Part shown: in pieces, positions 1 through 64,000 of the stretch | How the letters are laid out: every line of letters begins with the position of its first letter | Position numbering within the stretch: the stretch's first letter is position 1 | Assembly: GCF_019931675.1 (NCBI RefSeq) | Contig: NZ_CP082922.1 | Span: forward strand, 558,001 to 622,000 | Length of the DNA stretch: 64,000 bases | Direction of reading: 5' to 3' | Source of the DNA: Nocardioides rotundus | Lineage (GTDB): Bacteria > Actinomycetota > Actinomycetes > Propionibacteriales > Nocardioidaceae | Program-made: the position numbers and the translations under genes | The notes under the pieces: model-generated | The model's input: the letters and a program-made list of their open reading frames with translations, nothing else | What the model was told of the DNA's origin: nothing | Database searches by the model: none

Positions 1-1
1 A

Positions 2-487
2 GACGCTGACGATATCGCCTCCGTCCTCCACCATCGCGTCGCCCGCGCCACCGGACGCCCAGCCGGTTCCGGCCGATCGCGAAAGGTGCCACGCCTGATC
101 GCCGGGCTCGTCCCGCATGCGGACGGTCTGATGACGGACGACATGCGCCAGGCCCTGGAAGAACGACGGGAAATGATCGAGAAGCGAGCTGATGCCGTGC
201 TCAACCGTGCGGTCACTGACGCCGAGCCCTGGACTGCGGCGCTGGGCGTCCCTCCCCGTGACCCGCGCAAAGCACGTGCCTGGCGGTGCCACGCCCGTAC
301 AGTCGTTGCCTACCGGGATCGGTACGCGATCAGCGATGACGCCGTCCTCGGTGCGATACCGCAGACGACGGCGCAGAAGATCGACCGGGCCAGAGCAGAA
401 GCCGCGCTCCGCCAGCTCGCGCCCGAGGCGGAAGCACCCAAGCCCCATCAACGGACCGTTCCGGCTCGCCAAGGACCGGGCCTGTAG
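2..487 (+). CDS. MobF/TrwC-type conjugative relaxase, C-terminal fragment (5' end outside window)
   Basis: The frame is open from the window edge to the TAG at 485-487, so only the last 161 codons are seen. The fragment carries the pattern found near the C-terminus of actinobacterial relaxase/helicase (TraA/TrwC-like) proteins: a Trp-Thr-Ala-Ala-Leu-Gly stretch, then an Arg-Ala-Trp-Arg segment and VVAYRDRYAI. The family nicks and unwinds DNA at oriT for conjugative transfer. The relaxase and Walker motifs would lie upstream and cannot be checked, so whether the gene is intact is unknown. A GTG at 86 is in frame but would give a 133-residue protein without a domain, so I treat the frame as a continuation. 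It marks the neighbouring defence genes as lying on an integrative or plasmid-derived region. Confidence 0.65.
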   Translation, partial: DADDIASVLHHRVARATGRPAGSGRSRKVPRLIAGLVPHADGLMTDDMRQALEERREMIEKRADAVLNRAVTDAEPWTAALGVPPRDPRKARAWRCHARTVVAYRDRYAISDDAVLGAIPQTTAQKIDRARAEAALRQLAPEAEAPKPHQRTVPARQGPGL

Positions 488-670
488 GAAGGGTCCCTGG
501 CCTTGCGCTCCGGTGGCCGGCTCCGCTACGCCGGCTGGACGCCGGCGGGAAGTGATCTGGGCGTGTCGTCCCGGGTCCCCACCGCTTGAGGTGAGATTCT
601 TGAACTGTGCACCACATGGTTCTCTGAGTCGGGCGTCCTCTCCCCACGCCCCGCGGGAAGGAGAGAAGGA

Positions 671-2704
671 TTGCCATCGCAACAAGAGGCTGAACCCCTG
701 CCGCACCCGGGGTTGCCCGATGAGGCTCACGGGAGTGCCCACGACCTCCGCGGTCGGCTTTGGTCCGATGAGCCCTCCACGATCGACTTCTTGTCAGCTC
801 GCGCCATCGCTGAGACCGTCTCCGATGCCGTCCTTGATGACGCTCTCGACCCGCTCGCGATCGGGCTCTCGGGTCCGTGGGGAAGCGGCAAGACGACCGT
901 GCTTGAACTCGTCAAGAAGGACCTCGACCAACGAAGCGACCCCGAAGCAGCGAAGATCATCACCGTCCGCACGGACCCATGGCGCTATGACCCGGCCGTG
1001 GGAGCAAAAGAAACCCTGATCGGCGAGGTGCTCGAAGCCCTTGCCGCTGAACTCGCCCAGCAGGTGGCGGAACAGGACGCAGCACAGACCAGGACGGACA
1101 AGGCCAAGAAGCTGCTGAAGAAGCTCTCTGATCGCGTCGACTGGTCCAAGGCAATCAGGTTGGCGGCCAAGTCCTCTCTGACGCTTCAGCTCCCGGGGAT
1201 CGATGACGTGATCGGCCTCATCCGTGAGAAGAGCGACGAGGGCGACGATCAACCCGATCAACCTCGGGGCCTTGCAGGCTTCAAGGCTGAGTTCGCTGAG
1301 TTGATGGGGACGGACGAGCTAGCGCACGTCAAGCGTGTTGCGGTCCTGGTGGATGACCTCGACCGCTGCCTGGTGGACACCGTGGTGGAGACCCTGGAAA
1401 CCATCCGTCTGTTCCTCAGCGTGACCGGGATGTCCTTCGTCATCGCCGCTGACGAAGAGCGAGTGGCCGAAGCGATTCGCACCAAGCTGCCGGAATCCAC
1501 CATGCCCCCGGAGCGTGCGGAATCTGACGAGAGCCTGCCAGCCGAACCGCCGTCGAAGCTGTACCTCCACAAGATTGTTCAGACCACCGTGCCCCTGCCG
1601 GCGCTCGGCGCGTTCGACACGGAGGCCTACGTCCTGCTGCTCCAGCTCCAGAACCGTCTTGAATCACCGCTGACTCAAGATCAATTGCAGCGCGTCATCG
1701 ACGAGTGCCAGCGGCTTCGTGGCGTTGGCGTGCTCGATGATCTGCAGGCGCCGGACGGGCTTGACGTACAGCATGAACTCTCGTTCGCTCACCGTCTCAC
1801 CACGATCCTGTACGAAAAGTTGCGGGGCAACCCCAGGCGCATCAAGCGCTTTCTCAACGATCTCAACATCCGCCGATCGATTGCGGCGCGCCGAGGCATC
1901 CATCTGGAATTCGAGGTGGTCGCCAAGCTCATGGTCCTGGAAGTGCTGCTTCCCGACCAATTTCAGGCGGTGCTGTCCTGGCTGCGGACCGGTGAACTTC
2001 GGGACCATCTGGAGTCTCTGGAGTCGCTGGCCAATAAACCCAAGATCACGCCCGAGGAGGAGTCGGTCGATCGCGTCGAACGCGCGTCCCTCCTCGCGGC
2101 CGGCGAGGAAGACAGGTCCGAAGGCCAGAGCGACGAGGTAACGATCCCCTCTCTCGCTGTGGCCACAGACTTCGCCGACGATCTACTCCGATGGGCGAAG
2201 CTTCCCCCAGACCTGCACGAGATCGACCTCAGCCCATATCTCCACCTCGCTGCCTCATTCCGTGGTGACCTTCTGGTCAGCGCGGAGCTCCCACAGCGGC
2301 TCCGCGATCTCGCTGCCCAGCTTGCCTCAGCACGAACTGTCGATCGCCATCAAGTCTCGGAGGAGAGCTTGGCAGCTCTCCCTCCGGAAGACATTGCACA
2401 ACTCGTCCGCCACCTTTCGCTGCGCGCCCGCGACCGCATCCAGGAGCAACGCGGGGCGGTCACCGGCATCGGCCGGTTGGCCCAAGCACACCCTCCCGTC
2501 CGCGGCTCAGCCCTGGACGCCTTTCGCCGCCTCCCGGCCAAGGATCTCCAAGTCGGTACAGCCATTCACCTGGCCGGCCTGCAGATCCCAGGAATGCAAA
2601 ACGTCATCGCAGATCTCGCAAGCCGCTTATCGGATGACGATAAGAGACAACGAGAGATAAAGAGGGCGTTGACCACGCCACCGCCGAGAAGGAGGCAGAC
2701 CTGA
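671..2704 (+). CDS. qatA: QatA: KAP-family P-loop ATPase of a Qat anti-phage system
   Basis: A 677-residue KAP NTPase. Walker A is GPWGSGKTT (residues 68-76) and Walker B is VLVDDLDRC (about 225-233), followed by the GMSFVIAADEERV segment typical of KAP ATPases, where a long insertion splits the NTPase core. Start is TTG at 671, supported by the purine-rich AAGGAGAGAAGG just upstream; no ATG gives a better fit. It is the first gene of the set qatA-qatB-qatC-qatD, with the next start overlapping its stop by one base. In the published QatABCD family the four proteins together protect against phage; the exact role of the ATPase is not settled, and a sensing or remodelling role is inference. Codon use is less GC-rich than in the backbone genes, consistent with horizontal acquisition. 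Confidence 0.88.
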   Translation: MPSQQEAEPLPHPGLPDEAHGSAHDLRGRLWSDEPSTIDFLSARAIAETVSDAVLDDALDPLAIGLSGPWGSGKTTVLELVKKDLDQRSDPEAAKIITVRTDPWRYDPAVGAKETLIGEVLEALAAELAQQVAEQDAAQTRTDKAKKLLKKLSDRVDWSKAIRLAAKSSLTLQLPGIDDVIGLIREKSDEGDDQPDQPRGLAGFKAEFAELMGTDELAHVKRVAVLVDDLDRCLVDTVVETLETIRLFLSVTGMSFVIAADEERVAEAIRTKLPESTMPPERAESDESLPAEPPSKLYLHKIVQTTVPLPALGAFDTEAYVLLLQLQNRLESPLTQDQLQRVIDECQRLRGVGVLDDLQAPDGLDVQHELSFAHRLTTILYEKLRGNPRRIKRFLNDLNIRRSIAARRGIHLEFEVVAKLMVLEVLLPDQFQAVLSWLRTGELRDHLESLESLANKPKITPEEESVDRVERASLLAAGEEDRSEGQSDEVTIPSLAVATDFADDLLRWAKLPPDLHEIDLSPYLHLAASFRGDLLVSAELPQRLRDLAAQLASARTVDRHQVSEESLAALPPEDIAQLVRHLSLRARDRIQEQRGAVTGIGRLAQAHPPVRGSALDAFRRLPAKDLQVGTAIHLAGLQIPGMQNVIADLASRLSDDDKRQREIKRALTTPPPRRRQT

Positions 2705-3501
2705 TGGGCACCAAAGGTTCGTACTCTGGGGGCGGCGGAGCCGTCGGCGACGACATCCGCGACGGGCTCGACGATTGGCTCGACTCCCTGCCCGGTGGCC
2801 CCGGCCCGCAAGACCCCGTTCCCGGTGACGGCCACCCAGAGCAGCTGCCGTTGCCGTCATCGCGGCCATCGCCGTCATCGCCAGCGGGCCGGATACTTCC
2901 AACAGCCGCCCTGTTCCGGTCATCCAGGGGCGGCGGTGCCGGACGGTCACAGCGCAACTCGACTGCCGCCTTGAGTCGGTCGGCCGCGACGTCCGCGCGG
3001 TCGGCGGGCCGCGGCGCTGCAGCCGCCTATGCCTACAGGACCGGCGATGCCCAGACGCTGCGTGACCTCGGTCTTGACTACGACGCACTGCGCACCAACC
3101 CCAACATCTTCGACGTTGCCCACCAGATCGCGCAGAAGGTCTGCGAAGACCTCCCCGATGGGACCATCGAGACCGCCGAGCAGCTCCAGGTCGTCGCCAA
3201 CCTCGCCGAATGGCTCATGCAGCGCGACGCCTCCGGCGCGGATGTGTCCGTCGGACAGATCGCCGAAGAAGCCGTAGCGCTGATCCTTGCCGAGGCATAT
3301 TTGGTGGAAACAGCTTCCGCACTCAATACCAAGGACATGACGGGAACGCAGCGCGCCAGTTTTGAGAACGATGTGCGCCAAGCAGCCGAGGAACTGGCCG
3401 CTCACGCCAACCTCTCACCGACCGGCCCCAGCGCAGCGGAGTTCACCCGGGCCATCGAGGACGGCCTCGAATACCTCCGCGCCCTCCACGAGGAGCCGTG
3501 A
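2704..3501 (+). CDS. qatB: QatB: Qat anti-phage system component
   Basis: A 265-residue protein starting with a glycine/serine-rich MGTKGSYSGGGGAVGDD segment, then a Pro/Ser/Arg-rich linker (about 40-110) and a mostly helical, Ala/Glu-rich C-terminal domain (about 110-265). The short Gly-rich N-terminus and the position between a KAP ATPase and a QueC-like protein match QatB. No enzymatic motif, signal peptide or membrane segment is visible. Its ATG overlaps the qatA stop (TGATG), and its own stop overlaps the start region of qatC, so the genes are translationally coupled. Biochemical function is unknown in the family; assignment rests mainly on context and the N-terminal signature. Confidence 0.8.
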   Translation: MGTKGSYSGGGGAVGDDIRDGLDDWLDSLPGGPGPQDPVPGDGHPEQLPLPSSRPSPSSPAGRILPTAALFRSSRGGGAGRSQRNSTAALSRSAATSARSAGRGAAAAYAYRTGDAQTLRDLGLDYDALRTNPNIFDVAHQIAQKVCEDLPDGTIETAEQLQVVANLAEWLMQRDASGADVSVGQIAEEAVALILAEAYLVETASALNTKDMTGTQRASFENDVRQAAEELAAHANLSPTGPSAAEFTRAIEDGLEYLRALHEEP

Positions 3502-4793
3502 TGGCCGAGTTCGACCTCAGGTTCCAAGTCCCCGCGACCGTCACCGCCCAAGCCGCGCAACGAACGCTGTACTGGCCGACCACTGGCACGGGAAGCTACA
3601 ACACCCCTCTCGGTCCCCGTCTCGGGCACCTCGGCCCCGTCCGGCAGCCGAACGCTGACCTGTTCCGCCTCGCGGCCATGGTCTACGCCGCCGACCGCTC
3701 CGTGCCTCGCCAGGCCGGTCGAGTGAACTGGACCCGACGAAGCTTCGAACTGACCGTACCTGTCCTCGGCGACGCTGAGTCATGGAACAGTGTTGCCCAC
3801 GAGCTCGCGCGACTGCTGGACTTCCTCTCCGGCGATGAATGGCGGCTGACCTTCCGGAGAACGCGCCTTCCACGCGAGTCGATCGCTGACAACCAGCACC
3901 GCGATGCCGAACGTGTCGTGCTGATGAGCGGCGGCGCGGATTCGGCGATCGGTGCATTCCTGGCGCGCACGCATCCAGAGCCCCACGTGCTGGTGTCCCA
4001 CGTCGGTGCCACTTCCATCTTCCCGATACAGCGAGACGTCGCAGCACGAATCCGCGACCTACGCTCCACCGGCTCCGTCCAGCACCACCGCCAAGTCCGG
4101 TTCACACGCAGCCAGACCCAACCCGGCGGTCACCGCTTCCGGAATGAGAACAGCACGCGGACCCGGTCGTTCTTGTTTCTCGCTCTGGGGCTGGCGGTGG
4201 CATCCCTCAACGACGTGCCACTGTGGATACCCGAGAACGGCTTCGCCTCCCTCAACCCACCACTTGGCCCAGATCAGTTGGGAAGCTTGTCCACGCGGAC
4301 CACGCACCCATGGTTCTTGACTGAGCTGTCCCGGCTCGCTCGGCAGGTCGGTGCCACCGCCGAGATCACCAATCCCTTCGCCCGGCAAACCAAGGGCGAG
4401 ATGTTCCGCTGGCTCGCCGACGAGATCGGTGACGACAAGATCGCCGGTGATTTCCTCAGCGCCACCAACTCCTGTGCCCACACCAGCCGCCGGTGGCTCG
4501 GTGTCACAGCGCAGCACCACTGCGGAACCTGCTTCGGCTGCCTCGTCCGCCGCGCCTCATTCGCCGCCGCAAGCCTGCCCGACACGAGTACTTACGTCTC
4601 AGACTCCTGGCCGAACGACCGCGTGAAATCACAGCTGCAGAACGCCTCCGTCCTGCCCAGTATCCGTGGCTTCGTCGCCCGAGGCATCCGCGTCAGCGAC
4701 ATTGCCGCCATGCGCCTCCCGGACGGCTACTCCGCCAGCGAAGCCCGTGATCTCTGCACCCGTGGCGCTTGCGAACTGGCGTTGCTCACATGA
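3501..4793 (+). CDS. qatC: QatC: QueC-like PP-loop protein of Qat anti-phage system
   Basis: A 430-residue protein with a PP-loop ATP-pyrophosphatase motif SGGADS (about residues 143-148) and, near residues 325-347, four cysteines in a CX15CXXCXXC array (HCGTCFGC), the zinc site known from QueC (7-cyano-7-deazaguanine synthase). QueC makes a nitrile from carboxydeazaguanine; QatC proteins share the fold, but their substrate in defence is unresolved. An N-terminal extension of about 130 residues precedes the PP-loop, longer than housekeeping QueC. ATG 3501 has AGGAG five bases upstream; the GTG at 3498 is an alternative and would sit too close. No queD, queE or queF lies nearby, which argues for a defence rather than a tRNA-modification role. 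Confidence 0.86.
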   Translation: MAEFDLRFQVPATVTAQAAQRTLYWPTTGTGSYNTPLGPRLGHLGPVRQPNADLFRLAAMVYAADRSVPRQAGRVNWTRRSFELTVPVLGDAESWNSVAHELARLLDFLSGDEWRLTFRRTRLPRESIADNQHRDAERVVLMSGGADSAIGAFLARTHPEPHVLVSHVGATSIFPIQRDVAARIRDLRSTGSVQHHRQVRFTRSQTQPGGHRFRNENSTRTRSFLFLALGLAVASLNDVPLWIPENGFASLNPPLGPDQLGSLSTRTTHPWFLTELSRLARQVGATAEITNPFARQTKGEMFRWLADEIGDDKIAGDFLSATNSCAHTSRRWLGVTAQHHCGTCFGCLVRRASFAAASLPDTSTYVSDSWPNDRVKSQLQNASVLPSIRGFVARGIRVSDIAAMRLPDGYSASEARDLCTRGACELALLT

Positions 4794-5563
4794 GCACGAA
4801 CTGGCCGCCGCTTGACACGCACGCCCATATCGACGTCTCGATAGACCCCAGGGAACTGTTGAACCTGCGGGCTGTGGTCTTTGCAGCGAACCGCAGCCTT
4901 CAACAATCCCAGCAGTCCCTAGACCGCCAGCATCGCGACCTCTTGACGGTGTGGGGCGTGGGAGTGCACCCCGGGGTCAAGACGGCCTTGGAGGGCTTCG
5001 ACCCAGCAACGTTTCACGCCCTGATGCAACGGACCGCGTACGTCGGTGAGATCGGCCTTGATGGAAGGACCAAGTCCCGCCTCCCTCTGCAACGTGACGT
5101 CTTCGCGGCCATCCTCCAACACCTCCAGCAACACCCACGGTTGACCTCGATTCACAGCCAAGGTGCAACAGCCGAAGTCATCGACGAACTCGAACGCACA
5201 CCGATTCAGGGCGTCATCCTCCACTGGTGGCTCGGGGAACCAGCGCTCACCAAGAGAGCCGTCGAGCTGGGTGCCTACTTCTCCATCAACGCCTCCTCCG
5301 TCCGCCGAACAGAGGTGATCGACCTCATCCCTCTCGACCGCCTCCTCGTCGAGACGGATCATCCGGACGGCAACCGCTCGGCCCATCAGCCCCGACCGGG
5401 CAACGTATCCGACGTCGAAAGCGCCTTGGCGCGGAAGCACCACGTCACGCCGTCCGTGCTGCGTGCCACCACGTGGAAGAACCTCGCGACGCTCGCGCAC
5501 GTCTCCGGCACGCGTCCCCTACTGCCACCCCGGGTCGGCGCCATTCTGGATTCGACCCAGTAG
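4790..5563 (+). CDS. qatD: QatD: TatD-like metal-dependent nuclease of Qat anti-phage system
   Basis: A 257-residue TatD-family hydrolase. The metal-binding pattern is present: HAH (H11, H13), E87 in GEIGLDG, H122 in SIHSQG, H145 in ILHWW, and D190 in ETDHPDGN, so the TIM-barrel active site looks intact. TatD enzymes are DNases; in Qat systems this subunit is the presumed nucleic-acid effector. The ATG at 4790 overlaps the qatC stop as ATGA, which chooses it over an in-frame start at 4769. The gene ends the qat operon; the next gene downstream is on the other strand. Confidence 0.86.
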   Translation: MSTNWPPLDTHAHIDVSIDPRELLNLRAVVFAANRSLQQSQQSLDRQHRDLLTVWGVGVHPGVKTALEGFDPATFHALMQRTAYVGEIGLDGRTKSRLPLQRDVFAAILQHLQQHPRLTSIHSQGATAEVIDELERTPIQGVILHWWLGEPALTKRAVELGAYFSINASSVRRTEVIDLIPLDRLLVETDHPDGNRSAHQPRPGNVSDVESALARKHHVTPSVLRATTWKNLATLAHVSGTRPLLPPRVGAILDSTQ

Positions 5564-5660
5564 TACGGCTCTAAACACAGGGAGTCCTCAGCGTGGCAGC
5601 CATGATCCCCTCCTTCGAGGGGCGTGACAGAAGAGCGCACAAATGCCACCGAGCGGCGCG

Positions 5661-6005
5661 TCACGCGAAAGCGTCGGCTCGCGCGCGCTGGACCCTTCGC
5701 TCGCGCCGCTCACTCGCCCTGACCCCAATCAGGAGGACGACGCTGACCGGTCCCATGATTGCGAACTTCAGCGCGTTCCAGATGAACAACAGCACCAACA
5801 GGTACAGCCAGCCCGGCGCACCGTCGTCAACTAGGACAGTCACGAAGCTGGCGGCAAACAGGTAGGGGATGGCCACCAGCATCGCCGGGACACCCCACTT
5901 CAACCCAGGCCGTGTGCGGATCGCGTCGAGCGCGACGTTCGTGGGCATGTACCGGCGCAGGAAGTCGCGGGTGTGGGCGCTGGCGATCCAAATCGAGCGG
6001 AACAT
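5661..6005 (-). CDS. Small conserved actinobacterial membrane protein
   Basis: A 114-residue protein beginning MFRSIWIASAHTRDFLRRYMPTN (shown here only as MFRSIW...RRYMPTN), with two to three hydrophobic segments (about 38-58, 65-85 and 85-95) and a basic C-terminal tail. It resembles a family of short actinobacterial proteins often carried on plasmids and islands and sometimes mislabelled sulfate permease; nothing in the sequence supports transport of sulfate. GGAGAGGA lies upstream of the ATG. It converges on qatD. Function unknown; may be an accessory gene of the mobile island. Confidence 0.6.
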   Translation of the reverse strand: MFRSIWIASAHTRDFLRRYMPTNVALDAIRTRPGLKWGVPAMLVAIPYLFAASFVTVLVDDGAPGWLYLLVLLFIWNALKFAIMGPVSVVLLIGVRASERRERRVQRARADAFA

Positions 6006-6194
6006 GAGCGCAGTCCTCTCCTCGTCTCCGGCGACAAGGAATCAAGGAGGACGTCTGGCCGGGGCCGGACGATCGCGCCACCGCATCGGACGATGGCGTA
6101 GCAGGTAGAGGCCGCCTATACCGCATGTTACCGCGGTCACTTCTGCGACGGAAGCGCTGGATCAGCACGCCCGCCTCGTACCTACCCCGACGGG

Positions 6195-6800
6195 TCACCG
6201 TTCACGGCCGTGGCAGTCGCGCATAGCAACGCCCCGGGACAGTAGCCAGTTGCGGACAGTGCCGGCAGAGAAGCCGAGGCGGGCACCGACCCGTTCCAGC
6301 GACTCACCTCCCTCATACAGGCGGACCATCTCATCCACTTCCGCATCCGAGGGAGAGCTTCGCCGAAGCTTGATACCTCGCGACCGAAGCAGCGCGGCCA
6401 ATCGCTCACGACTCACACCTACGTCCGAGGCGATCTCTCGCAGTGTCGCTCCCGCCTCGTAGCGGTTTTCCGCCGCGGCCAAGTCGTATTCGCTGACCCT
6501 TGTCGCCTGACGCACGCAGGCCGCACGACGGGGCTTGAAACTGCTATCTCGAAGTCTGATCGCATAGTGCACCGCGGCCACGCGCGACACCGGCGGGGCG
6601 AGTTTCGAAAACGCTCCCGCTAGGTCCACCGAGTAGTTCTTCATCGAACCCCAGCTGGCTGTCGGCAGGATGTCGCTCTTGATCTGGTCGACTAGGGCGA
6701 GTTGGGCTCTTTCGGCCGGCCCGGGCGGCACTGCTGCCCGGCCGCGACACGGGTCAAGCCGATCGCCGACTGGGGGTGGCTGGGGCGAAGATGGCGCCAT
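6195..6800 (-). CDS. Helix-turn-helix protein of recombinase-associated type
   Basis: The well-supported part is the C-terminal 130 residues with two consecutive helix-turn-helix units: YEAGATLREIASDVGVSRE, then YEGGESLERVGARLGFSAG, ending RGVAMRDCHGRER. This arrangement occurs in short actinobacterial proteins encoded near site-specific recombinases and IS elements. The start is uncertain: ATG 6800 has AGGAG about ten bases upstream, while ATG 6644 would give a 149-residue protein keeping both motifs. A DNA-binding regulatory role is inferred; no catalytic recombinase residues are seen. The left end of the IS256 element lies 38 bp upstream of the longer start. Confidence 0.55.
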   Translation of the reverse strand: MAPSSPQPPPVGDRLDPCRGRAAVPPGPAERAQLALVDQIKSDILPTASWGSMKNYSVDLAGAFSKLAPPVSRVAAVHYAIRLRDSSFKPRRAACVRQATRVSEYDLAAAENRYEAGATLREIASDVGVSRERLAALLRSRGIKLRRSSPSDAEVDEMVRLYEGGESLERVGARLGFSAGTVRNWLLSRGVAMRDCHGRER

Positions 6801-6837
6801 GGCCGCATCGCTCCTCGATCGAGTTGAGTCCTACAGA

Positions 6838-6850
6838 GTGGTGTACGACA
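6838..6850 (+). repeat. IS256 left terminal inverted repeat
   Basis: GTGGTGTACGACA, perfectly complementary to the right end at 8260-8272. Outside this core the similarity fades quickly. Confidence 0.85.
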
Positions 6851-6943
6851 GCCGGGTAGGGCGCGTGCCTCCCACGTAGGCGCGGCCACCGGGTGAATCC
6901 TTCGAGTGATCTTCCACAACCGACTCGAAGAAGGAGCACCACG

Positions 6944-8236
6944 ATGACCGCTGGACCCAGTATCGACCCTGCCGACGTCGCGAGCGGCAGGACGCTCGAG
7001 GCGGGCGAGTTCCTGCACGAGCAGCTCGCGCAGGCGAGCCCTGATCTGATGCGCGGCCTGTTGACCACGTTCGTGAACGCGCTGCTCGGCGCGGAGGCCG
7101 ACGCGGTGTGTGGCGCCGGCTACGGCACCCGGTCGCCGGAGCGGGTGAACTCACGCAACGGCTACCGCCACCGCGACCTCGACACCCGGATGGGCACGAT
7201 CGACGTCGCGATCCCGAAGCTCCGCACGGGCACGTACTTCCCCGAGTGGCTCCTCGAGCGTCGACGACGGGCCGAGGTCGCGCTGACGAGCGTGATCGCG
7301 ACCTGCTACCTGCTCGGCGTCTCGACCAGGCGGATGGACAAGCTCGTGCAGTCGCTCGGGATCACCGGGTTGTCGAAGTCCCAGGTCAGCGTGATGGCGC
7401 GCGACCTCGACGCGCACGTGACCGACTTCCGCACCCGGCCCCTCGACGCCGGCCCATACACGTTCGTGGCAGCAGACGCGCTCACGATGCGGGTCCGCGA
7501 AGGAGGCCGGGTAGTGAAAGTCGCGGTCATGGTCGCCACCGGCGTCAACGCCGACGGGCACCGCGAGGTCCTCGGCGTGCAGGTCGCGACTGGGGAGACC
7601 CACGCCGGCTGGCTGGCGTTCTTCCGCGACCTCGTCGCCCGAGGCCTGTCCGGCGTCGCGCTCGTGACCAGCGACGCCCACGCCGGTCTCGTCGAGGCGA
7701 TCGGCGCGACCCTGCCCGGCGCGGCCTGGCAGCGGTGCCGGACCCACTACGCGTTCAACCTCATGGGTCTGTGCCCCAAGGCCGCCTGGCCCGGCGTGAA
7801 GGCGATGCTCCACTCCGTCTACGACCAGCCCGACGCGAAGTCGGTCCACGCCCAGTTCGACAAGTTCCTCGACAGCGAGCTCATCACCTCGCTGCCCGCG
7901 GCCCGTGACCACCTCGACGGCGCCCGCGCCGACATCCTGTCCTTCACCGGTTTCCCGCGCGAGGTATGGCGCCAGATCTGGTCGAACAACCCCAACGAGC
8001 GCCTCAACCGCGAGATCCGACGGCGTACCGACGTCGTCGGGATCTTCCCCGACCGCGACGCGATCATCCGCCTCGTCGGAGCCGTCCTGGCCGAGCAACA
8101 CGACGAATGGACCGAGGGCCGGCGCTACCTCGGGCTCGACGTCCTCGCCCGCTCCCGCATGAACCTCGTCACCGGCACCATCGAGACCACCGGCACAACC
8201 ACCACCGACGACCAGGAGGCAGCCATCAGCGCCTAA
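6944..8236 (+). CDS. IS256-family transposase (Transposase_mut, DDE)
   Basis: A 430-residue DDE transposase, the usual length for the family. Candidate catalytic residues are D178 in VAADALTMRV, D244 in LVTSDAHAGL and E352 in SNNPNERLNREIRR; the C..H motif before the insertion domain is CRTHYAFNLM (about 265-274). The start at ATG 6944 follows AAGGAG; the frame extends upstream to a GTG at 6893 without a ribosome site. The reading frame is unbroken, so the element may be active. Confidence 0.92.
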   Translation: MTAGPSIDPADVASGRTLEAGEFLHEQLAQASPDLMRGLLTTFVNALLGAEADAVCGAGYGTRSPERVNSRNGYRHRDLDTRMGTIDVAIPKLRTGTYFPEWLLERRRRAEVALTSVIATCYLLGVSTRRMDKLVQSLGITGLSKSQVSVMARDLDAHVTDFRTRPLDAGPYTFVAADALTMRVREGGRVVKVAVMVATGVNADGHREVLGVQVATGETHAGWLAFFRDLVARGLSGVALVTSDAHAGLVEAIGATLPGAAWQRCRTHYAFNLMGLCPKAAWPGVKAMLHSVYDQPDAKSVHAQFDKFLDSELITSLPAARDHLDGARADILSFTGFPREVWRQIWSNNPNERLNREIRRRTDVVGIFPDRDAIIRLVGAVLAEQHDEWTEGRRYLGLDVLARSRMNLVTGTIETTGTTTTDDQEAAISA

Positions 8237-8258
8237 CGACACGCCCGACGAGGGATTC

Positions 8259-8963
8259 TTGTCGTACACCACCTCGAGGGACTTGACCCTCGATCGCGCG
8301 ATCTACTCCTACGCTGACGTAGATCGGCTCGTTGGCCTGCGTGCCGGCACCGCGAGCCGCTGGCTGGAGGGCTACGAGCGGCAAGGACGCTTCTACGACC
8401 CGGTGCTTCGACCCGAGCCGACCGGGTCCGATGTGGTCACGTGGGGCGAGATGGTTGAGGCGAGGCTGCTGGCCGAGTTCCGAGACCTGACGGTGCCTGT
8501 GCAGCGGATGCGCCCCGCAATCGTGAAACTGCGCGCGGAGTTCGGTCGCTACCCCCTGGCGCACGCCAGACCCCTCCTCGATGTCGAGGGCCGCGAGCTG
8601 GTCCAAGTGGTGCAGCAGGAGGTCGGACTCGCCCGAGACCTGCAGCTCGTTGTGGTGCGTGACGGTCAGTTCGTGCTCACTGACGCTGCGCAGCGGTTCA
8701 GTTCGGCGGTGGATTACGTGGAGTACGCCGGCAACGTGGCGGGCCTCATCCGTCCCGAGCAGCGGACCCCCGACGTGGTCATGGACCCGCTGCGGACGTT
8801 CGGCCAGCCGGCGGTGCGCAATGTTCGCACCGAGGCGCTCGCCGAGGACTACCGGGCGGGCACCAGCCGCGACGACCTTGCCGACCTCTATGACCTCACC
8901 CTTGAGCAGGTCGATGAAGCGATCCGCTTCGAGCTCATCGCGAGTGCCCAGCGCGCTGCCTGA
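8259..8963 (+). CDS. DUF433-type antitoxin (partner of a PIN-like VapC45-type toxin)
   Basis: A 234-residue protein with an N-terminal MerR-like helix-turn-helix (about residues 13-45, YSYADVDRLVGLRAGTASRW), a middle domain, and a C-terminal DUF433-like domain (about 175-230) containing VRTEALAEDYRAGTSRDDLADLYDL. Such proteins are encoded just before PIN-like toxins and neutralise them. The TTG at 8259 lies inside the right IS256 repeat and follows GAGGG; a TTG at 8283 is an alternative. The natural start was probably replaced by the IS insertion, because family members usually begin a few residues before the YSYADV motif. The gene ends two bases before the broken toxin. Confidence 0.72.
   Translation: MSYTTSRDLTLDRAIYSYADVDRLVGLRAGTASRWLEGYERQGRFYDPVLRPEPTGSDVVTWGEMVEARLLAEFRDLTVPVQRMRPAIVKLRAEFGRYPLAHARPLLDVEGRELVQVVQQEVGLARDLQLVVVRDGQFVLTDAAQRFSSAVDYVEYAGNVAGLIRPEQRTPDVVMDPLRTFGQPAVRNVRTEALAEDYRAGTSRDDLADLYDLTLEQVDEAIRFELIASAQRAA
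8260..8272 (-). repeat. IS256 right terminal inverted repeat
   Basis: Reads GTGGTGTACGACA on the minus strand. It contains the TTG used here as start of the following antitoxin gene. Confidence 0.85.
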
Positions 8964-8965
8964 TC

Positions 8966-9389
8966 ATGGCGGCCGGGTTGCCGGTGTACTTCACCGGCCG
9001 AGAACACCCTGGGCCTCGGCAAATTGCTGCGTCGCGCCGGCCTGGCGGACGTCGTCTACCCGGGCCACGAGGACCTACCCGAAGTTCCGGTCGGTACGCC
9101 CGATCTGGACTGGATGCCGGTCGTCGCGCGACGGAACCTCGTCGTCCTGACACGGGACAAGCGGGTCCGCACCCGACCGGCCGAGCTGCGGGCTTACTGG
9201 GAACACGGCATCCGCTCCGTATGGATCGGCGCCAAGCAAGATCTCGGACCGCGTCAGCAGGTCGAGTTGTTCCTCCAGCACGAGAAGCGTCTCCAACGCG
9301 AGATCACCCAGCGTGGCCCCGGCCCGCGGGCGCTGGCGATGAACCCATCCGGCGTTCGTCCGCTCAACCTGCGTTCGCCCGGCAGCTAG
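8966..9389 (+). pseudogene. PIN-like (VapC45-type) toxin, frameshifted
   Basis: From ATG 8966 the first ten codons read MAAGLPVYFT, the expected beginning of a PIN-like toxin. The downstream frame beginning ENTLGLGKLLRRAGLADVV (9000 onward) then continues as GTPDLDWMPVVARRNLVVLTRDKRVRTRPAEL to the TAG at 9387-9389. The two parts lie in different frames, and one missing base near 8998-9000 would join them into a single 141-residue PIN-like protein. With the shift, the first-frame product has no domain; a TTG at 9024 could restart translation but would lack the N-terminal acidic residue region. Family members are ribonuclease toxins. A sequencing error cannot be excluded. Confidence 0.7.
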
Positions 9390-9583
9390 CGGGCGGTGAC
9401 CGGGCCGCCGTCGTCGTCGTACGGCGCGGCGTCGCGCTCGCGAAGCCGAGCTCGTCGGGGTCGGGCGCCTCGATGGCCAGTCCTCCCTCAGCCGCCTCCT
9501 CAGGTCGCCGGTCAGCAGCAGACGCTTGGCCCGCTGGCGCCGAGGCGGTTCGCCCACAGGCCAGCTGGGTGCGCGCGTGGCGA

Positions 9584-10405
9584 TCACCTGCCGCCCGCAT
9601 CCCCCGCTCGCTCGAAGACGGCCAGGAGCACGTACTCGGCGACCAGGCGCTGCTCGCCTGGAACGTCGTACCAGCGGATCGCCATACCCCAGAATGCGAA
9701 GAATGAGCCGACGAACACCGCCATCAGCGCCAGCATGTGACCGGTGACCAGCGTCCAGATGATCCCGACCGCCACCCAGGCGGTCGCGATGGTGAAGAGA
9801 ACGGCCGTCCAGGCTTGCGCCGACGACCGGACGTATCCCGTGATCGTGCGGCCGTCCGGGGACAGATGGTAGAAGAAGTTCGCGACCCACACGCGAACGT
9901 CTTGTCCGCAGACGCTCCAGAACACCCAGGGATGCTCGATCGTCCCCGCATCGGTTGGTCGGTCGCTGAGCCGCATCGTCACCTCGGGCCAGTGGGTTCG
10001 TCTAGTACGCCGAGCCAGCGGTGATCCGGTCATGGCGTGCACCGAGAGGCCGACAGGTCTTCCCTGGAGCGCACTGATCGAGCCCGACGACACGGTGTCG
10101 GGTAGTTCGACCACTGGAAGGGTCTCGATTCTGTCCGGATGCGCGTCCAGCCATTCCTGGCTCCGCGGCCTGCGCGCATCAGCCTGAGACCAGATCGAGG
10201 TCACGATGAGTGCCAGACCACTCAGCGCAACGCCCACCGCCGTGACCGCGAAGCCGGTGGCCGTCGCATTCTGGATGGCGGTGGCGGCCGCCCAAGTGAA
10301 GAGCACGAGCAATGGGGCACCGAACAGGGTGAGCAGATCCAAGGCATCGGGCCGGAGCCGCCGCCACAGGGATGGGGCACGGGGGCAATCGCGCAGTCCG
10401 GCCAT
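9584..10405 (-). CDS. Membrane protein of unknown function
   Basis: A 273-residue protein with four predicted membrane segments: two near the N-terminus (roughly residues 25-45 and 53-72) and two near the C-terminus (roughly 200-245), separated by a soluble central part of about 110 residues. ATG 10405 follows a strong GGGAGG; the frame runs back to 10447 without one. I do not recognise the family. It lies between the toxin-antitoxin remnant and the first backbone SDR, near the probable right boundary of the accessory island. Confidence 0.6.
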   Translation of the reverse strand: MAGLRDCPRAPSLWRRLRPDALDLLTLFGAPLLVLFTWAAATAIQNATATGFAVTAVGVALSGLALIVTSIWSQADARRPRSQEWLDAHPDRIETLPVVELPDTVSSGSISALQGRPVGLSVHAMTGSPLARRTRRTHWPEVTMRLSDRPTDAGTIEHPWVFWSVCGQDVRVWVANFFYHLSPDGRTITGYVRSSAQAWTAVLFTIATAWVAVGIIWTLVTGHMLALMAVFVGSFFAFWGMAIRWYDVPGEQRLVAEYVLLAVFERAGDAGGR

Positions 10406-10582
10406 CAGACCTCCCGAGAGAGTGGAAGGCTCATCGTGCCATGGCAAGGAGTCGAAGCCTCGATCCCAACTGACCTGAACCGCACGGCCGGGACGTCATA
10501 CGCTCCGGGGAACCGCTTCCCCACTTCGCATGACGTCCCGGCCTGGCGTACGGCGCGCGCGAGACGACCCCTAGGAGGACCC

Positions 10583-11344
10583 ATGCCCCAGATGCTCACC
10601 GACCGGACGGCCCTGGTGACCGGTGGAGGGGTCGGCATCGGCGCGTCCATCGCGCTCGCCCTGGCGACCGCGGGGGCACGCGTAGCGGTCACCTACCGGA
10701 CCCACGCCCCGGATGACGAGGTGCTCGCGGCGCTGGAGGCCGCGTCCGGGCAGGCTCCGGTGGCCGTGGCCGTCGACGCCACCGACGAGTCGGAGGTACG
10801 GCGAGCGGTCGACATCGTCGCCGGCGAGCTGGGCGGGCTCGACGTCCTGGTCAACAACATCGGCGGCCTGGTCCAGCGCGCCCGGCTGGAGGAGCTCGAC
10901 CTGGCGCTGTGGCGGCGGATCATGACGGTGAACCTGGACAGCACCTTCCTGTTCACCCACCACGTGCTGCCGCACCTGCGCGAGCAGAGCGGCCGGGTCA
11001 TCAACCTCGCCTCGCTCGCCGGGCACACCGGCGGCCACCCGGGCGCGCTCGCCTACGCGACCTCGAAGGCCGCCATCGTCGGCTTCACCCGTGCCCTGGC
11101 CAAGGAGCTGGCGCCGCGCGGCATCACGGTGAACGCGCTGGCACCCGGCTTCATCGAGGCGACGCCCTTCCACGACACGTTCACCACCGACGACTCCAAG
11201 GCAGAGACCATCACCACCATCCCGGCCGGGCGGGCCGGCGTACCCGAGGACGTCGCCGGCGCCGCCCTGTGGCTGGCCTCGGACCTCGCGTCCTACGTGA
11301 CCGGCACGGTGGTCGACATCAACGGCGGGCAGTACTTCCGCTGA
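10583..11344 (+). CDS. SDR-family oxidoreductase (FabG-like)
   Basis: A 253-residue classical short-chain dehydrogenase. It has the Rossmann glycine motif (TGGGVGIGAS, about residues 14-23), the NNIGG motif, the catalytic Ser in NLASLAGHTGG, and YATSK giving Tyr-X3-Lys. The C-terminus ends with the usual SYVTGTVVDINGG. ATG 10583 is preceded by AGGAGG. Members reduce or oxidise alcohols and ketones with NAD(P)H; the substrate cannot be read from sequence. It appears to be monocistronic. Confidence 0.85.
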   Translation: MPQMLTDRTALVTGGGVGIGASIALALATAGARVAVTYRTHAPDDEVLAALEAASGQAPVAVAVDATDESEVRRAVDIVAGELGGLDVLVNNIGGLVQRARLEELDLALWRRIMTVNLDSTFLFTHHVLPHLREQSGRVINLASLAGHTGGHPGALAYATSKAAIVGFTRALAKELAPRGITVNALAPGFIEATPFHDTFTTDDSKAETITTIPAGRAGVPEDVAGAALWLASDLASYVTGTVVDINGGQYFR

Positions 11345-11453
11345 GCGCCCGGCAAGGTTCGCCCAACCGCCTCCGATCGTTCACCCGCCACGCCATGGAA
11401 CAGGCGTTGCATGAGAGGGCTGACAGTCCCCGTCCTCTCAGGAGCCCTCAACC

Positions 11454-12974
11454 ATGGCCCACAGTCACGACCACGAGCACCCGCACGACAGCTGGGAGGC
11501 GATGGACGCCGCCGACCCGCAGGCCGGGTCCGCGTCCCGCCGCCAGCTGCTGAAGTACGCCGGCGTGGGCGCCACCCTGGCCGCCGCCCCGGCCGTCATG
11601 CCCGCGCCCGCCTCCGCCGCGGGCAACAGCGCCCGGCGCCGCGGTGGACGCCGCTGGCGCGCCGGCGACCACCACATCCACTCCGAGTACTCCGGCCGGT
11701 TCGACACCTCCACCAACCCGCCCACGTTCCAGAAGGGCGCCGACGCCGTCTACCCGATCGTCACCAACGCGATCATGGCCAAGAGCTTCGGCCTCTCCTG
11801 GGTGATGTGCACCGACCACGGCGGCCCGACCCACTCCAAGGTCAACCTCGAGCTCGCCTACCCCGACCTGCTGAAGTCGCGCGACCTGGTGCCCGAGGTG
11901 CTGCAGTTCTGGGGGATGGAGTTCGACGCCCCGCAGATGGACCACCACACGCTGATGATCCCGAAGCGCAACGACGAGGCCCAGCTCCTCTACGAGCTGG
12001 AGTCGCGCTACGCGAAGTACGACGCCTTCCCGACCGACCCGTCGCGAGACACGGAGGCGAAGATGGTCGAGTTCCTCCGCTACGCGCAGCGGATGCCGAA
12101 CAAGCCCCTGGTGATCGCGCACCACCCGTCGCGCTCGGCGACCGGTCTGGGCGTCTGGGGGCAGGACACCCCCGGCGAGTTCCGCAACAACCAGGACGCG
12201 GCGCCCGACGTCTACATCGGCTTCGAGGGCGCTCCGGGCCACCAGGCCGGCACCCTGGTCGACGGGAACCGCGGCGCCTACGGCAACTACCCGACCCACG
12301 GTGGCTTCGACCAGATGACCGCCATCGTCGGCGGCCTGTGGGACTCGCTGCTCGGCGAGGGTCGCAAGTGGTGGATCACCGCCACCTCCGACTCGCACGT
12401 GCACTGGACCCGCGGCGGCGCCGACTTCTGGCCGGGTGAGTACTCCAAGACCTACGTCAGCGCCCGGCAGGACTACGCCGACATCATGGACGGCCTGCGC
12501 CGCGGCCGGATCTTCGTCACCACCGGCGACCTCATCACCGGGCTGGACGTGACCGCCTCGCACGCGGGCCGGGCCGCCGGCGTCGGCGAGACGGTCCGGG
12601 TCAAGCGGGGTCGCAACAACGACGTCGAGATCGAGATCCGGTTCACCCCGAACACCCGTACGAACGCCAACGGCGACCGGCCCGTCGTACGTCGCGTCGA
12701 CATCATCACCGGCGAGGTCACCGGTCCGGTGCGCGACCGGGAGGCGGCGGAGAACCCGACCACGAAGGTCGTCGCCCGCTACGGCCGCAGCGACTTCCGC
12801 CGTCGCGGCGGGGAGTACGTCATCCGGCACACGCTGCGCGACGTCAACCAGCAGAGCTACCTGCGGATCCGCGGCACCAACACCGACGAGATGGAGCCGG
12901 CGGCCGACGGCCAGGAGTCGCCCTGGGACGACCTGTGGTTCTACTCCAACCCGGTCTTCATCGACGTGGGCTGA
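11454..12974 (+). CDS. Tat-exported PHP-domain phosphoesterase
   Basis: A 506-residue protein with a His-rich N-terminus, then a twin-arginine signal (SRRQLLKYAG, followed by an Ala-rich hydrophobic stretch and a likely APASAAG cleavage site near residue 55). The mature part has PHP metal-ligand motifs: DHHIHSEYSG, CTDHGGPTHS, IAHHPSRSA and TSDSHVHW. PHP domains are metal-dependent phosphoesterases; export by Tat fits a protein folded with metal in the cytoplasm. The substrate is unknown. The C-terminal third, after about residue 370, looks like a beta-rich domain. Confidence 0.78.
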   Translation: MAHSHDHEHPHDSWEAMDAADPQAGSASRRQLLKYAGVGATLAAAPAVMPAPASAAGNSARRRGGRRWRAGDHHIHSEYSGRFDTSTNPPTFQKGADAVYPIVTNAIMAKSFGLSWVMCTDHGGPTHSKVNLELAYPDLLKSRDLVPEVLQFWGMEFDAPQMDHHTLMIPKRNDEAQLLYELESRYAKYDAFPTDPSRDTEAKMVEFLRYAQRMPNKPLVIAHHPSRSATGLGVWGQDTPGEFRNNQDAAPDVYIGFEGAPGHQAGTLVDGNRGAYGNYPTHGGFDQMTAIVGGLWDSLLGEGRKWWITATSDSHVHWTRGGADFWPGEYSKTYVSARQDYADIMDGLRRGRIFVTTGDLITGLDVTASHAGRAAGVGETVRVKRGRNNDVEIEIRFTPNTRTNANGDRPVVRRVDIITGEVTGPVRDREAAENPTTKVVARYGRSDFRRRGGEYVIRHTLRDVNQQSYLRIRGTNTDEMEPAADGQESPWDDLWFYSNPVFIDVG

Positions 12975-14297
<1,323 letters not shown>

Positions 14298-15842
14298 TCA
14301 GCCCCCGGTGTCGACCCGCTTGCCGTATCCGGTCGCGACCAGGTTGCCCGGCGCGAGACGGGAGTGCCGCCGGCCATAGCCGACGTACACCGCCAGGCCC
14401 AGCGCCAGCCACACCAGGAAGCGCAGCCAGGTCTCCACGGCCAGGCTGGACATCAGCGCGATGCAGGTCAGCGCGGACACGATCGGCAGCAGCGGCACCC
14501 AGGGCGTGCGGAACGGCCGCTTCATGGCGGGCTTGGTCCGCCGCAGCACCGCGACCGCGATCGACACCACGAGGAACGCGAACAGGGTCCCGATGCTGAC
14601 CATCTCCGCCAGCGTGGTCAGCGGGACGAACGCCCCGAGCAGGCAGACCGCGGCCGTGGTCGCCAAGGTGATCCGCATCGGGGTACGGAAGCGCGGAGAG
14701 ACCCGGCCGACCCACGCGGGCAGGAGCCCGTCCCGGGTGAGGGCGAACCCGATCCGGCCCATCGCGATGATGTCGACCAGGATGACCGAGGAGAGCCCGG
14801 CCACCGCGGCGACCCCGATCAGGATGCCCGCCCACCCGAGCCCGACCTGGCTGAAGGCGTCGGAGAGCGGCGCACCCTCCGAGAGCCGGGAGAAGTGCAC
14901 CATCCCGGTCAGCACCAGGCAGACCCCGACATAGAGCGCCGTGCAGAGCGCGAGCGTGCCGATGAGCCCCCGCGGCATGTCCCGGCCGGGCTCCCGGGTC
15001 TCCTCGCCCAGGTTCGCCACGGCCTCGAAGCCGCTGTAGGCGAAGAAGACGATCGCGGCCGCGACCAGGACGCCGGTCACGCCGAACGAGGTGGGGGTGA
15101 TGCCGGTGACGAACTGCCACAGCGGCTGCTGGAGCCCGGTGGCCGAGGCCGCGTCCGGGGCCGGGCGCGACGGCGGGACGAAGGGGGAGTAGTTGGCGAC
15201 CTTGACGAAGAACGCGCCCACGCCGATGACGAACAGGCACACCGACACCTTGATCACCACCAGCAGCAGCGTGACCAGCTTGGACTCGCGGATGCCGACG
15301 GCGGCCACGATCCCGAGCACGAGCGCGATCCCCACCGCCCCGAGGTTGACCACCGAGCCCTCGCCGAAGAACGTCTCCGAGAGGCCGAAGGCCTCCTGCA
15401 GGTAGCCCGACCACCCCCGGGCCACCACGGCGGCGCCGAGGGCGAACTCGAGGATCAGGTCCCAGGCGATGATCCAGGCGAAGATCTCGCCGATCGTGGT
15501 GTAGGCGTAGGTGTAGGAGCTGCCGGCGGTCGGGACCGCCGCGGCCAGCTCGGCGTAGCAGAGGGCGGCGAGCAGACTGACCAGCCCGGCCAGCAGGAAG
15601 GAGACCACGACGGCCGGTCCGGCGAAGTTCTTCGCGCTGGTGCCGGTGAGGGTGAAGATGCCGGTGCCGATGACGATGCCGACGCCGAAGCCGATCAGGT
15701 CGCGGGCGGTGAGGTTGCGCCGCAGGCCCTGCTCCTCGCCGGCCGTGTCGTCGTTCTGGTGCAGCACGGTCTCGATGTCCTTGGTCCGGGTGAGGGACCG
15801 CGAGCCCGGTGCCGAGGAGGGGTCGGACGAGGGAGAGGTCAC
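14298..15842 (-). CDS. APC-family amino-acid permease
   Basis: A 514-residue permease with about 12 membrane helices and the APC superfamily start GFGVGIVIGTGIFTLTG. The SLTRTKDIETVL segment before the first helix matches relatives of cationic or branched amino-acid transporters. GTG 15842 is chosen because this conserved N-terminal segment is then included; GTG 15767 is a shorter alternative with AAGGA upstream, and the open frame reaches further upstream but overlaps the VKOR gene. Likely imports an amino acid; the neighbouring dialkylglycine-decarboxylase-like gene converges on it. Confidence 0.82.
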   Translation of the reverse strand: MTSPSSDPSSAPGSRSLTRTKDIETVLHQNDDTAGEEQGLRRNLTARDLIGFGVGIVIGTGIFTLTGTSAKNFAGPAVVVSFLLAGLVSLLAALCYAELAAAVPTAGSSYTYAYTTIGEIFAWIIAWDLILEFALGAAVVARGWSGYLQEAFGLSETFFGEGSVVNLGAVGIALVLGIVAAVGIRESKLVTLLLVVIKVSVCLFVIGVGAFFVKVANYSPFVPPSRPAPDAASATGLQQPLWQFVTGITPTSFGVTGVLVAAAIVFFAYSGFEAVANLGEETREPGRDMPRGLIGTLALCTALYVGVCLVLTGMVHFSRLSEGAPLSDAFSQVGLGWAGILIGVAAVAGLSSVILVDIIAMGRIGFALTRDGLLPAWVGRVSPRFRTPMRITLATTAAVCLLGAFVPLTTLAEMVSIGTLFAFLVVSIAVAVLRRTKPAMKRPFRTPWVPLLPIVSALTCIALMSSLAVETWLRFLVWLALGLAVYVGYGRRHSRLAPGNLVATGYGKRVDTGG

Positions 15843-15915
15843 GTGACTCAACGCTACGCCGCCGTGGGGAGCGTTCCGTGCGCGGTCCACGGGTCGGGGC
15901 AGTACCCTCAAGGGC

Positions 15916-16551
15916 ATGTCTTCCCCGACCACCGACCAGCCGGTCTCGGAGCCGGCGCTCGACGACGAGCCGCCGATCCGGACGATGCGTGCCCCGGGAG
16001 GGCTGTTCACCGTCGGCGGGCTGATCGGACTGGTCGCCGCGGCCGTGCTGCTGGTCGAGAAGATCATGCTGGCCGAGAACCCCGACTACGTGCCCAGCTG
16101 CAGCATCAACCCGGTGCTCTCCTGCGGCTCGGTCATGCAGACCGACCAGGCCGCCGCGTTCGGCTTCCCCAACCCGATCATCGGGGTGGGCGGCTTCGCG
16201 GCGCTGCTCGCGATCGGCCTGGGCATCCTCGCGGGCGCGAGGTTCGCCCGGTGGTATTGGGCCGGCGTGCAGCTCGGCGTCACCTTCGGGGTCGTCTTCA
16301 TCCACTGGCTGGCCTACCAGAGTCTCTACGTCATCGGCGCCCTGTGCCCCTACTGCATGGTGGTGTGGGCGGTGACCATCCCGGTCTTCCTCTTCACCAC
16401 GATCTACAACCTGCAGCCCGCGCGTCAGCGGGGCAGCGGCCTCGCCGCCGGGCTCAGCGAGAACCGCTGGGTGATCCTCCTCGCGTGGTACGCCGTGTTC
16501 GTGCTGCTGATCGGCATCCGGTTCTGGGACTACTGGTCCACGCTCATCTGA
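15916..16551 (+). CDS. Vitamin K epoxide reductase (VKOR) family thiol oxidase
   Basis: A 211-residue membrane protein with about five hydrophobic segments. The two functional cysteine pairs of VKOR are present: C62/C70 in the periplasmic loop (SCSINPVLSCGS) and the C144-P-Y-C147 redox site. Bacterial VKOR reoxidises a DsbA-like protein and passes electrons to menaquinone, driving disulfide formation in exported proteins. No DsbA-like gene lies beside it here. It is divergent from the permease and followed eight bases later by a convergent GTPase gene. Confidence 0.9.
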   Translation: MSSPTTDQPVSEPALDDEPPIRTMRAPGGLFTVGGLIGLVAAAVLLVEKIMLAENPDYVPSCSINPVLSCGSVMQTDQAAAFGFPNPIIGVGGFAALLAIGLGILAGARFARWYWAGVQLGVTFGVVFIHWLAYQSLYVIGALCPYCMVVWAVTIPVFLFTTIYNLQPARQRGSGLAAGLSENRWVILLAWYAVFVLLIGIRFWDYWSTLI

Positions 16552-16558
16552 GCCGCGC

Positions 16559-17362
16559 TCAGATGTGCCCGCTGAGCTGAGCCATCCGCGTCTCGAGCGC
16601 GGAGATCAGTGCGCCGCACTGCTTGGTCGGCATCGGTGACTTGCGGCCTCCGCCCTGGGCGCAGACCGGCAGGACGTCGATCGAGAGCTTCGCCCCGCCC
16701 GTGAGCGAGCGCAGCTCCTCCAGCTTCCGGGCGAACGGGCTGTCGCCGCCGGGGGAGTAGTAGCGCACCACCTCGTCGATGTCCCCGGGGTAGAGATCGG
16801 CCTTGGTGACCGCGACGATGAGCCACGTCGGGTGGTCGCGGCGCACCGCCATCGAGGCGACCCGGTGGGCGGTGATGGAGAAGTCCTCCAGCTCGGCGGC
16901 CAGCTGCTCCTCGCGGGTCGCGACGCCCTGGCCGGAGATCCCGCCGGCCCGCCGCGGGGTGGCGTATCCGTTGGCCACCACGTGCAGCACGCCGGCGACC
17001 GGCTCGTCGTGGAAGACCTGGTCCAGCGCGCCGAGGCGGGTGGCGGCGTTCTCGCCGGGCACCACCCGGAAGCGGAAGCCGCGCAGCTTCGAGGAGCGAC
17101 GAGTACGCCGCTCCAGCGTGGCCGACCCGACGTCGAGCGGACCCTCGGGCGTGGTGTGCCGGGTGAGCCGGTCGGCCAGGGCGGTCTTCCCGACCCCGGT
17201 CATGCCGGTGACGGCCACCGTCGGGTAGCGCCGTCGGAACAGCTTGGACAGGGCGGCGGCGCCTCCGGGGAAGGCCGTGATGACGCCGGCCAGCATGCCG
17301 CTGCCGACGGTCGCGTTGCGCGCCAGGCTGCCCCGGGGGGTGCGTGGTCCGGTGTGCGTCAT
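16559..17362 (-). CDS. P-loop GTPase of unknown role
   Basis: A 267-residue protein with G1 motif GMTGVGKT (residues 53-60) and a G4-like VTKADLY near residue 185, so guanine-nucleotide binding is likely. A hydrophobic stretch around residues 18-38 (MLAGVITAFPGGAAAL) could be an amphipathic or membrane-contact segment. I do not recognise a translation-factor or FtsY/Ffh domain. It is downstream of the tetR gene on the same strand (41 bp gap) and may be cotranscribed with it, though no functional link is clear. Confidence 0.65.
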   Translation of the reverse strand: MTHTGPRTPRGSLARNATVGSGMLAGVITAFPGGAAALSKLFRRRYPTVAVTGMTGVGKTALADRLTRHTTPEGPLDVGSATLERRTRRSSKLRGFRFRVVPGENAATRLGALDQVFHDEPVAGVLHVVANGYATPRRAGGISGQGVATREEQLAAELEDFSITAHRVASMAVRRDHPTWLIVAVTKADLYPGDIDEVVRYYSPGGDSPFARKLEELRSLTGGAKLSIDVLPVCAQGGGRKSPMPTKQCGALISALETRMAQLSGHI

Positions 17363-17403
17363 GGCAGTGCGATCTCCTGCGGTTCGACTGCCACGAACCT
17401 AAC

Positions 17404-18009
17404 TCAGCGCTCCGCGCCGACGATCCGCAGGGCGATCCGGGAGTACTCCTCCGCGACCTTCTCCGGCGGCCAGCCCGCGCGGTCGTCGTACCACCGCGCG
17501 ATGTCGATGCCCAGCGAGAGCAGCGCCGCCGACGCCATCCGCGGGTCGGGTACGTCGAACACCCCGGCCGCCACGCCGGCCTCGACCAGCTCCTGCATCG
17601 CGGCGTCGATCCGGCCGCGCAGCTCGGCGATCTCGGCCAGGTGCTCCTCCGACAGCGCGGCCAGCTCGTAGTTCACCACGCGCGCCGCGGTGTGCCCCTG
17701 CGCATGGTGGGCGGCGAAGTCGTGCATGACCCGGCGCAGCTGCTCGACCGGGTCGTCGGAGGAGGCGATCCCGTCCAGGACCAGGGCCAGGGTTCGCTCG
17801 TGCCCGGCCCGGGAGATCTGGTGCAGCAGCCCCTCCTTGGAGCGGTGGTGGACGTAGAGCGCGGCGGGGCTCATCCCGGCAGCGGCGGCGATGTCGCGGG
17901 TGGTGGTCCCGTGGAAGCCGCGGGCGGCGAAGGCGTCGACCGCGGCCTCGAGCAGCCGCAGCCGGGTCGCGTCGGCGCGGCTCTCGACCGGGTGTGACGT
18001 CTCGCTCAT
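17404..18009 (-). CDS. TetR-family repressor of the acyl-CoA operon
   Basis: A 201-residue regulator with an N-terminal TetR helix-turn-helix (about residues 14-60: AARGFHGTTTRDIAAAAGMSPAALYVHH) and a helical ligand-binding domain. It is divergent from the seven-gene acyl-CoA operon, with a palindrome at 18064-18081 between them. Regulators in this position usually sense an acyl-CoA of the pathway and derepress it; that is inference here. ATG 18009 gives the canonical N-terminus; the open frame extends upstream antisense to the next gene. Confidence 0.88.
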   Translation of the reverse strand: MSETSHPVESRADATRLRLLEAAVDAFAARGFHGTTTRDIAAAAGMSPAALYVHHRSKEGLLHQISRAGHERTLALVLDGIASSDDPVEQLRRVMHDFAAHHAQGHTAARVVNYELAALSEEHLAEIAELRGRIDAAMQELVEAGVAAGVFDVPDPRMASAALLSLGIDIARWYDDRAGWPPEKVAEEYSRIALRIVGAER

Positions 18010-18063
18010 CGGCGGCCTCCTCCCTTGACCCGGACCCGGGTGTCCGGCACTCTGAGGATAACA

Positions 18064-18081
18064 ACTAAGCAAGCGCTTAGT
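18064..18081. promoter_or_regulatory. Palindromic TetR operator
   Basis: ACTAAGC and GCTTAGT form perfect 7-base arms around a 4-base centre (AAGC). It lies 19 bases before the SDR start and 55 bases from the tetR start, so one bound repressor could control both directions. Confidence 0.75.
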
Positions 18082-18099
18082 CACTATGGAGGAGTCGAG

Positions 18100-18855
18100 A
18101 TGACCCAGAGGTTCGAGGGACAGACGGCGCTGGTCACCGGAGCGAGTCGCGGCATCGGCCTGGCGATCGCCCGGCGGCTGGTCGACGAGGGCGCCAAGGT
18201 GGTGATCACCGCCCGCAAGGAGGGCCCGCTGGCCGAGGCCGTGGAGCAGCTCGGCGGCGCCGAGCACGCGCTGGCCGTCCCGGGCAGCGCCGGGGACGCC
18301 GACCATCGCGCGGAGGCCGTGCGCCGTGCGGTCGAGCACTTCGGCTCGCTGGACGTGCTGGTCAACAACACCGGGATCAACCCGGTCTTCGGCTCGCTCA
18401 TGGAGCTCGACCTGGACGCCGCCCGCAAGATCCTGGACACCAACGGCGTGGCCGCCCTCGGCCTGGTGCAGGAGGCGCACCGCGCCTGGATGGGCGAGCA
18501 CGGCGGGGCGATCGTCAACGTCGCCTCGGTCGCCGGCATCCGGCCCGCGCCGGGCATCGCGATGTACGGCGCCAGCAAGGCCCTGCTGATCCACCTCACC
18601 GAGGAGCTCGCCGTCGAGCTCGGCCCCGACGTCCGGGTCAACGCCGTGGCCCCGGCCGTGGTGAAGACCGACTTCGCGACCGCGCTCTACGAGGGCCGTG
18701 AGCAGGAGGTCGCCTCCGCCTATCCGCTGAAGCGGCTCGGCGTGCCCGAGGACATCGGCAGCGTGGTCGCCTTCCTGGCCTCCGCCGACGCCGGATGGTT
18801 GACCGGGCAGACCCTGGTGGTCGACGGTGGCGTCACCCTGACCGGAGGTGCGTGA
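18100..18855 (+). CDS. SDR-family oxidoreductase, first gene of acyl-CoA operon
   Basis: A 251-residue short-chain dehydrogenase: TGASRGIGLA cofactor motif, NNTGINP, Ser in NVASVAG, and the Tyr-Gly-Ala-Ser-Lys active site. GGAGG lies upstream of ATG 18100. As the first gene of the operon, followed at once by an APH kinase and three acyl-CoA dehydrogenases, it may act as a 3-hydroxyacyl-CoA or alcohol dehydrogenase in side-chain breakdown. The stop overlaps the next start by one base. Confidence 0.85.
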   Translation: MTQRFEGQTALVTGASRGIGLAIARRLVDEGAKVVITARKEGPLAEAVEQLGGAEHALAVPGSAGDADHRAEAVRRAVEHFGSLDVLVNNTGINPVFGSLMELDLDAARKILDTNGVAALGLVQEAHRAWMGEHGGAIVNVASVAGIRPAPGIAMYGASKALLIHLTEELAVELGPDVRVNAVAPAVVKTDFATALYEGREQEVASAYPLKRLGVPEDIGSVVAFLASADAGWLTGQTLVVDGGVTLTGGA

Positions 18856-19871
18856 TGGCAGCTGAGGAGACGCCGGGGCTGGACCCGGCACGGCTCGCGG
18901 AGTGGCTGCAGGGCCGGGTGGAGCTGTCCGGCCCGCTGAGCGCGGAGGTGATCGCCGGCGGCAAGTCCAACCTGACCTACGTGGTCACCGACGGCACCCG
19001 CGACCTCGTCGTGCGCCGGCCGCCGCTGGGGCACGTGCTCGCCACCGCCCACGACATGGGCCGGGAGTACCGCGTCATGTCCGCCCTGCAGGACACCGAC
19101 GTACCGGTCCCCCGGATGTATGCCCACTCCGAGGACGACGACGTGCTGGGCGCGCCGTTCTACGTCATGGAGCGGGTCGCGGGCGTGCCCTACCGCACCG
19201 CCGAGGAGCTGCGCCCGCTCGGCCCCGAGCGGACCCGGACGATCTCCGAGGGCCTGGTCGACACGCTGGTCGCGCTGCACGAGGTGGTGCCCGAGGAGGT
19301 CGGCCTGGGCGACTTCGGCCGCCCCGACGGCTTCCTCGAGCGCCAGCTGCGGCGGTGGAGTCAGCAGCTGGAGTCCTCGCGCTCGCGCGACCTCCCGGAC
19401 GCCGACACCCTCCGCGAGCGGCTCGCGGCCGCCGTACCCCGCCAGTCGGCGCCCGGCATCGTGCACGGCGACTTCCGGCTCGACAACATCCTCACCGACG
19501 ACCGGGACCGGCCGGCCGCGGTGATCGACTGGGAGATGGCCACCCTCGGCGACCCGCTCACCGACCTCGCGCTGATGGTGCTCTACCACCGGCTCGCCGA
19601 GCACATCGGCTCCGCCGTGGCCGACGCCTCGAACGCCCCCGGCTTCCTCTCCGAGGAGGAGGTGCTGCGGCGCTACAACGCGGCGTCCAGCCGCGACCTC
19701 GGCGACCTCGACTGGTACCTCGGGCTGGCGGTCTACAAGCTCGCGGTCATCCTCGAGGGCATCCACTACCGCTACAGCCAGGGCCAGACCGTGGGCTCGG
19801 GCTTCGACCGGGTGGGCGAGGTCGTCCCACCCCTGCTCGCCACCGGACTCGACGCACTCAAGGAGCGATGA
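18855..19871 (+). CDS. APH-family phosphotransferase (ACAD10/11-type kinase domain)
   Basis: A 338-residue aminoglycoside-phosphotransferase-fold kinase with the catalytic loop HGDFRLDN and the metal-binding [16 protein letters not shown]. Proteins of this type travel with acyl-CoA dehydrogenases and resemble the kinase domain of animal ACAD10/ACAD11, which phosphorylates 4-hydroxyacyl-CoAs. The context here (start overlapping the SDR stop, an ACAD gene directly after) supports a role with hydroxyacyl-CoA substrates and not in antibiotic resistance. Confidence 0.85.
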
Positions 19872-21085
19872 TGGACTTCGCCTTCGACGACCGCACCGAA
19901 GGGCTGCGCGCCTCGCTGCAGGACTTCATGGACACCCACGTCCACCCCAACGAGCAGCGCTTCCACGACGAGGTCGAGGCGCTGGAGGACCGCTGGGCGT
20001 GGGACTCGGTGCCCGTGCTCGCCGAGCTCCGGGAGGAGGCGCGACGCCGCGGGCTGTGGAACCTGTTCCTCCCCGGCGCCGACGGCGCCGGCCTGACGAA
20101 CCTGCAGTACGCCCCGCTCGCGGAGATCACCGGGCGCAGCATGCACCTGGCCCCGCCGGCCCTCAACTGCGCGGCTCCCGACACCGGCAACATGGAGGTG
20201 CTCTCCATGTTCGGCAGCGAGGAGCAGAAGGAGCGGTGGCTCGCACCGCTGCTCTCGGGCGAGATCCGCTCGGCGTTCGCGATGACCGAGCCGGACGTCG
20301 CCTCCTCCGACGCCACCAACGTCTCCATCGACATCCGGCGCGACGGCGACGAGTGGGTGATCAACGGCCGCAAGTGGTGGATCACCGGGGCGATGAACCC
20401 GAACTGCAAGGTCTTCATCGTGATGGGCAAGACCGACCCGAGCGCGGACCGGCACCGGCAGCAGTCGATGATCCTGGTCCCGCGGGACACCCCCGGCGTC
20501 GAGGTGCTGCGCGGCATGGAGGTCTTCGGGTACGACGACCACGAGCACGGCGGGCACGCCGAGCTGCGCTTCACCGACGTCCGGGTGCCGGTGGCCAACC
20601 TGGTCGGCGAGGAGGGCTCCGGCTTCGCGATCGCCCAGGCCCGCCTGGGGCCGGGACGGATCCACCACTGCATGCGCTCGGTCGGGGTGGCCGAGATGGC
20701 GCTGGAGGCCATGTGCCGCCGCGCGCTCTCGCGCGAGCCGTTCGGCAAGCCGCTGGCCGAGCAGGGCGTCATCCAGGACTGGATCGCCGAGGCGCGGGTG
20801 CGGATCGAGCAGCTGCGCCTGCTCACGCTCAAGGCCGCGTGGCTGATGGACACCCAGGGCAACAAGGGGGCGCACACCGAGATCCAGGCGATCAAGATCG
20901 CCGCCCCCGCCACCGTGCAGTGGATCCTGGACAAGGCGATCCAGACCCACGGCGCCGGTGGGCTCTCCCAGGACTTCCCGCTGGCCGGTGCCTACGCCGG
21001 CATCCGGACCCTGCGGTTCGCCGACGGGCCGGACGAGGTGCACAAGGCGGCTCTGGCCCGCCGCGAGCTGAAGGGATACCGATGA
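19871..21085 (+). CDS. Acyl-CoA dehydrogenase (first of three)
   Basis: A 404-residue flavoprotein with family signatures [14 protein letters not shown] (FAD/substrate contact), WWITGAMNP and a C-terminal [15 protein letters not shown] segment. It resembles the ACAD10/11-like group. Start: two consecutive ATGs occur at 19868 and 19871; the second has better spacing from AGGAG. Expected to form a 2,3-enoyl-CoA with electrons passed to ETF. The preceding gene is the matching APH kinase, the pair that in animals forms one fused protein. Confidence 0.87.
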
Positions 21086-22269
21086 GCGCGCGCGACGACC
21101 TGGCCCGGCGGGTCGTGGAGTTCCTCGCCGAGCACGACCCTGACACGACGGACCGGGTGGAGTTCCTCCGGGCAAGGTACGACGCCGGGCTGGCCTGGGT
21201 GGCCTTCCCCGAGGGCCACGGCGGGCTGGGGCTGTCCCGGTCGCTGCAGGCCGAGGTGGACCGGCTCTTCGCCGAGGCGGGCGCCCCGGACAACAACCCC
21301 CGGGCCAACGGGATCGGCCTGGGCATGGCCGCGCCCACCATCCTCGCCTTCGGCACCGAGGAGCAGAAGGAGCGCTTCCTCAAGCCCCTGTGGACCGGCG
21401 AGGAGATCTGGTGCCAGCTGTTCAGCGAGCCCGGCGCCGGCTCCGACCTGGCCGCGCTCGCGACGCGGGCGGTGCGCGACGAGGCCAGCGGCGAGTGGGT
21501 GGTCAACGGGCAGAAGGTGTGGACCTCCGGTGCGCAGAACGCCCGGTTCGCGATCCTGGTCGCCCGCACCGACGTGGACGTGCCCAAGCACCGCGGGATG
21601 ACCTACTTCCTGGCCGACATGACCGACCCCGGGGTCGACGTACGCCCCCTGCGCCAGGTCACCGGCGAGGCGGAGTTCAACGAGGTGTTCCTCTCCGACG
21701 TGCGGATCCCCGACACCCAGCGGCTCGGCGACGAGGGTCAGGGCTGGCAGGTCGCCAACTTCACCCTCAACAATGAGCGGGTCGCGATCGGTGGCCGGGC
21801 CCTGCCCCGCGAGGGCGGCATGGTCGGCATCGTGTCGCAGACCTGGAGGGACCGCCCCGAGGCACGAACGCCGGAGCTGCACGACCGGCTCCTGCGCTCG
21901 TGGGTCGAGGCGGAGGTGGCCCGGCTCACCGGCGTGCGCCTGCGGCAGAAGCTCGCTCAGGGCGTGCCCGGCCCGGAGGGGGCGGCGATGAAGCTGTCCT
22001 TCGCCCGGCTCAACCAGCAACTCTCGGGCCTGGAGCTGGAGCTGCTCGGCGAGGACGGGCTGCGCTACTCCGACTGGACCATGGTGCGTCCCGAGCACGT
22101 CGACTTCACCGGCCGCGACGCGGGCTACCGCTACCTGCGCGCCAAGGGGAACTCGATCGAGGGCGGCACCTCGGAGATCCTGCGCAACATCGTGGCCGAG
22201 CGGGTGCTCGGCCTGCCCGCGGAGGCCCGCGGCGACAAGGACGTCCCCTTCAAGGAGCTGCCCCGATGA
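21082..22269 (+). CDS. Acyl-CoA dehydrogenase (second of three)
   Basis: A 395-residue acyl-CoA dehydrogenase with [22 protein letters not shown] and a C-terminal [23 protein letters not shown] ending, all hallmarks of FAD-binding ACADs of the long branched or steroid-side-chain type. ATG overlaps the previous stop as ATGA. With the third ACAD gene it may form a heteromeric FadE complex, as in actinobacterial cholesterol catabolism; that pairing is inferred from adjacency. Confidence 0.87.
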
Positions 22270-23336
22270 CCGACCTCGACCTGCTCCCGACCGACATCGA
22301 GGAGGACCTGCGCGCCTCGGTCCGCGGCGTGCTGGACCGGCGCTGCGGCCCGGACACCGTGGCTGCGATGTACGACGGCGACCGCGCCGTCGTCGAGCCG
22401 CTGTGGCGGGCCATGGCCGTCGAGCTCGGCCTGGCCGGCCTGCTCGTGCCCGAGTCGCTGGGCGGCTCAGGAGCCACCGCCCGCGAGGCCGCCGCCGTGA
22501 TGGAGGAGCTGGGTCGGGCCTGCGCGCCCGTGCCGTTCCTGACCAGCGCGGTGATCGCCACGACGTCGCTGCTGCCCTCCGGTGACGAGCTGCTCGGCGC
22601 GCTGGCCGCCGGGGAGCGCACCGGCGCCCTGGTCGTGCCGTTCTCCACCGCGCCGGACGCCCCGCTGCCCGACCTCGCCGAGGGCGGGACGGTGCGCAGC
22701 GTCGCCGGCGCCCTGGAGGCCGACGTACTCCTCGTGCCCGCCGGCGGCACCCTCCGCGTGGTCGACGCGACCGAGGCAGGCGTCGAGCCGGTGGTCTCGC
22801 TGGACATGTCCCGCCAGCTCGCCGACGTGACCGTCCCGGCCGGAGCCGGGCGCGCCGTCGAGGGCGATGGCGAGGCGGCCGCGCGTGCCGCCCTGCTGGC
22901 GGGGGCGGCGCTGCTCGCCTCCGAGCAGCACGGCGTCGCGTCCTGGTGCCTGCGCGAGACGATCGGGTACGTCGGCCAGCGGCGGCAGTTCGGCCGGGTC
23001 GTGGGTGGCTTCCAGGCGCTCAAGCATCGGCTGGCCGACCTGTTCGCGGAGACCGAGCAGGCGGCCGCGACCGCGGCCTACGCCGCCGCCGTCCTGGCCG
23101 CCGAGGACGCCGACCTGCCGATCGCCACCGCGGTGGCGCAGTCGTGGTGCTCGGAGGTGGCGGTGCATGCCGCCGAGGAGGCGCTGCAGCTGCACGGCGG
23201 CGTCGGGATGACGTGGGAGTACCCCGTCCACCTCTACCTCAAGCGCGCCAAGGCCGACCAGATCGCGCTCGGCACCCCGGGTGCGCATCGGGCCCGTCTG
23301 GCCACCCTCGTCGACCTCCCGGGAGGAACCGCATGA
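22266..23336 (+). CDS. Acyl-CoA dehydrogenase (third, short form)
   Basis: A 356-residue ACAD-family protein, shorter than its neighbours and with weaker active-site signatures in the middle domain. The C-terminal domain keeps YVGQRRQFGRVVGGFQALKH and ALQLHGGVGMTWEYPVHLYLKR. Short, divergent FadE subunits often pair with a longer partner into an alpha2beta2 enzyme, which fits the gene just upstream. ATG overlaps the previous stop as ATGA. Confidence 0.82.
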   Translation: MTDLDLLPTDIEEDLRASVRGVLDRRCGPDTVAAMYDGDRAVVEPLWRAMAVELGLAGLLVPESLGGSGATAREAAAVMEELGRACAPVPFLTSAVIATTSLLPSGDELLGALAAGERTGALVVPFSTAPDAPLPDLAEGGTVRSVAGALEADVLLVPAGGTLRVVDATEAGVEPVVSLDMSRQLADVTVPAGAGRAVEGDGEAAARAALLAGAALLASEQHGVASWCLRETIGYVGQRRQFGRVVGGFQALKHRLADLFAETEQAAATAAYAAAVLAAEDADLPIATAVAQSWCSEVAVHAAEEALQLHGGVGMTWEYPVHLYLKRAKADQIALGTPGAHRARLATLVDLPGGTA

Positions 23337-24352
23337 CCGCCAGCACCCAGATCCGGCTCGCCGCCCGCCCGGTCGGCGAGCCGCAGGACTCCGACTTCGA
23401 GACCACCACCGAGGAGCTGCCCGGGCTCGCGGACGGGCAGGTGCTGCTGCGCACGCTCTACCTCTCCCTGGACCCCTACATGCGCGGCCGGATGAGCGAT
23501 GCGAAATCCTATGCCGAGCCGGTGCCGATCGGAGGAGCGATGGTCGGCGCGACCGTGTGCGAGGTGGTCGAGTCGCGCTCGGAGCGCCGTGCCGTGGGCG
23601 ACGTCGTGCTCGCCTACACCGGCTGGCAGACCTACGCCGTCGCCGACGCCCGGGCGACCCGCCGGCTCGATCCGGAGGTCGCGCCGGTCCAGACCGCGCT
23701 GGGCGTGCTCGGGATGCCCGGCTTCACCGCCTATGCCGGGCTGCTGGAGATCGGCCGGCCGCAGCCGGGGGAGACGGTCGTGGTCGCCGCGGCGACCGGG
23801 CCGGTCGGCTCGGCGGTCGGGCAGATCGCCCGGATCAAGGGCGCTCGCGCCGTCGGCATCGCCGGTGGTGAGGAGAAGACGCGCGCGCTGATCGAGGACT
23901 TCGGCTTCGACGCCGCGGTCGACCACCGGGCGCCGGACTTCGAGGAGCAGCTCGCCGCCGCGACGCCGGACGGGGTGGACGTCTACTTCGAGAACGTGGG
24001 CGGCCCGGTCGGCGCGGCCGTCGTACGCCGGCTCAACAAGCTCGCCCGGATGCCGGTCTGCGGCCTGGTCGCCGACTACAACGCCACCGAGGTGCCCGCC
24101 GGGCCGGACCGGCTGCCCGGCTTCATGGGCCGGGTGCTGCGGCTCAGCCTGACCGTGCGCGGCTTCATCCAGGACGAGTTCGTCCCGACCCACCACGAGG
24201 CGTTCCTCCGGGAGATGGGTGCGTGGGTCGCCGAGGGCCGGGTGCGCTATCGCGAGGACGTCGTGGACGGGCTGGAGAACGCTCCCGAGGCGTTCCGCGG
24301 CCTGCTCACGGGCCGCAACTTCGGCAAGCTGATCATCAAGGTGGCGCCGTGA
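23333..24352 (+). CDS. MDR-superfamily NADP-dependent oxidoreductase (CurA-like)
   Basis: A 339-residue medium-chain dehydrogenase/reductase without the zinc ligands of alcohol dehydrogenases. LSLDPYMRGRM near residue 45 and the cofactor region VVAAATGPVGSAVGQIARI are typical of the CurA / leukotriene-B4 dehydrogenase branch, which reduces alpha,beta-unsaturated carbonyls. Within this operon it could reduce enoyl intermediates. Start ATG 23333 overlaps the previous stop and follows GGGAGG. Confidence 0.83.
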   Translation: MTASTQIRLAARPVGEPQDSDFETTTEELPGLADGQVLLRTLYLSLDPYMRGRMSDAKSYAEPVPIGGAMVGATVCEVVESRSERRAVGDVVLAYTGWQTYAVADARATRRLDPEVAPVQTALGVLGMPGFTAYAGLLEIGRPQPGETVVVAAATGPVGSAVGQIARIKGARAVGIAGGEEKTRALIEDFGFDAAVDHRAPDFEEQLAAATPDGVDVYFENVGGPVGAAVVRRLNKLARMPVCGLVADYNATEVPAGPDRLPGFMGRVLRLSLTVRGFIQDEFVPTHHEAFLREMGAWVAEGRVRYREDVVDGLENAPEAFRGLLTGRNFGKLIIKVAP

Positions 24353-24981
24353 CCGAGCTGGTCGTGCTCGACGTCAACGAGACCCTGTCGGACCTGACCC
24401 CGCTCGCGGAGGTCTTCGCCGACGTGGGTCTCCCCGGGCAGGCCGACGCCTGGTTCGCCGGGGTGCTGCGCGACGGGTTCGCCGTCGCGCTCACCGGCGG
24501 CCAGGCGGGCTTCGCCGAGATCGGCCGGGCGGCCGTGGCGGCCCGTGCCGGCGAGGAGGCCGCCGAGCGGGTGATCGGCGCCTTCATGGAGCTGCCGGTG
24601 CATCCGGATGTGCCCGACGGGCTGCGCGCCCTGCGCTCCGCCGGGCTGCGCGTGGTCACGCTCTCCAACGGGAGTACGGCGGTCGCCGACGCCCTGCTCA
24701 CCCGCGCCGGGGTCCGCGACCAGGTGGAGGCGTTGCTCAGCGTCGAGGACGCCCCGCGCTGGAAGCCGGCGCCCGAGGCCTACCGCTACGCCCTCGACCT
24801 GCTGGGGGTCGAGGCGGCGGACGCGGTGATGGTGGCGGTGCACCCGTGGGACGTGCAGGGGGCGCAGGCGGTCGGCATGCGCGGCTGCTACCTCGACCGC
24901 GCGGGGGCGCCGTACCCCTCGTGGCTGCCCGCGCCCGACCTCGTGGTGCCGGACCTGGCGAGCCTCGCCGCGCGCCTCTGA
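24349..24981 (+). CDS. HAD-family hydrolase, type II haloacid dehalogenase-like
   Basis: A 210-residue HAD protein. Motif I is DVNETL with the nucleophile Asp at residue 8, motif II is TLSNG, and the motif III lysine is in RWKPAPEAYRYA. The asparagine after DV and the cap size match type II 2-haloacid dehalogenases, but specificity is not secure. The start is GTG 24349, overlapping the previous stop as GTGA, making it the last gene of the seven-gene operon. Confidence 0.8.
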   Translation: MTELVVLDVNETLSDLTPLAEVFADVGLPGQADAWFAGVLRDGFAVALTGGQAGFAEIGRAAVAARAGEEAAERVIGAFMELPVHPDVPDGLRALRSAGLRVVTLSNGSTAVADALLTRAGVRDQVEALLSVEDAPRWKPAPEAYRYALDLLGVEAADAVMVAVHPWDVQGAQAVGMRGCYLDRAGAPYPSWLPAPDLVVPDLASLAARL

Positions 24982-25006
24982 CCCGCCCGGGACCCCCTCG
25001 GGTGGG
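24982..25006 (+). terminator. Hairpin after the acyl-CoA operon
   Basis: CCCGCCCGGG pairs with CTCGGGTGGG (10 bp including two G-U pairs) across the loop ACCCC, beginning right after the HAD stop codon. There is no U-run, which is usual in actinobacteria. Confidence 0.5.
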
Positions 25007-25203
25007 AATCCGCTCGGCGAGCAGGCATACTGGCCTCACCGCGCGGGGGACGCGATCGGTCCCGCCCGCGGAGTTCACGCCGATGCTGTGTGAACGCTCC
25101 CGCCGCGAAGCAGGCGTGCGCCACGGGACTCTCCCGTCCGGCCACGCCGCGCGGCGTACCGAGAAGTGGTCGGAGGGCAATCCGGCCGATGGAGGAGGAC
25201 CCA

Positions 25204-27327
25204 GTGGCCCGAGGGGGTCAGCGCCGGTCGACGACCCGCCGCAACGGTCGGTCGAACCGCAAGCACACCGACAACGAGGGCATGATCCCGGTGCTCGCGC
25301 AGACGCTGCGCGACGTCGAGCGCAGCGTCGACGGCGGGGCCGTGACCAACGGCGTCAAGGGGCGCTTCCACGCGGCCGCGCTGCTGCTGCGCGAGGAGCG
25401 CGCCCGGGTCAAGGCCGACGAGGACCTGACCGACAACCAGCGCGCCCAGCAGCTCAAGCGGCTCGAGGGGCTCGCGCAGATCCTCGCGACCACCGCGGCC
25501 CGCAATCCGGCGCTGATGATGCTGGTGCCCGAGGACGCCGAGGTCTCCGACGACGCCCGCTGGGCCAAGGCGGAGATGATGCGCGCCGCCGGCTGGGAGG
25601 CGCCGGTCCGCACCGAGGCGAAGGCCGCCGACGGGGCTCCCGTCGACCGCCAGGTCGTGCCGCAGCAGGTGATCTCCCGCCAGCTCGCCAACCCCTTCCT
25701 CGTCCCCGACTACTCCGCCGCACGTCCGCGGCCGACGACCACCGGCCGGCTCTCGGACTGGGAGCTCATCGGCCCGCTGCTCAAGGCCTTCGAGTACGGC
25801 GGCGAGGGCGCGGCCATGCCGCTGCCCGACCCGACCCGCCGCCGGATGCCCGCCGGCCTGGAGCTGATGAGGCACCAGGCGCAGGTCGTGGCCGCCGCCG
25901 AGCAGGGGCACCGCTCCTTCCTGCTGGCCGACGAGCCCGGCCTGGGCAAGACCGCGCAGGCGCTGGTCGCCGCCGAGGCCGCCAACGCCTATCCGCTGCT
26001 GGTCGTCTCCCCGAACGTGGTCAAGGCCAACTGGGCGCACGAGGCCGAGCTGTGGACCCCGCAGCACCCGGTCACCGTCATCCACGGCGACGGTGACGAC
26101 ATCGACGGCTTCGCCGACATCGTGGTCGTCAACTACGAGATCCTGGACCGGCACGCCGGCTGGCTCGGACGCCTCGGCTTCCGCGGCATGGTGGTCGACG
26201 AGGCGCACTTCATCAAGAACCTCGCCTCGCAGCGCTCGCGGCACGTGCGGCACATCGCCGACCGGATCCGCGACCGGCACCCGTGGCCGCTGATGATGGC
26301 CCTCACCGGCACGCCGCTGATCAACGACATCGAGGACTTCAAGGCGATCTGGCAGTTCCTCGGCTGGGTCGACGACAAGGCGCCGCGGCCCGAGCTGATG
26401 CACGCGCTGGAGCAGACCCACCTCGATCCGGTCGACCGCGGCTTCTACCCCGCGGCGCGCAAGGCGGTCATCGACCTCGGCATCGTCCGGCGCCGCAAGG
26501 TCGACGTGGCCGCCGACATCCCCGCCCGCCGGATCGCCGACATCCCGGTCGAGCTCGACGACGCCGTCGGCCGCTCCCTGCGGGAGGCCGAGCGCGAGCT
26601 CGCCGCCCGGATGGTCAAGCGCTACTGGTCGGCGATGGAGGCGCGCACCTCCGGCAAGGTGGTCGAGGGCATCGACCACGAGCTGGTGCGCCGGGTCGCC
26701 ACCTGGGAGCGGGAGGACTCCGACAACTCCCCGAGCGGCGAGAACGTGTTCACCATGGTGCGCCGGATCGGCCAGGCCAAGGCGACCCTCGCGGCCGACT
26801 ACACCGCTCAGCTGTCCCGCAACGTGGGCAAGGTGGTGTTCTTCGCCAAGCACATCGACGTGATGGACGCCGCCGAGCAGCTCTTCAAGGACCGCGGCAT
26901 CGGCTACACCTCCGTCCGCGGCGACCAGACCCGGGCGACCCGGGACAAGGCGATCGAGGCCTTCCAGAACGATCCGGACACGCACATCGTCGTGTGCTCG
27001 CTGATGGCCGCGGGCGTGGGCCTCAACCTGCAGGTCGCCTCCAACCTGGTGCTCGCCGAGCTGTCCTGGACCGACGCCGAGCAGACCCAGGCGATCGACC
27101 GGATCCACCGGATCGGCCAGTCCGAGCCGGTGACTGCGTGGCGGATCATCGCGGCCCAGACGATCGACACCAAGATCGCCGAGCTGATCGACTCCAAGGC
27201 CGGGCTCGCCGCCCGGGCGCTGGACGGCAGCGACGAGGAGATCGGCTCGTCGGAGGACGTCCAGCTCGAGGCGCTGGTCGCCCTCCTCACCGAGGCGCTG
27301 GAGGAGGAGGCCCCGGTCCCCGCCTGA
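25204..27327 (+). CDS. SNF2-family DEAD/DEAH helicase-like ATPase (SMARCAL1-like)
   Basis: A 707-residue SF2 helicase-like protein. Motifs in order are Q-like LMRHQAQVV, Walker A ADEPGLGKTAQAL, DEAH in VVDEAHFIKN, MALTGTPLIND (motif III), and the C-terminal CSLMAAGVGLNL plus QAIDRIHRIGQ (motifs V and VI). The HRIGQ ending is typical of SNF2 translocases of the SMARCAL1 type, which remodel or anneal DNA. An N-terminal helical region of about 220 residues is unassigned. GTG 25204 is chosen because GGAGGAGG lies just upstream; ATG 25189 would place that site inside the gene. The acidic C-terminal tail is low complexity. Confidence 0.82.
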   Translation: MARGGQRRSTTRRNGRSNRKHTDNEGMIPVLAQTLRDVERSVDGGAVTNGVKGRFHAAALLLREERARVKADEDLTDNQRAQQLKRLEGLAQILATTAARNPALMMLVPEDAEVSDDARWAKAEMMRAAGWEAPVRTEAKAADGAPVDRQVVPQQVISRQLANPFLVPDYSAARPRPTTTGRLSDWELIGPLLKAFEYGGEGAAMPLPDPTRRRMPAGLELMRHQAQVVAAAEQGHRSFLLADEPGLGKTAQALVAAEAANAYPLLVVSPNVVKANWAHEAELWTPQHPVTVIHGDGDDIDGFADIVVVNYEILDRHAGWLGRLGFRGMVVDEAHFIKNLASQRSRHVRHIADRIRDRHPWPLMMALTGTPLINDIEDFKAIWQFLGWVDDKAPRPELMHALEQTHLDPVDRGFYPAARKAVIDLGIVRRRKVDVAADIPARRIADIPVELDDAVGRSLREAERELAARMVKRYWSAMEARTSGKVVEGIDHELVRRVATWEREDSDNSPSGENVFTMVRRIGQAKATLAADYTAQLSRNVGKVVFFAKHIDVMDAAEQLFKDRGIGYTSVRGDQTRATRDKAIEAFQNDPDTHIVVCSLMAAGVGLNLQVASNLVLAELSWTDAEQTQAIDRIHRIGQSEPVTAWRIIAAQTIDTKIAELIDSKAGLAARALDGSDEEIGSSEDVQLEALVALLTEALEEEAPVPA

Positions 27328-27345
27328 GCGGGGCCGGCGCCGGCC

Positions 27346-27621
27346 TCAGACCTCGTCGTCCTCGCGCGGGTCGGCCGAGGGGTAGCCCGCCTTGGGCGGG
27401 ATGCCCTCCGGCTGCGGCTCCACCTGGCCCGGCCGCTGCTCGGGCGGGACGTCGGCGTCCTCGGGCACGTCGGTCTCGGTGGTGTCCTTGGTGCCGGTGG
27501 CGCCCACGTCACCGCCGGTGACCCCGACGCGCTCGCTGCTGACGCCCATCGAGCCCTCGACGTCCTGGTCGGAGTCGGTCAGGTCGCGGGTGGTCTCGTC
27601 GTCGTACGAGCGCCCGCTCAT
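27346..27621 (-). CDS. Small acidic, likely disordered protein
   Basis: A 91-residue protein rich in Asp, Glu, Pro, Gly and Thr with no hydrophobic core, ending in the acidic REDDEV. I do not recognise a family. Its ATG overlaps the stop of the preceding acidic gene (ATGA), and three more genes upstream are joined the same way, so it is the last member of a small reverse-strand operon. Confidence 0.5.
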   Translation of the reverse strand: MSGRSYDDETTRDLTDSDQDVEGSMGVSSERVGVTGGDVGATGTKDTTETDVPEDADVPPEQRPGQVEPQPEGIPPKAGYPSADPREDDEV

Positions 27622-27905
27622 GCCGGCTCCTCGGGCTCGCCCTGCTCGTCCTCCTGGCCGGCGTCCTCGCCCTGGCCGCCCTCGCCCTCCTGCTGCTTGT
27701 CCTCGTCCTCCTGGACCTCGTCGGGGACGTCCTCGTCGTCGATCGCCGGGTTCTTGTCCGGGTCGAGGTCGGGGCTCACCGGCTCGTTGAGATGGCCGCG
27801 GTCGCCGTACTTCTCCTCGTCCTCGAGGTTGTCCGCGCCGCCGGGGAACTTCTCCGGCTCCTCGGAGGTGGGGGTGGGCTGGGGGCCGAGGTTGTCCTCG
27901 CTCAT
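27618..27905 (-). CDS. Small acidic, Gln/Glu-rich protein
   Basis: A 95-residue protein, strongly acidic, with a C-terminal half almost entirely Glu, Asp, Gln and Gly, probably disordered. The N-terminus (MSEDNLGPQPTPTSEEPEKF) gives no domain. It overlaps the Nudix gene stop at its 5' end and the next acidic gene at its 3' end, so coexpression with the Nudix hydrolase is likely. Function unknown. Confidence 0.5.
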   Translation of the reverse strand: MSEDNLGPQPTPTSEEPEKFPGGADNLEDEEKYGDRGHLNEPVSPDLDPDKNPAIDDEDVPDEVQEDEDKQQEGEGGQGEDAGQEDEQGEPEEPA

Positions 27906-28411
27906 GGTCTTCCTTCCGGGATCGTGGCGGCGGGGACGCCGCCGGCGTGGAATCCGTGCGTGCTGTAGGCAGGAAGGCCGGTGGCGAGCCCCTCGAGCAC
28001 GATGCGCTCGTGGGGCACGACCGGGTCGGGCAGATCGGTCAGGGGGCACCAGCGTAGCTCCAGGGCCTTGCCCGGCTCGACGATGTGTGGCTCCCCGGAC
28101 CACCGGCGGGCGGTGAAGAAGAAGTCGATCCGCTCGTCGACGGCGTCGGCGTACTGCGTGCGCTGCATGCTGGTCACGAAGGTCAGGTCGAGCGGGGTGA
28201 CGCCGAGCTCCTCCTCCGCCTCGCGCCGCGCCGCGTCGTACGCCGTCTCGCCGCGCTCGACGTGACCCGCCGCGCCGGCGGCCCAGTGGTGCTCCATGTA
28301 GCCCGTCTCGCCGCGGAGCTGCAGCAACGCCTCGGTGCCGGCGTCGGTGTCCCTCAGGAGGAACACGTAGGACGCCGGCACCAGGGCGAAGCGCGAAGCG
28401 GCCTCGCTCAC
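27902..28411 (-). CDS. Nudix hydrolase
   Basis: A 169-residue Nudix protein with a complete box: GHVERGETAYDAARREAEEELGV fits GX5EX7REUXEEXGU (about residues 49-71; quoted only as GHVERGE...REAEEELGV). Substrates of the family are nucleoside diphosphates linked to another group. It sits in a four-gene reverse-strand set with ATGA overlaps, between a small MT0933-like protein and two acidic proteins. Confidence 0.85.
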   Translation of the reverse strand: MSEAASRFALVPASYVFLLRDTDAGTEALLQLRGETGYMEHHWAAGAAGHVERGETAYDAARREAEEELGVTPLDLTFVTSMQRTQYADAVDERIDFFFTARRWSGEPHIVEPGKALELRWCPLTDLPDPVVPHERIVLEGLATGLPAYSTHGFHAGGVPAATIPEGRP

Positions 28412-28704
28412 TCGCGGGGGTCGTGCTGCTGCGGGCGGCGGGTGGCGTCGCCGCCGGCGGCCTGGTCGGGCGTGGTGCCCTCCGGGATGTTGCTCCGCCC
28501 CTGCCCGCCGGGGAGGTCGTCCTTGCGGCCGTCCAGCCCGTCGAGGGACTCCTTGGCCTTGCCGACCGCCTGGTCGAGCTTGTCGGAGTACTTCCCGCCG
28601 GTCTTCTGGTCGATGGTGTCCTTGGCCTTGTCCAGGCCCTTGTTGATCTGGTCGCCGTACTTGTCAACGGCGCCGGTGATCTTGTCCTTGAAGCTGCCCG
28701 CCAT
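28408..28704 (-). CDS. MT0933-type small protein (putative antitoxin family)
   Basis: A 98-residue, Lys/Asp-rich helical protein beginning MAGSFKDKITGAVDKYGDQI, then a Gly/Pro-rich tail. It resembles the MT0933 family, annotated in databases as a type II antitoxin but also similar to CsbD-like stress proteins. No toxin gene is adjacent, so the antitoxin label is doubtful here. First gene of the reverse-strand group, overlapping the Nudix start. Confidence 0.6.
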   Translation of the reverse strand: MAGSFKDKITGAVDKYGDQINKGLDKAKDTIDQKTGGKYSDKLDQAVGKAKESLDGLDGRKDDLPGGQGRSNIPEGTTPDQAAGGDATRRPQQHDPRE

Positions 28705-28800
28705 CGGTCCTCCTGAGGGTTCAGTGGGGGTGTCACCGTCGAGCCAAGCCCATCGGGGCGCAGGATTCAATCGAGCCGTGCGGCTGAGAGACTGTCGCCC

Positions 28801-29727
28801 GTGTCCGACAGCTCTGCCGTGCCGCCGATCGTGGCCGTCGTCGGGGCGACCGCGTCGGGCAAGACCGGCCTCTCCCTGGACCTGGCCGAGCGGCTCGACG
28901 GGGAGGTGGTGAACGCCGACGCCATGCAGGTCTACCGCGGTATGGACATCGGCACCGCCAAGCTCCCGGTCGACGAGCGACGCGGCATCCCGCACCACCT
29001 GCTGGACACCCTCTCGGTGCGTGACCCCGCCACCGTGGCGGAGTTCCAGCAGTGGGCCCGTGCCGCGATCGCCGACATCCGCGACCGCGGTCGCACGCCC
29101 GTGCTGGTGGGCGGCTCCGCGCTCTACACCCGCGCGATCCTGGACCGCTTCGAGTTCCCCGGCACCGACCCGGCCGTCCGCGAACGGCTCGAGGCGGAGC
29201 TGGCCGACCTCGGTCCCGCCGCCCTGCACGCGCGTCTCGCGGCGGCCGACCCCGACGCCGCCGCCGGCATCCGCCCCGACAACGGCCGCCGGATCGTGCG
29301 GGCCCTGGAGGTGGTCGAGATCGCCGGCTCCTTCAGCGCCACCCTCCCCGAGCAGGAGTACGTCGACCCGCGGACCGTCCAGGTCGGGCTGGCCATCGAC
29401 AGGGCGACGTTGCACGCGCGGATCGCCGCCCGGGTGGACGCGATGTTCGCCGACGGCCTGGTCGCCGAGGTGGAGCGGCTGCTGGCCGAGGGCCTGGCCG
29501 AGGGCCGCACCGCCTCCCGCGCGATCGGCTACCGCGAGGTCGCGGCGTACCTCCGCGGGGAGACCTCGCTGGAGGAGGCCCGCGAGCGGACGACCGTGGC
29601 CACCCGCCGCTTCGCCCGGCGTCAGGACCAGTGGAACCGGCGGGACCCCCGGATCGTGTGGGTCCCCCACGACGCCGAGGACCGGCTCGAGCGAGCGCTG
29701 GCCGCGATCACCCGCGCAGGGGGGTGA
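28801..29727 (+). CDS. miaA: tRNA dimethylallyltransferase
   Basis: A 308-residue MiaA: P-loop GATASGKT (residues 15-22), NADAMQVYRGMDIGTAK, and the catalytic/tRNA region GGSALYTRAILD. It transfers the dimethylallyl group of DMAPP to A37 of tRNAs reading codons that start with U. The start is GTG 28801, no ATG gives the conserved N-terminus. It opens the block leading to dapF and hflX, which follows common actinobacterial gene order. Confidence 0.95.
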   Translation: MSDSSAVPPIVAVVGATASGKTGLSLDLAERLDGEVVNADAMQVYRGMDIGTAKLPVDERRGIPHHLLDTLSVRDPATVAEFQQWARAAIADIRDRGRTPVLVGGSALYTRAILDRFEFPGTDPAVRERLEAELADLGPAALHARLAAADPDAAAGIRPDNGRRIVRALEVVEIAGSFSATLPEQEYVDPRTVQVGLAIDRATLHARIAARVDAMFADGLVAEVERLLAEGLAEGRTASRAIGYREVAAYLRGETSLEEARERTTVATRRFARRQDQWNRRDPRIVWVPHDAEDRLERALAAITRAGG

Positions 29728-29786
29728 CAGCGGCCGGGTTTCGGGGTTGGCTGGGAGGAAGCCAAACAGTCCGGGAGGGGAACCCC

Positions 29787-31601
29787 ATGAGGGCACTCGC
29801 CGCGGCGTCCACCGCCGTACTTCTCACCAGCCTCACCACCGCCGTCGGCGCCGCGCCCGCCCAGGCCGACCCGCGCTCCACCGAGAAGGTCCCGACCTCC
29901 GTCGGGTACGGCGGCGCCGTCTCGACCGTGGACCCCGAGGCCACCGCGGCCGGGCTGCGGGTGCTGAAGAAGGGCGGGAACGCGACCGACGCGGCCGTGG
30001 CGGCCGCGGCCACACTCGGCGTCACCGAGCCCTACTCCGCCGGTGTCGGCGGAGGCGGCTACTTCGTCCACTACGACGCGAAGACCGGCGCCGTCGAGAC
30101 CATCGACGGCCGCGAGACCGCCCCGATGGGGATGCCGCGCGATGCCTTCATCGACCCGGCCACGGGGGAGCCGTACCCCTTCACCCCCGAGCTGGTGACC
30201 AGCGGCGTCTCCGTCGGGGTCCCCGGGACCCCGGCGACCTGGCAGCGGGCGCTGGACCGGTGGGGCACCTACTCGATGAAGGACGCGCTCAAGCCGGCGA
30301 TCCAGGTCGCCGAGCGCGGGTTCGTCGTCGACGAGACCTTCCGCCAGCAGACGCTGGACAACCTCGAGCGGTTCGAGGCCTTCACCTCCACCTCCGAGCT
30401 GTTCCTGCCCGACGGCGACGCGCCGCGGGTCGGCTCGCGCTTCCGCAACCACGACGTGGCGCAGACCTACCGGCTGCTCTCCCAGGGCGGGTTGGACGCG
30501 TTCTACACCGGCGCGATGGCCGCCGACATCGTCGCGGCGGTGCAGGACCCGCCGACCACCGACTCCACCGACCTGCCGGTGCCGCCGGGCTACATGGAGG
30601 AGAGCGACCTGGCCGGCTACGAGGTCGTGGACCAGGCGCCGACCAAGGTGTCCTATCGCGGCTACGACGTCTACGGCATGGCGCCGTCGTCCTCGGGCGG
30701 CTCCACCGTGGGCGAGTCGCTGAACATCCTCGAGCAGTTCGACACCGCCTCGATGTCGCCGGTGGCGGTGCTGCACCACTACCTCGAGGCGAGCGCCCTC
30801 GCGTTCGCGGACCGGGGTGAGTACGTCGGCGACCCGGCGTTCGTCGACGTGCCCCTGGAGGACCTGCTCTCCGACGAGTACGCCGCCGAGCGGGCCTGCG
30901 AGATCGACCCCGAGCAGGCGATGACCAAGCCGGTCGCCCCCGGCGATGTCACGAGCTACGACGGCGACTGCGCCACCCAGGCCGACCAGGAGGCCGAGGA
31001 CACCGAGAACATCTCGACCACGAACCTGACGGTGGCCGACCGGTGGGGCAACGTCGTGGAGTACACGCTCACCATCGAGCAGACCGGCGGCTCCGGGATC
31101 GTCGTGCCCGGTCGCGGGTTCCTGCTCAACAACGAGCTGACCGACTTCTCCACCGTGTGGGAGGCCGACGACCCGAACCGGATCGAGCCGGGCAAGCGGC
31201 CGCGCTCGTCGATGTCGCCGACGATCGTGCTCAAGGACGGCAAGCCGTTCCTCGCGCTCGGCTCGCCCGGCGGCTCGACGATCATCACCACGGTGCTGCA
31301 GATGCTGGTGAACCGGATCGACCTGGGCATGACCATCCAGGAGGCGATCGCCGCGCCGCGCGCCTCGCAGCGCAACACGCCCTCGGTCACCGCGGAGCCG
31401 GCGTTCATCGACGCCTCCGGACCCGCGCTGGAGGAGTACGGCCACACCCTGACCCCGTCGGGCGACGCCTTCACCTCCGCCGCCGAGATCGGCGCGGCCA
31501 CCGCCATCGAGTTCGGCCCCGCCGGCCTGCTCACCGCGGTCTCCGAGCCCGTCCGCCGCGGCGGCGGCTCCGCCCTCGTGGTCGAGCCCACGGACGACTG
31601 A
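29787..31601 (+). CDS. ggt: Gamma-glutamyltransferase, secreted
   Basis: A 604-residue GGT. It begins with an Ala-rich signal peptide (MRALAAASTAVLLTSL..., likely cut after APAQA near residue 28). The large-subunit region shows ATLGVTEPYSAGVGGGGYF. Autoprocessing would occur before a Thr in ENISTTNLTVADRWGN, most likely T411, giving large and small subunits. Catalytic-site segments PRSSMSPTIV and LGSPGGSTI follow. It hydrolyses or transfers the gamma-glutamyl group of glutathione or similar peptides outside the membrane. The gene ends with a strong hairpin. Confidence 0.88.
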   Translation: MRALAAASTAVLLTSLTTAVGAAPAQADPRSTEKVPTSVGYGGAVSTVDPEATAAGLRVLKKGGNATDAAVAAAATLGVTEPYSAGVGGGGYFVHYDAKTGAVETIDGRETAPMGMPRDAFIDPATGEPYPFTPELVTSGVSVGVPGTPATWQRALDRWGTYSMKDALKPAIQVAERGFVVDETFRQQTLDNLERFEAFTSTSELFLPDGDAPRVGSRFRNHDVAQTYRLLSQGGLDAFYTGAMAADIVAAVQDPPTTDSTDLPVPPGYMEESDLAGYEVVDQAPTKVSYRGYDVYGMAPSSSGGSTVGESLNILEQFDTASMSPVAVLHHYLEASALAFADRGEYVGDPAFVDVPLEDLLSDEYAAERACEIDPEQAMTKPVAPGDVTSYDGDCATQADQEAEDTENISTTNLTVADRWGNVVEYTLTIEQTGGSGIVVPGRGFLLNNELTDFSTVWEADDPNRIEPGKRPRSSMSPTIVLKDGKPFLALGSPGGSTIITTVLQMLVNRIDLGMTIQEAIAAPRASQRNTPSVTAEPAFIDASGPALEEYGHTLTPSGDAFTSAAEIGAATAIEFGPAGLLTAVSEPVRRGGGSALVVEPTDD

Positions 31602-31606
31602 GTCCG

Positions 31607-31654
31607 GGGAGCGGAATGCAGGATTCGCGCGCCGAGATCCTGCATTCCGCTCCC
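31607..31654 (+). terminator. 18-bp perfect hairpin after ggt
   Basis: Arms at 31607-31624 and 31637-31654 (GGGAGCGGAATGCAGGAT and its complement) pair perfectly over an 12-base loop, five bases after the ggt stop. No U-run. An unusually long perfect stem for an actinobacterial terminator. Confidence 0.7.
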
Positions 31655-31716
31655 TGCTCGGTTGCCCTCCCGGGCGCAGCCCGCGCCGGTGGGGTGCCGT
31701 CTGGGACGATGGGGGC

Positions 31717-32559
31717 GTGACCTACTCCTTCCTCAAGGGCCATGGGACCGAGAACGACTTCGTCCTGCTGCCCGACCACGACGGCGAGGTGCACGGCGAG
31801 CTGACCCCGCAGCGGGTGGCCGCGCTGTGCGATCGGCGCGCCGGGATCGGCGGGGACGGCGTGCTGCGGGTGATCCGCACCCGGGCGCTGGGGGAGCAGC
31901 AGGACGCGGAGTGGTTCATGGACTATCGCAACTCCGACGGCTCGCTCAGCGAGATGTGCGGCAACGGCATCCGGCTCTTCGCCCGGCACCTGGTGGACGA
32001 GGGGCTGGCCACCTCCCCGGTGCGGATCGGCACGCGGGACGGGGTGAAGGTCGTCACCGTCGAGGGGGATCGGATCACGGCCGACCTGGGCGTCCCGAGG
32101 GCGTACGACGACACCGAGGTCGCGGTCGGCGACCGGCGCTGGCCGGCACAGCACCTGGACATGGGCAACCCGCACGCCGTGGCGTTCGTCGACGACCTCG
32201 ACGATGCCGGGGACCTGCTGCGCGCCCCCGAGCACGACCAGGACGCCTACCCGCACGGCGTGAACGTGGAGTTCGTGGTCCGGCGCGGCCCGCGACACGT
32301 CGCGATGCGGGTGCACGAGCGCGGCTCCGGCGAGACCCGCTCCTGCGGCACCGGCGCCTGCGCGGTGATGGTGGCCTCCGCCCTGGCCGACGGGGCCGGC
32401 GAGCGGGGCGCCGACGGCGCCCTGACCCCGCCGGAGGCGGAGCTGACCTACCGGGTCGACGTCCCGGGTGGCGAGCTCGCGGTCACCTGGACCCCGGACA
32501 ACCACGTGCTCCTGACCGGCCCGGCGCTGGTCGTCGCCCGTGGGGAGACCGACCTCTAG
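31717..32559 (+). CDS. dapF: Diaminopimelate epimerase
   Basis: A 280-residue DapF with both catalytic cysteines: C81 in EMCGNGIR and C210 in RSCGTGACA. It interconverts LL- and meso-diaminopimelate for lysine and peptidoglycan synthesis; Nocardioidaceae peptidoglycan carries LL-DAP, so meso-DAP here mainly serves lysine. The start is GTG 31717. It lies between ggt and an SDR in the miaA-hflX block. Confidence 0.94.
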   Translation: MTYSFLKGHGTENDFVLLPDHDGEVHGELTPQRVAALCDRRAGIGGDGVLRVIRTRALGEQQDAEWFMDYRNSDGSLSEMCGNGIRLFARHLVDEGLATSPVRIGTRDGVKVVTVEGDRITADLGVPRAYDDTEVAVGDRRWPAQHLDMGNPHAVAFVDDLDDAGDLLRAPEHDQDAYPHGVNVEFVVRRGPRHVAMRVHERGSGETRSCGTGACAVMVASALADGAGERGADGALTPPEAELTYRVDVPGGELAVTWTPDNHVLLTGPALVVARGETDL

Positions 32560-32589
32560 GAGCCGCCCCGCACGCTCTAGGCTGCGCCC

Positions 32590-33366
32590 ATGGACATCAA
32601 GGGAGTTTCCGCCATCGTCACCGGCGCGGCCTCGGGCATCGGTGCCGCGGTCGCCCGCCAGCTCGCCGCGCAGGGCGCGACCGTCGTGGTCGCCGACGTT
32701 CAGGACGAGAAGGGCACCGCGCTGGCCGAGGAGATCGGCGGCGTCTTCTGCCACGTCGACGTGACCGACACCGAGCAGATCAAGGCCGCCGTCGAGGTGG
32801 CCAAGGAGCGTGGCGAGCTGCGCGCACTGGTCAACTCCGCCGGTGTCGGCTGGGCGGCCCGGACGACCGGCCGCGAGGGCACCTACGAGGCGGCCCACGA
32901 TCTGGACCTGTACAAGAAGGTCATCGACATCAACCTGGTCGGCACCTTCGACGCGATCCGGCTCGCCGCGACCGCGATGGGCCACAACCAGGCCGACGAG
33001 AACGGCGAGCGCGGCGCGATCGTCAACCTGGCCTCGGTGGCCGCCTTCGACGGCCAGATCGGCCAGGCGGCGTACGCCTCCTCCAAGGGCGGCATCGTCG
33101 GCCTCACCCTGCCGGTCGCGCGCGACCTCTCCGCCATCGGCGTCCGGGTCAACACGGTGGCGCCGGGCCTGATCGACACCCCGATCTACGGCCAAGGGGA
33201 GAAGGCCGAGGAGTTCAAGACCCACCTCGGCCAGTCCGTGCTCTTCCCCAAGCGGCTCGGCCAGCCCGACGAGCTGGCCAGCATGGTGGTCGAGTGCGTC
33301 ACCAACTCCTACATGAACGCCAGCGTGATCCGCGTCGACGGCGGCATCCGGATGCCACCGAAGTGA
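32590..33366 (+). CDS. SDR oxidoreductase, 3-hydroxyacyl-CoA dehydrogenase type 2-like
   Basis: A 258-residue [22 protein letters not shown], Ser in [17 protein letters not shown], then YASSK (Tyr-X3-Lys), and [11 protein letters not shown]. The [17 protein letters not shown] segment is characteristic of the HSD17B10 / type II 3-hydroxyacyl-CoA dehydrogenase branch, so fatty acid or branched-chain degradation is likely. Start ATG 32590. It lies between dapF and hflX. Confidence 0.85.
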
Positions 33367-33427
33367 CTCTGAAGGGTGGGAAAACCCGCGTGCGTGGGGC
33401 CGCGAGGCGCCGTACGCTGGACGTCGT

Positions 33428-34939
33428 ATGACGAACTCACCTGAACGATTCACACTCGACGCCGAGCTCGCCCGCACCCGCGGCTGGGACGAGGAGCTGG
33501 ACGACGCGGCCGTCGAGATCGACGACGACTGGGAGTCCGGGTACGCCGACGCGGCGGACCCCGAGGACGACGACCCCACCACCGGCCAGCAGGACCTCGC
33601 CGAGCGGCACGCGCTGCGCCGGGTCGCCGGCCTGCGCACCGAGCTCGAGGACATCACCGAGGTCGAGTACCGCCAGCTCCGCCTGGAGCGGGTGATCCTG
33701 GTCGGCGTCTGGACCGAGGGCGAGCAGGCCGACGCGGAGAACGCGATGGCCGAGCTGGCGCTGCTGGCCGAGACCGCGGGCTCGGAGGTGCTGGACGCGA
33801 TCTACCAGCGCCGGGGCAAGCCCGACCCGGCGACCTACATCGGCCGCGGGAAGGTCGAGGGACTGCGCGAGATCGTGCAGGCCACCGGCGCCGACACCGT
33901 CATCTGCGACGGCGAGCTCGCGCCCAGCCAGCTGCGCAACCTGGAGGACCGGCTCAAGGTCAAGGTCGTCGACCGGACCGCGCTGATCCTCGACATCTTC
34001 GCCCAGCACGCGAAGACCAAGGAGGGCAAGGCGCAGGTCGAGCTGGCGCAGCTGAACTACATGAAGCAGCGGCTGCGCGGCTGGGGCGGCAACCTGTCCC
34101 GCCAGGCGGGCGGTCGCGCGGCCGGCGGCGAGGGCATCGGCGGCCGCGGCCCAGGTGAGACCAAGATCGAGACCGACCGGCGGCGGATCAACACCAAGAT
34201 CGCCAAGCTGCGCCGCGACCTCAAGGCGATGGCCGGCATCCGGGAGACCAAGCGGCAGGGCCGCCGCCGCAACGCGGTGCCCAGCGTCGCGATCGCGGGC
34301 TACACCAACGCCGGCAAGTCCTCGCTGCTCAACCGGCTCACCGACGCCGGGGTGCTGATCGAGGACGCGCTGTTCGCGACGCTGGACCCGACGACACGGC
34401 GTACGACGACCGGCGACGGCCGCGTCTACACGATGACCGACACCGTCGGCTTCGTCCGGCACCTGCCGCACCAGCTGGTCGAGGCGTTCCGCTCCACGCT
34501 GGAGGAGGTCGCCGACGCCGACCTGGTGCTGCACGTGGTGGACGGGTCGCACCCCGACCCCGAGGGCCAGATCAGCGCCGTCCGGGACGTGTTCGCCGAG
34601 ATCGGCGCCGACGAGGTGCCCGAGGTGATCGTGGTCAACAAGGCCGACGCCGCGGACCCGCTGGTGCTGGCCCGGCTGCGGCAGCGGGAGCCGCACGCGG
34701 TGGTGGTCTCCGCCCGCACCGGCGAGGGCATCGACGCGCTGCGCTCGCTGGTGGAGGAGGAGCTGCCGCGGCCCGCCGTGGCCTTCGACGCGCTCCTGCC
34801 CTACGAGCGGGGCGACCTGCTGAACCGGATCCACCAGCACGGCGAGATCGACGCGCTGGAGCACACCGCGGAGGGCACGCGGGTCTCCGGGCGCGCCAAC
34901 GAGGACCTCGCCGGCGAGCTCGCGTCGTACGCCGTGTGA
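33428..34939 (+). CDS. hflX: Ribosome-associated GTPase HflX
   Basis: A 503-residue HflX. The N-terminal domain contains RGKPDPATYIGRGKVEGL and the glycine-rich linker GGRAAGGEGIGGRGPGE; G1 is GYTNAGKSS (291-299), G2 region LFATLDPTTRR, G3 DTVGFVRHLP, G4 NKADA. HflX splits stalled ribosomes under stress. An acidic N-terminal extension of about 60 residues is longer than in E. coli and common in actinobacteria. Start ATG 33428. Confidence 0.93.
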   Translation: MTNSPERFTLDAELARTRGWDEELDDAAVEIDDDWESGYADAADPEDDDPTTGQQDLAERHALRRVAGLRTELEDITEVEYRQLRLERVILVGVWTEGEQADAENAMAELALLAETAGSEVLDAIYQRRGKPDPATYIGRGKVEGLREIVQATGADTVICDGELAPSQLRNLEDRLKVKVVDRTALILDIFAQHAKTKEGKAQVELAQLNYMKQRLRGWGGNLSRQAGGRAAGGEGIGGRGPGETKIETDRRRINTKIAKLRRDLKAMAGIRETKRQGRRRNAVPSVAIAGYTNAGKSSLLNRLTDAGVLIEDALFATLDPTTRRTTTGDGRVYTMTDTVGFVRHLPHQLVEAFRSTLEEVADADLVLHVVDGSHPDPEGQISAVRDVFAEIGADEVPEVIVVNKADAADPLVLARLRQREPHAVVVSARTGEGIDALRSLVEEELPRPAVAFDALLPYERGDLLNRIHQHGEIDALEHTAEGTRVSGRANEDLAGELASYAV

Positions 34940-34996
34940 CGCGACGCGCCGCCCCGCCATTTGGGTGGAGTCGTCGCGGTTGAGAGGATGCGCTCC

Positions 34997-37285
34997 ATGT
35001 CACGTGGCGTCGTCCTCCGCTTCCTCCTCGTCCTCGGGCTGCTGGCCGGGTGCGCGGCGCTGGCGATCAACAAGCAGCCGAACCTCGGGCTGGACCTGCG
35101 AGGCGGCGCCCAGTTCGTCTTCCAGGCCAAGCCCACCGAGGGGACCGAGGTCACCGCGGAGAACGTGGACAAGACCCTGGAGGTGCTGCGCGGCCGCGTG
35201 GACTCCCTCGGCGTCTCGGAGTCGACGCTGGTCCGGCAGGGCGAGGACCGGATCCTGGTCGAGCTGCCCGGGGTCACCAACGACGAGGAGGCCCAGCGCG
35301 CCGAGGAGCGGATCGGCCAGACGGCCAAGCTGAGCGTCCACCCCGTCGTGGCAGCTGCGCAGGGGCGCAACGCCAAGCCGTCGAAGAAGGCCAACGAGGT
35401 GCTGCGCGCCGACGACGGCGGGTTCTTGGAGATCGGGCCGTCGGTCCTCAGCGGCGATCAGGTGCGCAGCGCCGATGCGGAGCTGCCGCAGAACGAGGTG
35501 AACTACGTCGTCTCGCTGCGGTTCACCGGCGCCGGCGGCGATGCCTGGGCCGATGTCACCGGCAAGGCCGCGTGCAACCAGCCCGGAGACCCCAAGCGGC
35601 GGGTCGCCATCGTGCTGGACGACCGCATCATCACCGCCCCGGAGGTCAACCCCGGGGTGGGCTGCGACGTCGGCATCCGAGGCGGCAGCACGCAGATCAC
35701 AGGGAACTTCACCATCACCGAGGCCCAGGACCTGGCGACGCTGATCGAGGGCGGCGCCCTGCCCCTGGAGCTGGAGCTGATCTCCGACCGGCTCGTCGGC
35801 CCGACCCTGGGCGCGGAGGCCATCGACGCCTCGGTCGAGGCGGGCATCATCGGCCTGGTCCTCACCGGGCTGTTCATCATCGTCGTCTACCGCCTGGTCG
35901 GCCTGATGGCCACGATCGCGCTGACGTCGTACGCCCTGCTCGCCTACGCGATGCTGGTGGGGCTGAACTCGACACTCACCCTGCCCGGACTGGCCGGGTT
36001 CGTGCTCGCCATCGGCTTGGCGATCGACGCCAACGTGCTGGTCTTCGAACGAGCGCGGGAGGAGTACGCCGCCAACCCGTCGGCCGGCCTCAAGCGTGCC
36101 CTGACGATCGGCTTCAACAAGGCCTGGTCGGCGATCATCGACTCCAACGTGACCACGCTGCTGGCGGCGGCGCTGCTGTTCATCCTGGGGTCGGGGCCGA
36201 TCAAGGGCTTCGGCGTCACGCTGTCCATCGGTGTGATCGCCTCGATGATCTCCGCCCTCATCATCGCCCGCGTGCTCACCGAGGGCGTGGTGACGATGCG
36301 CCCGGTCCGCACCCGGCCCCGGATCACCGGCCTGGCCAACGTAGGCGCCGTACGCACCTGGCTGGAGAGCAAGAACTTCCACCCGATGCGCCACCGCGGG
36401 CTGTTCCTGGGGGTGACCGCCCTTCTGCTGGGCATCGCCCTGGTGGGGATCTTCGCCAAGGGCCTGAACCTGGGCGTGGAGTTCACCGGCGGCCGGCAGC
36501 TGGACTACTCCGTCAGCCGGGACATCACCATCGAGCAGGCCCGGCAGGCGGTCGCGGACGCCGGCTTCCCCGAGGCCGTCGTGCAGAGCGCCGACACCGC
36601 CGACTACACCGTGCGGACCGGCGAGATCAGCAATGAGGAGGAGCAGCGGATCGAGCAGTCGCTCTCCGAGGTGGGCGGCAACGTCACCAAGGAGGACGAC
36701 CAGCGGATCGGCGCCTCACTGGGCCAGGAGCTGCGGGACAAGGCGATCCTCGCCTTCGGGCTCGCGCTGCTGGCCCAGCTGATCTACCTCGCCGTGCGCT
36801 TCAAGTGGACCTTCGGTGTGGCCGCGGTGATCGCGATGTTCCACGACGTGCTGCTCGTGCTCGGCATCTTCGCCTGGATGGCCAAGCCGATCGACGGGGT
36901 CTTCCTCGCCGCGGCGATGACCATCATCGGCCTGTCGGTCAACGACACCGTCGTCGTCTTCGACCGCATCCGAGAACGCTGGTACGGCGCACGCAAGGGC
37001 GACGACTTCAACGAGATGTGCGACAAGGCGATCATCGAGACCCTGCCGCGCACGGTGAACACCGGCCTCGGCGCGATGTTCATCCTGGCCGCGCTGGCGG
37101 TCCTCGGCGGCGACTCGCTGCAGGACTTCGCGCTCGCGCTGCTCTTCGGTCTGATCATCGGCACCTACTCCTCCAGCATCATCGCCGCCCCGATCGTGAC
37201 CTACCTGCAGCAGAGGTGGCCGATGGCCAAGGTGCAGAAGCAGCGCAAGCAGCGGGACCCGAACGACTCCGGCGCGGTGGTCTGA
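34997..37285 (+). CDS. secDF: Fused SecD-SecF protein translocase subunit
   Basis: A 762-residue SecDF fusion of the RND type with twelve expected membrane helices. The SecD half has LGLDLRGGAQFVFQ near the N-terminus and LAIDANVLVFERAREE; the SecF half begins near residue 455 with LNLGVEFTGGRQLDYSV and contains GLSVNDTVVVFDRIRER. The family uses the proton motive force to complete protein secretion by SecYEG. ATG 34997 is preceded by GAGAGGA eight bases away; ATG 34988 overlaps that site. Actinobacteria usually carry separate secD and secF beside ruvB; a fused copy here may be an extra paralogue. Confidence 0.9.
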   Translation: MSRGVVLRFLLVLGLLAGCAALAINKQPNLGLDLRGGAQFVFQAKPTEGTEVTAENVDKTLEVLRGRVDSLGVSESTLVRQGEDRILVELPGVTNDEEAQRAEERIGQTAKLSVHPVVAAAQGRNAKPSKKANEVLRADDGGFLEIGPSVLSGDQVRSADAELPQNEVNYVVSLRFTGAGGDAWADVTGKAACNQPGDPKRRVAIVLDDRIITAPEVNPGVGCDVGIRGGSTQITGNFTITEAQDLATLIEGGALPLELELISDRLVGPTLGAEAIDASVEAGIIGLVLTGLFIIVVYRLVGLMATIALTSYALLAYAMLVGLNSTLTLPGLAGFVLAIGLAIDANVLVFERAREEYAANPSAGLKRALTIGFNKAWSAIIDSNVTTLLAAALLFILGSGPIKGFGVTLSIGVIASMISALIIARVLTEGVVTMRPVRTRPRITGLANVGAVRTWLESKNFHPMRHRGLFLGVTALLLGIALVGIFAKGLNLGVEFTGGRQLDYSVSRDITIEQARQAVADAGFPEAVVQSADTADYTVRTGEISNEEEQRIEQSLSEVGGNVTKEDDQRIGASLGQELRDKAILAFGLALLAQLIYLAVRFKWTFGVAAVIAMFHDVLLVLGIFAWMAKPIDGVFLAAAMTIIGLSVNDTVVVFDRIRERWYGARKGDDFNEMCDKAIIETLPRTVNTGLGAMFILAALAVLGGDSLQDFALALLFGLIIGTYSSSIIAAPIVTYLQQRWPMAKVQKQRKQRDPNDSGAVV

Positions 37286-37306
37286 CCGCGCCGCTGCCTG
37301 CCCCCG

Positions 37307-37395
37307 GGTGAAGAATCGACCACGACCCGTGGGAGTGCACGTGCCTGGCGGGGATCCGGGTGCACTTTCGACCACGACCCGGGGTCGTTGACGAG
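37307..37395 (+). repeat. 89-bp direct repeat, copy 1
   Basis: Matches 38421-38509 with four mismatches over 89 bases. Inside each copy, TCGACCACGACCC occurs twice around a central segment with AGTGCAC and GTGCA. The repeat lies between secDF and the DUF559 gene. Confidence 0.85.
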
Positions 37396-37401
37396 GTCCG
37401 A

Positions 37402-38340
37402 TCAGTCGCGTCCTGGGAAGTGAGGGCGCCAAGCCGACGAGGGCTTGACCGGGAGCCCAGCCAGCCCCCGGGACCCCAGCAGCCGGAACACCCGCTCGAT
37501 CGTCTGCTCGGGGTGTCGGTAGATGCCCCGCGAGGTCACCACGAGGATGCGCCACCCGTCGTCATCGATCGCCTCGCGCCGAGCGAGGTCCTTCTCCCAG
37601 GACTCCTCGCGCTCGATGTGCTGGCGGCCGTCGTACTCCACGATCACCTGCACATCCGGCCAGCTCAGGTCGTAGCGGCGGAGCACCTCACCGTCACCGG
37701 CGCGCACCTTCCGGTTGACCTCGGGCTCGGGAATCCCGGCGAGGACCAGGAGCATCCGGAGCCTGCTCTCCATGGGCGAGTCGACCTTGGCGCGGACGTA
37801 TGCCGCTGCCCGGCGCGCCTGTCGACCCACGCGGCCCGGCAGCGCGGCCACGCGGTCGCGCAGTTGTGCGCAGGTGATCCCCTCCTTGCGCACCAGGTGG
37901 TCACCGACAACGACCAGATCGACCAGCTCGAGGTGGCCGGCCAGCTCCTCGAAGAGCTGGCGTGGGTCGGACACCCGCATCCCCGCTCGCCGGATCCACC
38001 GGGTCGAAGGGCGCACGTGCTGGCGGACCCCGTCGATCCTCCGACGGTGCTCGGCCTGCTGCACGGTCACGTGCTCGTCGGCCACCGTGGGGACCGGCAC
38101 GCCCAGGACCCGCGCCGCGGAGAAGTGACTCGCGTGCGCGTCCGGGTGTGACGCGACGAGGGCGGCGAGGGCGCGGACCACGGGGCCGACCGAGACGTCG
38201 GAGGCGACGTACACCCCGTGGAAGATGCGTTGGTACGCCGGTCCGGCGAGGATCCGGTCGGTGAGGCCGGCCCGGCGCGCCGCGGCCCGGGTGAAGGGGG
38301 AGCGCGGGTCCAGCACGATGGTCGCCGTCATGACCAGCAT
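37402..38340 (-). CDS. DUF559-domain protein (Vsr/restriction nuclease fold)
   Basis: A 312-residue protein. The C-terminal part (about 205-300) has SWPDVQVIVEYDGRQHIE, then DLARREAIDDDGWRILVV, matching DUF559 proteins of the very-short-patch-repair/PD-(D/E)XK nuclease fold; D and E of the DVQVIVEYDG block are the likely metal ligands. The N-terminal 100 residues resemble the winged-helix AbiEi-like domain seen in actinobacterial members. ATG 38340 follows GAGG at good distance. Sits on the opposite strand between secDF and dinG, enclosed by two 89-bp direct repeats. Function unknown. Confidence 0.75.
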   Translation of the reverse strand: MLVMTATIVLDPRSPFTRAAARRAGLTDRILAGPAYQRIFHGVYVASDVSVGPVVRALAALVASHPDAHASHFSAARVLGVPVPTVADEHVTVQQAEHRRRIDGVRQHVRPSTRWIRRAGMRVSDPRQLFEELAGHLELVDLVVVGDHLVRKEGITCAQLRDRVAALPGRVGRQARRAAAYVRAKVDSPMESRLRMLLVLAGIPEPEVNRKVRAGDGEVLRRYDLSWPDVQVIVEYDGRQHIEREESWEKDLARREAIDDDGWRILVVTSRGIYRHPEQTIERVFRLLGSRGLAGLPVKPSSAWRPHFPGRD

Positions 38341-38420
38341 GCTGCCCTCGATGAGGGCGCTCCGCGCGGGCTATCCACAGGCCCCGCCGGTGCCGGCTGG
38401 AGCACCGGAGCGAGACCGCC

Positions 38421-38509
38421 GGTGAAGAATCGACCACGACCCGGGGGAGTGCACGTGCCTGGCGGGGATCCGGGTGCATTTTCGACCACGACCCGGGGCC
38501 GTTCACGAG
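38421..38509 (+). repeat. 89-bp direct repeat, copy 2
   Basis: Near-identical to 37307-37395 in the same orientation, ending 57 bases before dinG. The copies are 1114 bp apart (start to start). Confidence 0.85.
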
Positions 38510-38566
38510 CCGTCGCGCACCGACTGGGATGCCGGGCCTGTCGGAGCCCACGGCTAGGGTGCACGG

Positions 38567-40555
38567 GTGCCCACGACCGAGACCAGCAGCGACGCCGCGG
38601 TCAGCGACCTGCTCGCGACCGCGGTGGCGGCGCTGGGCGGCGAGGAGCGGTCGGGCCAGGTGGCGATGGCTGCGGCGGTCGAGCGCGCGCTGAGCGACGG
38701 CGAGCACCTGCTGGTGCAGGCCGGGACCGGCACCGGGAAGTCGCTGGGCTACCTCGTGCCGGCGCTGCTGCACGAGGACCGGGTCGTCGTCGCAACGGCC
38801 ACGCTCGCCCTGCAGCACCAGCTGGTCGAGCGTGACCTGCCGCGGCTGGTGGAGGCGATCGACGCGGTCGAGGACAGCCGGGTCGACACGTCGTACGCCG
38901 TCCTCAAGGGCCGGTCCAACTACGCCTGCCTGCACCGGGTCCGCGAGGGCGTCCCGGACGACCAGGGCGCCCTCATCGACCTCCCCGAGGGCTCGATGGG
39001 CAAGAAGGTGCTCGAGCTGCGCGCCTGGGCCGAGGAGGAGGCCGAGGCGGGCGCCTTCGGCGAGCGCGACCACGCGCCCCGCCACACCGACAAGGAGTGG
39101 CGCCAGGTCAGCGTCACCCACCGCGAGTGCCTGGGCGCCGCCAAGTGCCCCTTCGGCCAGGAGTGCTTCGCCGAGCGCGCCCGGGAGAAGGCCCATCGCT
39201 CACACCTGGTGATCACCAACCACTCGCTGCTCGCGATCGACGCGATCGAGGGCGTGCCGATGATCCCCGACTACGACGCCGTGGTGATCGACGAGGCCCA
39301 CGAGCTGGTCGCGCGGGTCACCCAGGCCGCCACCGACGAGCTGTGGGTCTCCGAGGTCGAGCGCGCCGCCCGTCGCAGCCAGAAGCACGTGGACGGGGGC
39401 GAGGCCGACGACCTGGCCGATGCCGCGGACACGCTGCGGGCCGCCTTCGACGAGTGCCGCCCGGGCCGGCTGGACCCGCTCCCCGAGCTGGTGGCCGACG
39501 CCCTGGTGCTGGTCCGTGACGCCGCCCGGGCGCTCATCTCGGCCTACCCGCGGCAGAGCGACCCCGACGCCGCCTTCACCCAGGCCCGCGGCTCGGTGCA
39601 GGAGCTGTTCGCCACCGCCGAGCGGATGGCGGCCAACGCCGACTCCGACGTGCTGTGGCTGACCGAGGGGACCGAGCGGATGCCACCGCGGCTGTGCATC
39701 GCTCCCCTGGAGGTGTGGGGGCCGATGCGGCACAAGCTGCTGCGCGAGAAGACGGCCGTGTTCACCTCCGCGACGCTCAAGCTGGGCGGCGACTTCGACG
39801 CCGTCGCGACCACGCTGGGCCTGGTGCCCGGCGAGCGGGTTGAGGAGCGCGCCACCGACAGGGAGGACGCCGAGGAGGACGCCCTCCCCTGGCGCGGCCT
39901 CGACGTCGGCTCCCCCTTCGACTACGCCCGCCAGGGGATCCTCTACGTCGCCCGGCACCTGCCGCCGCCGGGACGCGACGGCCTGGGCGCTCCGCAGCTC
40001 GACGAGATCACCGCGCTGGTCGACGCCGCCGAGGGCCGCACGCTCGGGCTCTTCTCCAGCCGGCGCGCGGCGGAGACGGCCGCCGAGGAGGTACGTCGTC
40101 GCCTGCCGCACCTGACCGTCCTCGCCCAGGGCGACGCCCAGCTGCCCGAGCTGGCGAGACTCTTCGTCGAGGACCCGCACACCTGCCTGTTCGGCACGCT
40201 CTCGCTCTGGCAGGGGCTCGACGTCCCCGGCGACACCTGCCAGCTGGTGATCATCGACCGCATCCCGTTCCCGCGGCCCGACGACCCGCTCATGTCGGCC
40301 CGCCAGCGGGCCGCCGACCAGGCGGGGCGCAACGGTTTCATGCAGGTGGCGGCCACCCACGCCGCGCTGCTCCTGGCGCAGGGGAGCGGGCGGCTGATCC
40401 GCACGACGAGCGACCGCGGCGTGGTCGCCGTACTCGACCCACGCCTCGCGACCGCGCGCTACGGCGGCTTCCTGCGGGCCAGCCTGCCGCCCATGTGGAC
40501 GACGGCCGACCCGCAGGTGGTGCGTCAGGCGCTGGCGCGGCTGGCGACGGCCTGA
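38567..40555 (+). CDS. dinG: ATP-dependent DNA helicase DinG (XPD-like)
   Basis: A 662-residue SF2 helicase. Walker A is AGTGTGKS (52-59), the DEAH box is VIDEAHEL (about 241-248), and four cysteines (C121, C188, C194, C200) between the motifs form the 4Fe-4S cluster of the XPD/DinG family. The C-terminal motif VI region is QGSGRLIRTTSDRG. Unwinds forked DNA and R-loops. Start GTG 38567. Despite the name (damage-inducible in E. coli), I see no LexA box in its upstream region here. Confidence 0.9.
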   Translation: MPTTETSSDAAVSDLLATAVAALGGEERSGQVAMAAAVERALSDGEHLLVQAGTGTGKSLGYLVPALLHEDRVVVATATLALQHQLVERDLPRLVEAIDAVEDSRVDTSYAVLKGRSNYACLHRVREGVPDDQGALIDLPEGSMGKKVLELRAWAEEEAEAGAFGERDHAPRHTDKEWRQVSVTHRECLGAAKCPFGQECFAERAREKAHRSHLVITNHSLLAIDAIEGVPMIPDYDAVVIDEAHELVARVTQAATDELWVSEVERAARRSQKHVDGGEADDLADAADTLRAAFDECRPGRLDPLPELVADALVLVRDAARALISAYPRQSDPDAAFTQARGSVQELFATAERMAANADSDVLWLTEGTERMPPRLCIAPLEVWGPMRHKLLREKTAVFTSATLKLGGDFDAVATTLGLVPGERVEERATDREDAEEDALPWRGLDVGSPFDYARQGILYVARHLPPPGRDGLGAPQLDEITALVDAAEGRTLGLFSSRRAAETAAEEVRRRLPHLTVLAQGDAQLPELARLFVEDPHTCLFGTLSLWQGLDVPGDTCQLVIIDRIPFPRPDDPLMSARQRAADQAGRNGFMQVAATHAALLLAQGSGRLIRTTSDRGVVAVLDPRLATARYGGFLRASLPPMWTTADPQVVRQALARLATA

Positions 40556-40562
40556 CCGAGCC

Positions 40563-42176
40563 TCAGCGCCGGAATGCGGTGGCGCGGTAGCGCTGCTTGG
40601 CGGCGTCGACCTGCGGGTCGCCGAAGCAGGAGTAGTGCGGGTCGTAGGTCTGCGAGACCCAGCACCGGGTGCGGGCGCTGCCGTTGACGTAGACCAGCTC
40701 GACGTACTTCACCGAGCCCGAGGAGAAGTTGAACACCCGCGTCGCGGTGCCGTCGGCGGCCATCGGGATCGCCGTGGTCGAGATCGAGCCGTTCTTCTTG
40801 TACGACGTCACCCGCACCGAGGAGCCGTAGGTCGGCGCCACCAGGTCCAGGTTGATCCGCAGCGCCCAGTCGCTCTGCGTGGTCCCGCTGCCGGGGGTGA
40901 ACCGGATCGCGCTGGAGGTGAGGTGCTTCTGGGTGGTGTAGCGCCACCCGCTGCTGCGCGTGCCGCTGGTGAGCCGGAACGCCTTGGCGGGCGCCCGGAC
41001 CGGGTAGGCCGCGCCCTCCTCGTAGACCTTCGCGGGTCGCCGGTTGGCGTCGGCGAAGGCGGCGTAGAAGCCGCGCAGGGTCTGGCCGCGCTCGGAGAGG
41101 GCGTCGATGACGCCCTGCAGCGAGTACATGTCCGGGTCGCCGGTCTCCGCGCTCACCTTCTCCCAGATCTCCCGCACCACGACCGGCAGGCCGCCGACCT
41201 CGGCGGGGAACCGCTCGGTGAGGTAGCGGAAGAAGATCCAGTTGCCGTAGTGCGTGCCCTCGCTGCTGGAGAACTTGTCCAGCGGGATCCCGGGCCGCAT
41301 CAGCTGGCCGTAGGGGAGGTACTGCCGGTTGTCGTTGACCGCGTCGTAGACCTCGTCCTCGGCCCAGGTGGCGGTCGCCTCCATCAGCCAGCCGTCCTCC
41401 TGGGAGTCGTAGGCGAACTGCACGGCGTGGAAGTACTCGTGCGCCATCGTCACCTGCAGGTTCTCCAAGGGCGTGCGGCCGTTGGGGAACTGCTGGGTGG
41501 AGAAGTCGTCGTCGACCGAGCAGTAGGCCCACACGGTGTAGTCGGTGGGCGTGCTCTCCGGCTGGTCGCTGGTGCAGTAGCCGTAGAGGTTCTGCGAGCC
41601 CAGGTCGCTGAGGTAGATGTCGACCTTGTTCACGCCGCCGCCGCGGGAGCCGTCGCCGATCGGCCGGCGGTAGCCTGCCGCCACGTAGGTCGTGTGCACC
41701 TTCTCGGCGATGTTCAGGGTGCGGGTCACCGCGTCCGGGACGCCGTCGTTGTTGCTGTCGGTCATCGGCGGGGCGTCGGCGGTGGTGCGGACGTAGTGCA
41801 CGCACACGTTGGGGCCGCACACCGGCGGAGCCTCGGGCACCGTGTAGCGCTCGCCCACGCCGCCACCGGACGGGTCGGTCGGGCGGGCCAGGATCGCCCG
41901 GGCGGTCTGCCGGTCGGCCGGCGAGAGCTGCGGGATCGCTGCGCGCAGGTCGCGCAGCTTCAGCGTCACACTGCGCGCGTCGGACTGCTCGCCGGGGGTC
42001 ATCCGCGAGCGCACCTCGTCGGGCACCCCCTTCCGCAGCAGGGTCTGCACCTGCTCGAGCACTCGCTCCGCCTGGGCACGGCCGGGCGGGGTGTCGGGCC
42101 GGTCGGCCTGCACGGGTGTCTGGATGAGGAGCAGGGGTACGACGGCCACCAGGGCAGCCACGAGTCGAAGGCGCAC
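40563..42176 (-). CDS. Secreted MXAN_6640-type metalloprotease
   Basis: A 537-residue secreted protein with signal peptide MRLRLVAALVAVVPLLLIQT (cut near residue 24). The zinc motif HEYFH is at 246-250, followed by AVQFAYD and a downstream Glu-rich EATATWAEDEVYD that supplies the third ligand; this layout matches the MXAN_6640 family of putative metalloproteases. A calcium-site-like DSNNDGVPD lies near residue 140. GTG 42176 follows GGAAGGA. It is the first gene next to the exopolysaccharide locus. Confidence 0.78.
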   Translation of the reverse strand: MRLRLVAALVAVVPLLLIQTPVQADRPDTPPGRAQAERVLEQVQTLLRKGVPDEVRSRMTPGEQSDARSVTLKLRDLRAAIPQLSPADRQTARAILARPTDPSGGGVGERYTVPEAPPVCGPNVCVHYVRTTADAPPMTDSNNDGVPDAVTRTLNIAEKVHTTYVAAGYRRPIGDGSRGGGVNKVDIYLSDLGSQNLYGYCTSDQPESTPTDYTVWAYCSVDDDFSTQQFPNGRTPLENLQVTMAHEYFHAVQFAYDSQEDGWLMEATATWAEDEVYDAVNDNRQYLPYGQLMRPGIPLDKFSSSEGTHYGNWIFFRYLTERFPAEVGGLPVVVREIWEKVSAETGDPDMYSLQGVIDALSERGQTLRGFYAAFADANRRPAKVYEEGAAYPVRAPAKAFRLTSGTRSSGWRYTTQKHLTSSAIRFTPGSGTTQSDWALRINLDLVAPTYGSSVRVTSYKKNGSISTTAIPMAADGTATRVFNFSSGSVKYVELVYVNGSARTRCWVSQTYDPHYSCFGDPQVDAAKQRYRATAFRR

Positions 42177-42197
42177 GGCCGGTCCTTCCGAGTGAGA

Positions 42198-43478
42198 TCA
42201 GTCCACGTTCAGGGTAGACGTGCCGCGCTCCACCTTGAGAAGAACCCACCAGTTGAGCACCGCGCCCACCAGTTGGGCCACCGCCAGGCCGGCCACGGCG
42301 GCGCGCACGCCCGACAGGGAGGCACCCGCCAGGGAGAGCCCCACCAGCAGCGGCGCCTGCACGCTGGTCAGTCGCAGGAGCGTCGCGGCGCGCTCGTGGG
42401 CCTTGAGCCCCAGCACCGCGCCGAGGGCCAGGCTGATCAGCGCCCACTGCAGCCCGGAGAGCGGCAGCACCGACCGGGCGCCCGGCCAGGTCGCGCCCAG
42501 CAGCTGAAAGCCCACCGAGTCCGGGACGGCGAGCAGCACCCCCACCCACAGCAGGGTGAGTACGGCGGCTCCGCCTCCCGCCGCCGCCGCCAGCGGCAGC
42601 ACCGGCCGCTGTGCCTTCCGGCGCTGGGCCAGCAGCGGCAGGGTGAACGCGGTGACGGCGGGGATCAGCACGTAGACCGGCCCGAGCAGGACCTGGGCGC
42701 CCCGGATGGAGGCCACCCCGGCCAGCCCCAGGACCAGGCCGACGAGCAGCACGCTGACGGTGGCCGCTCCCTGGCTGATGCCGAACTCCAGGGCGAACCC
42801 GGAGCCGAGGTCGCGGTGCCGGTGCAGCCATCGACCGCCCCGGCGCGGGGCGGGACGCACTCGCTCCGCGACCGTGGCCACGACGGCCGCCAGGCCGCCG
42901 CTGGCTCCCCAGACCAGCACCAGCGCGACCATGCTCCCGGTCGCCTGCTGGACCAGGACCACGCCGAGCACCTGCAGCGCCGCCCAGAGCAGGTCGATGG
43001 CGAAGGCGGCCGCCGGCCGGGCGGAGGCGAAGAAGGCCTGCCGCCACGTCCCCTGCAGCAGCAGGCCGGGCAGCACGATCCCGAGGGCGACCAGCACGGA
43101 GCCGGTCAGGTCGCCCAGCAGCCACCCGAGGACCACCAGCACGAGCCCGCCGGCCATCCCGGTGATGAGGGTGGCCGCGGCGGCGTCGCCGCAGGCACGG
43201 CGCAGGGCGGCGGGGGTCGCGGCGCTGAACCGGACCATGAGGGCGTCGGTGACCAGGGCCCGGTTCAGCCCGGCGGCCAGGGTGAAGGCCAGGAAGGCGG
43301 CGGCGAACGAGCCGAACTGGACCTCGCCGACCTGCCGGGCGATGAGGAACGACACCGCCGCGTTGGTGGCGCTGGAGACCATCTGGTCGGCGGTCGTCCA
43401 CAGCATCCTCGGTCCCAGCCGGCGCACCCGCGCCCGCCCGTTGACCAGTGCCGCCGGCGCCTGCTGTCGGCTACTCAT
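42198..43478 (-). CDS. Wzx-like polysaccharide flippase
   Basis: A 426-residue protein with about 12-14 hydrophobic segments spread evenly over the chain and Arg/Pro-rich cytoplasmic loops, as in MATE/Wzx-type lipid-linked glycan flippases. No soluble domain is present. Its start overlaps the stop of the polymerase-like gene by eight bases, so the two are cotranscribed. Function is inferred from topology and from the gene context. Confidence 0.65.
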   Translation of the reverse strand: MSSRQQAPAALVNGRARVRRLGPRMLWTTADQMVSSATNAAVSFLIARQVGEVQFGSFAAAFLAFTLAAGLNRALVTDALMVRFSAATPAALRRACGDAAAATLITGMAGGLVLVVLGWLLGDLTGSVLVALGIVLPGLLLQGTWRQAFFASARPAAAFAIDLLWAALQVLGVVLVQQATGSMVALVLVWGASGGLAAVVATVAERVRPAPRRGGRWLHRHRDLGSGFALEFGISQGAATVSVLLVGLVLGLAGVASIRGAQVLLGPVYVLIPAVTAFTLPLLAQRRKAQRPVLPLAAAAGGGAAVLTLLWVGVLLAVPDSVGFQLLGATWPGARSVLPLSGLQWALISLALGAVLGLKAHERAATLLRLTSVQAPLLVGLSLAGASLSGVRAAVAGLAVAQLVGAVLNWWVLLKVERGTSTLNVD

Positions 43479-44718
43479 CTCGCCGCCAGGCGACCGAGAG
43501 GCACCATGCGGTGATCACGACGTGCGGCGCGATGAGGTAGCCGCCGAGGAGCCACAGCTGGACCAGCAGCCCGCAGGCGAGCACCCGCGAGGGGGCACCG
43601 CGCAGCAGGGCGAGGAGCACGAACCAGAGGAACAGGGCGCCCGCGATCAGGCCGTACTCGAAGAGCGTCTTGGCGGGGATGGGGTAGACCACGGCGAGCC
43701 CCGCGCTGTCGCTCATCGACTCCAGGAGGGCGTCGGCCCCGCCGGGGCCGGCGCCGCGCAGCCACCGGATCGGCGCCTCGGCCATCCCGCCGGCCACCTC
43801 CTGGTAGGGCAGGACGAACCGCAGTGCCAGGCTCGAGGTGGGGTCGTAGAGCTCGGCGGTGCGCTGCCGGAAGACGTCGCCCGCCGGGCTGGCCAGCACC
43901 CCGACGATGCCCACGACGCCGAGGACGAGGTAGCGCGGGCTGAGGGCCAGGGACAGGGCCAGCGCCACGACCCCCGTGGCCAGCAGGATGAGCCCGGTGC
44001 CGCTGAACGCCGAGACCAGCCCGACGCCCAGCAGCAGCACCTGCCACACCGGCCGCCGGGTCACCAGCGCCGCCACCAGGGCCAGCCCGCAGAACTGCGA
44101 GAGCATCGAGGGCTCGAGGAACACGAACGCCTGCGCCTTGTGGATCGAGCTGCCGTACTCCAACGGGATCGAGGTGTTGTAGTCCCCGAGCAGGTAGGCC
44201 GACGGGACCCACTGCTGGATCAGGTCCTTGTACTCCCAGACCCCCGCGAGCTGCGCGGCCATCTGCAGGCCGGCCACCACCGCCACCAGCGACATCAGGG
44301 TGATGAACCGACCGACGAGCACGGCCGCACCCTGCAGGGCCCGCTCCCCGTCGCCCGCGACCCGCAGGACCCAGGGACCGAAGGTCGCGATGACCATGGC
44401 CAGCGAGGGGACGCTGGAGGTGCTGCTCCAGTTGGCCGCGGTGACGGCCGTCCCCATCGCGGCGACCGCCAGGCAGAACCACAGGAACCTCTGCGCGTCC
44501 ACGGTCACCGCCCGCCGCAGCAGCAGCCCGCCGACCACCAGCAAGGACACCGGCATGGCCACCGGCAGGTCGAACCCGCCGACCGGGACGGAGAGCCGCT
44601 GGAGCAGCAGCATCGCCACCATCAGCAGCGTCAGGGCGCGGACCGGGTCGCCGAACAGCCCGTCGCGGCGGGACCGCTCCGGCGTCTCGGCCGGGGTCTC
44701 AGCGAGCAGGACGGACAT
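43471..44718 (-). CDS. Wzy-like polymerase / O-antigen ligase-family membrane protein
   Basis: A 415-residue membrane protein with about eleven helices and one large extracytoplasmic loop near residues 300-340 (ELYDPTSSLALRFVLPYQEV), a pattern typical of Wzy polymerases and O-antigen ligases. The family has little sequence conservation, so the call depends on topology and context. First gene of the reverse-strand pair with the flippase, divergent from the GH26 lipoprotein with a 70-bp shared region. Confidence 0.65.
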   Translation of the reverse strand: MSVLLAETPAETPERSRRDGLFGDPVRALTLLMVAMLLLQRLSVPVGGFDLPVAMPVSLLVVGGLLLRRAVTVDAQRFLWFCLAVAAMGTAVTAANWSSTSSVPSLAMVIATFGPWVLRVAGDGERALQGAAVLVGRFITLMSLVAVVAGLQMAAQLAGVWEYKDLIQQWVPSAYLLGDYNTSIPLEYGSSIHKAQAFVFLEPSMLSQFCGLALVAALVTRRPVWQVLLLGVGLVSAFSGTGLILLATGVVALALSLALSPRYLVLGVVGIVGVLASPAGDVFRQRTAELYDPTSSLALRFVLPYQEVAGGMAEAPIRWLRGAGPGGADALLESMSDSAGLAVVYPIPAKTLFEYGLIAGALFLWFVLLALLRGAPSRVLACGLLVQLWLLGGYLIAPHVVITAWCLSVAWRRDE

Positions 44719-44788
44719 GACGCCCCCCTCGCGACCACGCTGCTACCGTGGCGACGTCGCTGCCGTTCGGTGTCCTGGGGGGGTTCAC

Positions 44789-45880
44789 ATGAGGCGGTTC
44801 TCCGACCGCACGTCGTCCGCGTGTGTCGGCTGGACGACCACGCTCGCTGCCGTGGCGCTGCTGAGCGCCTGCACGTCGAAGGCCGACCCCGGTCGTTCGA
44901 CCGGCACCGGGTCGGGGCCCTCTCCCACCGACGTGTCGGTGTCCCCGAACCCCGCCGCCGACCGGCGCGAGTGCGACTACGGCTCCGCGGACGTGCGCAC
45001 CGGGGTGTTCCGGGAGACCCGGCGCGAGGAGGTGACGACCTACCAGGACTGGCTGGGCTGCCGGGTCGACTACGTGGTCGACTTCCCGGCCCGCCGTACC
45101 TGGGACCAGCTCGCGCAGATCGACTATCTCCTCCAGGAGTGGCGCGGCATGGACCGGCGGCTCGTGCTGAGCCTGGGCCTGCTGCCGGAGGACGAGCCGG
45201 CCGACTTCGCGACCGGCGCGACCGGCGCCTACGACGACCGGTTCACCGCGGTCGGCGAGGCGCTGGTGGCGGCCGGACGTGAGGACACGATCATCCGACT
45301 GGGCTGGGAGTTCAACCTGCTCGAGTCCCGTTGGTACACCCCCGATGCCGACGCCTTCATCGCCTACTGGCGCCGGGTGGTCGACACCCTGCGGGCGGTC
45401 CCCGGCCAGCGGTTCGAGTTCACCTGGAACCTGGGCCGCAGCGGCGTGGACGCGGTGCCCTACTACCCCGGGGACGAGTACGTCGACCAGATCGGCGTCG
45501 ACGTGTACGACGCGACCGGCGCCGACGGCACCTACCCCTACCCCGACGACTGCGACGAGGAGTGCCGGCGCGAGCGGCAGGACACCGCCTGGGAGGAGGA
45601 GATCCTCGGCGGCGAGCGCGGCCTGGAGTTCTGGGCCGACTTCGCCCGCGACCGCGGGAAGCCGCTGGCCCTGCCCGAGTGGGGGCTGTGGGACCGCCCC
45701 GACGCCGCCTCCGGCGACGCCAACTCCTCCTTCATCCGTCGGATGTACGACTTCATGAGCGACCCGGAGAACAACGTCGCCTACCAGGCCTACTTCGAGT
45801 TCGACGGCAGCGACGGGACACACCGGCTGATGACGACCTTCCCCGAGCAGGGCGAGATCTACCGGGACCTGTTGCGCTGA
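44789..45880 (+). CDS. GH26-like glycoside hydrolase lipoprotein
   Basis: A 363-residue lipoprotein: lipobox LLSAC with the lipidated Cys at 28, then a Ser/Pro/Thr linker and a TIM-barrel hydrolase domain. Candidate acid/base Glu is E174 in RLGWEFNL and nucleophile E297 in LPEWGLW, as in family GH26 (beta-mannanases and related). The gene is embedded in the glycan locus, so it may trim or release the exported polymer. ATG 44789 gives the complete signal peptide. Confidence 0.78.
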   Translation: MRRFSDRTSSACVGWTTTLAAVALLSACTSKADPGRSTGTGSGPSPTDVSVSPNPAADRRECDYGSADVRTGVFRETRREEVTTYQDWLGCRVDYVVDFPARRTWDQLAQIDYLLQEWRGMDRRLVLSLGLLPEDEPADFATGATGAYDDRFTAVGEALVAAGREDTIIRLGWEFNLLESRWYTPDADAFIAYWRRVVDTLRAVPGQRFEFTWNLGRSGVDAVPYYPGDEYVDQIGVDVYDATGADGTYPYPDDCDEECRRERQDTAWEEEILGGERGLEFWADFARDRGKPLALPEWGLWDRPDAASGDANSSFIRRMYDFMSDPENNVAYQAYFEFDGSDGTHRLMTTFPEQGEIYRDLLR

Positions 45881-45906
45881 CGCTGCGGGCAGCCGGGAGC
45901 CGGCGC

Positions 45907-46818
45907 TCATGGCTGGTACCACCGCTGGGCCACGCTCTCGCAGATCGACCAGACCGTGCGCTGCTCCTCCGCGGTGAGTCGCTCGCGCCAGGCGTCCAGC
46001 GACCTGCGGGTGTCGCGCTGCAGGACGTGCTGGTCGCCGCTCGACGGGAAGACCTCCTCGCCGGCGGTCAGCGCGAGGATCCGGTCCCGGGTCCCGTCGT
46101 CGGCGTCGAGGCCGACGTGCCGCAACAGCTGCATCGCCCCGGCGACCGGGTCCTCCCGCAGCCGCTCGAGCGGGGAGATGAGCACCTGGCCGGGCGAGAG
46201 CCGCTCGGTCTGGTCGACGATCGCCGCCACCAGGACCGTCCAGGCCCAGGCCGACGCCTCCAGGAGGGGTACGTCGGCCCAGCGGCGCTCCGGCAGGCCG
46301 GTCGTTGTCAGGACCGGGCACAGCTCCGAACGCGTGCGCAGCTCGTCCAGCAGCGTTCCGGGGTGCCAGTCCATCCGGCGGATCGACAGCGCCCAGGCCG
46401 ACGGGTGCCGCACCGTCACCAGCACCGGGCGACGGGTGAGCTCGGTGGCCGCCCAGCGCAGCGAGAGGCTCAGGAACGGGTCCTTGACCACCAGGGTCCG
46501 TCCGGTGGCGGCCGCCGCGGCGAACCGCAGGTTGTGCTGGGCGCCGCGCACCGTGGACTTCGCGGTGCCGAACCGGTCGTGGTGGGCGCGGCTCCAGCGG
46601 GCCGGCAGCCCGCGCCGCAGCCGGCGCAGATCCCGGGCGACGGTGCCGGTCGGGGCGTACCACTGGCGGGCCGACCGCAGGCCCCAGTCGGGGTTGAGCG
46701 GCTCGATGCCCAGCAGGTCGGCGCGCGGCGCGGCGGCCAGCACGGTGCCGACGAAGGTCGTCCCCGAGCGGTGGGGGCCGGTCACGACGACGAGGTCGGC
46801 GGTGCCCCGCCCGCTCAC
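45907..46818 (-). CDS. Sulfotransferase-family protein
   Basis: A 303-residue protein with the PAPS P-loop-like motif TGPHRSGTTF near residue 14 and TVRHPSAWALS (3'-phosphate-binding region) near residue 130. These mark sulfotransferases. In a polysaccharide locus it could sulfate the repeat unit, the polymer or a lipid. The GTG at 46818 overlaps the stop of the Wzz-like gene (GTGA). No PAPS-synthesis genes lie in the window, so donor supply is from elsewhere. Confidence 0.78.
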   Translation of the reverse strand: MSGRGTADLVVVTGPHRSGTTFVGTVLAAAPRADLLGIEPLNPDWGLRSARQWYAPTGTVARDLRRLRRGLPARWSRAHHDRFGTAKSTVRGAQHNLRFAAAAATGRTLVVKDPFLSLSLRWAATELTRRPVLVTVRHPSAWALSIRRMDWHPGTLLDELRTRSELCPVLTTTGLPERRWADVPLLEASAWAWTVLVAAIVDQTERLSPGQVLISPLERLREDPVAGAMQLLRHVGLDADDGTRDRILALTAGEEVFPSSGDQHVLQRDTRRSLDAWRERLTAEEQRTVWSICESVAQRWYQP

Positions 46819-47672
46819 GACGGCGATCCGGGCGCGCGACCGGACGCGACCTCCACCTGCGGCCACCCGTTGTTGCCGACGAGGGGGCCTGCACGGTCCT
46901 CCCCGGTCGCGGCCCGGCTCGGGGTCGGCTCCCGCGGCTCGCGTCCGCCGGCCGGGGTGCGGGTGCGCGGGCGCCGGCTGCCCCGCGCCGCGGCCGCCGC
47001 CGCCCCCAGCGCCGCACCGACGAGCAGCCCGAGGGCGACGTTCATCGGGGTCTGGGTCGAGGACTCGTCCGGCGGCGTGGCGCTCTCCAGCACGGCCACC
47101 CCGTCGCCGTACGCCGCCGCGCGCCGCAGCACCTGCCGACGGGCCAACGCGTTGGGCGTGAACTGCAGGAGCCGCTGGGTCTGCGCGTCGACCTTGTCGT
47201 CGGCGAAGGCGCGGAAGGCGGACGCGACCGCGTTCGCCCGGGCGGCGGCCTGCTCGCCGGTCGCGCCCTCGGCGGAGACGGTGATCAGGTCCACGTCGCG
47301 CCCCGGGGCGATGGTCAGCACCTCCTCCAGGCCCTGGGCGTCGGTGCCCACGCCCGGACGCTCGGCGGCCGCCGCAAGCACCGGCTCGGAGCCGAGCAGC
47401 TCGGCCTGGTTCATCAGGTAGCGGTCGGGGTCGTTGATGTAGTCGCTGCCCCCGATGCCGTCGAACGGCGAGGACGAGGACAGGAACAGCCGTGCCTCCG
47501 CGACGTAGCGCTCGGGCTGGACCGCCGAGACGACCAGCCCGGCGAGACCGCCGAGCACGGTCAGCGTCACGACCAGACGCAGGTTGGCCAGGATCGACGG
47601 CATCACCCCCACCCGGCTCCAGTGCAGCGCTGTCGAGTTCCTCGGCACCTTCGTGCCGTCGGTGGTGCTCAT
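46815..47672 (-). CDS. Wzz-like chain-length determinant protein
   Basis: A 285-residue protein with two membrane helices bracketing a periplasmic region (about 35-55: LRLVVTLTVLGGLAGLVVSAV; about 205-225: MNVALGLLVGAALGAAAAAA). The ARLFLSSSSPFDGIGGSDYINDP segment after the first helix is typical of polysaccharide chain-length regulators in actinobacteria. The C-terminal cytoplasmic tail is Arg/Pro-rich without kinase motifs. ATG 47672. First gene of the unit with the sulfotransferase, divergent from the GT2 operon. Confidence 0.75.
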   Translation of the reverse strand: MSTTDGTKVPRNSTALHWSRVGVMPSILANLRLVVTLTVLGGLAGLVVSAVQPERYVAEARLFLSSSSPFDGIGGSDYINDPDRYLMNQAELLGSEPVLAAAAERPGVGTDAQGLEEVLTIAPGRDVDLITVSAEGATGEQAAARANAVASAFRAFADDKVDAQTQRLLQFTPNALARRQVLRRAAAYGDGVAVLESATPPDESSTQTPMNVALGLLVGAALGAAAAAARGSRRPRTRTPAGGREPREPTPSRAATGEDRAGPLVGNNGWPQVEVASGRAPGSPS

Positions 47673-47946
47673 GCCTACGTTCCCCCCCCGGGATGACGCG
47701 TTCGGTGAGCGGTGACTGCCGGACCCCCGCCCGGCAGTGAAACCCCCGCGAGCTCCCCACGGCTCGCCTGCTCGACAAGCAGTCTCAGTGACGGGCTGCG
47801 CCGAGACAAGGTGCGCGACCCGAGACCCTCCCAAGGTGTGGGCGAACACATTCGTTGGTCCAATGCCGCGGTCTCCCGGGCGTTGACACAATCAAGGTGC
47901 CGACGGGGGGTCGGCATGCGACTCGACGATGCTGGGGGGCAGTCCA

Positions 47947-48858
47947 ATGTCGCTGACCGTGGGCGTTGTCGTGCCCTGCAAGAACGAGCGCGACACCCTG
48001 GGCACGTGCCTTCGCAGTGTGCGTGCCCAGGGGTCCCAGGTCGCCCGCGTGGTCGTGGTGGACAACGGCTCCACCGACGGCAGCGCCGAGATCGCCGAGG
48101 AGCTCGCCGACGAGGTGGTCCGGCTGCCGGACGCCCGGATCTCCCGGCTGCGCAACACCGGCGCGCTGCGCTGTCGCGACTTGGACCTGCTCGCGTTCGT
48201 CGACGCCGACTGCGAGCTGCTGCCCGGCTGGCTGGACGACGCCGAGAGCGCGCTGGGCGCTGCGGACCTGGTGAGCTCACGGTCCCTCGCCGGCGCGGAC
48301 GCCACCTGGGTGGCCCGCCGGTGGGCGGCCATCGAGTCGCACCAGGCCCATGAGGCGTCGCTGGCCTGGAGCCAGCACCTGCTGGTGCGCACCGACCGGT
48401 TCCTGCGCCTGGGCGGCTTCGACGAGCAGATGACCACCGGCGAGGACGCCGAGCTCTCCCGTCGGCTGCGCCTCACCGGCGGCACGGTGGCGCTGCTGGA
48501 CGGGATGCCGGCGGTCCACCACGGCTTCCCCCCGACGGTGCGCGACTTCTGGCGCCGCGAGCGCTGGCACACCTCCACGCCCGGCTGGTTCGCGCCGATG
48601 TCGACCAAGAGTCGAGCACTGGTCGTGCTCGCCGGTGCCTGGGGCGTCGCCTCCGCGGCGGTGCTCGCCGGCGCCGCCGTACGTCGCTCCCCGTGGCCGC
48701 TGGGCGTGTGGGCGGCGGGCTCGGCGGCGGCGCTCGGAGGCCTCGGGACCATCGCCGGCGGCAATGCCCGGCACGCCCTGCAGGACGGAAGCCTGATGTC
48801 CCTCTGGGCTCTCAACCGGGCGCTGCGAGCTCCCGCCGAACTAAAGGCACGCGCATGA
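47947..48858 (+). CDS. GT2 glycosyltransferase (first of three in operon)
   Basis: A 303-residue GT-A-fold enzyme: VVVPCKNERDTL nucleotide-binding start, VVDNGSTDGS, a DXD-like FVDADC, and GEDAELSRRLRLTGG acceptor/base region. Two hydrophobic segments near residues 225-275 suggest membrane anchoring. ATG 47947 follows a GGGGGG run; ATG 47929 is a longer alternative. Transfers a sugar onto a lipid-linked intermediate; the sugar is not predictable. Coupled to the next gene by an ATGA overlap. Confidence 0.83.
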   Translation: MSLTVGVVVPCKNERDTLGTCLRSVRAQGSQVARVVVVDNGSTDGSAEIAEELADEVVRLPDARISRLRNTGALRCRDLDLLAFVDADCELLPGWLDDAESALGAADLVSSRSLAGADATWVARRWAAIESHQAHEASLAWSQHLLVRTDRFLRLGGFDEQMTTGEDAELSRRLRLTGGTVALLDGMPAVHHGFPPTVRDFWRRERWHTSTPGWFAPMSTKSRALVVLAGAWGVASAAVLAGAAVRRSPWPLGVWAAGSAAALGGLGTIAGGNARHALQDGSLMSLWALNRALRAPAELKARA

Positions 48859-49790
48859 CCGATGACCGTGGCGGCGAGGCCCCCGACGACTTCGAGCTGG
48901 TGATTGTCAGCTACCGCAGCCGGCCGCAGGTCGAGCAACTGCTCGCGGGCCTGGACCCCGACCTGCCGGTGGCGGTCGTCGACAACGCCGGCGGCCAGGA
49001 CGGGGTCCTGGACCTCGTCGAGCGACGCCCGGCCGGGCGCGGCTTGGACGGCGGCGGCAACGGCTTCGCCCATGCCGCCAACCTGGGGGCCCTCAGCTCG
49101 CCGTACCCCGTCGTGGTGTTCCTCAACCCCGACGCCCGGCCGACGATGGAGGTGCTGACGAGCATCGTCGACGACGTGCGCGACGACCCGGGGCTGGCCT
49201 CCTCGGCGGCGACGCCGACCGGCGGCGACGGGCGGCCCGAGCTCGGGGTCGGCGGCTGGGAGCCCTCGGTGCCGCGGGCCCTGGCGCACGCGGTCGCCCT
49301 CCACAAGCTCGCCCCGCGCGCCGGGCTCTTCGCCCGGCCCGAGCCGCACGAGCAGCTGGAGGTGGACTGGACCACCGGCGCCTGCATGGCGGTGCGGACC
49401 GAGACGTTCCGTGCGCTCGGCGGCTTCGACGAGTCCTACTACGTCTACAACGAGGACGTCTCCTTCGGCCGGACGGTGCGGGGCCACGGTCTGCGTCAGC
49501 GGCTGCGCACCGACCTGCTGGTGCCGCACGCGAGCGGAGGCTCGGGCGCCCCGTCGCTGGAGATGATGCGGCTGCGGGGCGCGTCGATGGCCCGTTACGT
49601 GCGCGCGGGTCGCGGGCCCGCGGCGAGCCGGGTGATCTCCTCGGCGCTGGCGGCGGGCTACCTGGTGCGCGTGGTCGAGCAGCGCGCGCTGCGCAACCCC
49701 GGGCGCGCGGCCGAGCACATGTCCTATGTCCGCGGGGTGATGACCGGGCGTGCCTGGGTCGCGGGTCGTGAGGTGACCGCGGGTGGCTGA
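48855..49790 (+). CDS. GT2 glycosyltransferase (rhamnosyltransferase-like)
   Basis: A 311-residue GT2 enzyme. The N-terminus reads ELVIVSYRSRPQVEQLL, and VVFLNPDARPT carries the DXD-like position; TTGACMAVRTETFRALGGFDE and YNEDVSFGRTVRGHG match rhamnosyltransferase-like GT2 proteins. Two ATGA overlaps join it to its neighbours. Substrate not defined. Confidence 0.83.
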   Translation: MTDDRGGEAPDDFELVIVSYRSRPQVEQLLAGLDPDLPVAVVDNAGGQDGVLDLVERRPAGRGLDGGGNGFAHAANLGALSSPYPVVVFLNPDARPTMEVLTSIVDDVRDDPGLASSAATPTGGDGRPELGVGGWEPSVPRALAHAVALHKLAPRAGLFARPEPHEQLEVDWTTGACMAVRTETFRALGGFDESYYVYNEDVSFGRTVRGHGLRQRLRTDLLVPHASGGSGAPSLEMMRLRGASMARYVRAGRGPAASRVISSALAAGYLVRVVEQRALRNPGRAAEHMSYVRGVMTGRAWVAGREVTAGG

Positions 49791-50772
49791 GTCGGTCACC
49801 GTCCTGGTCCCCGCGCTCGACGAGTCGGCGTCGATCGACGCGTGCCTGCTCTCGGTGCGCGCCCAGACCCACCGGGACCTGCACATCGTGGTCGTGGACA
49901 ACGGCTCCACCGACGACACCCGCGACCGGGTGCGCGCGCACGCGTCCGCCGACCCCCGGGTCGAGCTGGTCGAGCACCCGCAGCGCTCCATCCCAGGAGC
50001 CCTCAACGCCGGGCTGCAGGCCGCACGCGGCACGTGGCTGGTCCGGGTCGACGCGCACTCCACCGTCCCGCCCGACTACGTCGCGCGCGCGGTCGAGCGC
50101 CTCGGGACCGGTCGATGGGCAGGGGTCGGCGGGCGCAAGGACGCCGTGGCCCGCACCGGTGCCGGCAAGGCGATCGCCGCCGTCCTCGGCTCGCGTCTCG
50201 CCGTCGGCGGTTCGGTCTACCACCACGGCGACACCGTCCAGGAGGTCGACCACATCCCGTTCGGGGCCTACCCGACCTCGCTGGTCCGGCAGCTCGGCGG
50301 ATGGCGGGAGGACATCGCCAACAACGAGGACTTCGAGTTCGACCAGCGGCTGCGCGCGCACGGGCCGCTGCTGTTCGACCCGGAGCTGAGGATCAGCTGG
50401 CACGGCAAGGAGACGGTCGGCGACCTGTTCGCCCAGTACCGCCGCTACGGCACCGGCAAGCCCGCGGTGGCGCTGGCGCACCCGGCGAGCGTGAGCCCCC
50501 GACACCTGTTGCCGCCGGCGCTCGTGGCGTGGCTGGCCGGGGCGGCGACGGCGGTGCCGCGCAGGCCCGGGCTGGCGGCCGCGATGGCCGCGCCGTACCT
50601 CCTCGTCGTCGGCGCCTGCTCCGCGAGCATCGTGCGCGACCTGCCCGACGACGCGGAGCCTACGACGGTCCCCGCGGCCCTGGTCGCGATGCAGGTCGGC
50701 TGGGGCGTGGGGTTCTGGGAGGGTGCCGCCCGGCTGGTCAGGGGAGGCTGGAGACGGCCTCGTCGGGCGTGA
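49783..50772 (+). CDS. GT2 glycosyltransferase (ExoA-like)
   Basis: A 329-residue GT2 enzyme: VLVPALDESASI, VVDNGSTDDT, VRVDAHSTVPPDYV, and RQLGGWREDIANNEDFEFDQRL, as in succinoglycan ExoA-type transferases. Membrane helices near the C-terminus (about 240-300) would anchor it. GTG 49783 overlaps the previous gene by eight bases. Its 3' end overlaps the convergent GT2 gene by 35 bases. Confidence 0.83.
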   Translation: MAESVTVLVPALDESASIDACLLSVRAQTHRDLHIVVVDNGSTDDTRDRVRAHASADPRVELVEHPQRSIPGALNAGLQAARGTWLVRVDAHSTVPPDYVARAVERLGTGRWAGVGGRKDAVARTGAGKAIAAVLGSRLAVGGSVYHHGDTVQEVDHIPFGAYPTSLVRQLGGWREDIANNEDFEFDQRLRAHGPLLFDPELRISWHGKETVGDLFAQYRRYGTGKPAVALAHPASVSPRHLLPPALVAWLAGAATAVPRRPGLAAAMAAPYLLVVGACSASIVRDLPDDAEPTTVPAALVAMQVGWGVGFWEGAARLVRGGWRRPRRA

Positions 50773-51685
50773 CCAGCGCGGCCCGTCGGGCGGCCGTCCA
50801 CCTGCGGGTCCAGTAGCCGACCCGCCAGCCCAGCTGCCAGACCCGCCCGATGCGCCGTACCGGACCCGGGGCGTCGGCGGCCCCTCCCGCGTCCGCGGGA
50901 TAACGGCTGGCGAGCTCGGCGAATCCGCGACCGTAGGCCAGCCCCTGACGCCACCGGCCGGGGGTGGAGGCGCGCAGCCGCAGGTGGACCAGGACGTCGT
51001 CGGCGAACGCCAGCTCCACACCCTCCCGTTGCACCCGCCAGCACAGGTCGGTGTCCTCCAGCACCCGCAGCGTTTCGTCGAAGCCCCCGACCTCGACGAA
51101 CAGGGCACGCTCGATGCCCAGGTTGCAGCTGCCCGCGTGCGGGGCGAGATAGCCGGGGGTGCGCTGGAGCCCCTCCTGCTGCTCCACCGTCCGGGTGCGC
51201 AGGACCGAGGGTCGGTTGAGCATCCGCCCGTCCAGCCGTCCCGCGACGAAGCGATGCCGCTCCAGGGCGTCGCACATGCGCGCCAGCCAGTCGTCGGAGA
51301 CCACGTCGTCGGCGTCGCAGAAGGCGACCCAGCGTCCGTGCGCGGCGTGCACGCCGACGTTGCGCGCATGGCCCGCGCCGGGCAGGTGCGAGGCGTCGAG
51401 CACCCGGAGCGGGAGGCGGTCGCGGAAGCGGCGCACGACCTCCAGGGTGCCGTCGGACGAGCCGTTGTCGCAGACCAGCACCTCCCAGGTCCGGCCCGGC
51501 CGCTGCCGGGTCAGGGCAGCCAGCTGCTCGCCGATGCTGTCCGCGGCGTCGCGGCAGGCGATGACGACCGACACCTCGATGACCACGTCGGGCGGCCGTC
51601 CGCGCTCGCCGGTCATCGTCGCCGCCCCAGGTCCTTCAGCGACCAGCCCCGAGGCGCCGCGGCCGTGCGTCCGGTCAGAAGTCAC
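50738..51685 (-). CDS. GT2 glycosyltransferase
   Basis: A 315-residue GT2 protein: VSVVIACRDAADSI, VCDNGSSDGT, AFCDADDVVSDDWL (DXD), and VGGFDETLRVLEDTDLCWRVQ. The GTG at 51685 overlaps the upstream SAF-domain gene by 11 bases; an internal ATG at 51616 is an alternative start. It is the last gene of the reverse-strand cassette running from rfbF, suggesting it transfers the sugar made by that cassette. Confidence 0.82.
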   Translation of the reverse strand: MTSDRTHGRGASGLVAEGPGAATMTGERGRPPDVVIEVSVVIACRDAADSIGEQLAALTRQRPGRTWEVLVCDNGSSDGTLEVVRRFRDRLPLRVLDASHLPGAGHARNVGVHAAHGRWVAFCDADDVVSDDWLARMCDALERHRFVAGRLDGRMLNRPSVLRTRTVEQQEGLQRTPGYLAPHAGSCNLGIERALFVEVGGFDETLRVLEDTDLCWRVQREGVELAFADDVLVHLRLRASTPGRWRQGLAYGRGFAELASRYPADAGGAADAPGPVRRIGRVWQLGWRVGYWTRRWTAARRAALVTPDEAVSSLP

Positions 51686-52979
51686 CGTCGCGTCGTACCC
51701 CCCATCGGGCCTGCTCCTCGCGCAGCTCGTCGACCAGGCGACCCTCCGGGAGGTCGATGTCGGCGTAGCCGATCACCTCGTCGCGGCGGATCGGGCGACG
51801 CAGCACGGCCCCCTCGGCGACCCCGATCGGCAGCAGCGCGTCGTGGCGGGTGACGTCGGCCCGCTCGGCCTGGCCGTAGGTGTCGTAGCCGCCGAGGCCG
51901 TCCAGGCGCGTGCCTGCGGGCAGGTCGCGCTTGGCGGTCGTCACCACCTCGACCGTGGGCGGCCCCAGCGGCCGGATCGCCGCGTCGTGGAACAGGGCCG
52001 CGCGCGCCGCCGTCAGCGGCACCTCGAAGTGGCACAGGTGGTAGGGCGTGTAGAAGCTGTACAGCGGCCCCGTGCCCAGCTTGTAGAGCTCCAGGTAGTG
52101 CCGTTGCCGCGGGTCGTCGTGGGTGCCCAGGACGAACACCCCGGGCCCCGGCCGGCTCCCGACCACGTAGTCGACCACCCCGCCGAGCGAGCGGAGCTCG
52201 TCCACGTCGTAGGCGTCCACCAGCTCGTCCACGTGACCCGGGTGCTCCGCGCCGCCCATGCCGCGCCGGGCGACGGTCATGCCGGTGGCGTTGGCGACCG
52301 TGGCCTGCTCGATGGAGATCTTCGTGCCGTCGGCGAAGCTGGTCACCATGTGCGGGTCCTGGCCCCACCGCTGCGCGAAGCCCGCCTGGGTCGTCGGGTT
52401 GCGGTAGGGGTCCTGCAGGCCCTTCACGTTGCCGCACACGAGCGGGGTCAGCCCGATGCTCCGGACGAAGCGGACCAGGTTCATCTGGACGCCGGGCTGG
52501 TCGCCGTCGCAGCCGGTCAGCACCACCCCGCGCTCGCGCGCCCGGTGGCTGAGCAGCGGACCGACGGTGGCGTCCACCTCGGCGTTCATCAGCACCACGT
52601 GCCTGCCGTGCTCGATCGCGGTCACGACCACGTGGCAGCCGTACTCCACGGCGCCGGTCGCCTCGATCACCACGTCGACCGCATCGGCCTCGCAGACCGC
52701 GCGATAGTCGTCGGTGATCGCCGGGACCCCCTCCGCGACGGCCTTGTCCACCCCGTCGGCGTCGGTCACCGCCAGCGGGTCGGTGAGGCCGGCCTCGCGA
52801 TAGGCCCGCTCGGCGTTGGCGAGGGTCCGATTGGCGATGGCCACGAGCTCCATGCCCGGCACGCTGTTGACGATCTGGTTGGTCACGCCGCGCCCCATGA
52901 ACCCGGCGCCGACGAGCGCGACCCGGACCGGGTCCGCCTCGCGGGCCCGGTCGCGCAGCGCCTGATCGACGATGATCAT
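51675..52979 (-). CDS. SAF-domain NAD(P)-dependent dehydrogenase
   Basis: A 434-residue protein with an N-terminal Rossmann domain (VALVGAGFMGRGV, near residue 22) of the homoserine-dehydrogenase-like type and a C-terminal SAF domain (about 365-420: LPAGTRLDGLGG ... LPIGVAEGAVLRRPIRRDEVI). Such proteins occur in sugar-biosynthesis and exopolysaccharide clusters, often right after a cytidylyltransferase, SDR and cupin. Its reaction is not established; oxidation or reduction of a nucleotide sugar or branched-sugar precursor is inferred from context. ATG 52979 overlaps the previous stop as ATGA. Confidence 0.7.
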   Translation of the reverse strand: MIIVDQALRDRAREADPVRVALVGAGFMGRGVTNQIVNSVPGMELVAIANRTLANAERAYREAGLTDPLAVTDADGVDKAVAEGVPAITDDYRAVCEADAVDVVIEATGAVEYGCHVVVTAIEHGRHVVLMNAEVDATVGPLLSHRARERGVVLTGCDGDQPGVQMNLVRFVRSIGLTPLVCGNVKGLQDPYRNPTTQAGFAQRWGQDPHMVTSFADGTKISIEQATVANATGMTVARRGMGGAEHPGHVDELVDAYDVDELRSLGGVVDYVVGSRPGPGVFVLGTHDDPRQRHYLELYKLGTGPLYSFYTPYHLCHFEVPLTAARAALFHDAAIRPLGPPTVEVVTTAKRDLPAGTRLDGLGGYDTYGQAERADVTRHDALLPIGVAEGAVLRRPIRRDEVIGYADIDLPEGRLVDELREEQARWGVRRDGDF

Positions 52980-53548
52980 CGCGCCACCGCCTCCGTCCCC
53001 CACAGGTCCTTCTCGTCACGGTCCGCGAGCAGCGGCCAGGAGGAGTCCTTGGCGCTGATGACGCTGACGTCGCGCGGCCAGTGCAGGCCGAGCGCCGGGT
53101 CGTCGTACCGCAGGCCCCGCTCGGCCTCCGGGTGGTAGGAGCCGCTCACCTGGTAGGTCACCTCGGTGTCGTCCTCCAGCGTCTGGTATCCGTGGGCGAA
53201 GTACGGCGGGACGTAGATCGCCCGGCGGTTCTCCGCGGACAGGGTCACCGACACGTGCTGGAGGTAGGTCGGCGAGCCGGGCCGCATGTCCACGACGATG
53301 TCCTCGATCGACCCGCGGGTGCAACGGACCAGCTTGGCCTCCGGGTGCGGCGCGACCTGGAAGTGCATGCCCCGCAGGGTCCCGCCGCGGTGGTTGAACG
53401 ACAGGTTGCACTGCTCCACCGCCGGCTCCAGGCCGGCGGCGAGGAACTCCTCGCGGCAGAAGGTGCGCGCGAAGAACCCCCGGTCGTCCTCGCGGGTCTC
53501 GACGTCGAGGACGGCAACGCCCTCAATCGGGGTGACGTTGACGATCAC
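52976..53548 (-). CDS. RmlC-like nucleotide-sugar 3,5-epimerase
   Basis: A 190-residue cupin of the dTDP-4-dehydrorhamnose 3,5-epimerase family: REDDRGFFARTFC, LSFNHRGGTLRGMHFQ (catalytic His), KLVRCTRGSIEDIVVDMR and YFAHGYQTLEDDTEVTYQVS. Because the neighbouring activating enzyme is a cytidylyltransferase, the substrate may be a CDP-linked ketosugar and not dTDP-rhamnose. GTG 53548 overlaps the epimerase stop (GTGA). Confidence 0.82.
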   Translation of the reverse strand: MIVNVTPIEGVAVLDVETREDDRGFFARTFCREEFLAAGLEPAVEQCNLSFNHRGGTLRGMHFQVAPHPEAKLVRCTRGSIEDIVVDMRPGSPTYLQHVSVTLSAENRRAIYVPPYFAHGYQTLEDDTEVTYQVSGSYHPEAERGLRYDDPALGLHWPRDVSVISAKDSSWPLLADRDEKDLWGTEAVAR

Positions 53549-54570
53549 GGCTTCCTCCAGAACAGGTCGGAGTCGAGCTGGCAGGTGTCGATCAGGTGCT
53601 GCAGCTGGCGCAGCCGCGTGTGACCGCGGCCCTCGAAGGTCTCGGTGTCCAGGTCGATCGAGGTGAACACGTCGCGCAGCTGGCGGGCGCCGGACCCGGC
53701 GTCCCACTGGCAGGCGAAGCCGGGCAGCTTGTTCGCGATCTTCTCGAAGGCGACGCGGTAGCTGCGGTTGTCCCCACCGCTGGGCCCGAAGCTGACCTCG
53801 CACCCGGGGAAGGTGTCCGCCACGATCTCGGCGACCTCCCGGACCCGGTAGTTCTGGTCGCTGTCCCCGACGTTGAAGACCTCGCCGTGGACGACGTCGC
53901 GCGGCGCCTCGAGCGCCAGCCGGATCGCCTGGCCGATGTCCAGCGCGTGCGCCAGCGGGCGCCACGGGCTCCCGTCGCTGGTCATCACGATCCGGCCGGT
54001 GGTGCACGCCAGCCCGGACAGGTTGTTCAGCACGATGTCGAAGCGCATCCGCGGCGAGGCGCCGAAGGCGGTGGCGTTGCGCAGGAAGGTCGGCGAGAAC
54101 GAGTCGTCGGCCATCGCGGTCAGGTCGCGCTCCACCATCACCTTGCACTCGGCGTAGGCCGTCTGCGGGTTCACCGGCGAGGTCTCGTCGACCTCGCCGT
54201 CGGCGACGCCGTACACACTGCACGAGGACATGTAGACGAACCGCCCGACACCGGCCTGCTTGGCCAGCCGGGCCAGCCGGACCGACCCCTGGTGGTTGAT
54301 GTCGTAGGTCACCGTGGGGGACAGCTGGCCCAGCGGGTCGTTGGACAGCTCGGCCATGTGCACGATCGCGTCCACGCCCTCGAGGTCGGCGACCTCCAGG
54401 TGGCGGATGTCCTTGGCCAGGGTCAGCGGCGTGGCGTCCACGCCGGGGTAGAGCCAGCCCTGCCGGTAGTAGCCCGTGTCGACGCCGACCACGTCGTGGC
54501 CGTGCCGGAGCAGGTCCGCCCCCAGGAGGCAGCCGAGGTAGCCCTCGGTGCCGGTCACCAGAACCTTCAT
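53545..54570 (-). CDS. NAD-dependent epimerase/dehydratase (extended SDR)
   Basis: A 341-residue extended SDR: VTGTEGYLG cofactor motif (residues 5-13), the SSCSVYG motif, and Y139-AEC-K143 catalytic pair. Resembles GDP/CDP-sugar epimerases and dehydratases of actinobacterial glycan clusters; it lacks clear resemblance to CDP-glucose 4,6-dehydratase (RfbG). Its exact product is unknown. ATG 54570 shares one base with the rfbF stop (TGATG). Confidence 0.78.
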   Translation of the reverse strand: MKVLVTGTEGYLGCLLGADLLRHGHDVVGVDTGYYRQGWLYPGVDATPLTLAKDIRHLEVADLEGVDAIVHMAELSNDPLGQLSPTVTYDINHQGSVRLARLAKQAGVGRFVYMSSCSVYGVADGEVDETSPVNPQTAYAECKVMVERDLTAMADDSFSPTFLRNATAFGASPRMRFDIVLNNLSGLACTTGRIVMTSDGSPWRPLAHALDIGQAIRLALEAPRDVVHGEVFNVGDSDQNYRVREVAEIVADTFPGCEVSFGPSGGDNRSYRVAFEKIANKLPGFACQWDAGSGARQLRDVFTSIDLDTETFEGRGHTRLRQLQHLIDTCQLDSDLFWRKP

Positions 54571-55385
54571 CAGTTGTCCCATACCTTCCACTCGGCGCGA
54601 CCGGAGTCCCACAGGCCGTTCAGCTCGGTCCAGTCCCGGAAGGTGTCCATGCCCATCCAGAACCCCTCGTGCGGGTGCATGTTCAGCTCGCCGTCCGCGG
54701 CCAGGTGCTGCAACGGCTGGTGCTCCAGGAGCAGGTTCGGGTCGTCGTCGAGGTACTTGTCGACGAAGATCCGGTCGAACATGAAGTAGCCGCCGCTCAC
54801 CCAGCCGGCGGCCAGCGTGGGCTTCTCGTTGAACTCCTGCACCTGCCCGTCGGCCACCCGCATCTCGCCGTACCGGCTGGCCGGGTGGACGCCGGTGACG
54901 GTGCCGATCCGGTCGCCCTCCAGGTGCGTCCGCACCACCGCGGGCAGGTCGACCGCGCCGACCCCGTCGCCGTAGGTGAGCATGAAGTGGTCGCTGTCGA
55001 GGTAGTCGGCCACCCGGCGGATGCGCGCGCCGGTGCCGGTCATCAGACCGGTGTCGACGAAGGTGATCTCCCAGTCCTCCAGGTCGCCCGACCGGTGCCA
55101 CTGCGGCTCGGAGTCGCCGCCCAGGGAGAGGGTGAAGTCGTCCTGGTGCTCGCGGTAGTCCAGGAAGTAGCGCCGGATCTGGTCGCTCTTGTAGCCCAGG
55201 CACAGGACGAACCGGCGGAAGCCGTAGTGGCCGTAGGTCTTCATCACGTGCCACAGGATCGGCTTGCCGCCGATGTCGACCAGCGGCTTCGGCAGCTTCT
55301 CACTGGCCTCGCGCAGGCGGGTCCCCATGCCTCCGCACAGGATCACCACCGGAACCTCGGCAGGGTCGAAGTCGGACGTGTACAT
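54570..55385 (-). CDS. rfbF: Glucose-1-phosphate cytidylyltransferase
   Basis: A 271-residue nucleotidyltransferase with GGMGTRLRE (18-26), KLPKPLVDIGGKPILWHVMK, and GYKSDQIRRYFLDY, the CDP-glucose-specific signature of RfbF. Makes CDP-glucose from glucose-1-phosphate and CTP. It starts the four-gene nucleotide-sugar cassette running leftward; the sugar-phosphate transferase gene lies 56 bp upstream. ATG 55385. Confidence 0.88.
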   Translation of the reverse strand: MYTSDFDPAEVPVVILCGGMGTRLREASEKLPKPLVDIGGKPILWHVMKTYGHYGFRRFVLCLGYKSDQIRRYFLDYREHQDDFTLSLGGDSEPQWHRSGDLEDWEITFVDTGLMTGTGARIRRVADYLDSDHFMLTYGDGVGAVDLPAVVRTHLEGDRIGTVTGVHPASRYGEMRVADGQVQEFNEKPTLAAGWVSGGYFMFDRIFVDKYLDDDPNLLLEHQPLQHLAADGELNMHPHEGFWMGMDTFRDWTELNGLWDSGRAEWKVWDN

Positions 55386-55441
55386 GTGTGCTCCTCGTTG
55401 TGACGGTGGGTAGTGCGTCTTGTCGGTCGCGCCGCGGGACA

Positions 55442-56905
55442 TCAGGCCCCCGGCGCCCTGAACACCGCGACCGTGGTGCGCAGGAGGATCTTGATGTCGA
55501 GCCACAGCGACCAGTTCTCGATGTAGAAGTTGTCGAACCGGGCGCGCTGCAGGATCGAGGTGTCGCCCCGCAGCCCGTTGACCTGGGCCAGGCCGGTGAG
55601 ACCGCAGGGGACCCGGTGCCGGAAGGCGTAGCCCGGGTGCTCGCGGCTGAACTCGCGGACGAAGTGCGGTCGTTCGGGCCGGGGGCCCACCAGGCTCATG
55701 TCGCCGCGCAGGACGTTGAACAGCTGGGGCAGCTCGTCCAGGGACGAGGCCCGCAGGCGCCGTCCCACCGGCCCCAGCCGGTCGTCGTGCGCGATGTTCC
55801 AGTTCGTCTGCGACTCCGACTCGTCCACCGGCCGCAGCGAGCGGAACTTCATCAGCACGAACGCCCGGCCGTCGATGCCGACCCGCTCCTGGCGGAAGAT
55901 GATCCCCGGCCCGCCCTCGAGCCGGACCGCGATCGCGCACAGCGCCATCACGGGCGAGGCGACCAGCAGCGCGACCAGCGCCACGGAGACGTCCAGCACC
56001 CGCTTGAGCCGCCAGGCCGGGCTCAGGTTCGCCCAGCGGCGCAGCCGCAGCAGGGGCATGCCCCAGACCATGTCCATGTCGCCGGCGACGTGGTGCAGCT
56101 CGTAGAGCCGCGGCACCACGAAGACCTCGCAGCGGTGGCGGTGACAGGTGCGGATCAGCTCGACGAGACGGTGTTCGGGCAGCGCGCCGTAGGCCAGCAC
56201 CAGGACCCGGATCCGGCCCTCGGCCAACAGCTGCGGCAGGTCCTCCGGCTCGCCGCGGACCGGCAGGGTGCCCGAGTGGGAGCGGTGGTCCAAGAACCCT
56301 TCGGGGCGCAGGCCGTACTCCCGACGGGTGCGGAGCACGTCGGCGAGCTCGCGCCCGACCTGGCTGGTGCCGATGATGAGGGTCGGGTGGCTCACCCGGC
56401 CGGTCGTGCGCAGGTGACGCACCAACAGGTAACAGGCGGACCGGCCGGCGAAGATCAGCACGCCTGCCAGCAGGGCGGTCAGCGAGATCCGGGTCAGCAC
56501 CGGGCCGACCGGGCCCGAGGCCATCAGCTCGACCAGCGCCAACGGCGGCGCGGCTGCGACCAGGATGCGCCCGACCATCGGGGGTACGTCGTCCAGCAGG
56601 GCAAGCTGGAGCCGGGACCGGTAGAGGTCGCCGAGCGCGAAGAGCGCCAGGACCGAGATCGAGAACGCGAGGGCGGCGGCCAGCGGTGGACGCACCACCA
56701 GCGCGGCCGCGAGGCAGGCCGCCGCGTCGCTCACCACCAGCAGCGGCCGGACGCCGTGCTTGAGCAGCGGCGGCCAGATGCGGATCCGGCGCAGCCGGCC
56801 GCCGAGGCGGCCGGCGGGGCCGACGTCGGATCGTGCATGGCGGGGTGGGGAGCCTGTCCCACGCGCCACGTGCCCCGAGGCCACCCCCGTCAATGAATGT
56901 GCCAC
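55442..56905 (-). CDS. Polyprenyl glycosylphosphotransferase (exopolysaccharide initiation)
   Basis: A 487-residue enzyme: about four membrane helices, a CoA-binding-like Rossmann domain (about 165-290: PTLIIGTSQVGRELADVL), another helix, and the C-terminal bacterial sugar-transferase domain with KRVLDVSVALVALL, MKFRSLRP, LPQLFNVLRGDMSLVGPRPE and RHRVPCGLTGLAQVNG. It loads the first sugar-1-phosphate onto undecaprenyl phosphate and so initiates the polymer. GTG 56905. Confidence 0.9.
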   Translation of the reverse strand: MAHSLTGVASGHVARGTGSPPRHARSDVGPAGRLGGRLRRIRIWPPLLKHGVRPLLVVSDAAACLAAALVVRPPLAAALAFSISVLALFALGDLYRSRLQLALLDDVPPMVGRILVAAAPPLALVELMASGPVGPVLTRISLTALLAGVLIFAGRSACYLLVRHLRTTGRVSHPTLIIGTSQVGRELADVLRTRREYGLRPEGFLDHRSHSGTLPVRGEPEDLPQLLAEGRIRVLVLAYGALPEHRLVELIRTCHRHRCEVFVVPRLYELHHVAGDMDMVWGMPLLRLRRWANLSPAWRLKRVLDVSVALVALLVASPVMALCAIAVRLEGGPGIIFRQERVGIDGRAFVLMKFRSLRPVDESESQTNWNIAHDDRLGPVGRRLRASSLDELPQLFNVLRGDMSLVGPRPERPHFVREFSREHPGYAFRHRVPCGLTGLAQVNGLRGDTSILQRARFDNFYIENWSLWLDIKILLRTTVAVFRAPGA

Positions 56906-56980
56906 CAGAATGATCCCCCCGGAAACATGCTGTTGCTCGGAATCGGTCCGCGCCGCCCCCTGCGCCGCGGACGCCGTCGA

Positions 56981-58216
56981 CTACGTGGTCGCCATCAACA
57001 GATCCATCCGCTCCGCCAGCCGTCCGGCGATCGCGAGGGACGCGGTCGCCGCCGGTGACGGAGCGTTCAGAACATGCAGTGCCCGTCCGGACTCCTGCAG
57101 CAGGAAGTCGTCCACCAGCGCCCCCTCGGCCGACACCGCCTGGGCGCGGACGCCCGACGGCCCGAAGACCAGGTCCTCCGACGTCACCTCGGGCACGTAG
57201 CGCTGCAGCTCGCGGAGGAAGGCGGACGCGCTCACGTCGCGCCACACCTCCGTGGCCCCGGTGCGCCAGTAGCGCCGCGCGAGCCGGTGGAAGCCGGTGA
57301 AGCGGAGTGTCTCGGCCAGGTCCCGCCGGTCGAGGTCGGTGCGCCGGTAGCCCTCGCGGGCCGTTGCCAGCACCGCGTTCGGCCCCGCCCACACCGCGCC
57401 GTCGACGCGACGCGTGAAGTGCACGCCGAGGAACGGCAGGGACGGGTCCGGGACCGGGTAGATGAGCCCTCGGCACAGGTGCCGGGCGGCCGGCCGCAGG
57501 GTGTAGTAGTCACCCCGGAACGGCACGATCCGCACGTCGTCGGAGTCCGCGCGGTCGGCGCTGAGACGGGCCACCCGGTCCGAGTGCAGTCCGGCGCAGG
57601 CGATCACCTGGCGGGCGAGCAGGTCGCCGCCGCTGGTGTGCAGCCGGGTGCCGCCGGGCTCCTCGTCGATCCCGAGGACCTCGTGCCAGGTCCGGACCTC
57701 CACGCCCTCCTCGCGCAGCAGCTCCACCAGGCGCCGCACCACCGCGGCGTAGTCAATGATCCCGGTGCCGGGGACGTGCAGCGCCCGCACCCCGGCGGCA
57801 TGCGGCTCGATCTCCTCGATCTCGTCCGGGCCGACCATCCGCAGGCCCGGAACGCCGTTGGCGGTGCCGCGCTCGTGCAGGGTCTCCAGTCGCCCGAGCT
57901 CGGAGGCGTCGAGGGCCACGATCAGCTTGCCGCAGCGCTCGAAGCCGATGCCGTGCTCCTCGGCGAAGTCCTCCATCAGCCGCTTGCCCTCGACGCACAG
58001 CTGGGCCTTCAGCGACCCCGGCGCGTAGTAGACGCCGGCGTGCAGCACCCCGGAGTTGTGCGAGCTCTGGTGCCGGCCGGGCGCGGCCTCCTTGTCGAGT
58101 ACGGCGACCCGCGCTCCCGGGCGGCGCCGTACGAGCTCGCGTGCGGTCGCCAGACCGAGGATCCCCGCGCCCACGACGACCACGTCGTAGGCAGATGCGT
58201 TCTGCCCCACAACCAT
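56981..58216 (-). CDS. lhgO: L-2-hydroxyglutarate oxidase
   Basis: A 411-residue FAD enzyme with the GAGILG dinucleotide motif (16-21), SSHNSGVLHAGVYYAPGSLKA and VPFRGDYYTLRP signatures of LhgO/L-2-HG dehydrogenase. It oxidises L-2-hydroxyglutarate to 2-oxoglutarate, passing electrons to quinone or oxygen. ATG 58216. A palindrome 21-40 bases upstream of the ATG may control it. Not obviously part of the glycan locus. Confidence 0.87.
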   Translation of the reverse strand: MVVGQNASAYDVVVVGAGILGLATARELVRRRPGARVAVLDKEAAPGRHQSSHNSGVLHAGVYYAPGSLKAQLCVEGKRLMEDFAEEHGIGFERCGKLIVALDASELGRLETLHERGTANGVPGLRMVGPDEIEEIEPHAAGVRALHVPGTGIIDYAAVVRRLVELLREEGVEVRTWHEVLGIDEEPGGTRLHTSGGDLLARQVIACAGLHSDRVARLSADRADSDDVRIVPFRGDYYTLRPAARHLCRGLIYPVPDPSLPFLGVHFTRRVDGAVWAGPNAVLATAREGYRRTDLDRRDLAETLRFTGFHRLARRYWRTGATEVWRDVSASAFLRELQRYVPEVTSEDLVFGPSGVRAQAVSAEGALVDDFLLQESGRALHVLNAPSPAATASLAIAGRLAERMDLLMATT

Positions 58217-58236
58217 TCCCCATCCCCCAGATTCGG

Positions 58237-58256
58237 GCCACGTTCCTCAACGTGGC
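58237..58256 (-). promoter_or_regulatory. Palindrome upstream of lhgO
   Basis: GCCACGTT and AACGTGGC form perfect 8-base arms with a 4-base spacer, 21 bases before the lhgO start. Could be an operator or 5' leader hairpin. The remaining intergenic bases to 58463 show nothing else I can name. Confidence 0.5.
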
Positions 58257-58463
58257 TCCTCGAGGGCCGGTTCCCTCCCCAGTGACCCGGCCCGACGTCA
58301 GGGAGTCAAACAGGTCGACGGCCGGGGTGGAACCCGCGGAGGCGAGATTCATCACGATGACTCTGGACAGCGCTACTTTGCGCGCCATGCCGGCTGCGAC
58401 TTTCTGCCGGAGAGGTCTCCCAAGGAAGGGGAGGCGGTAGGGGTGGGGGCTGGGAGTCGTGGC

Positions 58464-59180
58464 TCAGAGGCTGCGCAGCACCGCGGTGACTACGCCCAGG
58501 ACGCTGGCGTTGGTGCCGTCGATCGGGTCGTAGGCGGCGTTGGCCGGCATCAGCCAGACCGTGCCGTCGCGACGACGCAGGGTCTTCACCGTTGCCTCCC
58601 CCTCGATGAGCGCGGCGACCACCTCGCCGTCGCGGGCCGTCTGCTGCTGTCGGATCACCACGTAGTCGCCGTCGCAGATCGCGGCCTCGATCATCGAGTC
58701 GCCGCTCACCTCCAACAGGAACAGCGTGCCGTCGCCCACGAGGGTGCGGGGCAGCGGGAAGACCTCGGAGACCTGCTCCTCGGCGAGGATCGGGCCGCCG
58801 GCCGCGATCCGCCCGACGACCGGGACCATGGTGGCCTCGGGCATCGCGTCGCCGATCCCGGTGACGTCCACCGACTCCTCCTCCGCACTGGAGATGGAGC
58901 GCCGGGCGGCCATCACCTCGGGCAGGAAGACCTCCAGGGCCCGGGGACGGTTCGGGTCGCGCTTGAGGAAGCCCTTCTCCTCCAGCGCCTTGAGCTGGTG
59001 CGCCACGCTGCTGGAGCTGGTCAGCCCGACCGCGGCGCCGATCTCGCGCATGCTGGGCGGGTAGCCCCGCTGCTCGATGGAGTCCTTGATCGTCGCCAGC
59101 ACCCGCTGCTGACGGGGGGTCAGGCCGGTGGCGTCGGCGGGGCCGTCGGGGAACTCGGAGACCTTGCGGGTGCGGGCCAT
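58464..59180 (-). CDS. lexA: SOS repressor LexA
   Basis: A 238-residue LexA. The DNA-binding winged helix is at the N-terminus ([20 protein letters not shown], about 43-62). The self-cleavage site is A127-G128 ([10 protein letters not shown]), with catalytic S162 ([10 protein letters not shown]) and K199 (EATVKTL). RecA-stimulated self-cleavage derepresses SOS genes. Upstream, a LexA box overlaps its own -35 region, giving autoregulation. ATG 59180. Confidence 0.96.
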
Positions 59181-59239
59181 GGCGGGACCTTCCGTGCTGA
59201 TGGGCCGGTGGCGCCGGACCGGGTCCGGCGAGTGGCCAC

Positions 59240-59280
59240 ACGGTACTGCCGGGCATCGCGTGAATCAAACATCTGTTCGA
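59240..59280 (-). promoter_or_regulatory. lexA promoter with SOS box
   Basis: On the minus strand a TTGATT -35, a 17-base spacer and TACCGT -10 (59240-59268) precede lexA. TCGAACAGATGTTTGA (59265-59280) fits the actinobacterial SOS box with one mismatch in the arms and overlaps the -35. The divergent SDR starts at 59306, so it could share the site. Confidence 0.75.
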
Positions 59281-59305
59281 AGGCGTGTCGTGTCATGCTC
59301 CGGCC

Positions 59306-60109
59306 ATGACCAGTGAACCGGTGAGGGACAACCCGGGCGTCGCCGTCGTGACCGGCGGGGCCCGCGGGATCGGCCGCGGCATCGCCGAGCGCCTGGTGGC
59401 GCAGGGGCGGTCGGTGGTGGTCACCGACGTCGACGCCGACGCGGTCGCCGCCACGGCGCGCGAGATCGGGGCGGCCGAGGGCATCGGCCAGGACGTGCGC
59501 GACCCGGTCTCGCACGCGGAGGTGGCGCGGACGGCGCTGCGGCACGGCCCGCTGACCGCGTGGTTCAACAACGCCGGCGTGGGGGACGACGGCCGACTGG
59601 CCGACCTGTCGGAGGAGTCCTGCCGCCGCCTGGTCGACATCAACCTGCAGGGTGTGGTGTGGGGCATGCGGGCAGCCCTGGAGGCGTTCGGCCCGCGCGG
59701 AGGCGACGTGGTCAACACCGCCTCGCTCTCGGCCCACGGCCCGGTGCCGGGCCTGAGCCTGTACGCCGCCACGAAGGCCGCGGTCGTCTCGCTGACCATG
59801 TCGGTGGCCGCCGAGGCCGACCCCGGGGTGCGGGTGCACGCGCTGTGCCCCGACGGGGTGGACACCGACCTGGTCAAGGCGATGGACGACCGGGGGATGG
59901 GCAAGCAGCTGGTGTTCTCCGGCGGACGGATCCTCACCGTCGATGAGGTCGCCGACGCCGCGGTCCGGATGCTCGGTTCGCAGCGCGTGGTGCGCACGCT
60001 GCCCGCGCGTCGGGGGGCGCTGATGCGGGCCTCGACGCTGGCGCCCTCGGTGGCCCGGCGCAGCATGGGGCTGTTCGCCGCGCAGGGGCGACGCGCCATC
60101 CGGCGCTGA
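59306..60109 (+). CDS. SDR-family oxidoreductase
   Basis: A 267-residue SDR: VTGGARGIGRG, FNNAGVGDDG, Ser in TASLSAHGP, and LYAATKAAV (Tyr-X3-Lys). The C-terminal 40 residues are basic and variable. It is divergent from lexA and lies between lexA and the ChiZ-like gene. Whether it is SOS-regulated depends on whether the LexA box at 59265-59280 acts in both directions; this is not known. Substrate unknown. Confidence 0.8.
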   Translation: MTSEPVRDNPGVAVVTGGARGIGRGIAERLVAQGRSVVVTDVDADAVAATAREIGAAEGIGQDVRDPVSHAEVARTALRHGPLTAWFNNAGVGDDGRLADLSEESCRRLVDINLQGVVWGMRAALEAFGPRGGDVVNTASLSAHGPVPGLSLYAATKAAVVSLTMSVAAEADPGVRVHALCPDGVDTDLVKAMDDRGMGKQLVFSGGRILTVDEVADAAVRMLGSQRVVRTLPARRGALMRASTLAPSVARRSMGLFAAQGRRAIRR

Positions 60110-60112
60110 CCC

Positions 60113-60172
60113 TTGACGCGTTCGAACACGTGCTCTACCGTCGTACACCTGTTCGATCGAACGTGTGATCGA
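60113..60172 (+). promoter_or_regulatory. SOS-controlled promoter with three tandem LexA-box-like sites
   Basis: TTGACG (60113-60118), a 17-base spacer and TACCGT (60136-60141) form a promoter with the same -10 as lexA. Three 16-base sites follow the TCGAAC-N4-GTTCGA pattern: 60122-60137 (10 of 12 positions), 60141-60156 (11 of 12) and 60157-60172 (11 of 12). They overlap the promoter of the LysM gene. Confidence 0.75.
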
Positions 60173-60286
60173 GACGCTGACGAGGAGCCCTTCCCGACTC
60201 GCTCGGAGAGGACTGTCGGTGGTCCCGACTAGACATGCGGTCGACACCCCGACACGAGGGTCCACCCACTTCCCCAGGAGGTCCCG

Positions 60287-60844
60287 ATGAGCACCATCGC
60301 CACCACCATCCGCGAGACCCGCAGCACCCGCGACACCCGCAGCACCCGCGAGACCACGCCGGCCACCGCGCCGCGTCGGCGTCGTGAGGTGCTCCGGCCC
60401 GCCGGCCGCGCCACGCAGCCCGGCACCCCGCTGGTGCGCACCGCACCGCGCGAGCGGCACCTGTGGCTGCTCGAGCCGCTGCCGACGCCCACCCGCACGG
60501 CCCCGGCGGCGCGCCCGGTCCGTCCGGAGCCGGCAGCCGTGCCCTCGGCCCCCGGCGCGGTCCGGCTCACCCGCCGCGGCCGGGCCGTGGCCGGGGTGGC
60601 GGCTGTGGCCGCCGCGGTGACGCTGGGTCTCGGCCTGACGACCGCGGTCGGGCCGGAGCCCGCGCCGACCGAGACCACCCGGATGCACGTGGTCCAGCCC
60701 GGCGAGACCCTGTGGGCCATCGCGCAGGGGACCAGCGTCGACGCACCCGTCGGTGAGGTCGTGGACCGGATCGAGGAGCTCAACGACCTCGACACCGCGC
60801 TGCTCGAGCCGGGCCAGCGGCTCCGGGTGCCGACCGCCTCCTGA
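60287..60844 (+). CDS. LysM-domain SOS-induced cell division suppressor (ChiZ/DivS-like)
   Basis: A 185-residue protein: a Thr/Arg-rich, positively charged N-terminus with a tandem TRSTRD/TRSTRE repeat, a Pro-rich segment, a single membrane helix (about 99-121) and a C-terminal LysM domain (about 133-182, MHVVQPGETLWAIAQ). Its place between lexA and nrdR, with SOS boxes in its promoter, matches mycobacterial ChiZ (Rv2719c) and corynebacterial DivS, which block division after DNA damage. ATG 60287 follows AGGAGG. Confidence 0.82.
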   Translation: MSTIATTIRETRSTRDTRSTRETTPATAPRRRREVLRPAGRATQPGTPLVRTAPRERHLWLLEPLPTPTRTAPAARPVRPEPAAVPSAPGAVRLTRRGRAVAGVAAVAAAVTLGLGLTTAVGPEPAPTETTRMHVVQPGETLWAIAQGTSVDAPVGEVVDRIEELNDLDTALLEPGQRLRVPTAS

Positions 60845-60909
60845 TCGGGAGCGGTCCCATGATCACCGTCAGCCGACCTCGACCCCCGGCTGGCGGGCAG
60901 GGGAAGACC

Positions 60910-60944
60910 GAGGGGCCGGCGCCCCCACGTGGCGCCGGCCCCTC
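60910..60944. terminator. 14-bp perfect bidirectional hairpin
   Basis: GAGGGGCCGGCGCC (60910-60923) pairs perfectly with 60931-60944 around a 7-base loop, between the ChiZ-like gene and the convergent membrane-protein gene. Likely serves both. Confidence 0.75.
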
Positions 60945-60963
60945 GTCACTGCCTCGGGGCGCC

Positions 60964-61302
60964 TCAGCGCGCTCGGCGCCGTCCGCCCTGGACCCGCGGA
61001 GGCGCGGCCGGGTCGGACACGCCCAGACCCAGGGTGCGACCCAGTCGGGCCAGCAGGATCAGGCCGACGAACAGGCAGGCCACCGCGCCGAGGCTGGCCA
61101 GCGCCAGCATCCACCAGGCCGAGGAGTTGCCGACCCGGGCGGAGTTGCCGAAGTCGATGGCCAACCAGACCAGATAGCCCCAGGCCACCACGGCCAGGGT
61201 CAGGCCCAGCGCCAGCCCGGCCACGGTCGGCCACGGGGTCGCCGGACGGGCGGGCCTCTCCGCCCGCCGTGCCCCCACATGTCTGCCTGCCCCCGCGCTC
61301 AC
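60964..61302 (-). CDS. Small membrane protein
   Basis: A 112-residue protein with two hydrophobic segments (about 25-45 and 62-88) and a basic C-terminal tail (QGGRRRAR). GTG 61302 is chosen because the longer open frame back to 61452 overlaps the nrdR regulatory region and lacks hydrophobic or conserved content. No strong ribosome site is visible, so a leaderless start is possible. Family not recognised. Confidence 0.55.
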   Translation of the reverse strand: MSAGAGRHVGARRAERPARPATPWPTVAGLALGLTLAVVAWGYLVWLAIDFGNSARVGNSSAWWMLALASLGAVACLFVGLILLARLGRTLGLGVSDPAAPPRVQGGRRRAR

Positions 61303-61448
61303 GACGCATATCTTGCCCGACCCCGGACGACACGCCGTGACTTCCCCCGAATTTCCCGCCCTGACCTGCGCGAACGCGGCGTCTGCGGGACCAACGCGAA
61401 TCAGCTCCGCGCGCGGCTTGCGCCGGTGCTCACGGGCACGTACGGTTA

Positions 61449-61495
61449 CCACTACATCTAGTAGTTACACCGTTGTGGTTTTCCACATGTAGTCC
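61449..61495 (+). promoter_or_regulatory. nrdR: Pair of NrdR-box-like sites
   Basis: CACTACATCTAGTAG (61450-61464) and TTCCACATGTAGTCC (61481-61495) share the core CAT-N-TAGT at 61455 and 61486, exactly 31 bp apart, about three helical turns, as expected for cooperative NrdR binding. They lie about 105-150 bases before nrdR and suggest autoregulation of nrdR-nrdJ. Confidence 0.65.
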
Positions 61496-61510
61496 ACCGG
61501 GCACAGTGGA

Positions 61511-61541
61511 AGGTCCACAAGTCATCCACAGGTGATCCACA
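61511..61541 (+). promoter_or_regulatory. Three phased DnaA-box-like sites
   Basis: TCCACA occurs at 61514, 61525 and 61536, spaced by 11 bp. The 9-mers TCATCCACA (61522) and TGATCCACA (61533) each differ by one base from the DnaA box TTATCCACA. A fourth TCCACA lies at 61482 inside the NrdR-like site. DnaA control of nrd operons is known in E. coli; here it is a suggestion. Confidence 0.45.
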
Positions 61542-61599
61542 CCCGGCGTCCCCTCAGCGGGGCCGTCTCGACCTGCCCGAGGGGAAGGAGGACCCGACC

Positions 61600-62073
61600 G
61601 TGCACTGCCCCTACTGCCGCAACTGCGACACCCGGGTCCTCGACTCGCGGGTGGCCGAGGACGGCGGCTCGATCCGGCGCCGCCGTACCTGCAACGACTG
61701 CGGGAAGCGGTTCACCACCGTGGAGCAGATGCAGCTCACCGTGCTCAAGCGCAGCGGCGCCACCGAGCCCTTCACCCGGGACAAGGCGGTCAGCGGCGTC
61801 CGGAAGGCCTGCAAGGGCCGCCCGGTCTCCGAGGACGACCTGGCCCGGCTGGGGCAGACGGTGGAGGGGCACCTGCGCGCCGAGGGGTGGGCGGAGGTGC
61901 CGGCCCACGAGGTGGGGCTGGCGATCCTCGGCCCGCTGCGGGAGCTGGACGAGGTGGCCTACCTGCGGTTCGCGAGCGTCTACCGGGCGTTCGAGTCCGC
62001 CGCGGACTTCGAGTCCGAGATCGCCATGCTCCGCATGGAGCGTGAGCAGCAGCAGTCGGCCGCGACCGGCTGA
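61600..62073 (+). CDS. nrdR: Transcriptional repressor NrdR
   Basis: A 157-residue NrdR: N-terminal zinc ribbon with C3, C6, C31 and C34, then the ATP-cone domain (about 47-137, [19 protein letters not shown]). With dATP it represses ribonucleotide reductase genes. GTG 61600 follows GGGGAAGGAGG. It lies upstream of nrdJ, its expected target, behind a pair of NrdR-box-like sites. Confidence 0.96.
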
Positions 62074-62082
62074 CCACAGACT

Positions 62083-62118
62083 GCCCGGCACGCGTGTGGG
62101 GAAGCGCGCGTGCCGGGC
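62083..62118 (+). terminator. Hairpin between nrdR and nrdJ
   Basis: GCCCGGCACGCG (62083-62094) pairs perfectly with 62107-62118 over a 12-base loop, ten bases after the nrdR stop. It could terminate or attenuate transcription before nrdJ. The 97-bp gap is too short for a cobalamin riboswitch. Confidence 0.6.
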
Positions 62119-62170
62119 GACCAACCGACGTAGCAGCACAAGAACCAGAAGATCCGATGAGGAGACATCC

Positions 62171-64000
62171 ATGACCGAGACGGTGAGCACCGGGGCAGCC
62201 ACTCAGCAGGGGAAGGGGCTGACGATGGAGCGCGTGTTCTCCACCGAGGGCGTCCACCCCTACGACGAGATCACCTGGGAGCGCCGCGACGTCGTCCAGA
62301 CCAACTGGAAGACCGGCGAGGCCGTCTTCGAGCAGCGCGGCGTGGAGTTCCCCGACTTCTGGAGCCTCAACGCCTCCACCATCGTCACGACCAAGTACTT
62401 CCGCGGCGCGGTCGGCACCGACGCCCGCGAGTGGAGCCTCAAGCAGCTCATCGACCGGGTGGTCGGCAAGTACGTCGAGGCCGGCCGCGGAGGTGGCTAC
62501 TTCGCCACCGAGGCCGACGTCGAGGTCTTCGAGCACGAGCTGACCTGGCTGCTGGTGCACCAGTACTTCTCGTTCAACTCCCCGGTCTGGTTCAACGTCG
62601 GCACGCAGAGCCCCCAGCAGGTCTCGGCCTGCTTCATCCTCTCCGTCGACGACTCGATGGACTCGATCCTCAACTGGTACAAGGAGGAGGGCTTCATCTT
62701 CAAGGGCGGCTCCGGCGCCGGCCTGAACCTCTCCCGGATCCGCTCCAGCAAGGAGCTGCTCTCCTCCGGCGGCACCGCCTCCGGCCCGGTCTCCTTCATG
62801 CGCGGCGCGGACGCGTCCGCGGGCACCATCAAGTCCGGTGGCGCCACCCGGCGCGCGGCCAAGATGGTCGTGCTCGACGTCGACCACCCCGACATCGAGG
62901 AGTTCGTCGCGACCAAGGCGCGCGAGGAGGACAAGATCCGCGCGCTGCGCGACGCCGGCTTCGACATGGACCTCGGCGGCGCCGACATCACCTCGGTGCA
63001 GTACCAGAACGCCAACAACTCCGTGCGCGTCTCCGACGAGTTCATGCGCGCGGTGGAGGACGGCACCGAGTTCGGCCTGCGCGCCCGCGGGACCGGTGAG
63101 GTGATCGAGACCGTCGACGCCCGCGAGCTGTTCAAGAAGATCAGCCTCGCCGCGTGGGAGTGCGCCGACCCGGGTCTGCAGTACGACGACACCATCAACG
63201 ACTGGCACACCAACCCCGAGACCGGCCGGATCACCGCGTCCAACCCGTGCTCGGAGTACATGTCGCTGGACAACTCCTCGTGCAACCTGGCCAGCCTCAA
63301 CCTGCTGAAGTTCCTGCGCGAGGACGACACCTTCGACGCCGACCTGTTCGCCAAGGCCGTCGAGGTGATCATCACCGCGATGGACATCTCGATCTGCTTC
63401 GCCGACTTCCCGACGGAGGCCATCGGAGACACCACCGTCGACTACCGCCAGCTCGGCATCGGCTACGCCAACCTCGGCGCGCTGCTGATGGCGATGGGCC
63501 TGGGCTACGACTCTGACGGCGGCCGGGCGATGGCGGCCACCATCACCTCGCTGATGACCGGTACGTCGTACAAGCGCTCCGCCGAGCTCGCCGGGATCGT
63601 CGGCCCCTACGCCGGCTACCAGCGCAACGCCGAGGCGCACAAGCGGGTGATGCGCAAGCACCAGGCCGCCAACGACGCGGTGCGGACCCTGCACGCCGCG
63701 GACACCGAGACCCACCAGCTCGCCACGCAGATGTGGGCCGACGTGCAGACCATCGGCGCGGCCAACGGCTTCCGCAACGCGCAGGCCTCCGTGCTCGCGC
63801 CGACCGGCACCATCGGCTTCATGATGGACTGCGACACCACCGGCATCGAGCCCGACTTCTCCCTGGTGAAGTTCAAGAAGCTGGTCGGCGGCGGCTCCAT
63901 GCAGATCGTCAACCAGACCATCCCGCGGGCGCTGACCAAGCTCGGCTACGCCGAGGAGCAGGTCGAGGCGATCGTGGAGTACATCGCCGAGCACGGCCAC
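62171..64000 (+). CDS. nrdJ: Vitamin B12-dependent (class II) ribonucleotide reductase, 3' end outside window
   Basis: The frame runs from ATG 62171 to the edge without a stop, 610 codons. Class II signatures are visible: NSPVWFNVGT near residue 135, SACFILSVDDSMDSI with the first redox-active Cys, GGSGAGLNLSRIRSS, the active-site NPCSEYM and SCNLASLNLL, and ATGTIGFMMDCDTTGIEPDF-type loop (read as APTGTIGFMMDC). It reduces ribonucleotides to deoxyribonucleotides using adenosylcobalamin and needs no oxygen or iron. GGAG lies upstream of the ATG. The C-terminal cysteines and any zinc domain are beyond the window. Confidence 0.95.
   Translation, partial: MTETVSTGAATQQGKGLTMERVFSTEGVHPYDEITWERRDVVQTNWKTGEAVFEQRGVEFPDFWSLNASTIVTTKYFRGAVGTDAREWSLKQLIDRVVGKYVEAGRGGGYFATEADVEVFEHELTWLLVHQYFSFNSPVWFNVGTQSPQQVSACFILSVDDSMDSILNWYKEEGFIFKGGSGAGLNLSRIRSSKELLSSGGTASGPVSFMRGADASAGTIKSGGATRRAAKMVVLDVDHPDIEEFVATKAREEDKIRALRDAGFDMDLGGADITSVQYQNANNSVRVSDEFMRAVEDGTEFGLRARGTGEVIETVDARELFKKISLAAWECADPGLQYDDTINDWHTNPETGRITASNPCSEYMSLDNSSCNLASLNLLKFLREDDTFDADLFAKAVEVIITAMDISICFADFPTEAIGDTTVDYRQLGIGYANLGALLMAMGLGYDSDGGRAMAATITSLMTGTSYKRSAELAGIVGPYAGYQRNAEAHKRVMRKHQAANDAVRTLHAADTETHQLATQMWADVQTIGAANGFRNAQASVLAPTGTIGFMMDCDTTGIEPDFSLVKFKKLVGGGSMQIVNQTIPRALTKLGYAEEQVEAIVEYIAEHGH

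Follow-up and report, generated by a model that had tools for sequence, protein, structure and literature searches.

The 64,000-nucleotide stretch of Nocardioides rotundus DNA that we analysed (the window) carries at positions 671-5563 a complete and apparently intact actinobacterial QatABCD anti-phage operon, which very probably reached this lineage by horizontal transfer, next to a MobF relaxase gene, and would work as the characterised systems do. Its four genes, free of internal stops and all on the forward strand, lie in the order qatA-qatB-qatC-qatD: qatA (671-2704; 677 aa) encodes a KAP-family P-loop NTPase, qatB (2704-3501; ATG start) a protein of 265 aa, qatC (3501-4793; 430 aa) a QueC-family ATP-dependent enzyme, and qatD (4790-5563; 257 aa) a TatD-like metal-dependent nuclease. 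We took qatC and qatD from the ATG codons at 3501 and 4790, where the list of open reading frames opens them at GTG 3498 and TTG 4769, respectively; qatA appears to start at a TTG, as the ribosome-binding-site-like GGAAGGAGAGAAGGA upstream suggests. The earlier note had described overlapping genes of a complete QatABCD system, and all four stand where it had placed them, in the same order and with intact frames, overlapping by one base at the qatA/qatB and qatB/qatC junctions and by four bases at qatC/qatD. In 66 of 75 related loci, homologues of QatA, QatC and QatD follow one another as they do here. This kind of system has been known since 2020, and the operon here is another copy, from an actinobacterial lineage.

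A search with Qat models, which the earlier note had suggested, succeeded in PADLOC for QatA (2.6e-77), QatC (2.7e-76) and QatD (6.2e-36) but left QatB unmatched. Pfam reported KAP_NTPase in QatA (1.5e-36), TatD_DNase in QatD (2e-30) and QueC in QatC (4.9e-6; 26.6 bits vs a cut-off of 22). The NCBIfam equivalog cut-offs were missed by QatA (309.4 bits, cut-off 600), by QatD (131.3 bits, cut-off 230) and, narrowly, by QatC (279.9 bits, cut-off 280), and on these scores the operon is a divergent member of QatABCD. A missing motif had been named beforehand as evidence against the assignment; a motif script found those of QatA, QatC and QatD present, in unbroken frames. The Walker motifs that had been called intact in the KAP ATPase were both located (Walker A, GPWGSGKT, at residue 68; Walker-B-like, VAVLVDDLDR, at 223). 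QatD contains THAH, VGEIGLD, SIHSQ, ILHWW and ETDHPDG, which we take to be the residues of the TatD metal site and which, together with the TatD_DNase match, agree with the complete site claimed for this nuclease.

QatC was similar to solved QatC proteins (9ZEE, 2.3e-44; 9VLK, 8.2e-44), and the SGGADS and four-cysteine zinc site attributed to this QueC-like protein were both found, at residue 143 and at Cys 325, 341, 344 and 347. It thus retains the ATP loop and the zinc cysteines, as well as the QatC-specific Thr-x-Thr, which lies within TRTTHP at 265. When 75 of 80 QatC sequences were aligned (five shorter than 350 aa were dropped), each zinc cysteine, S143, D147 and S148 were invariant, the column of T265 held Thr in 74 of the 75, and that of T267 did so in 69, with Ser in five more. 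In the alignment with 9ZEE these two residues fall on T278 and T280 of Pseudomonas aeruginosa QatC, which are essential according to PMC13279940. The same paper states that a Tyr/Asp pair reads 7-carboxy-7-deazaguanine (CDG) in QueC and in the related enzyme Cap9, that QatC has Thr/Thr there, and that putting Tyr/Asp back into QatC abolished defence. The Tyr/Asp pair is not present in the QatC studied here, which has T265 and T267 at the aligned positions; taking the two columns apart, Thr or Ser occupies each in 74 of the 75 sequences.

QatB, described in the earlier note as small and Gly-rich, has an MGTK N-terminus, a Gly-rich disordered tail with Trp25 and a helical core. It matched nothing in PADLOC, Pfam or NCBIfam, and the solved QatB was not found from it alone by sequence or profile search; its identity came through profile comparison. 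The actinobacterial QatB family aligned with other QatB in hhalign (probability 98.8, E 1.1e-16), and the core without its first 60 residues still did so (E 1.7e-11, compared with 7e-4 for a reversed control). As this homology survives removal of the tail, and as a Delftia member of the other-QatB set matches the solved QatB 9ZEE at 9.1e-52, the QatB here can be tied to the characterised protein, via intermediates only. Our structural model of QatB was of low confidence (pLDDT 68, pTM 0.58), and with it as query no QatB appeared among the structural-comparison matches listed. Gly2 was found in all 111 homologues of at least 250 aa among the matches listed (the best 120 of 190), and in 113 of the 120 irrespective of length. 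Translated from the start codon closest to the end of qatA, 63 of 66 testable loci begin with x-Gly-[Thr/Ser/His], the other 13 of the 79 being untestable. Position 4, Lys here, is Ser in 56 of 73. Gly2 is needed for defence by P. aeruginosa Qat, as reported in PMC13279940.

The operon lies directly 3′ of a MobF/TrwC relaxase-helicase gene, whose 3′ end occupies positions 1-487 on the forward strand. This had been taken for a relaxase tail; the gene is in fact whole, with an open frame of 1185 aa that begins roughly 3.07 kb upstream of position 1 (TrwC, 4.9e-95; NCBIfam MobF, 244.8 bits vs a cut-off of 100). A 6A-MBL defence pair is found further upstream of both. On the other side, a gene for a 201-aa protein with weak HTH matches (6195-6800, reverse strand) converges with qatD; tblastn matched it in 8 of 75 Qat loci, with homologues close to qatD. 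An IS had been placed beside the operon: an IS256-family element is indeed present at 6827-8283 on the forward strand, but the HTH gene lies between. Its transposase (6893-8236) scored 319.3 bits against the NCBIfam transpos_IS256 cut-off of 150, and its ends, candidate terminal inverted repeats, form a 24-nt imperfect inverted repeat (79%). Since relaxase and IS256 transposase flank the qat region and its G+C is lower than that of the remainder of the window, the operon is likely carried on a mobile or island region, in line with the transfer on a mobile island proposed earlier. In a blastn comparison at 1e-20, the host region aligned with none of the Qat loci compared, which came from two congeners and one further genus of the family; those loci would thus represent separate acquisitions, and we rejected a fixed Qat hotspot of the genus. 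A phage origin was also rejected: when 50,697 phage records were searched with QatC, two matched, each with 26% identity.

The earlier note had remarked on a QueC-like subunit without other deazaguanine genes, and this extends from the island to the whole host genome (G000; 4.09 Mb in one contig, 99.88% complete), where profile searches gave no match to QueC, QueD, QueE or TGT. The QueC profile PF06508 returned nothing genome-wide at 1e-3 and missed QatC itself, so that this search rules out only a strong canonical QueC; given its insensitivity, the argument rests on QueD, QueE and TGT instead. Among 50 Qat-bearing genomes, searched in their contigs of 3 kb or more, 34, including this host, had no match to the QueD-family profile PF01242 and 16 had one, while FolE was matched in 47. 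The QueE profile TIGR03365 matched 22 of the 50 at 1e-3; many of these scored around 20-28 bits, and we take such weak matches for other radical-SAM enzymes; at 1e-8 or better it matched nine, of which eight belong to the 16 PF01242-positive genomes and the ninth (G035) is negative, leaving 33 of the 34 PF01242-negative genomes with no QueE match better than 1e-8. Because TIGR03365 is weakly selective we used PF01242 as the main marker; a Shewanella genome (G043) gave only weak TIGR03365 matches, so some true QueE may also be missed. TGT is present in 17 of the 34 PF01242-negative genomes, where salvage of a queuine-like base is thus possible, as it is not in this host. FolE, too, went unmatched in three of the 34 (G026, G037, G049), whose assemblies may thus be incomplete or divergent. 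Many Qat hosts are therefore probably unable to make CDG, which argues for another QatC ligand. Across 394 genomes of the class, only 12 of them with Qat, QueD was found in 4 of 12 Qat genomes and 82 of 382 others (odds ratio 1.83, p = 0.30); the relation is not significant and leans, if anywhere, to enrichment, independence is not established, and 8 of the 12 do without QueD. We found no published statement of Qat hosts without QueD in the literature surveyed, which did not cover every QatBC paper.

If it works as its characterised homologues do, QatC would bind QatB, activate its substrate with ATP and act on the N-terminal Gly that Met removal uncovers on QatB; QatB and QatC would form the core, with the KAP ATPase QatA and the TatD-like nuclease QatD broadening the range of phages resisted. 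PMC13279940 shows QatB-QatC complex formation, phage defence and its dependence on the catalytic residues of QatC, and answers in part what the QueC-like subunit modifies, namely the QatB N-terminus. By analogy, QatB would be the modified protein here as well, and this copy would be expressed and would defend its host. The ligand conjugated in this host is presumably not CDG of its own making. We consider it about an even chance that QatABCD does not perform deazaguanylation, and that QatC, both here and in the majority of the Qat hosts examined, uses ATP to activate some other carboxylate or nucleotide that is widely available and joins it to the Gly at the QatB N-terminus; this would be a new protein modification, with the Thr-x-Thr pocket remodelled for it. 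Less probable, though worth serious consideration, is that QatC acts like Cap9 and conjugates CDG to QatB, drawing it from phage-encoded queD/queE, the environment or a non-homologous pathway. The two systems share their fold, their ATP site and a substrate that begins with Gly (PMC13279940), the reaction is termed carboxydeazaguanylation, as proposed, in PMC13329287, and 16 of the 50 hosts do have a PF01242 match; the PF01242-negative majority, nearly all also without a clear QueE, and the loss of defence on restoring Tyr/Asp argue against it. Known Qat systems are, moreover, active against lambda and T4 in E. coli. Neither phage is known to carry a CDG pathway.

We think it improbable that the operon has decayed or fallen silent and is carried along by the island with its defence lost: the mobile surroundings, the missed equivalog cut-offs and the broken or partial copies in some related loci (4 of 79, set aside) would fit, but the four frames are intact and tightly overlapping, a ribosome-binding-like sequence and the catalytic residues are kept, and five other genomes with QatC 71-78% identical all have the four genes. 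A queuosine-type nucleoside biosynthesis cluster or type IV CBASS misread as Qat, to which only the score of QatC above the Pfam QueC cut-off points, we regard as refuted by the QatC-specific residues, the KAP ATPase, QatB and TatD partners, the lack of a CD-NTase- or TGT-like match among the ten neighbouring ORFs scanned and of pathway genes in the genome.

Returning to a QatC ligand other than CDG, the chemistry of QatC is acknowledged as an open question in the Discussion of PMC13279940, and its reaction has not yet been reconstituted by anyone according to that paper. The present copy is useful for this question, as intact Qat operons in natural hosts without a detectable CDG route speak, by comparative genomics, against CDG being the general ligand, and do so independently of what has been published on the active site. 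The QatB lineage escapes PADLOC, Pfam and NCBIfam, so these libraries would label it a hypothetical protein, and it is so labelled within a recognisable operon in two plasmid records (L004 and L005).

The QatABCD systems of P. aeruginosa and Escherichia coli, reportedly those of Gao and colleagues in 2020, match this operon in their four genes and in gene order. The comparison with characterised QatABCD proposed in the earlier note brought out a common ATP loop, zinc site and Thr-x-Thr in QatC, TatD and KAP partners, and a QatB that begins with Met-Gly and has a disordered tail. The proteins are distant, QatC matching 9ZEE at the E-value given above and QatB being recognisable by profile only; QatB starts with MGTK here and MGTS there, its tail has DDWL instead of the PxW of characterised relatives, and the host here has no detectable 7-deazaguanine pathway. 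Structures of the characterised systems are 9ZEE and 9ZEF (PMC13279940). The Cap9-CD-NTase pair of type IV CBASS resembles Qat in that a QueC-family enzyme acts on the N-terminal Gly of its partner (same source), whereas Cap9 is shorter than QatC, retains the CDG-reading Tyr/Asp and has a CD-NTase in place of QatB. The closest relatives are Actinomycetota of other orders or families, namely an uncultured Propionibacteriaceae (L013; QatC 78% identical), Brevibacterium senegalense (L009; 75%), Kocuria soli (L010; 74%), Microbacterium gorillae (L008; 73%) and Tessaracoccus bendigoensis (L011; 71%), in which QatB is 73-83% identical and starts with MG[T/H]K; only L013 and L011 have, as here, a close relaxase upstream.

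The operon that the earlier note had read as a complete QatABCD system consists of four genes on the plus strand, qatA (671-2704), qatB (2704-3501), qatC (3501-4793) and qatD (4790-5563). Their frames are free of internal stops and overlap successively by 1, 1 and 4 bases. The PADLOC Qat models, which the note had suggested as a check, recognised QatA (2.6e-77), QatC (2.7e-76) and QatD (6.2e-36); Pfam assigned these to KAP_NTPase, QueC and TatD_DNase, respectively, and their NCBIfam matches lay below the equivalog cut-off for QatA and QatD and 0.1 bit under the cut-off for QatC. The sole PDB matches of QatC were the two crystallised QatC proteins (2.3e-44 and 8.2e-44). Among phage records, a QatC-like match was found only in two Listeria phages (H21 and H22), at 25.9% identity and 71% query coverage, and it is unannotated in both.

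QatB (265 aa) was without a match in PADLOC, Pfam and NCBIfam, and its identity was established by homology through intermediates. A protein search found 190 relatives, of which the best 120 were listed, and hhalign aligned the actinobacterial QatB family (51 sequences) with other QatB proteins (22 sequences) at a probability of 98.8 and an E-value of 1.1e-16 over 244 columns. As the QatB starts in this comparison had been picked using the Met-Gly motif, we reran it without the first 60 (E 1.7e-11) or 90 (E 1.1e-10) residues; a reversed QatB family, used as control, gave 7e-4. Since the 22 sequences include a Delftia QatB that matches the solved QatB of 9ZEE (9.1e-52), the second-gene product is, as judged from sequence, QatB. 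In loci of other genomes qatB was at times broken, partial or not found as a single frame (L007, L057, L064 and L078), and the QatC of L053 and L064 was likewise fragmented.

The minimal defending unit is QatB-QatC, and Gly2 of QatB is essential (PMC13279940). This glycine was present in all 111 listed QatB homologues of at least 250 aa and in 113 of all 120 listed. Taking for each locus, independently of the motif, the start closest to the qatA stop, we found x-Gly-[Thr/Ser/His] in 63 of 66 testable loci (13 of 79 were untestable). The three loci without it were L007, whose qatB is split in two, L078, and L082; in L082 the annotated start, too, lies elsewhere (locus position 4160) and gives MGTS. 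The first residues of 73 QatB proteins were MGTS (56), MGTK (13), MGHK (2), MGSK (1) and MGTN (1), the window QatB being a member of the Lys4 group, and 65 of the 73 had a Trp within the first 50 residues.

Likely transfer into this lineage, as the note had proposed, is in part supported: the nearest named relatives of the operon belong to other families or orders, and copies in congeners are distant. Only three of 58 congeners searched had any match, the best 36% identical and one (G107) 24% and with stops; two further congeners from a draw of the class had QatC 46% and 32% identical to that of the window. A purely foreign origin is, however, opposed by QatB sequences 97% identical among the matches listed, one on a single short contig (P0001) and one, partial, on a 5.2-Mb contig (P0032), which show that near-identical copies exist in some other genome. 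The G+C content of the operon was 0.64-0.66 vs mostly 0.69-0.76 in later parts of the window, and 0.58-0.69 between 538 and 558 kb of the host genome; neither an integration boundary nor an attachment site was identified.

Directly upstream of qatA, 184 bases away, lies the relaxase gene that the note had taken for a tail, but it is complete, encoding a MobF relaxase of 1185 aa (window 1-487 and L091:6930-10484, L091 being a host stretch that reaches back before the window start). The same relaxase family precedes Qat in an uncultured Propionibacteriaceae (L013, 78%), in L068 (72%) and in Tessaracoccus bendigoensis (L011, 68%); 7 of 75 Qat loci had a relaxase match, the other four at 26-30%. 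As the L068 QatC is only 33% identical to that of the window, against 72% for the relaxase, Qat seems to have entered the relaxase element more than once. Downstream of this relaxase, defence genes differ between genomes: the window and L013 have Qat, L011 has Qat together with a ShosA/DprA-like gene, L068 has PD-Lambda-3_B and the distant Qat, L101 has RmrA (3 of 7 ORFs scanned) and L100, about 3 kb on, RmrT (1 of 9 scanned); the 3 ORFs (of 11) that were scanned in L099 gave no strong match. Upstream of the relaxase in the host, about 3.3 to 8.1 kb before the window start (L091:1878-6732), lies another defence locus, a 6A-MBL pair of an MBL-fold protein and an E2/ThiF/JAB-fusion cap2_3, which scored over both NCBIfam cut-offs (269.6 bits against 220 and 341.8 against 320) and is followed by a patatin-like phospholipase. 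Convergent with qatD is a gene for an HTH protein (6195-6800, minus strand). Homologues lie close to qatD in 8 of 75 Qat loci, spread over several genera, those of Brevibacterium senegalense, Kocuria soli and T. bendigoensis (49-51%) within about 100 bases; this gene may be associated with the actinobacterial form of Qat. In L013, a 183-aa ORF (L013:11060-11611) without a match in Pfam or PADLOC overlaps the qatD end by 4 bases, like a fifth operon gene. Right after an IS256 element in the window, genes for an HTH_66/DUF433 protein (8259-8963, its listed start falling inside the IS256 end) and a PIN_10-domain protein (9024-9389) likely form a toxin-antitoxin pair.

Cells produce 7-carboxy-7-deazaguanine (CDG) through FolE, QueD and QueE (PMC13329287). 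The host genome encodes FolE (8.6e-75) and gave no match for QueD/PTPS (control genomes positive in 9 of 14), QueE (10 of 14), TGT (14 of 14) or, in a weak search that also missed QatC, canonical QueC (12 of 14); the note's remark that the QueC-like subunit stands without other deazaguanine genes extends genome-wide for QueD, QueE and TGT. Fifty Qat-bearing genomes were searched, namely the host and 49 isolates; of the 71 loci, the 22 that came from metagenome or uncultured records were not included. The QueD-family marker PF01242 was matched in 16 and not in 34, the latter including Glutamicibacter creatinolyticus (L034, G017), whose record is titled complete genome. TGT was found in 24, FolE in 47 and QueE, at 1e-8 or better, in nine, eight of them within the 16. 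In 394 genomes drawn evenly from the class (completeness at least 95%), presumably the same for both searches, judging by their shared handles, QatC (1e-20) was found in 12 and PF01242 (1e-5) in 86, the latter in 4 of 12 Qat genomes (G159, G341, G357 and G492) vs 82 of 382 others (Fisher's test, odds ratio 1.83, p = 0.30). A Qat operon of the actinobacterial kind (QatC 46%) also occurs in L031, titled Stenotrophomonas maltophilia strain P13; at 2.7 Mb the assembly is small for that species, and the record is probably mislabelled or mixed. As many Qat hosts are without a detectable QueD route, either QatC in PF01242-negative hosts does not depend on host-made CDG but on another ligand, or its CDG is of outside origin.

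Alignment to the solved QatC showed that the SGGxDS loop (143-148), the four zinc cysteines and, around the adenine, R222 and F226 are retained, and that T265 and T267 stand for the published T278 and T280. Across the 75 aligned QatC sequences of at least 350 aa (out of 80 in all), the zinc cysteines were invariant and T265 was Thr in 74; at the T267 position, 69 carried Thr, 5 carried Ser and one had a gap. The Thr-x-Thr replaces the CDG-reading Tyr/Asp, which according to the authors of PMC13279940 also argues against CDG. Published work and the conserved residues suggest that QatC modifies the QatB N-terminus in an ATP-dependent manner, and the Thr-x-Thr pocket, together with the missing host pathway genes, leads us to hold that its ligand is probably not CDG. 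CDG may reach QatC by salvage or phage supply, or from a QueE that our searches missed; because of these routes we keep our estimate for a non-CDG ligand between an even chance and two in three. PMC13329287 takes a different view and presents the QatC reaction as a carboxydeazaguanylation, as proposed. The host background makes the QatC ligand directly testable.

The low-confidence AlphaFold model of the window QatB (pLDDT 68; residues 1-11 and 32-91 below 50), with its all-helical core, agrees with the published QatB, which is helical with a disordered tail. Cap9, a related enzyme of type IV CBASS, attaches CDG to its partner, and it is the Tyr/Asp reading this base that QatC has exchanged. 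The note's observation and its main reading are upheld: the window operon is the known QatABCD system in a divergent actinobacterial form.
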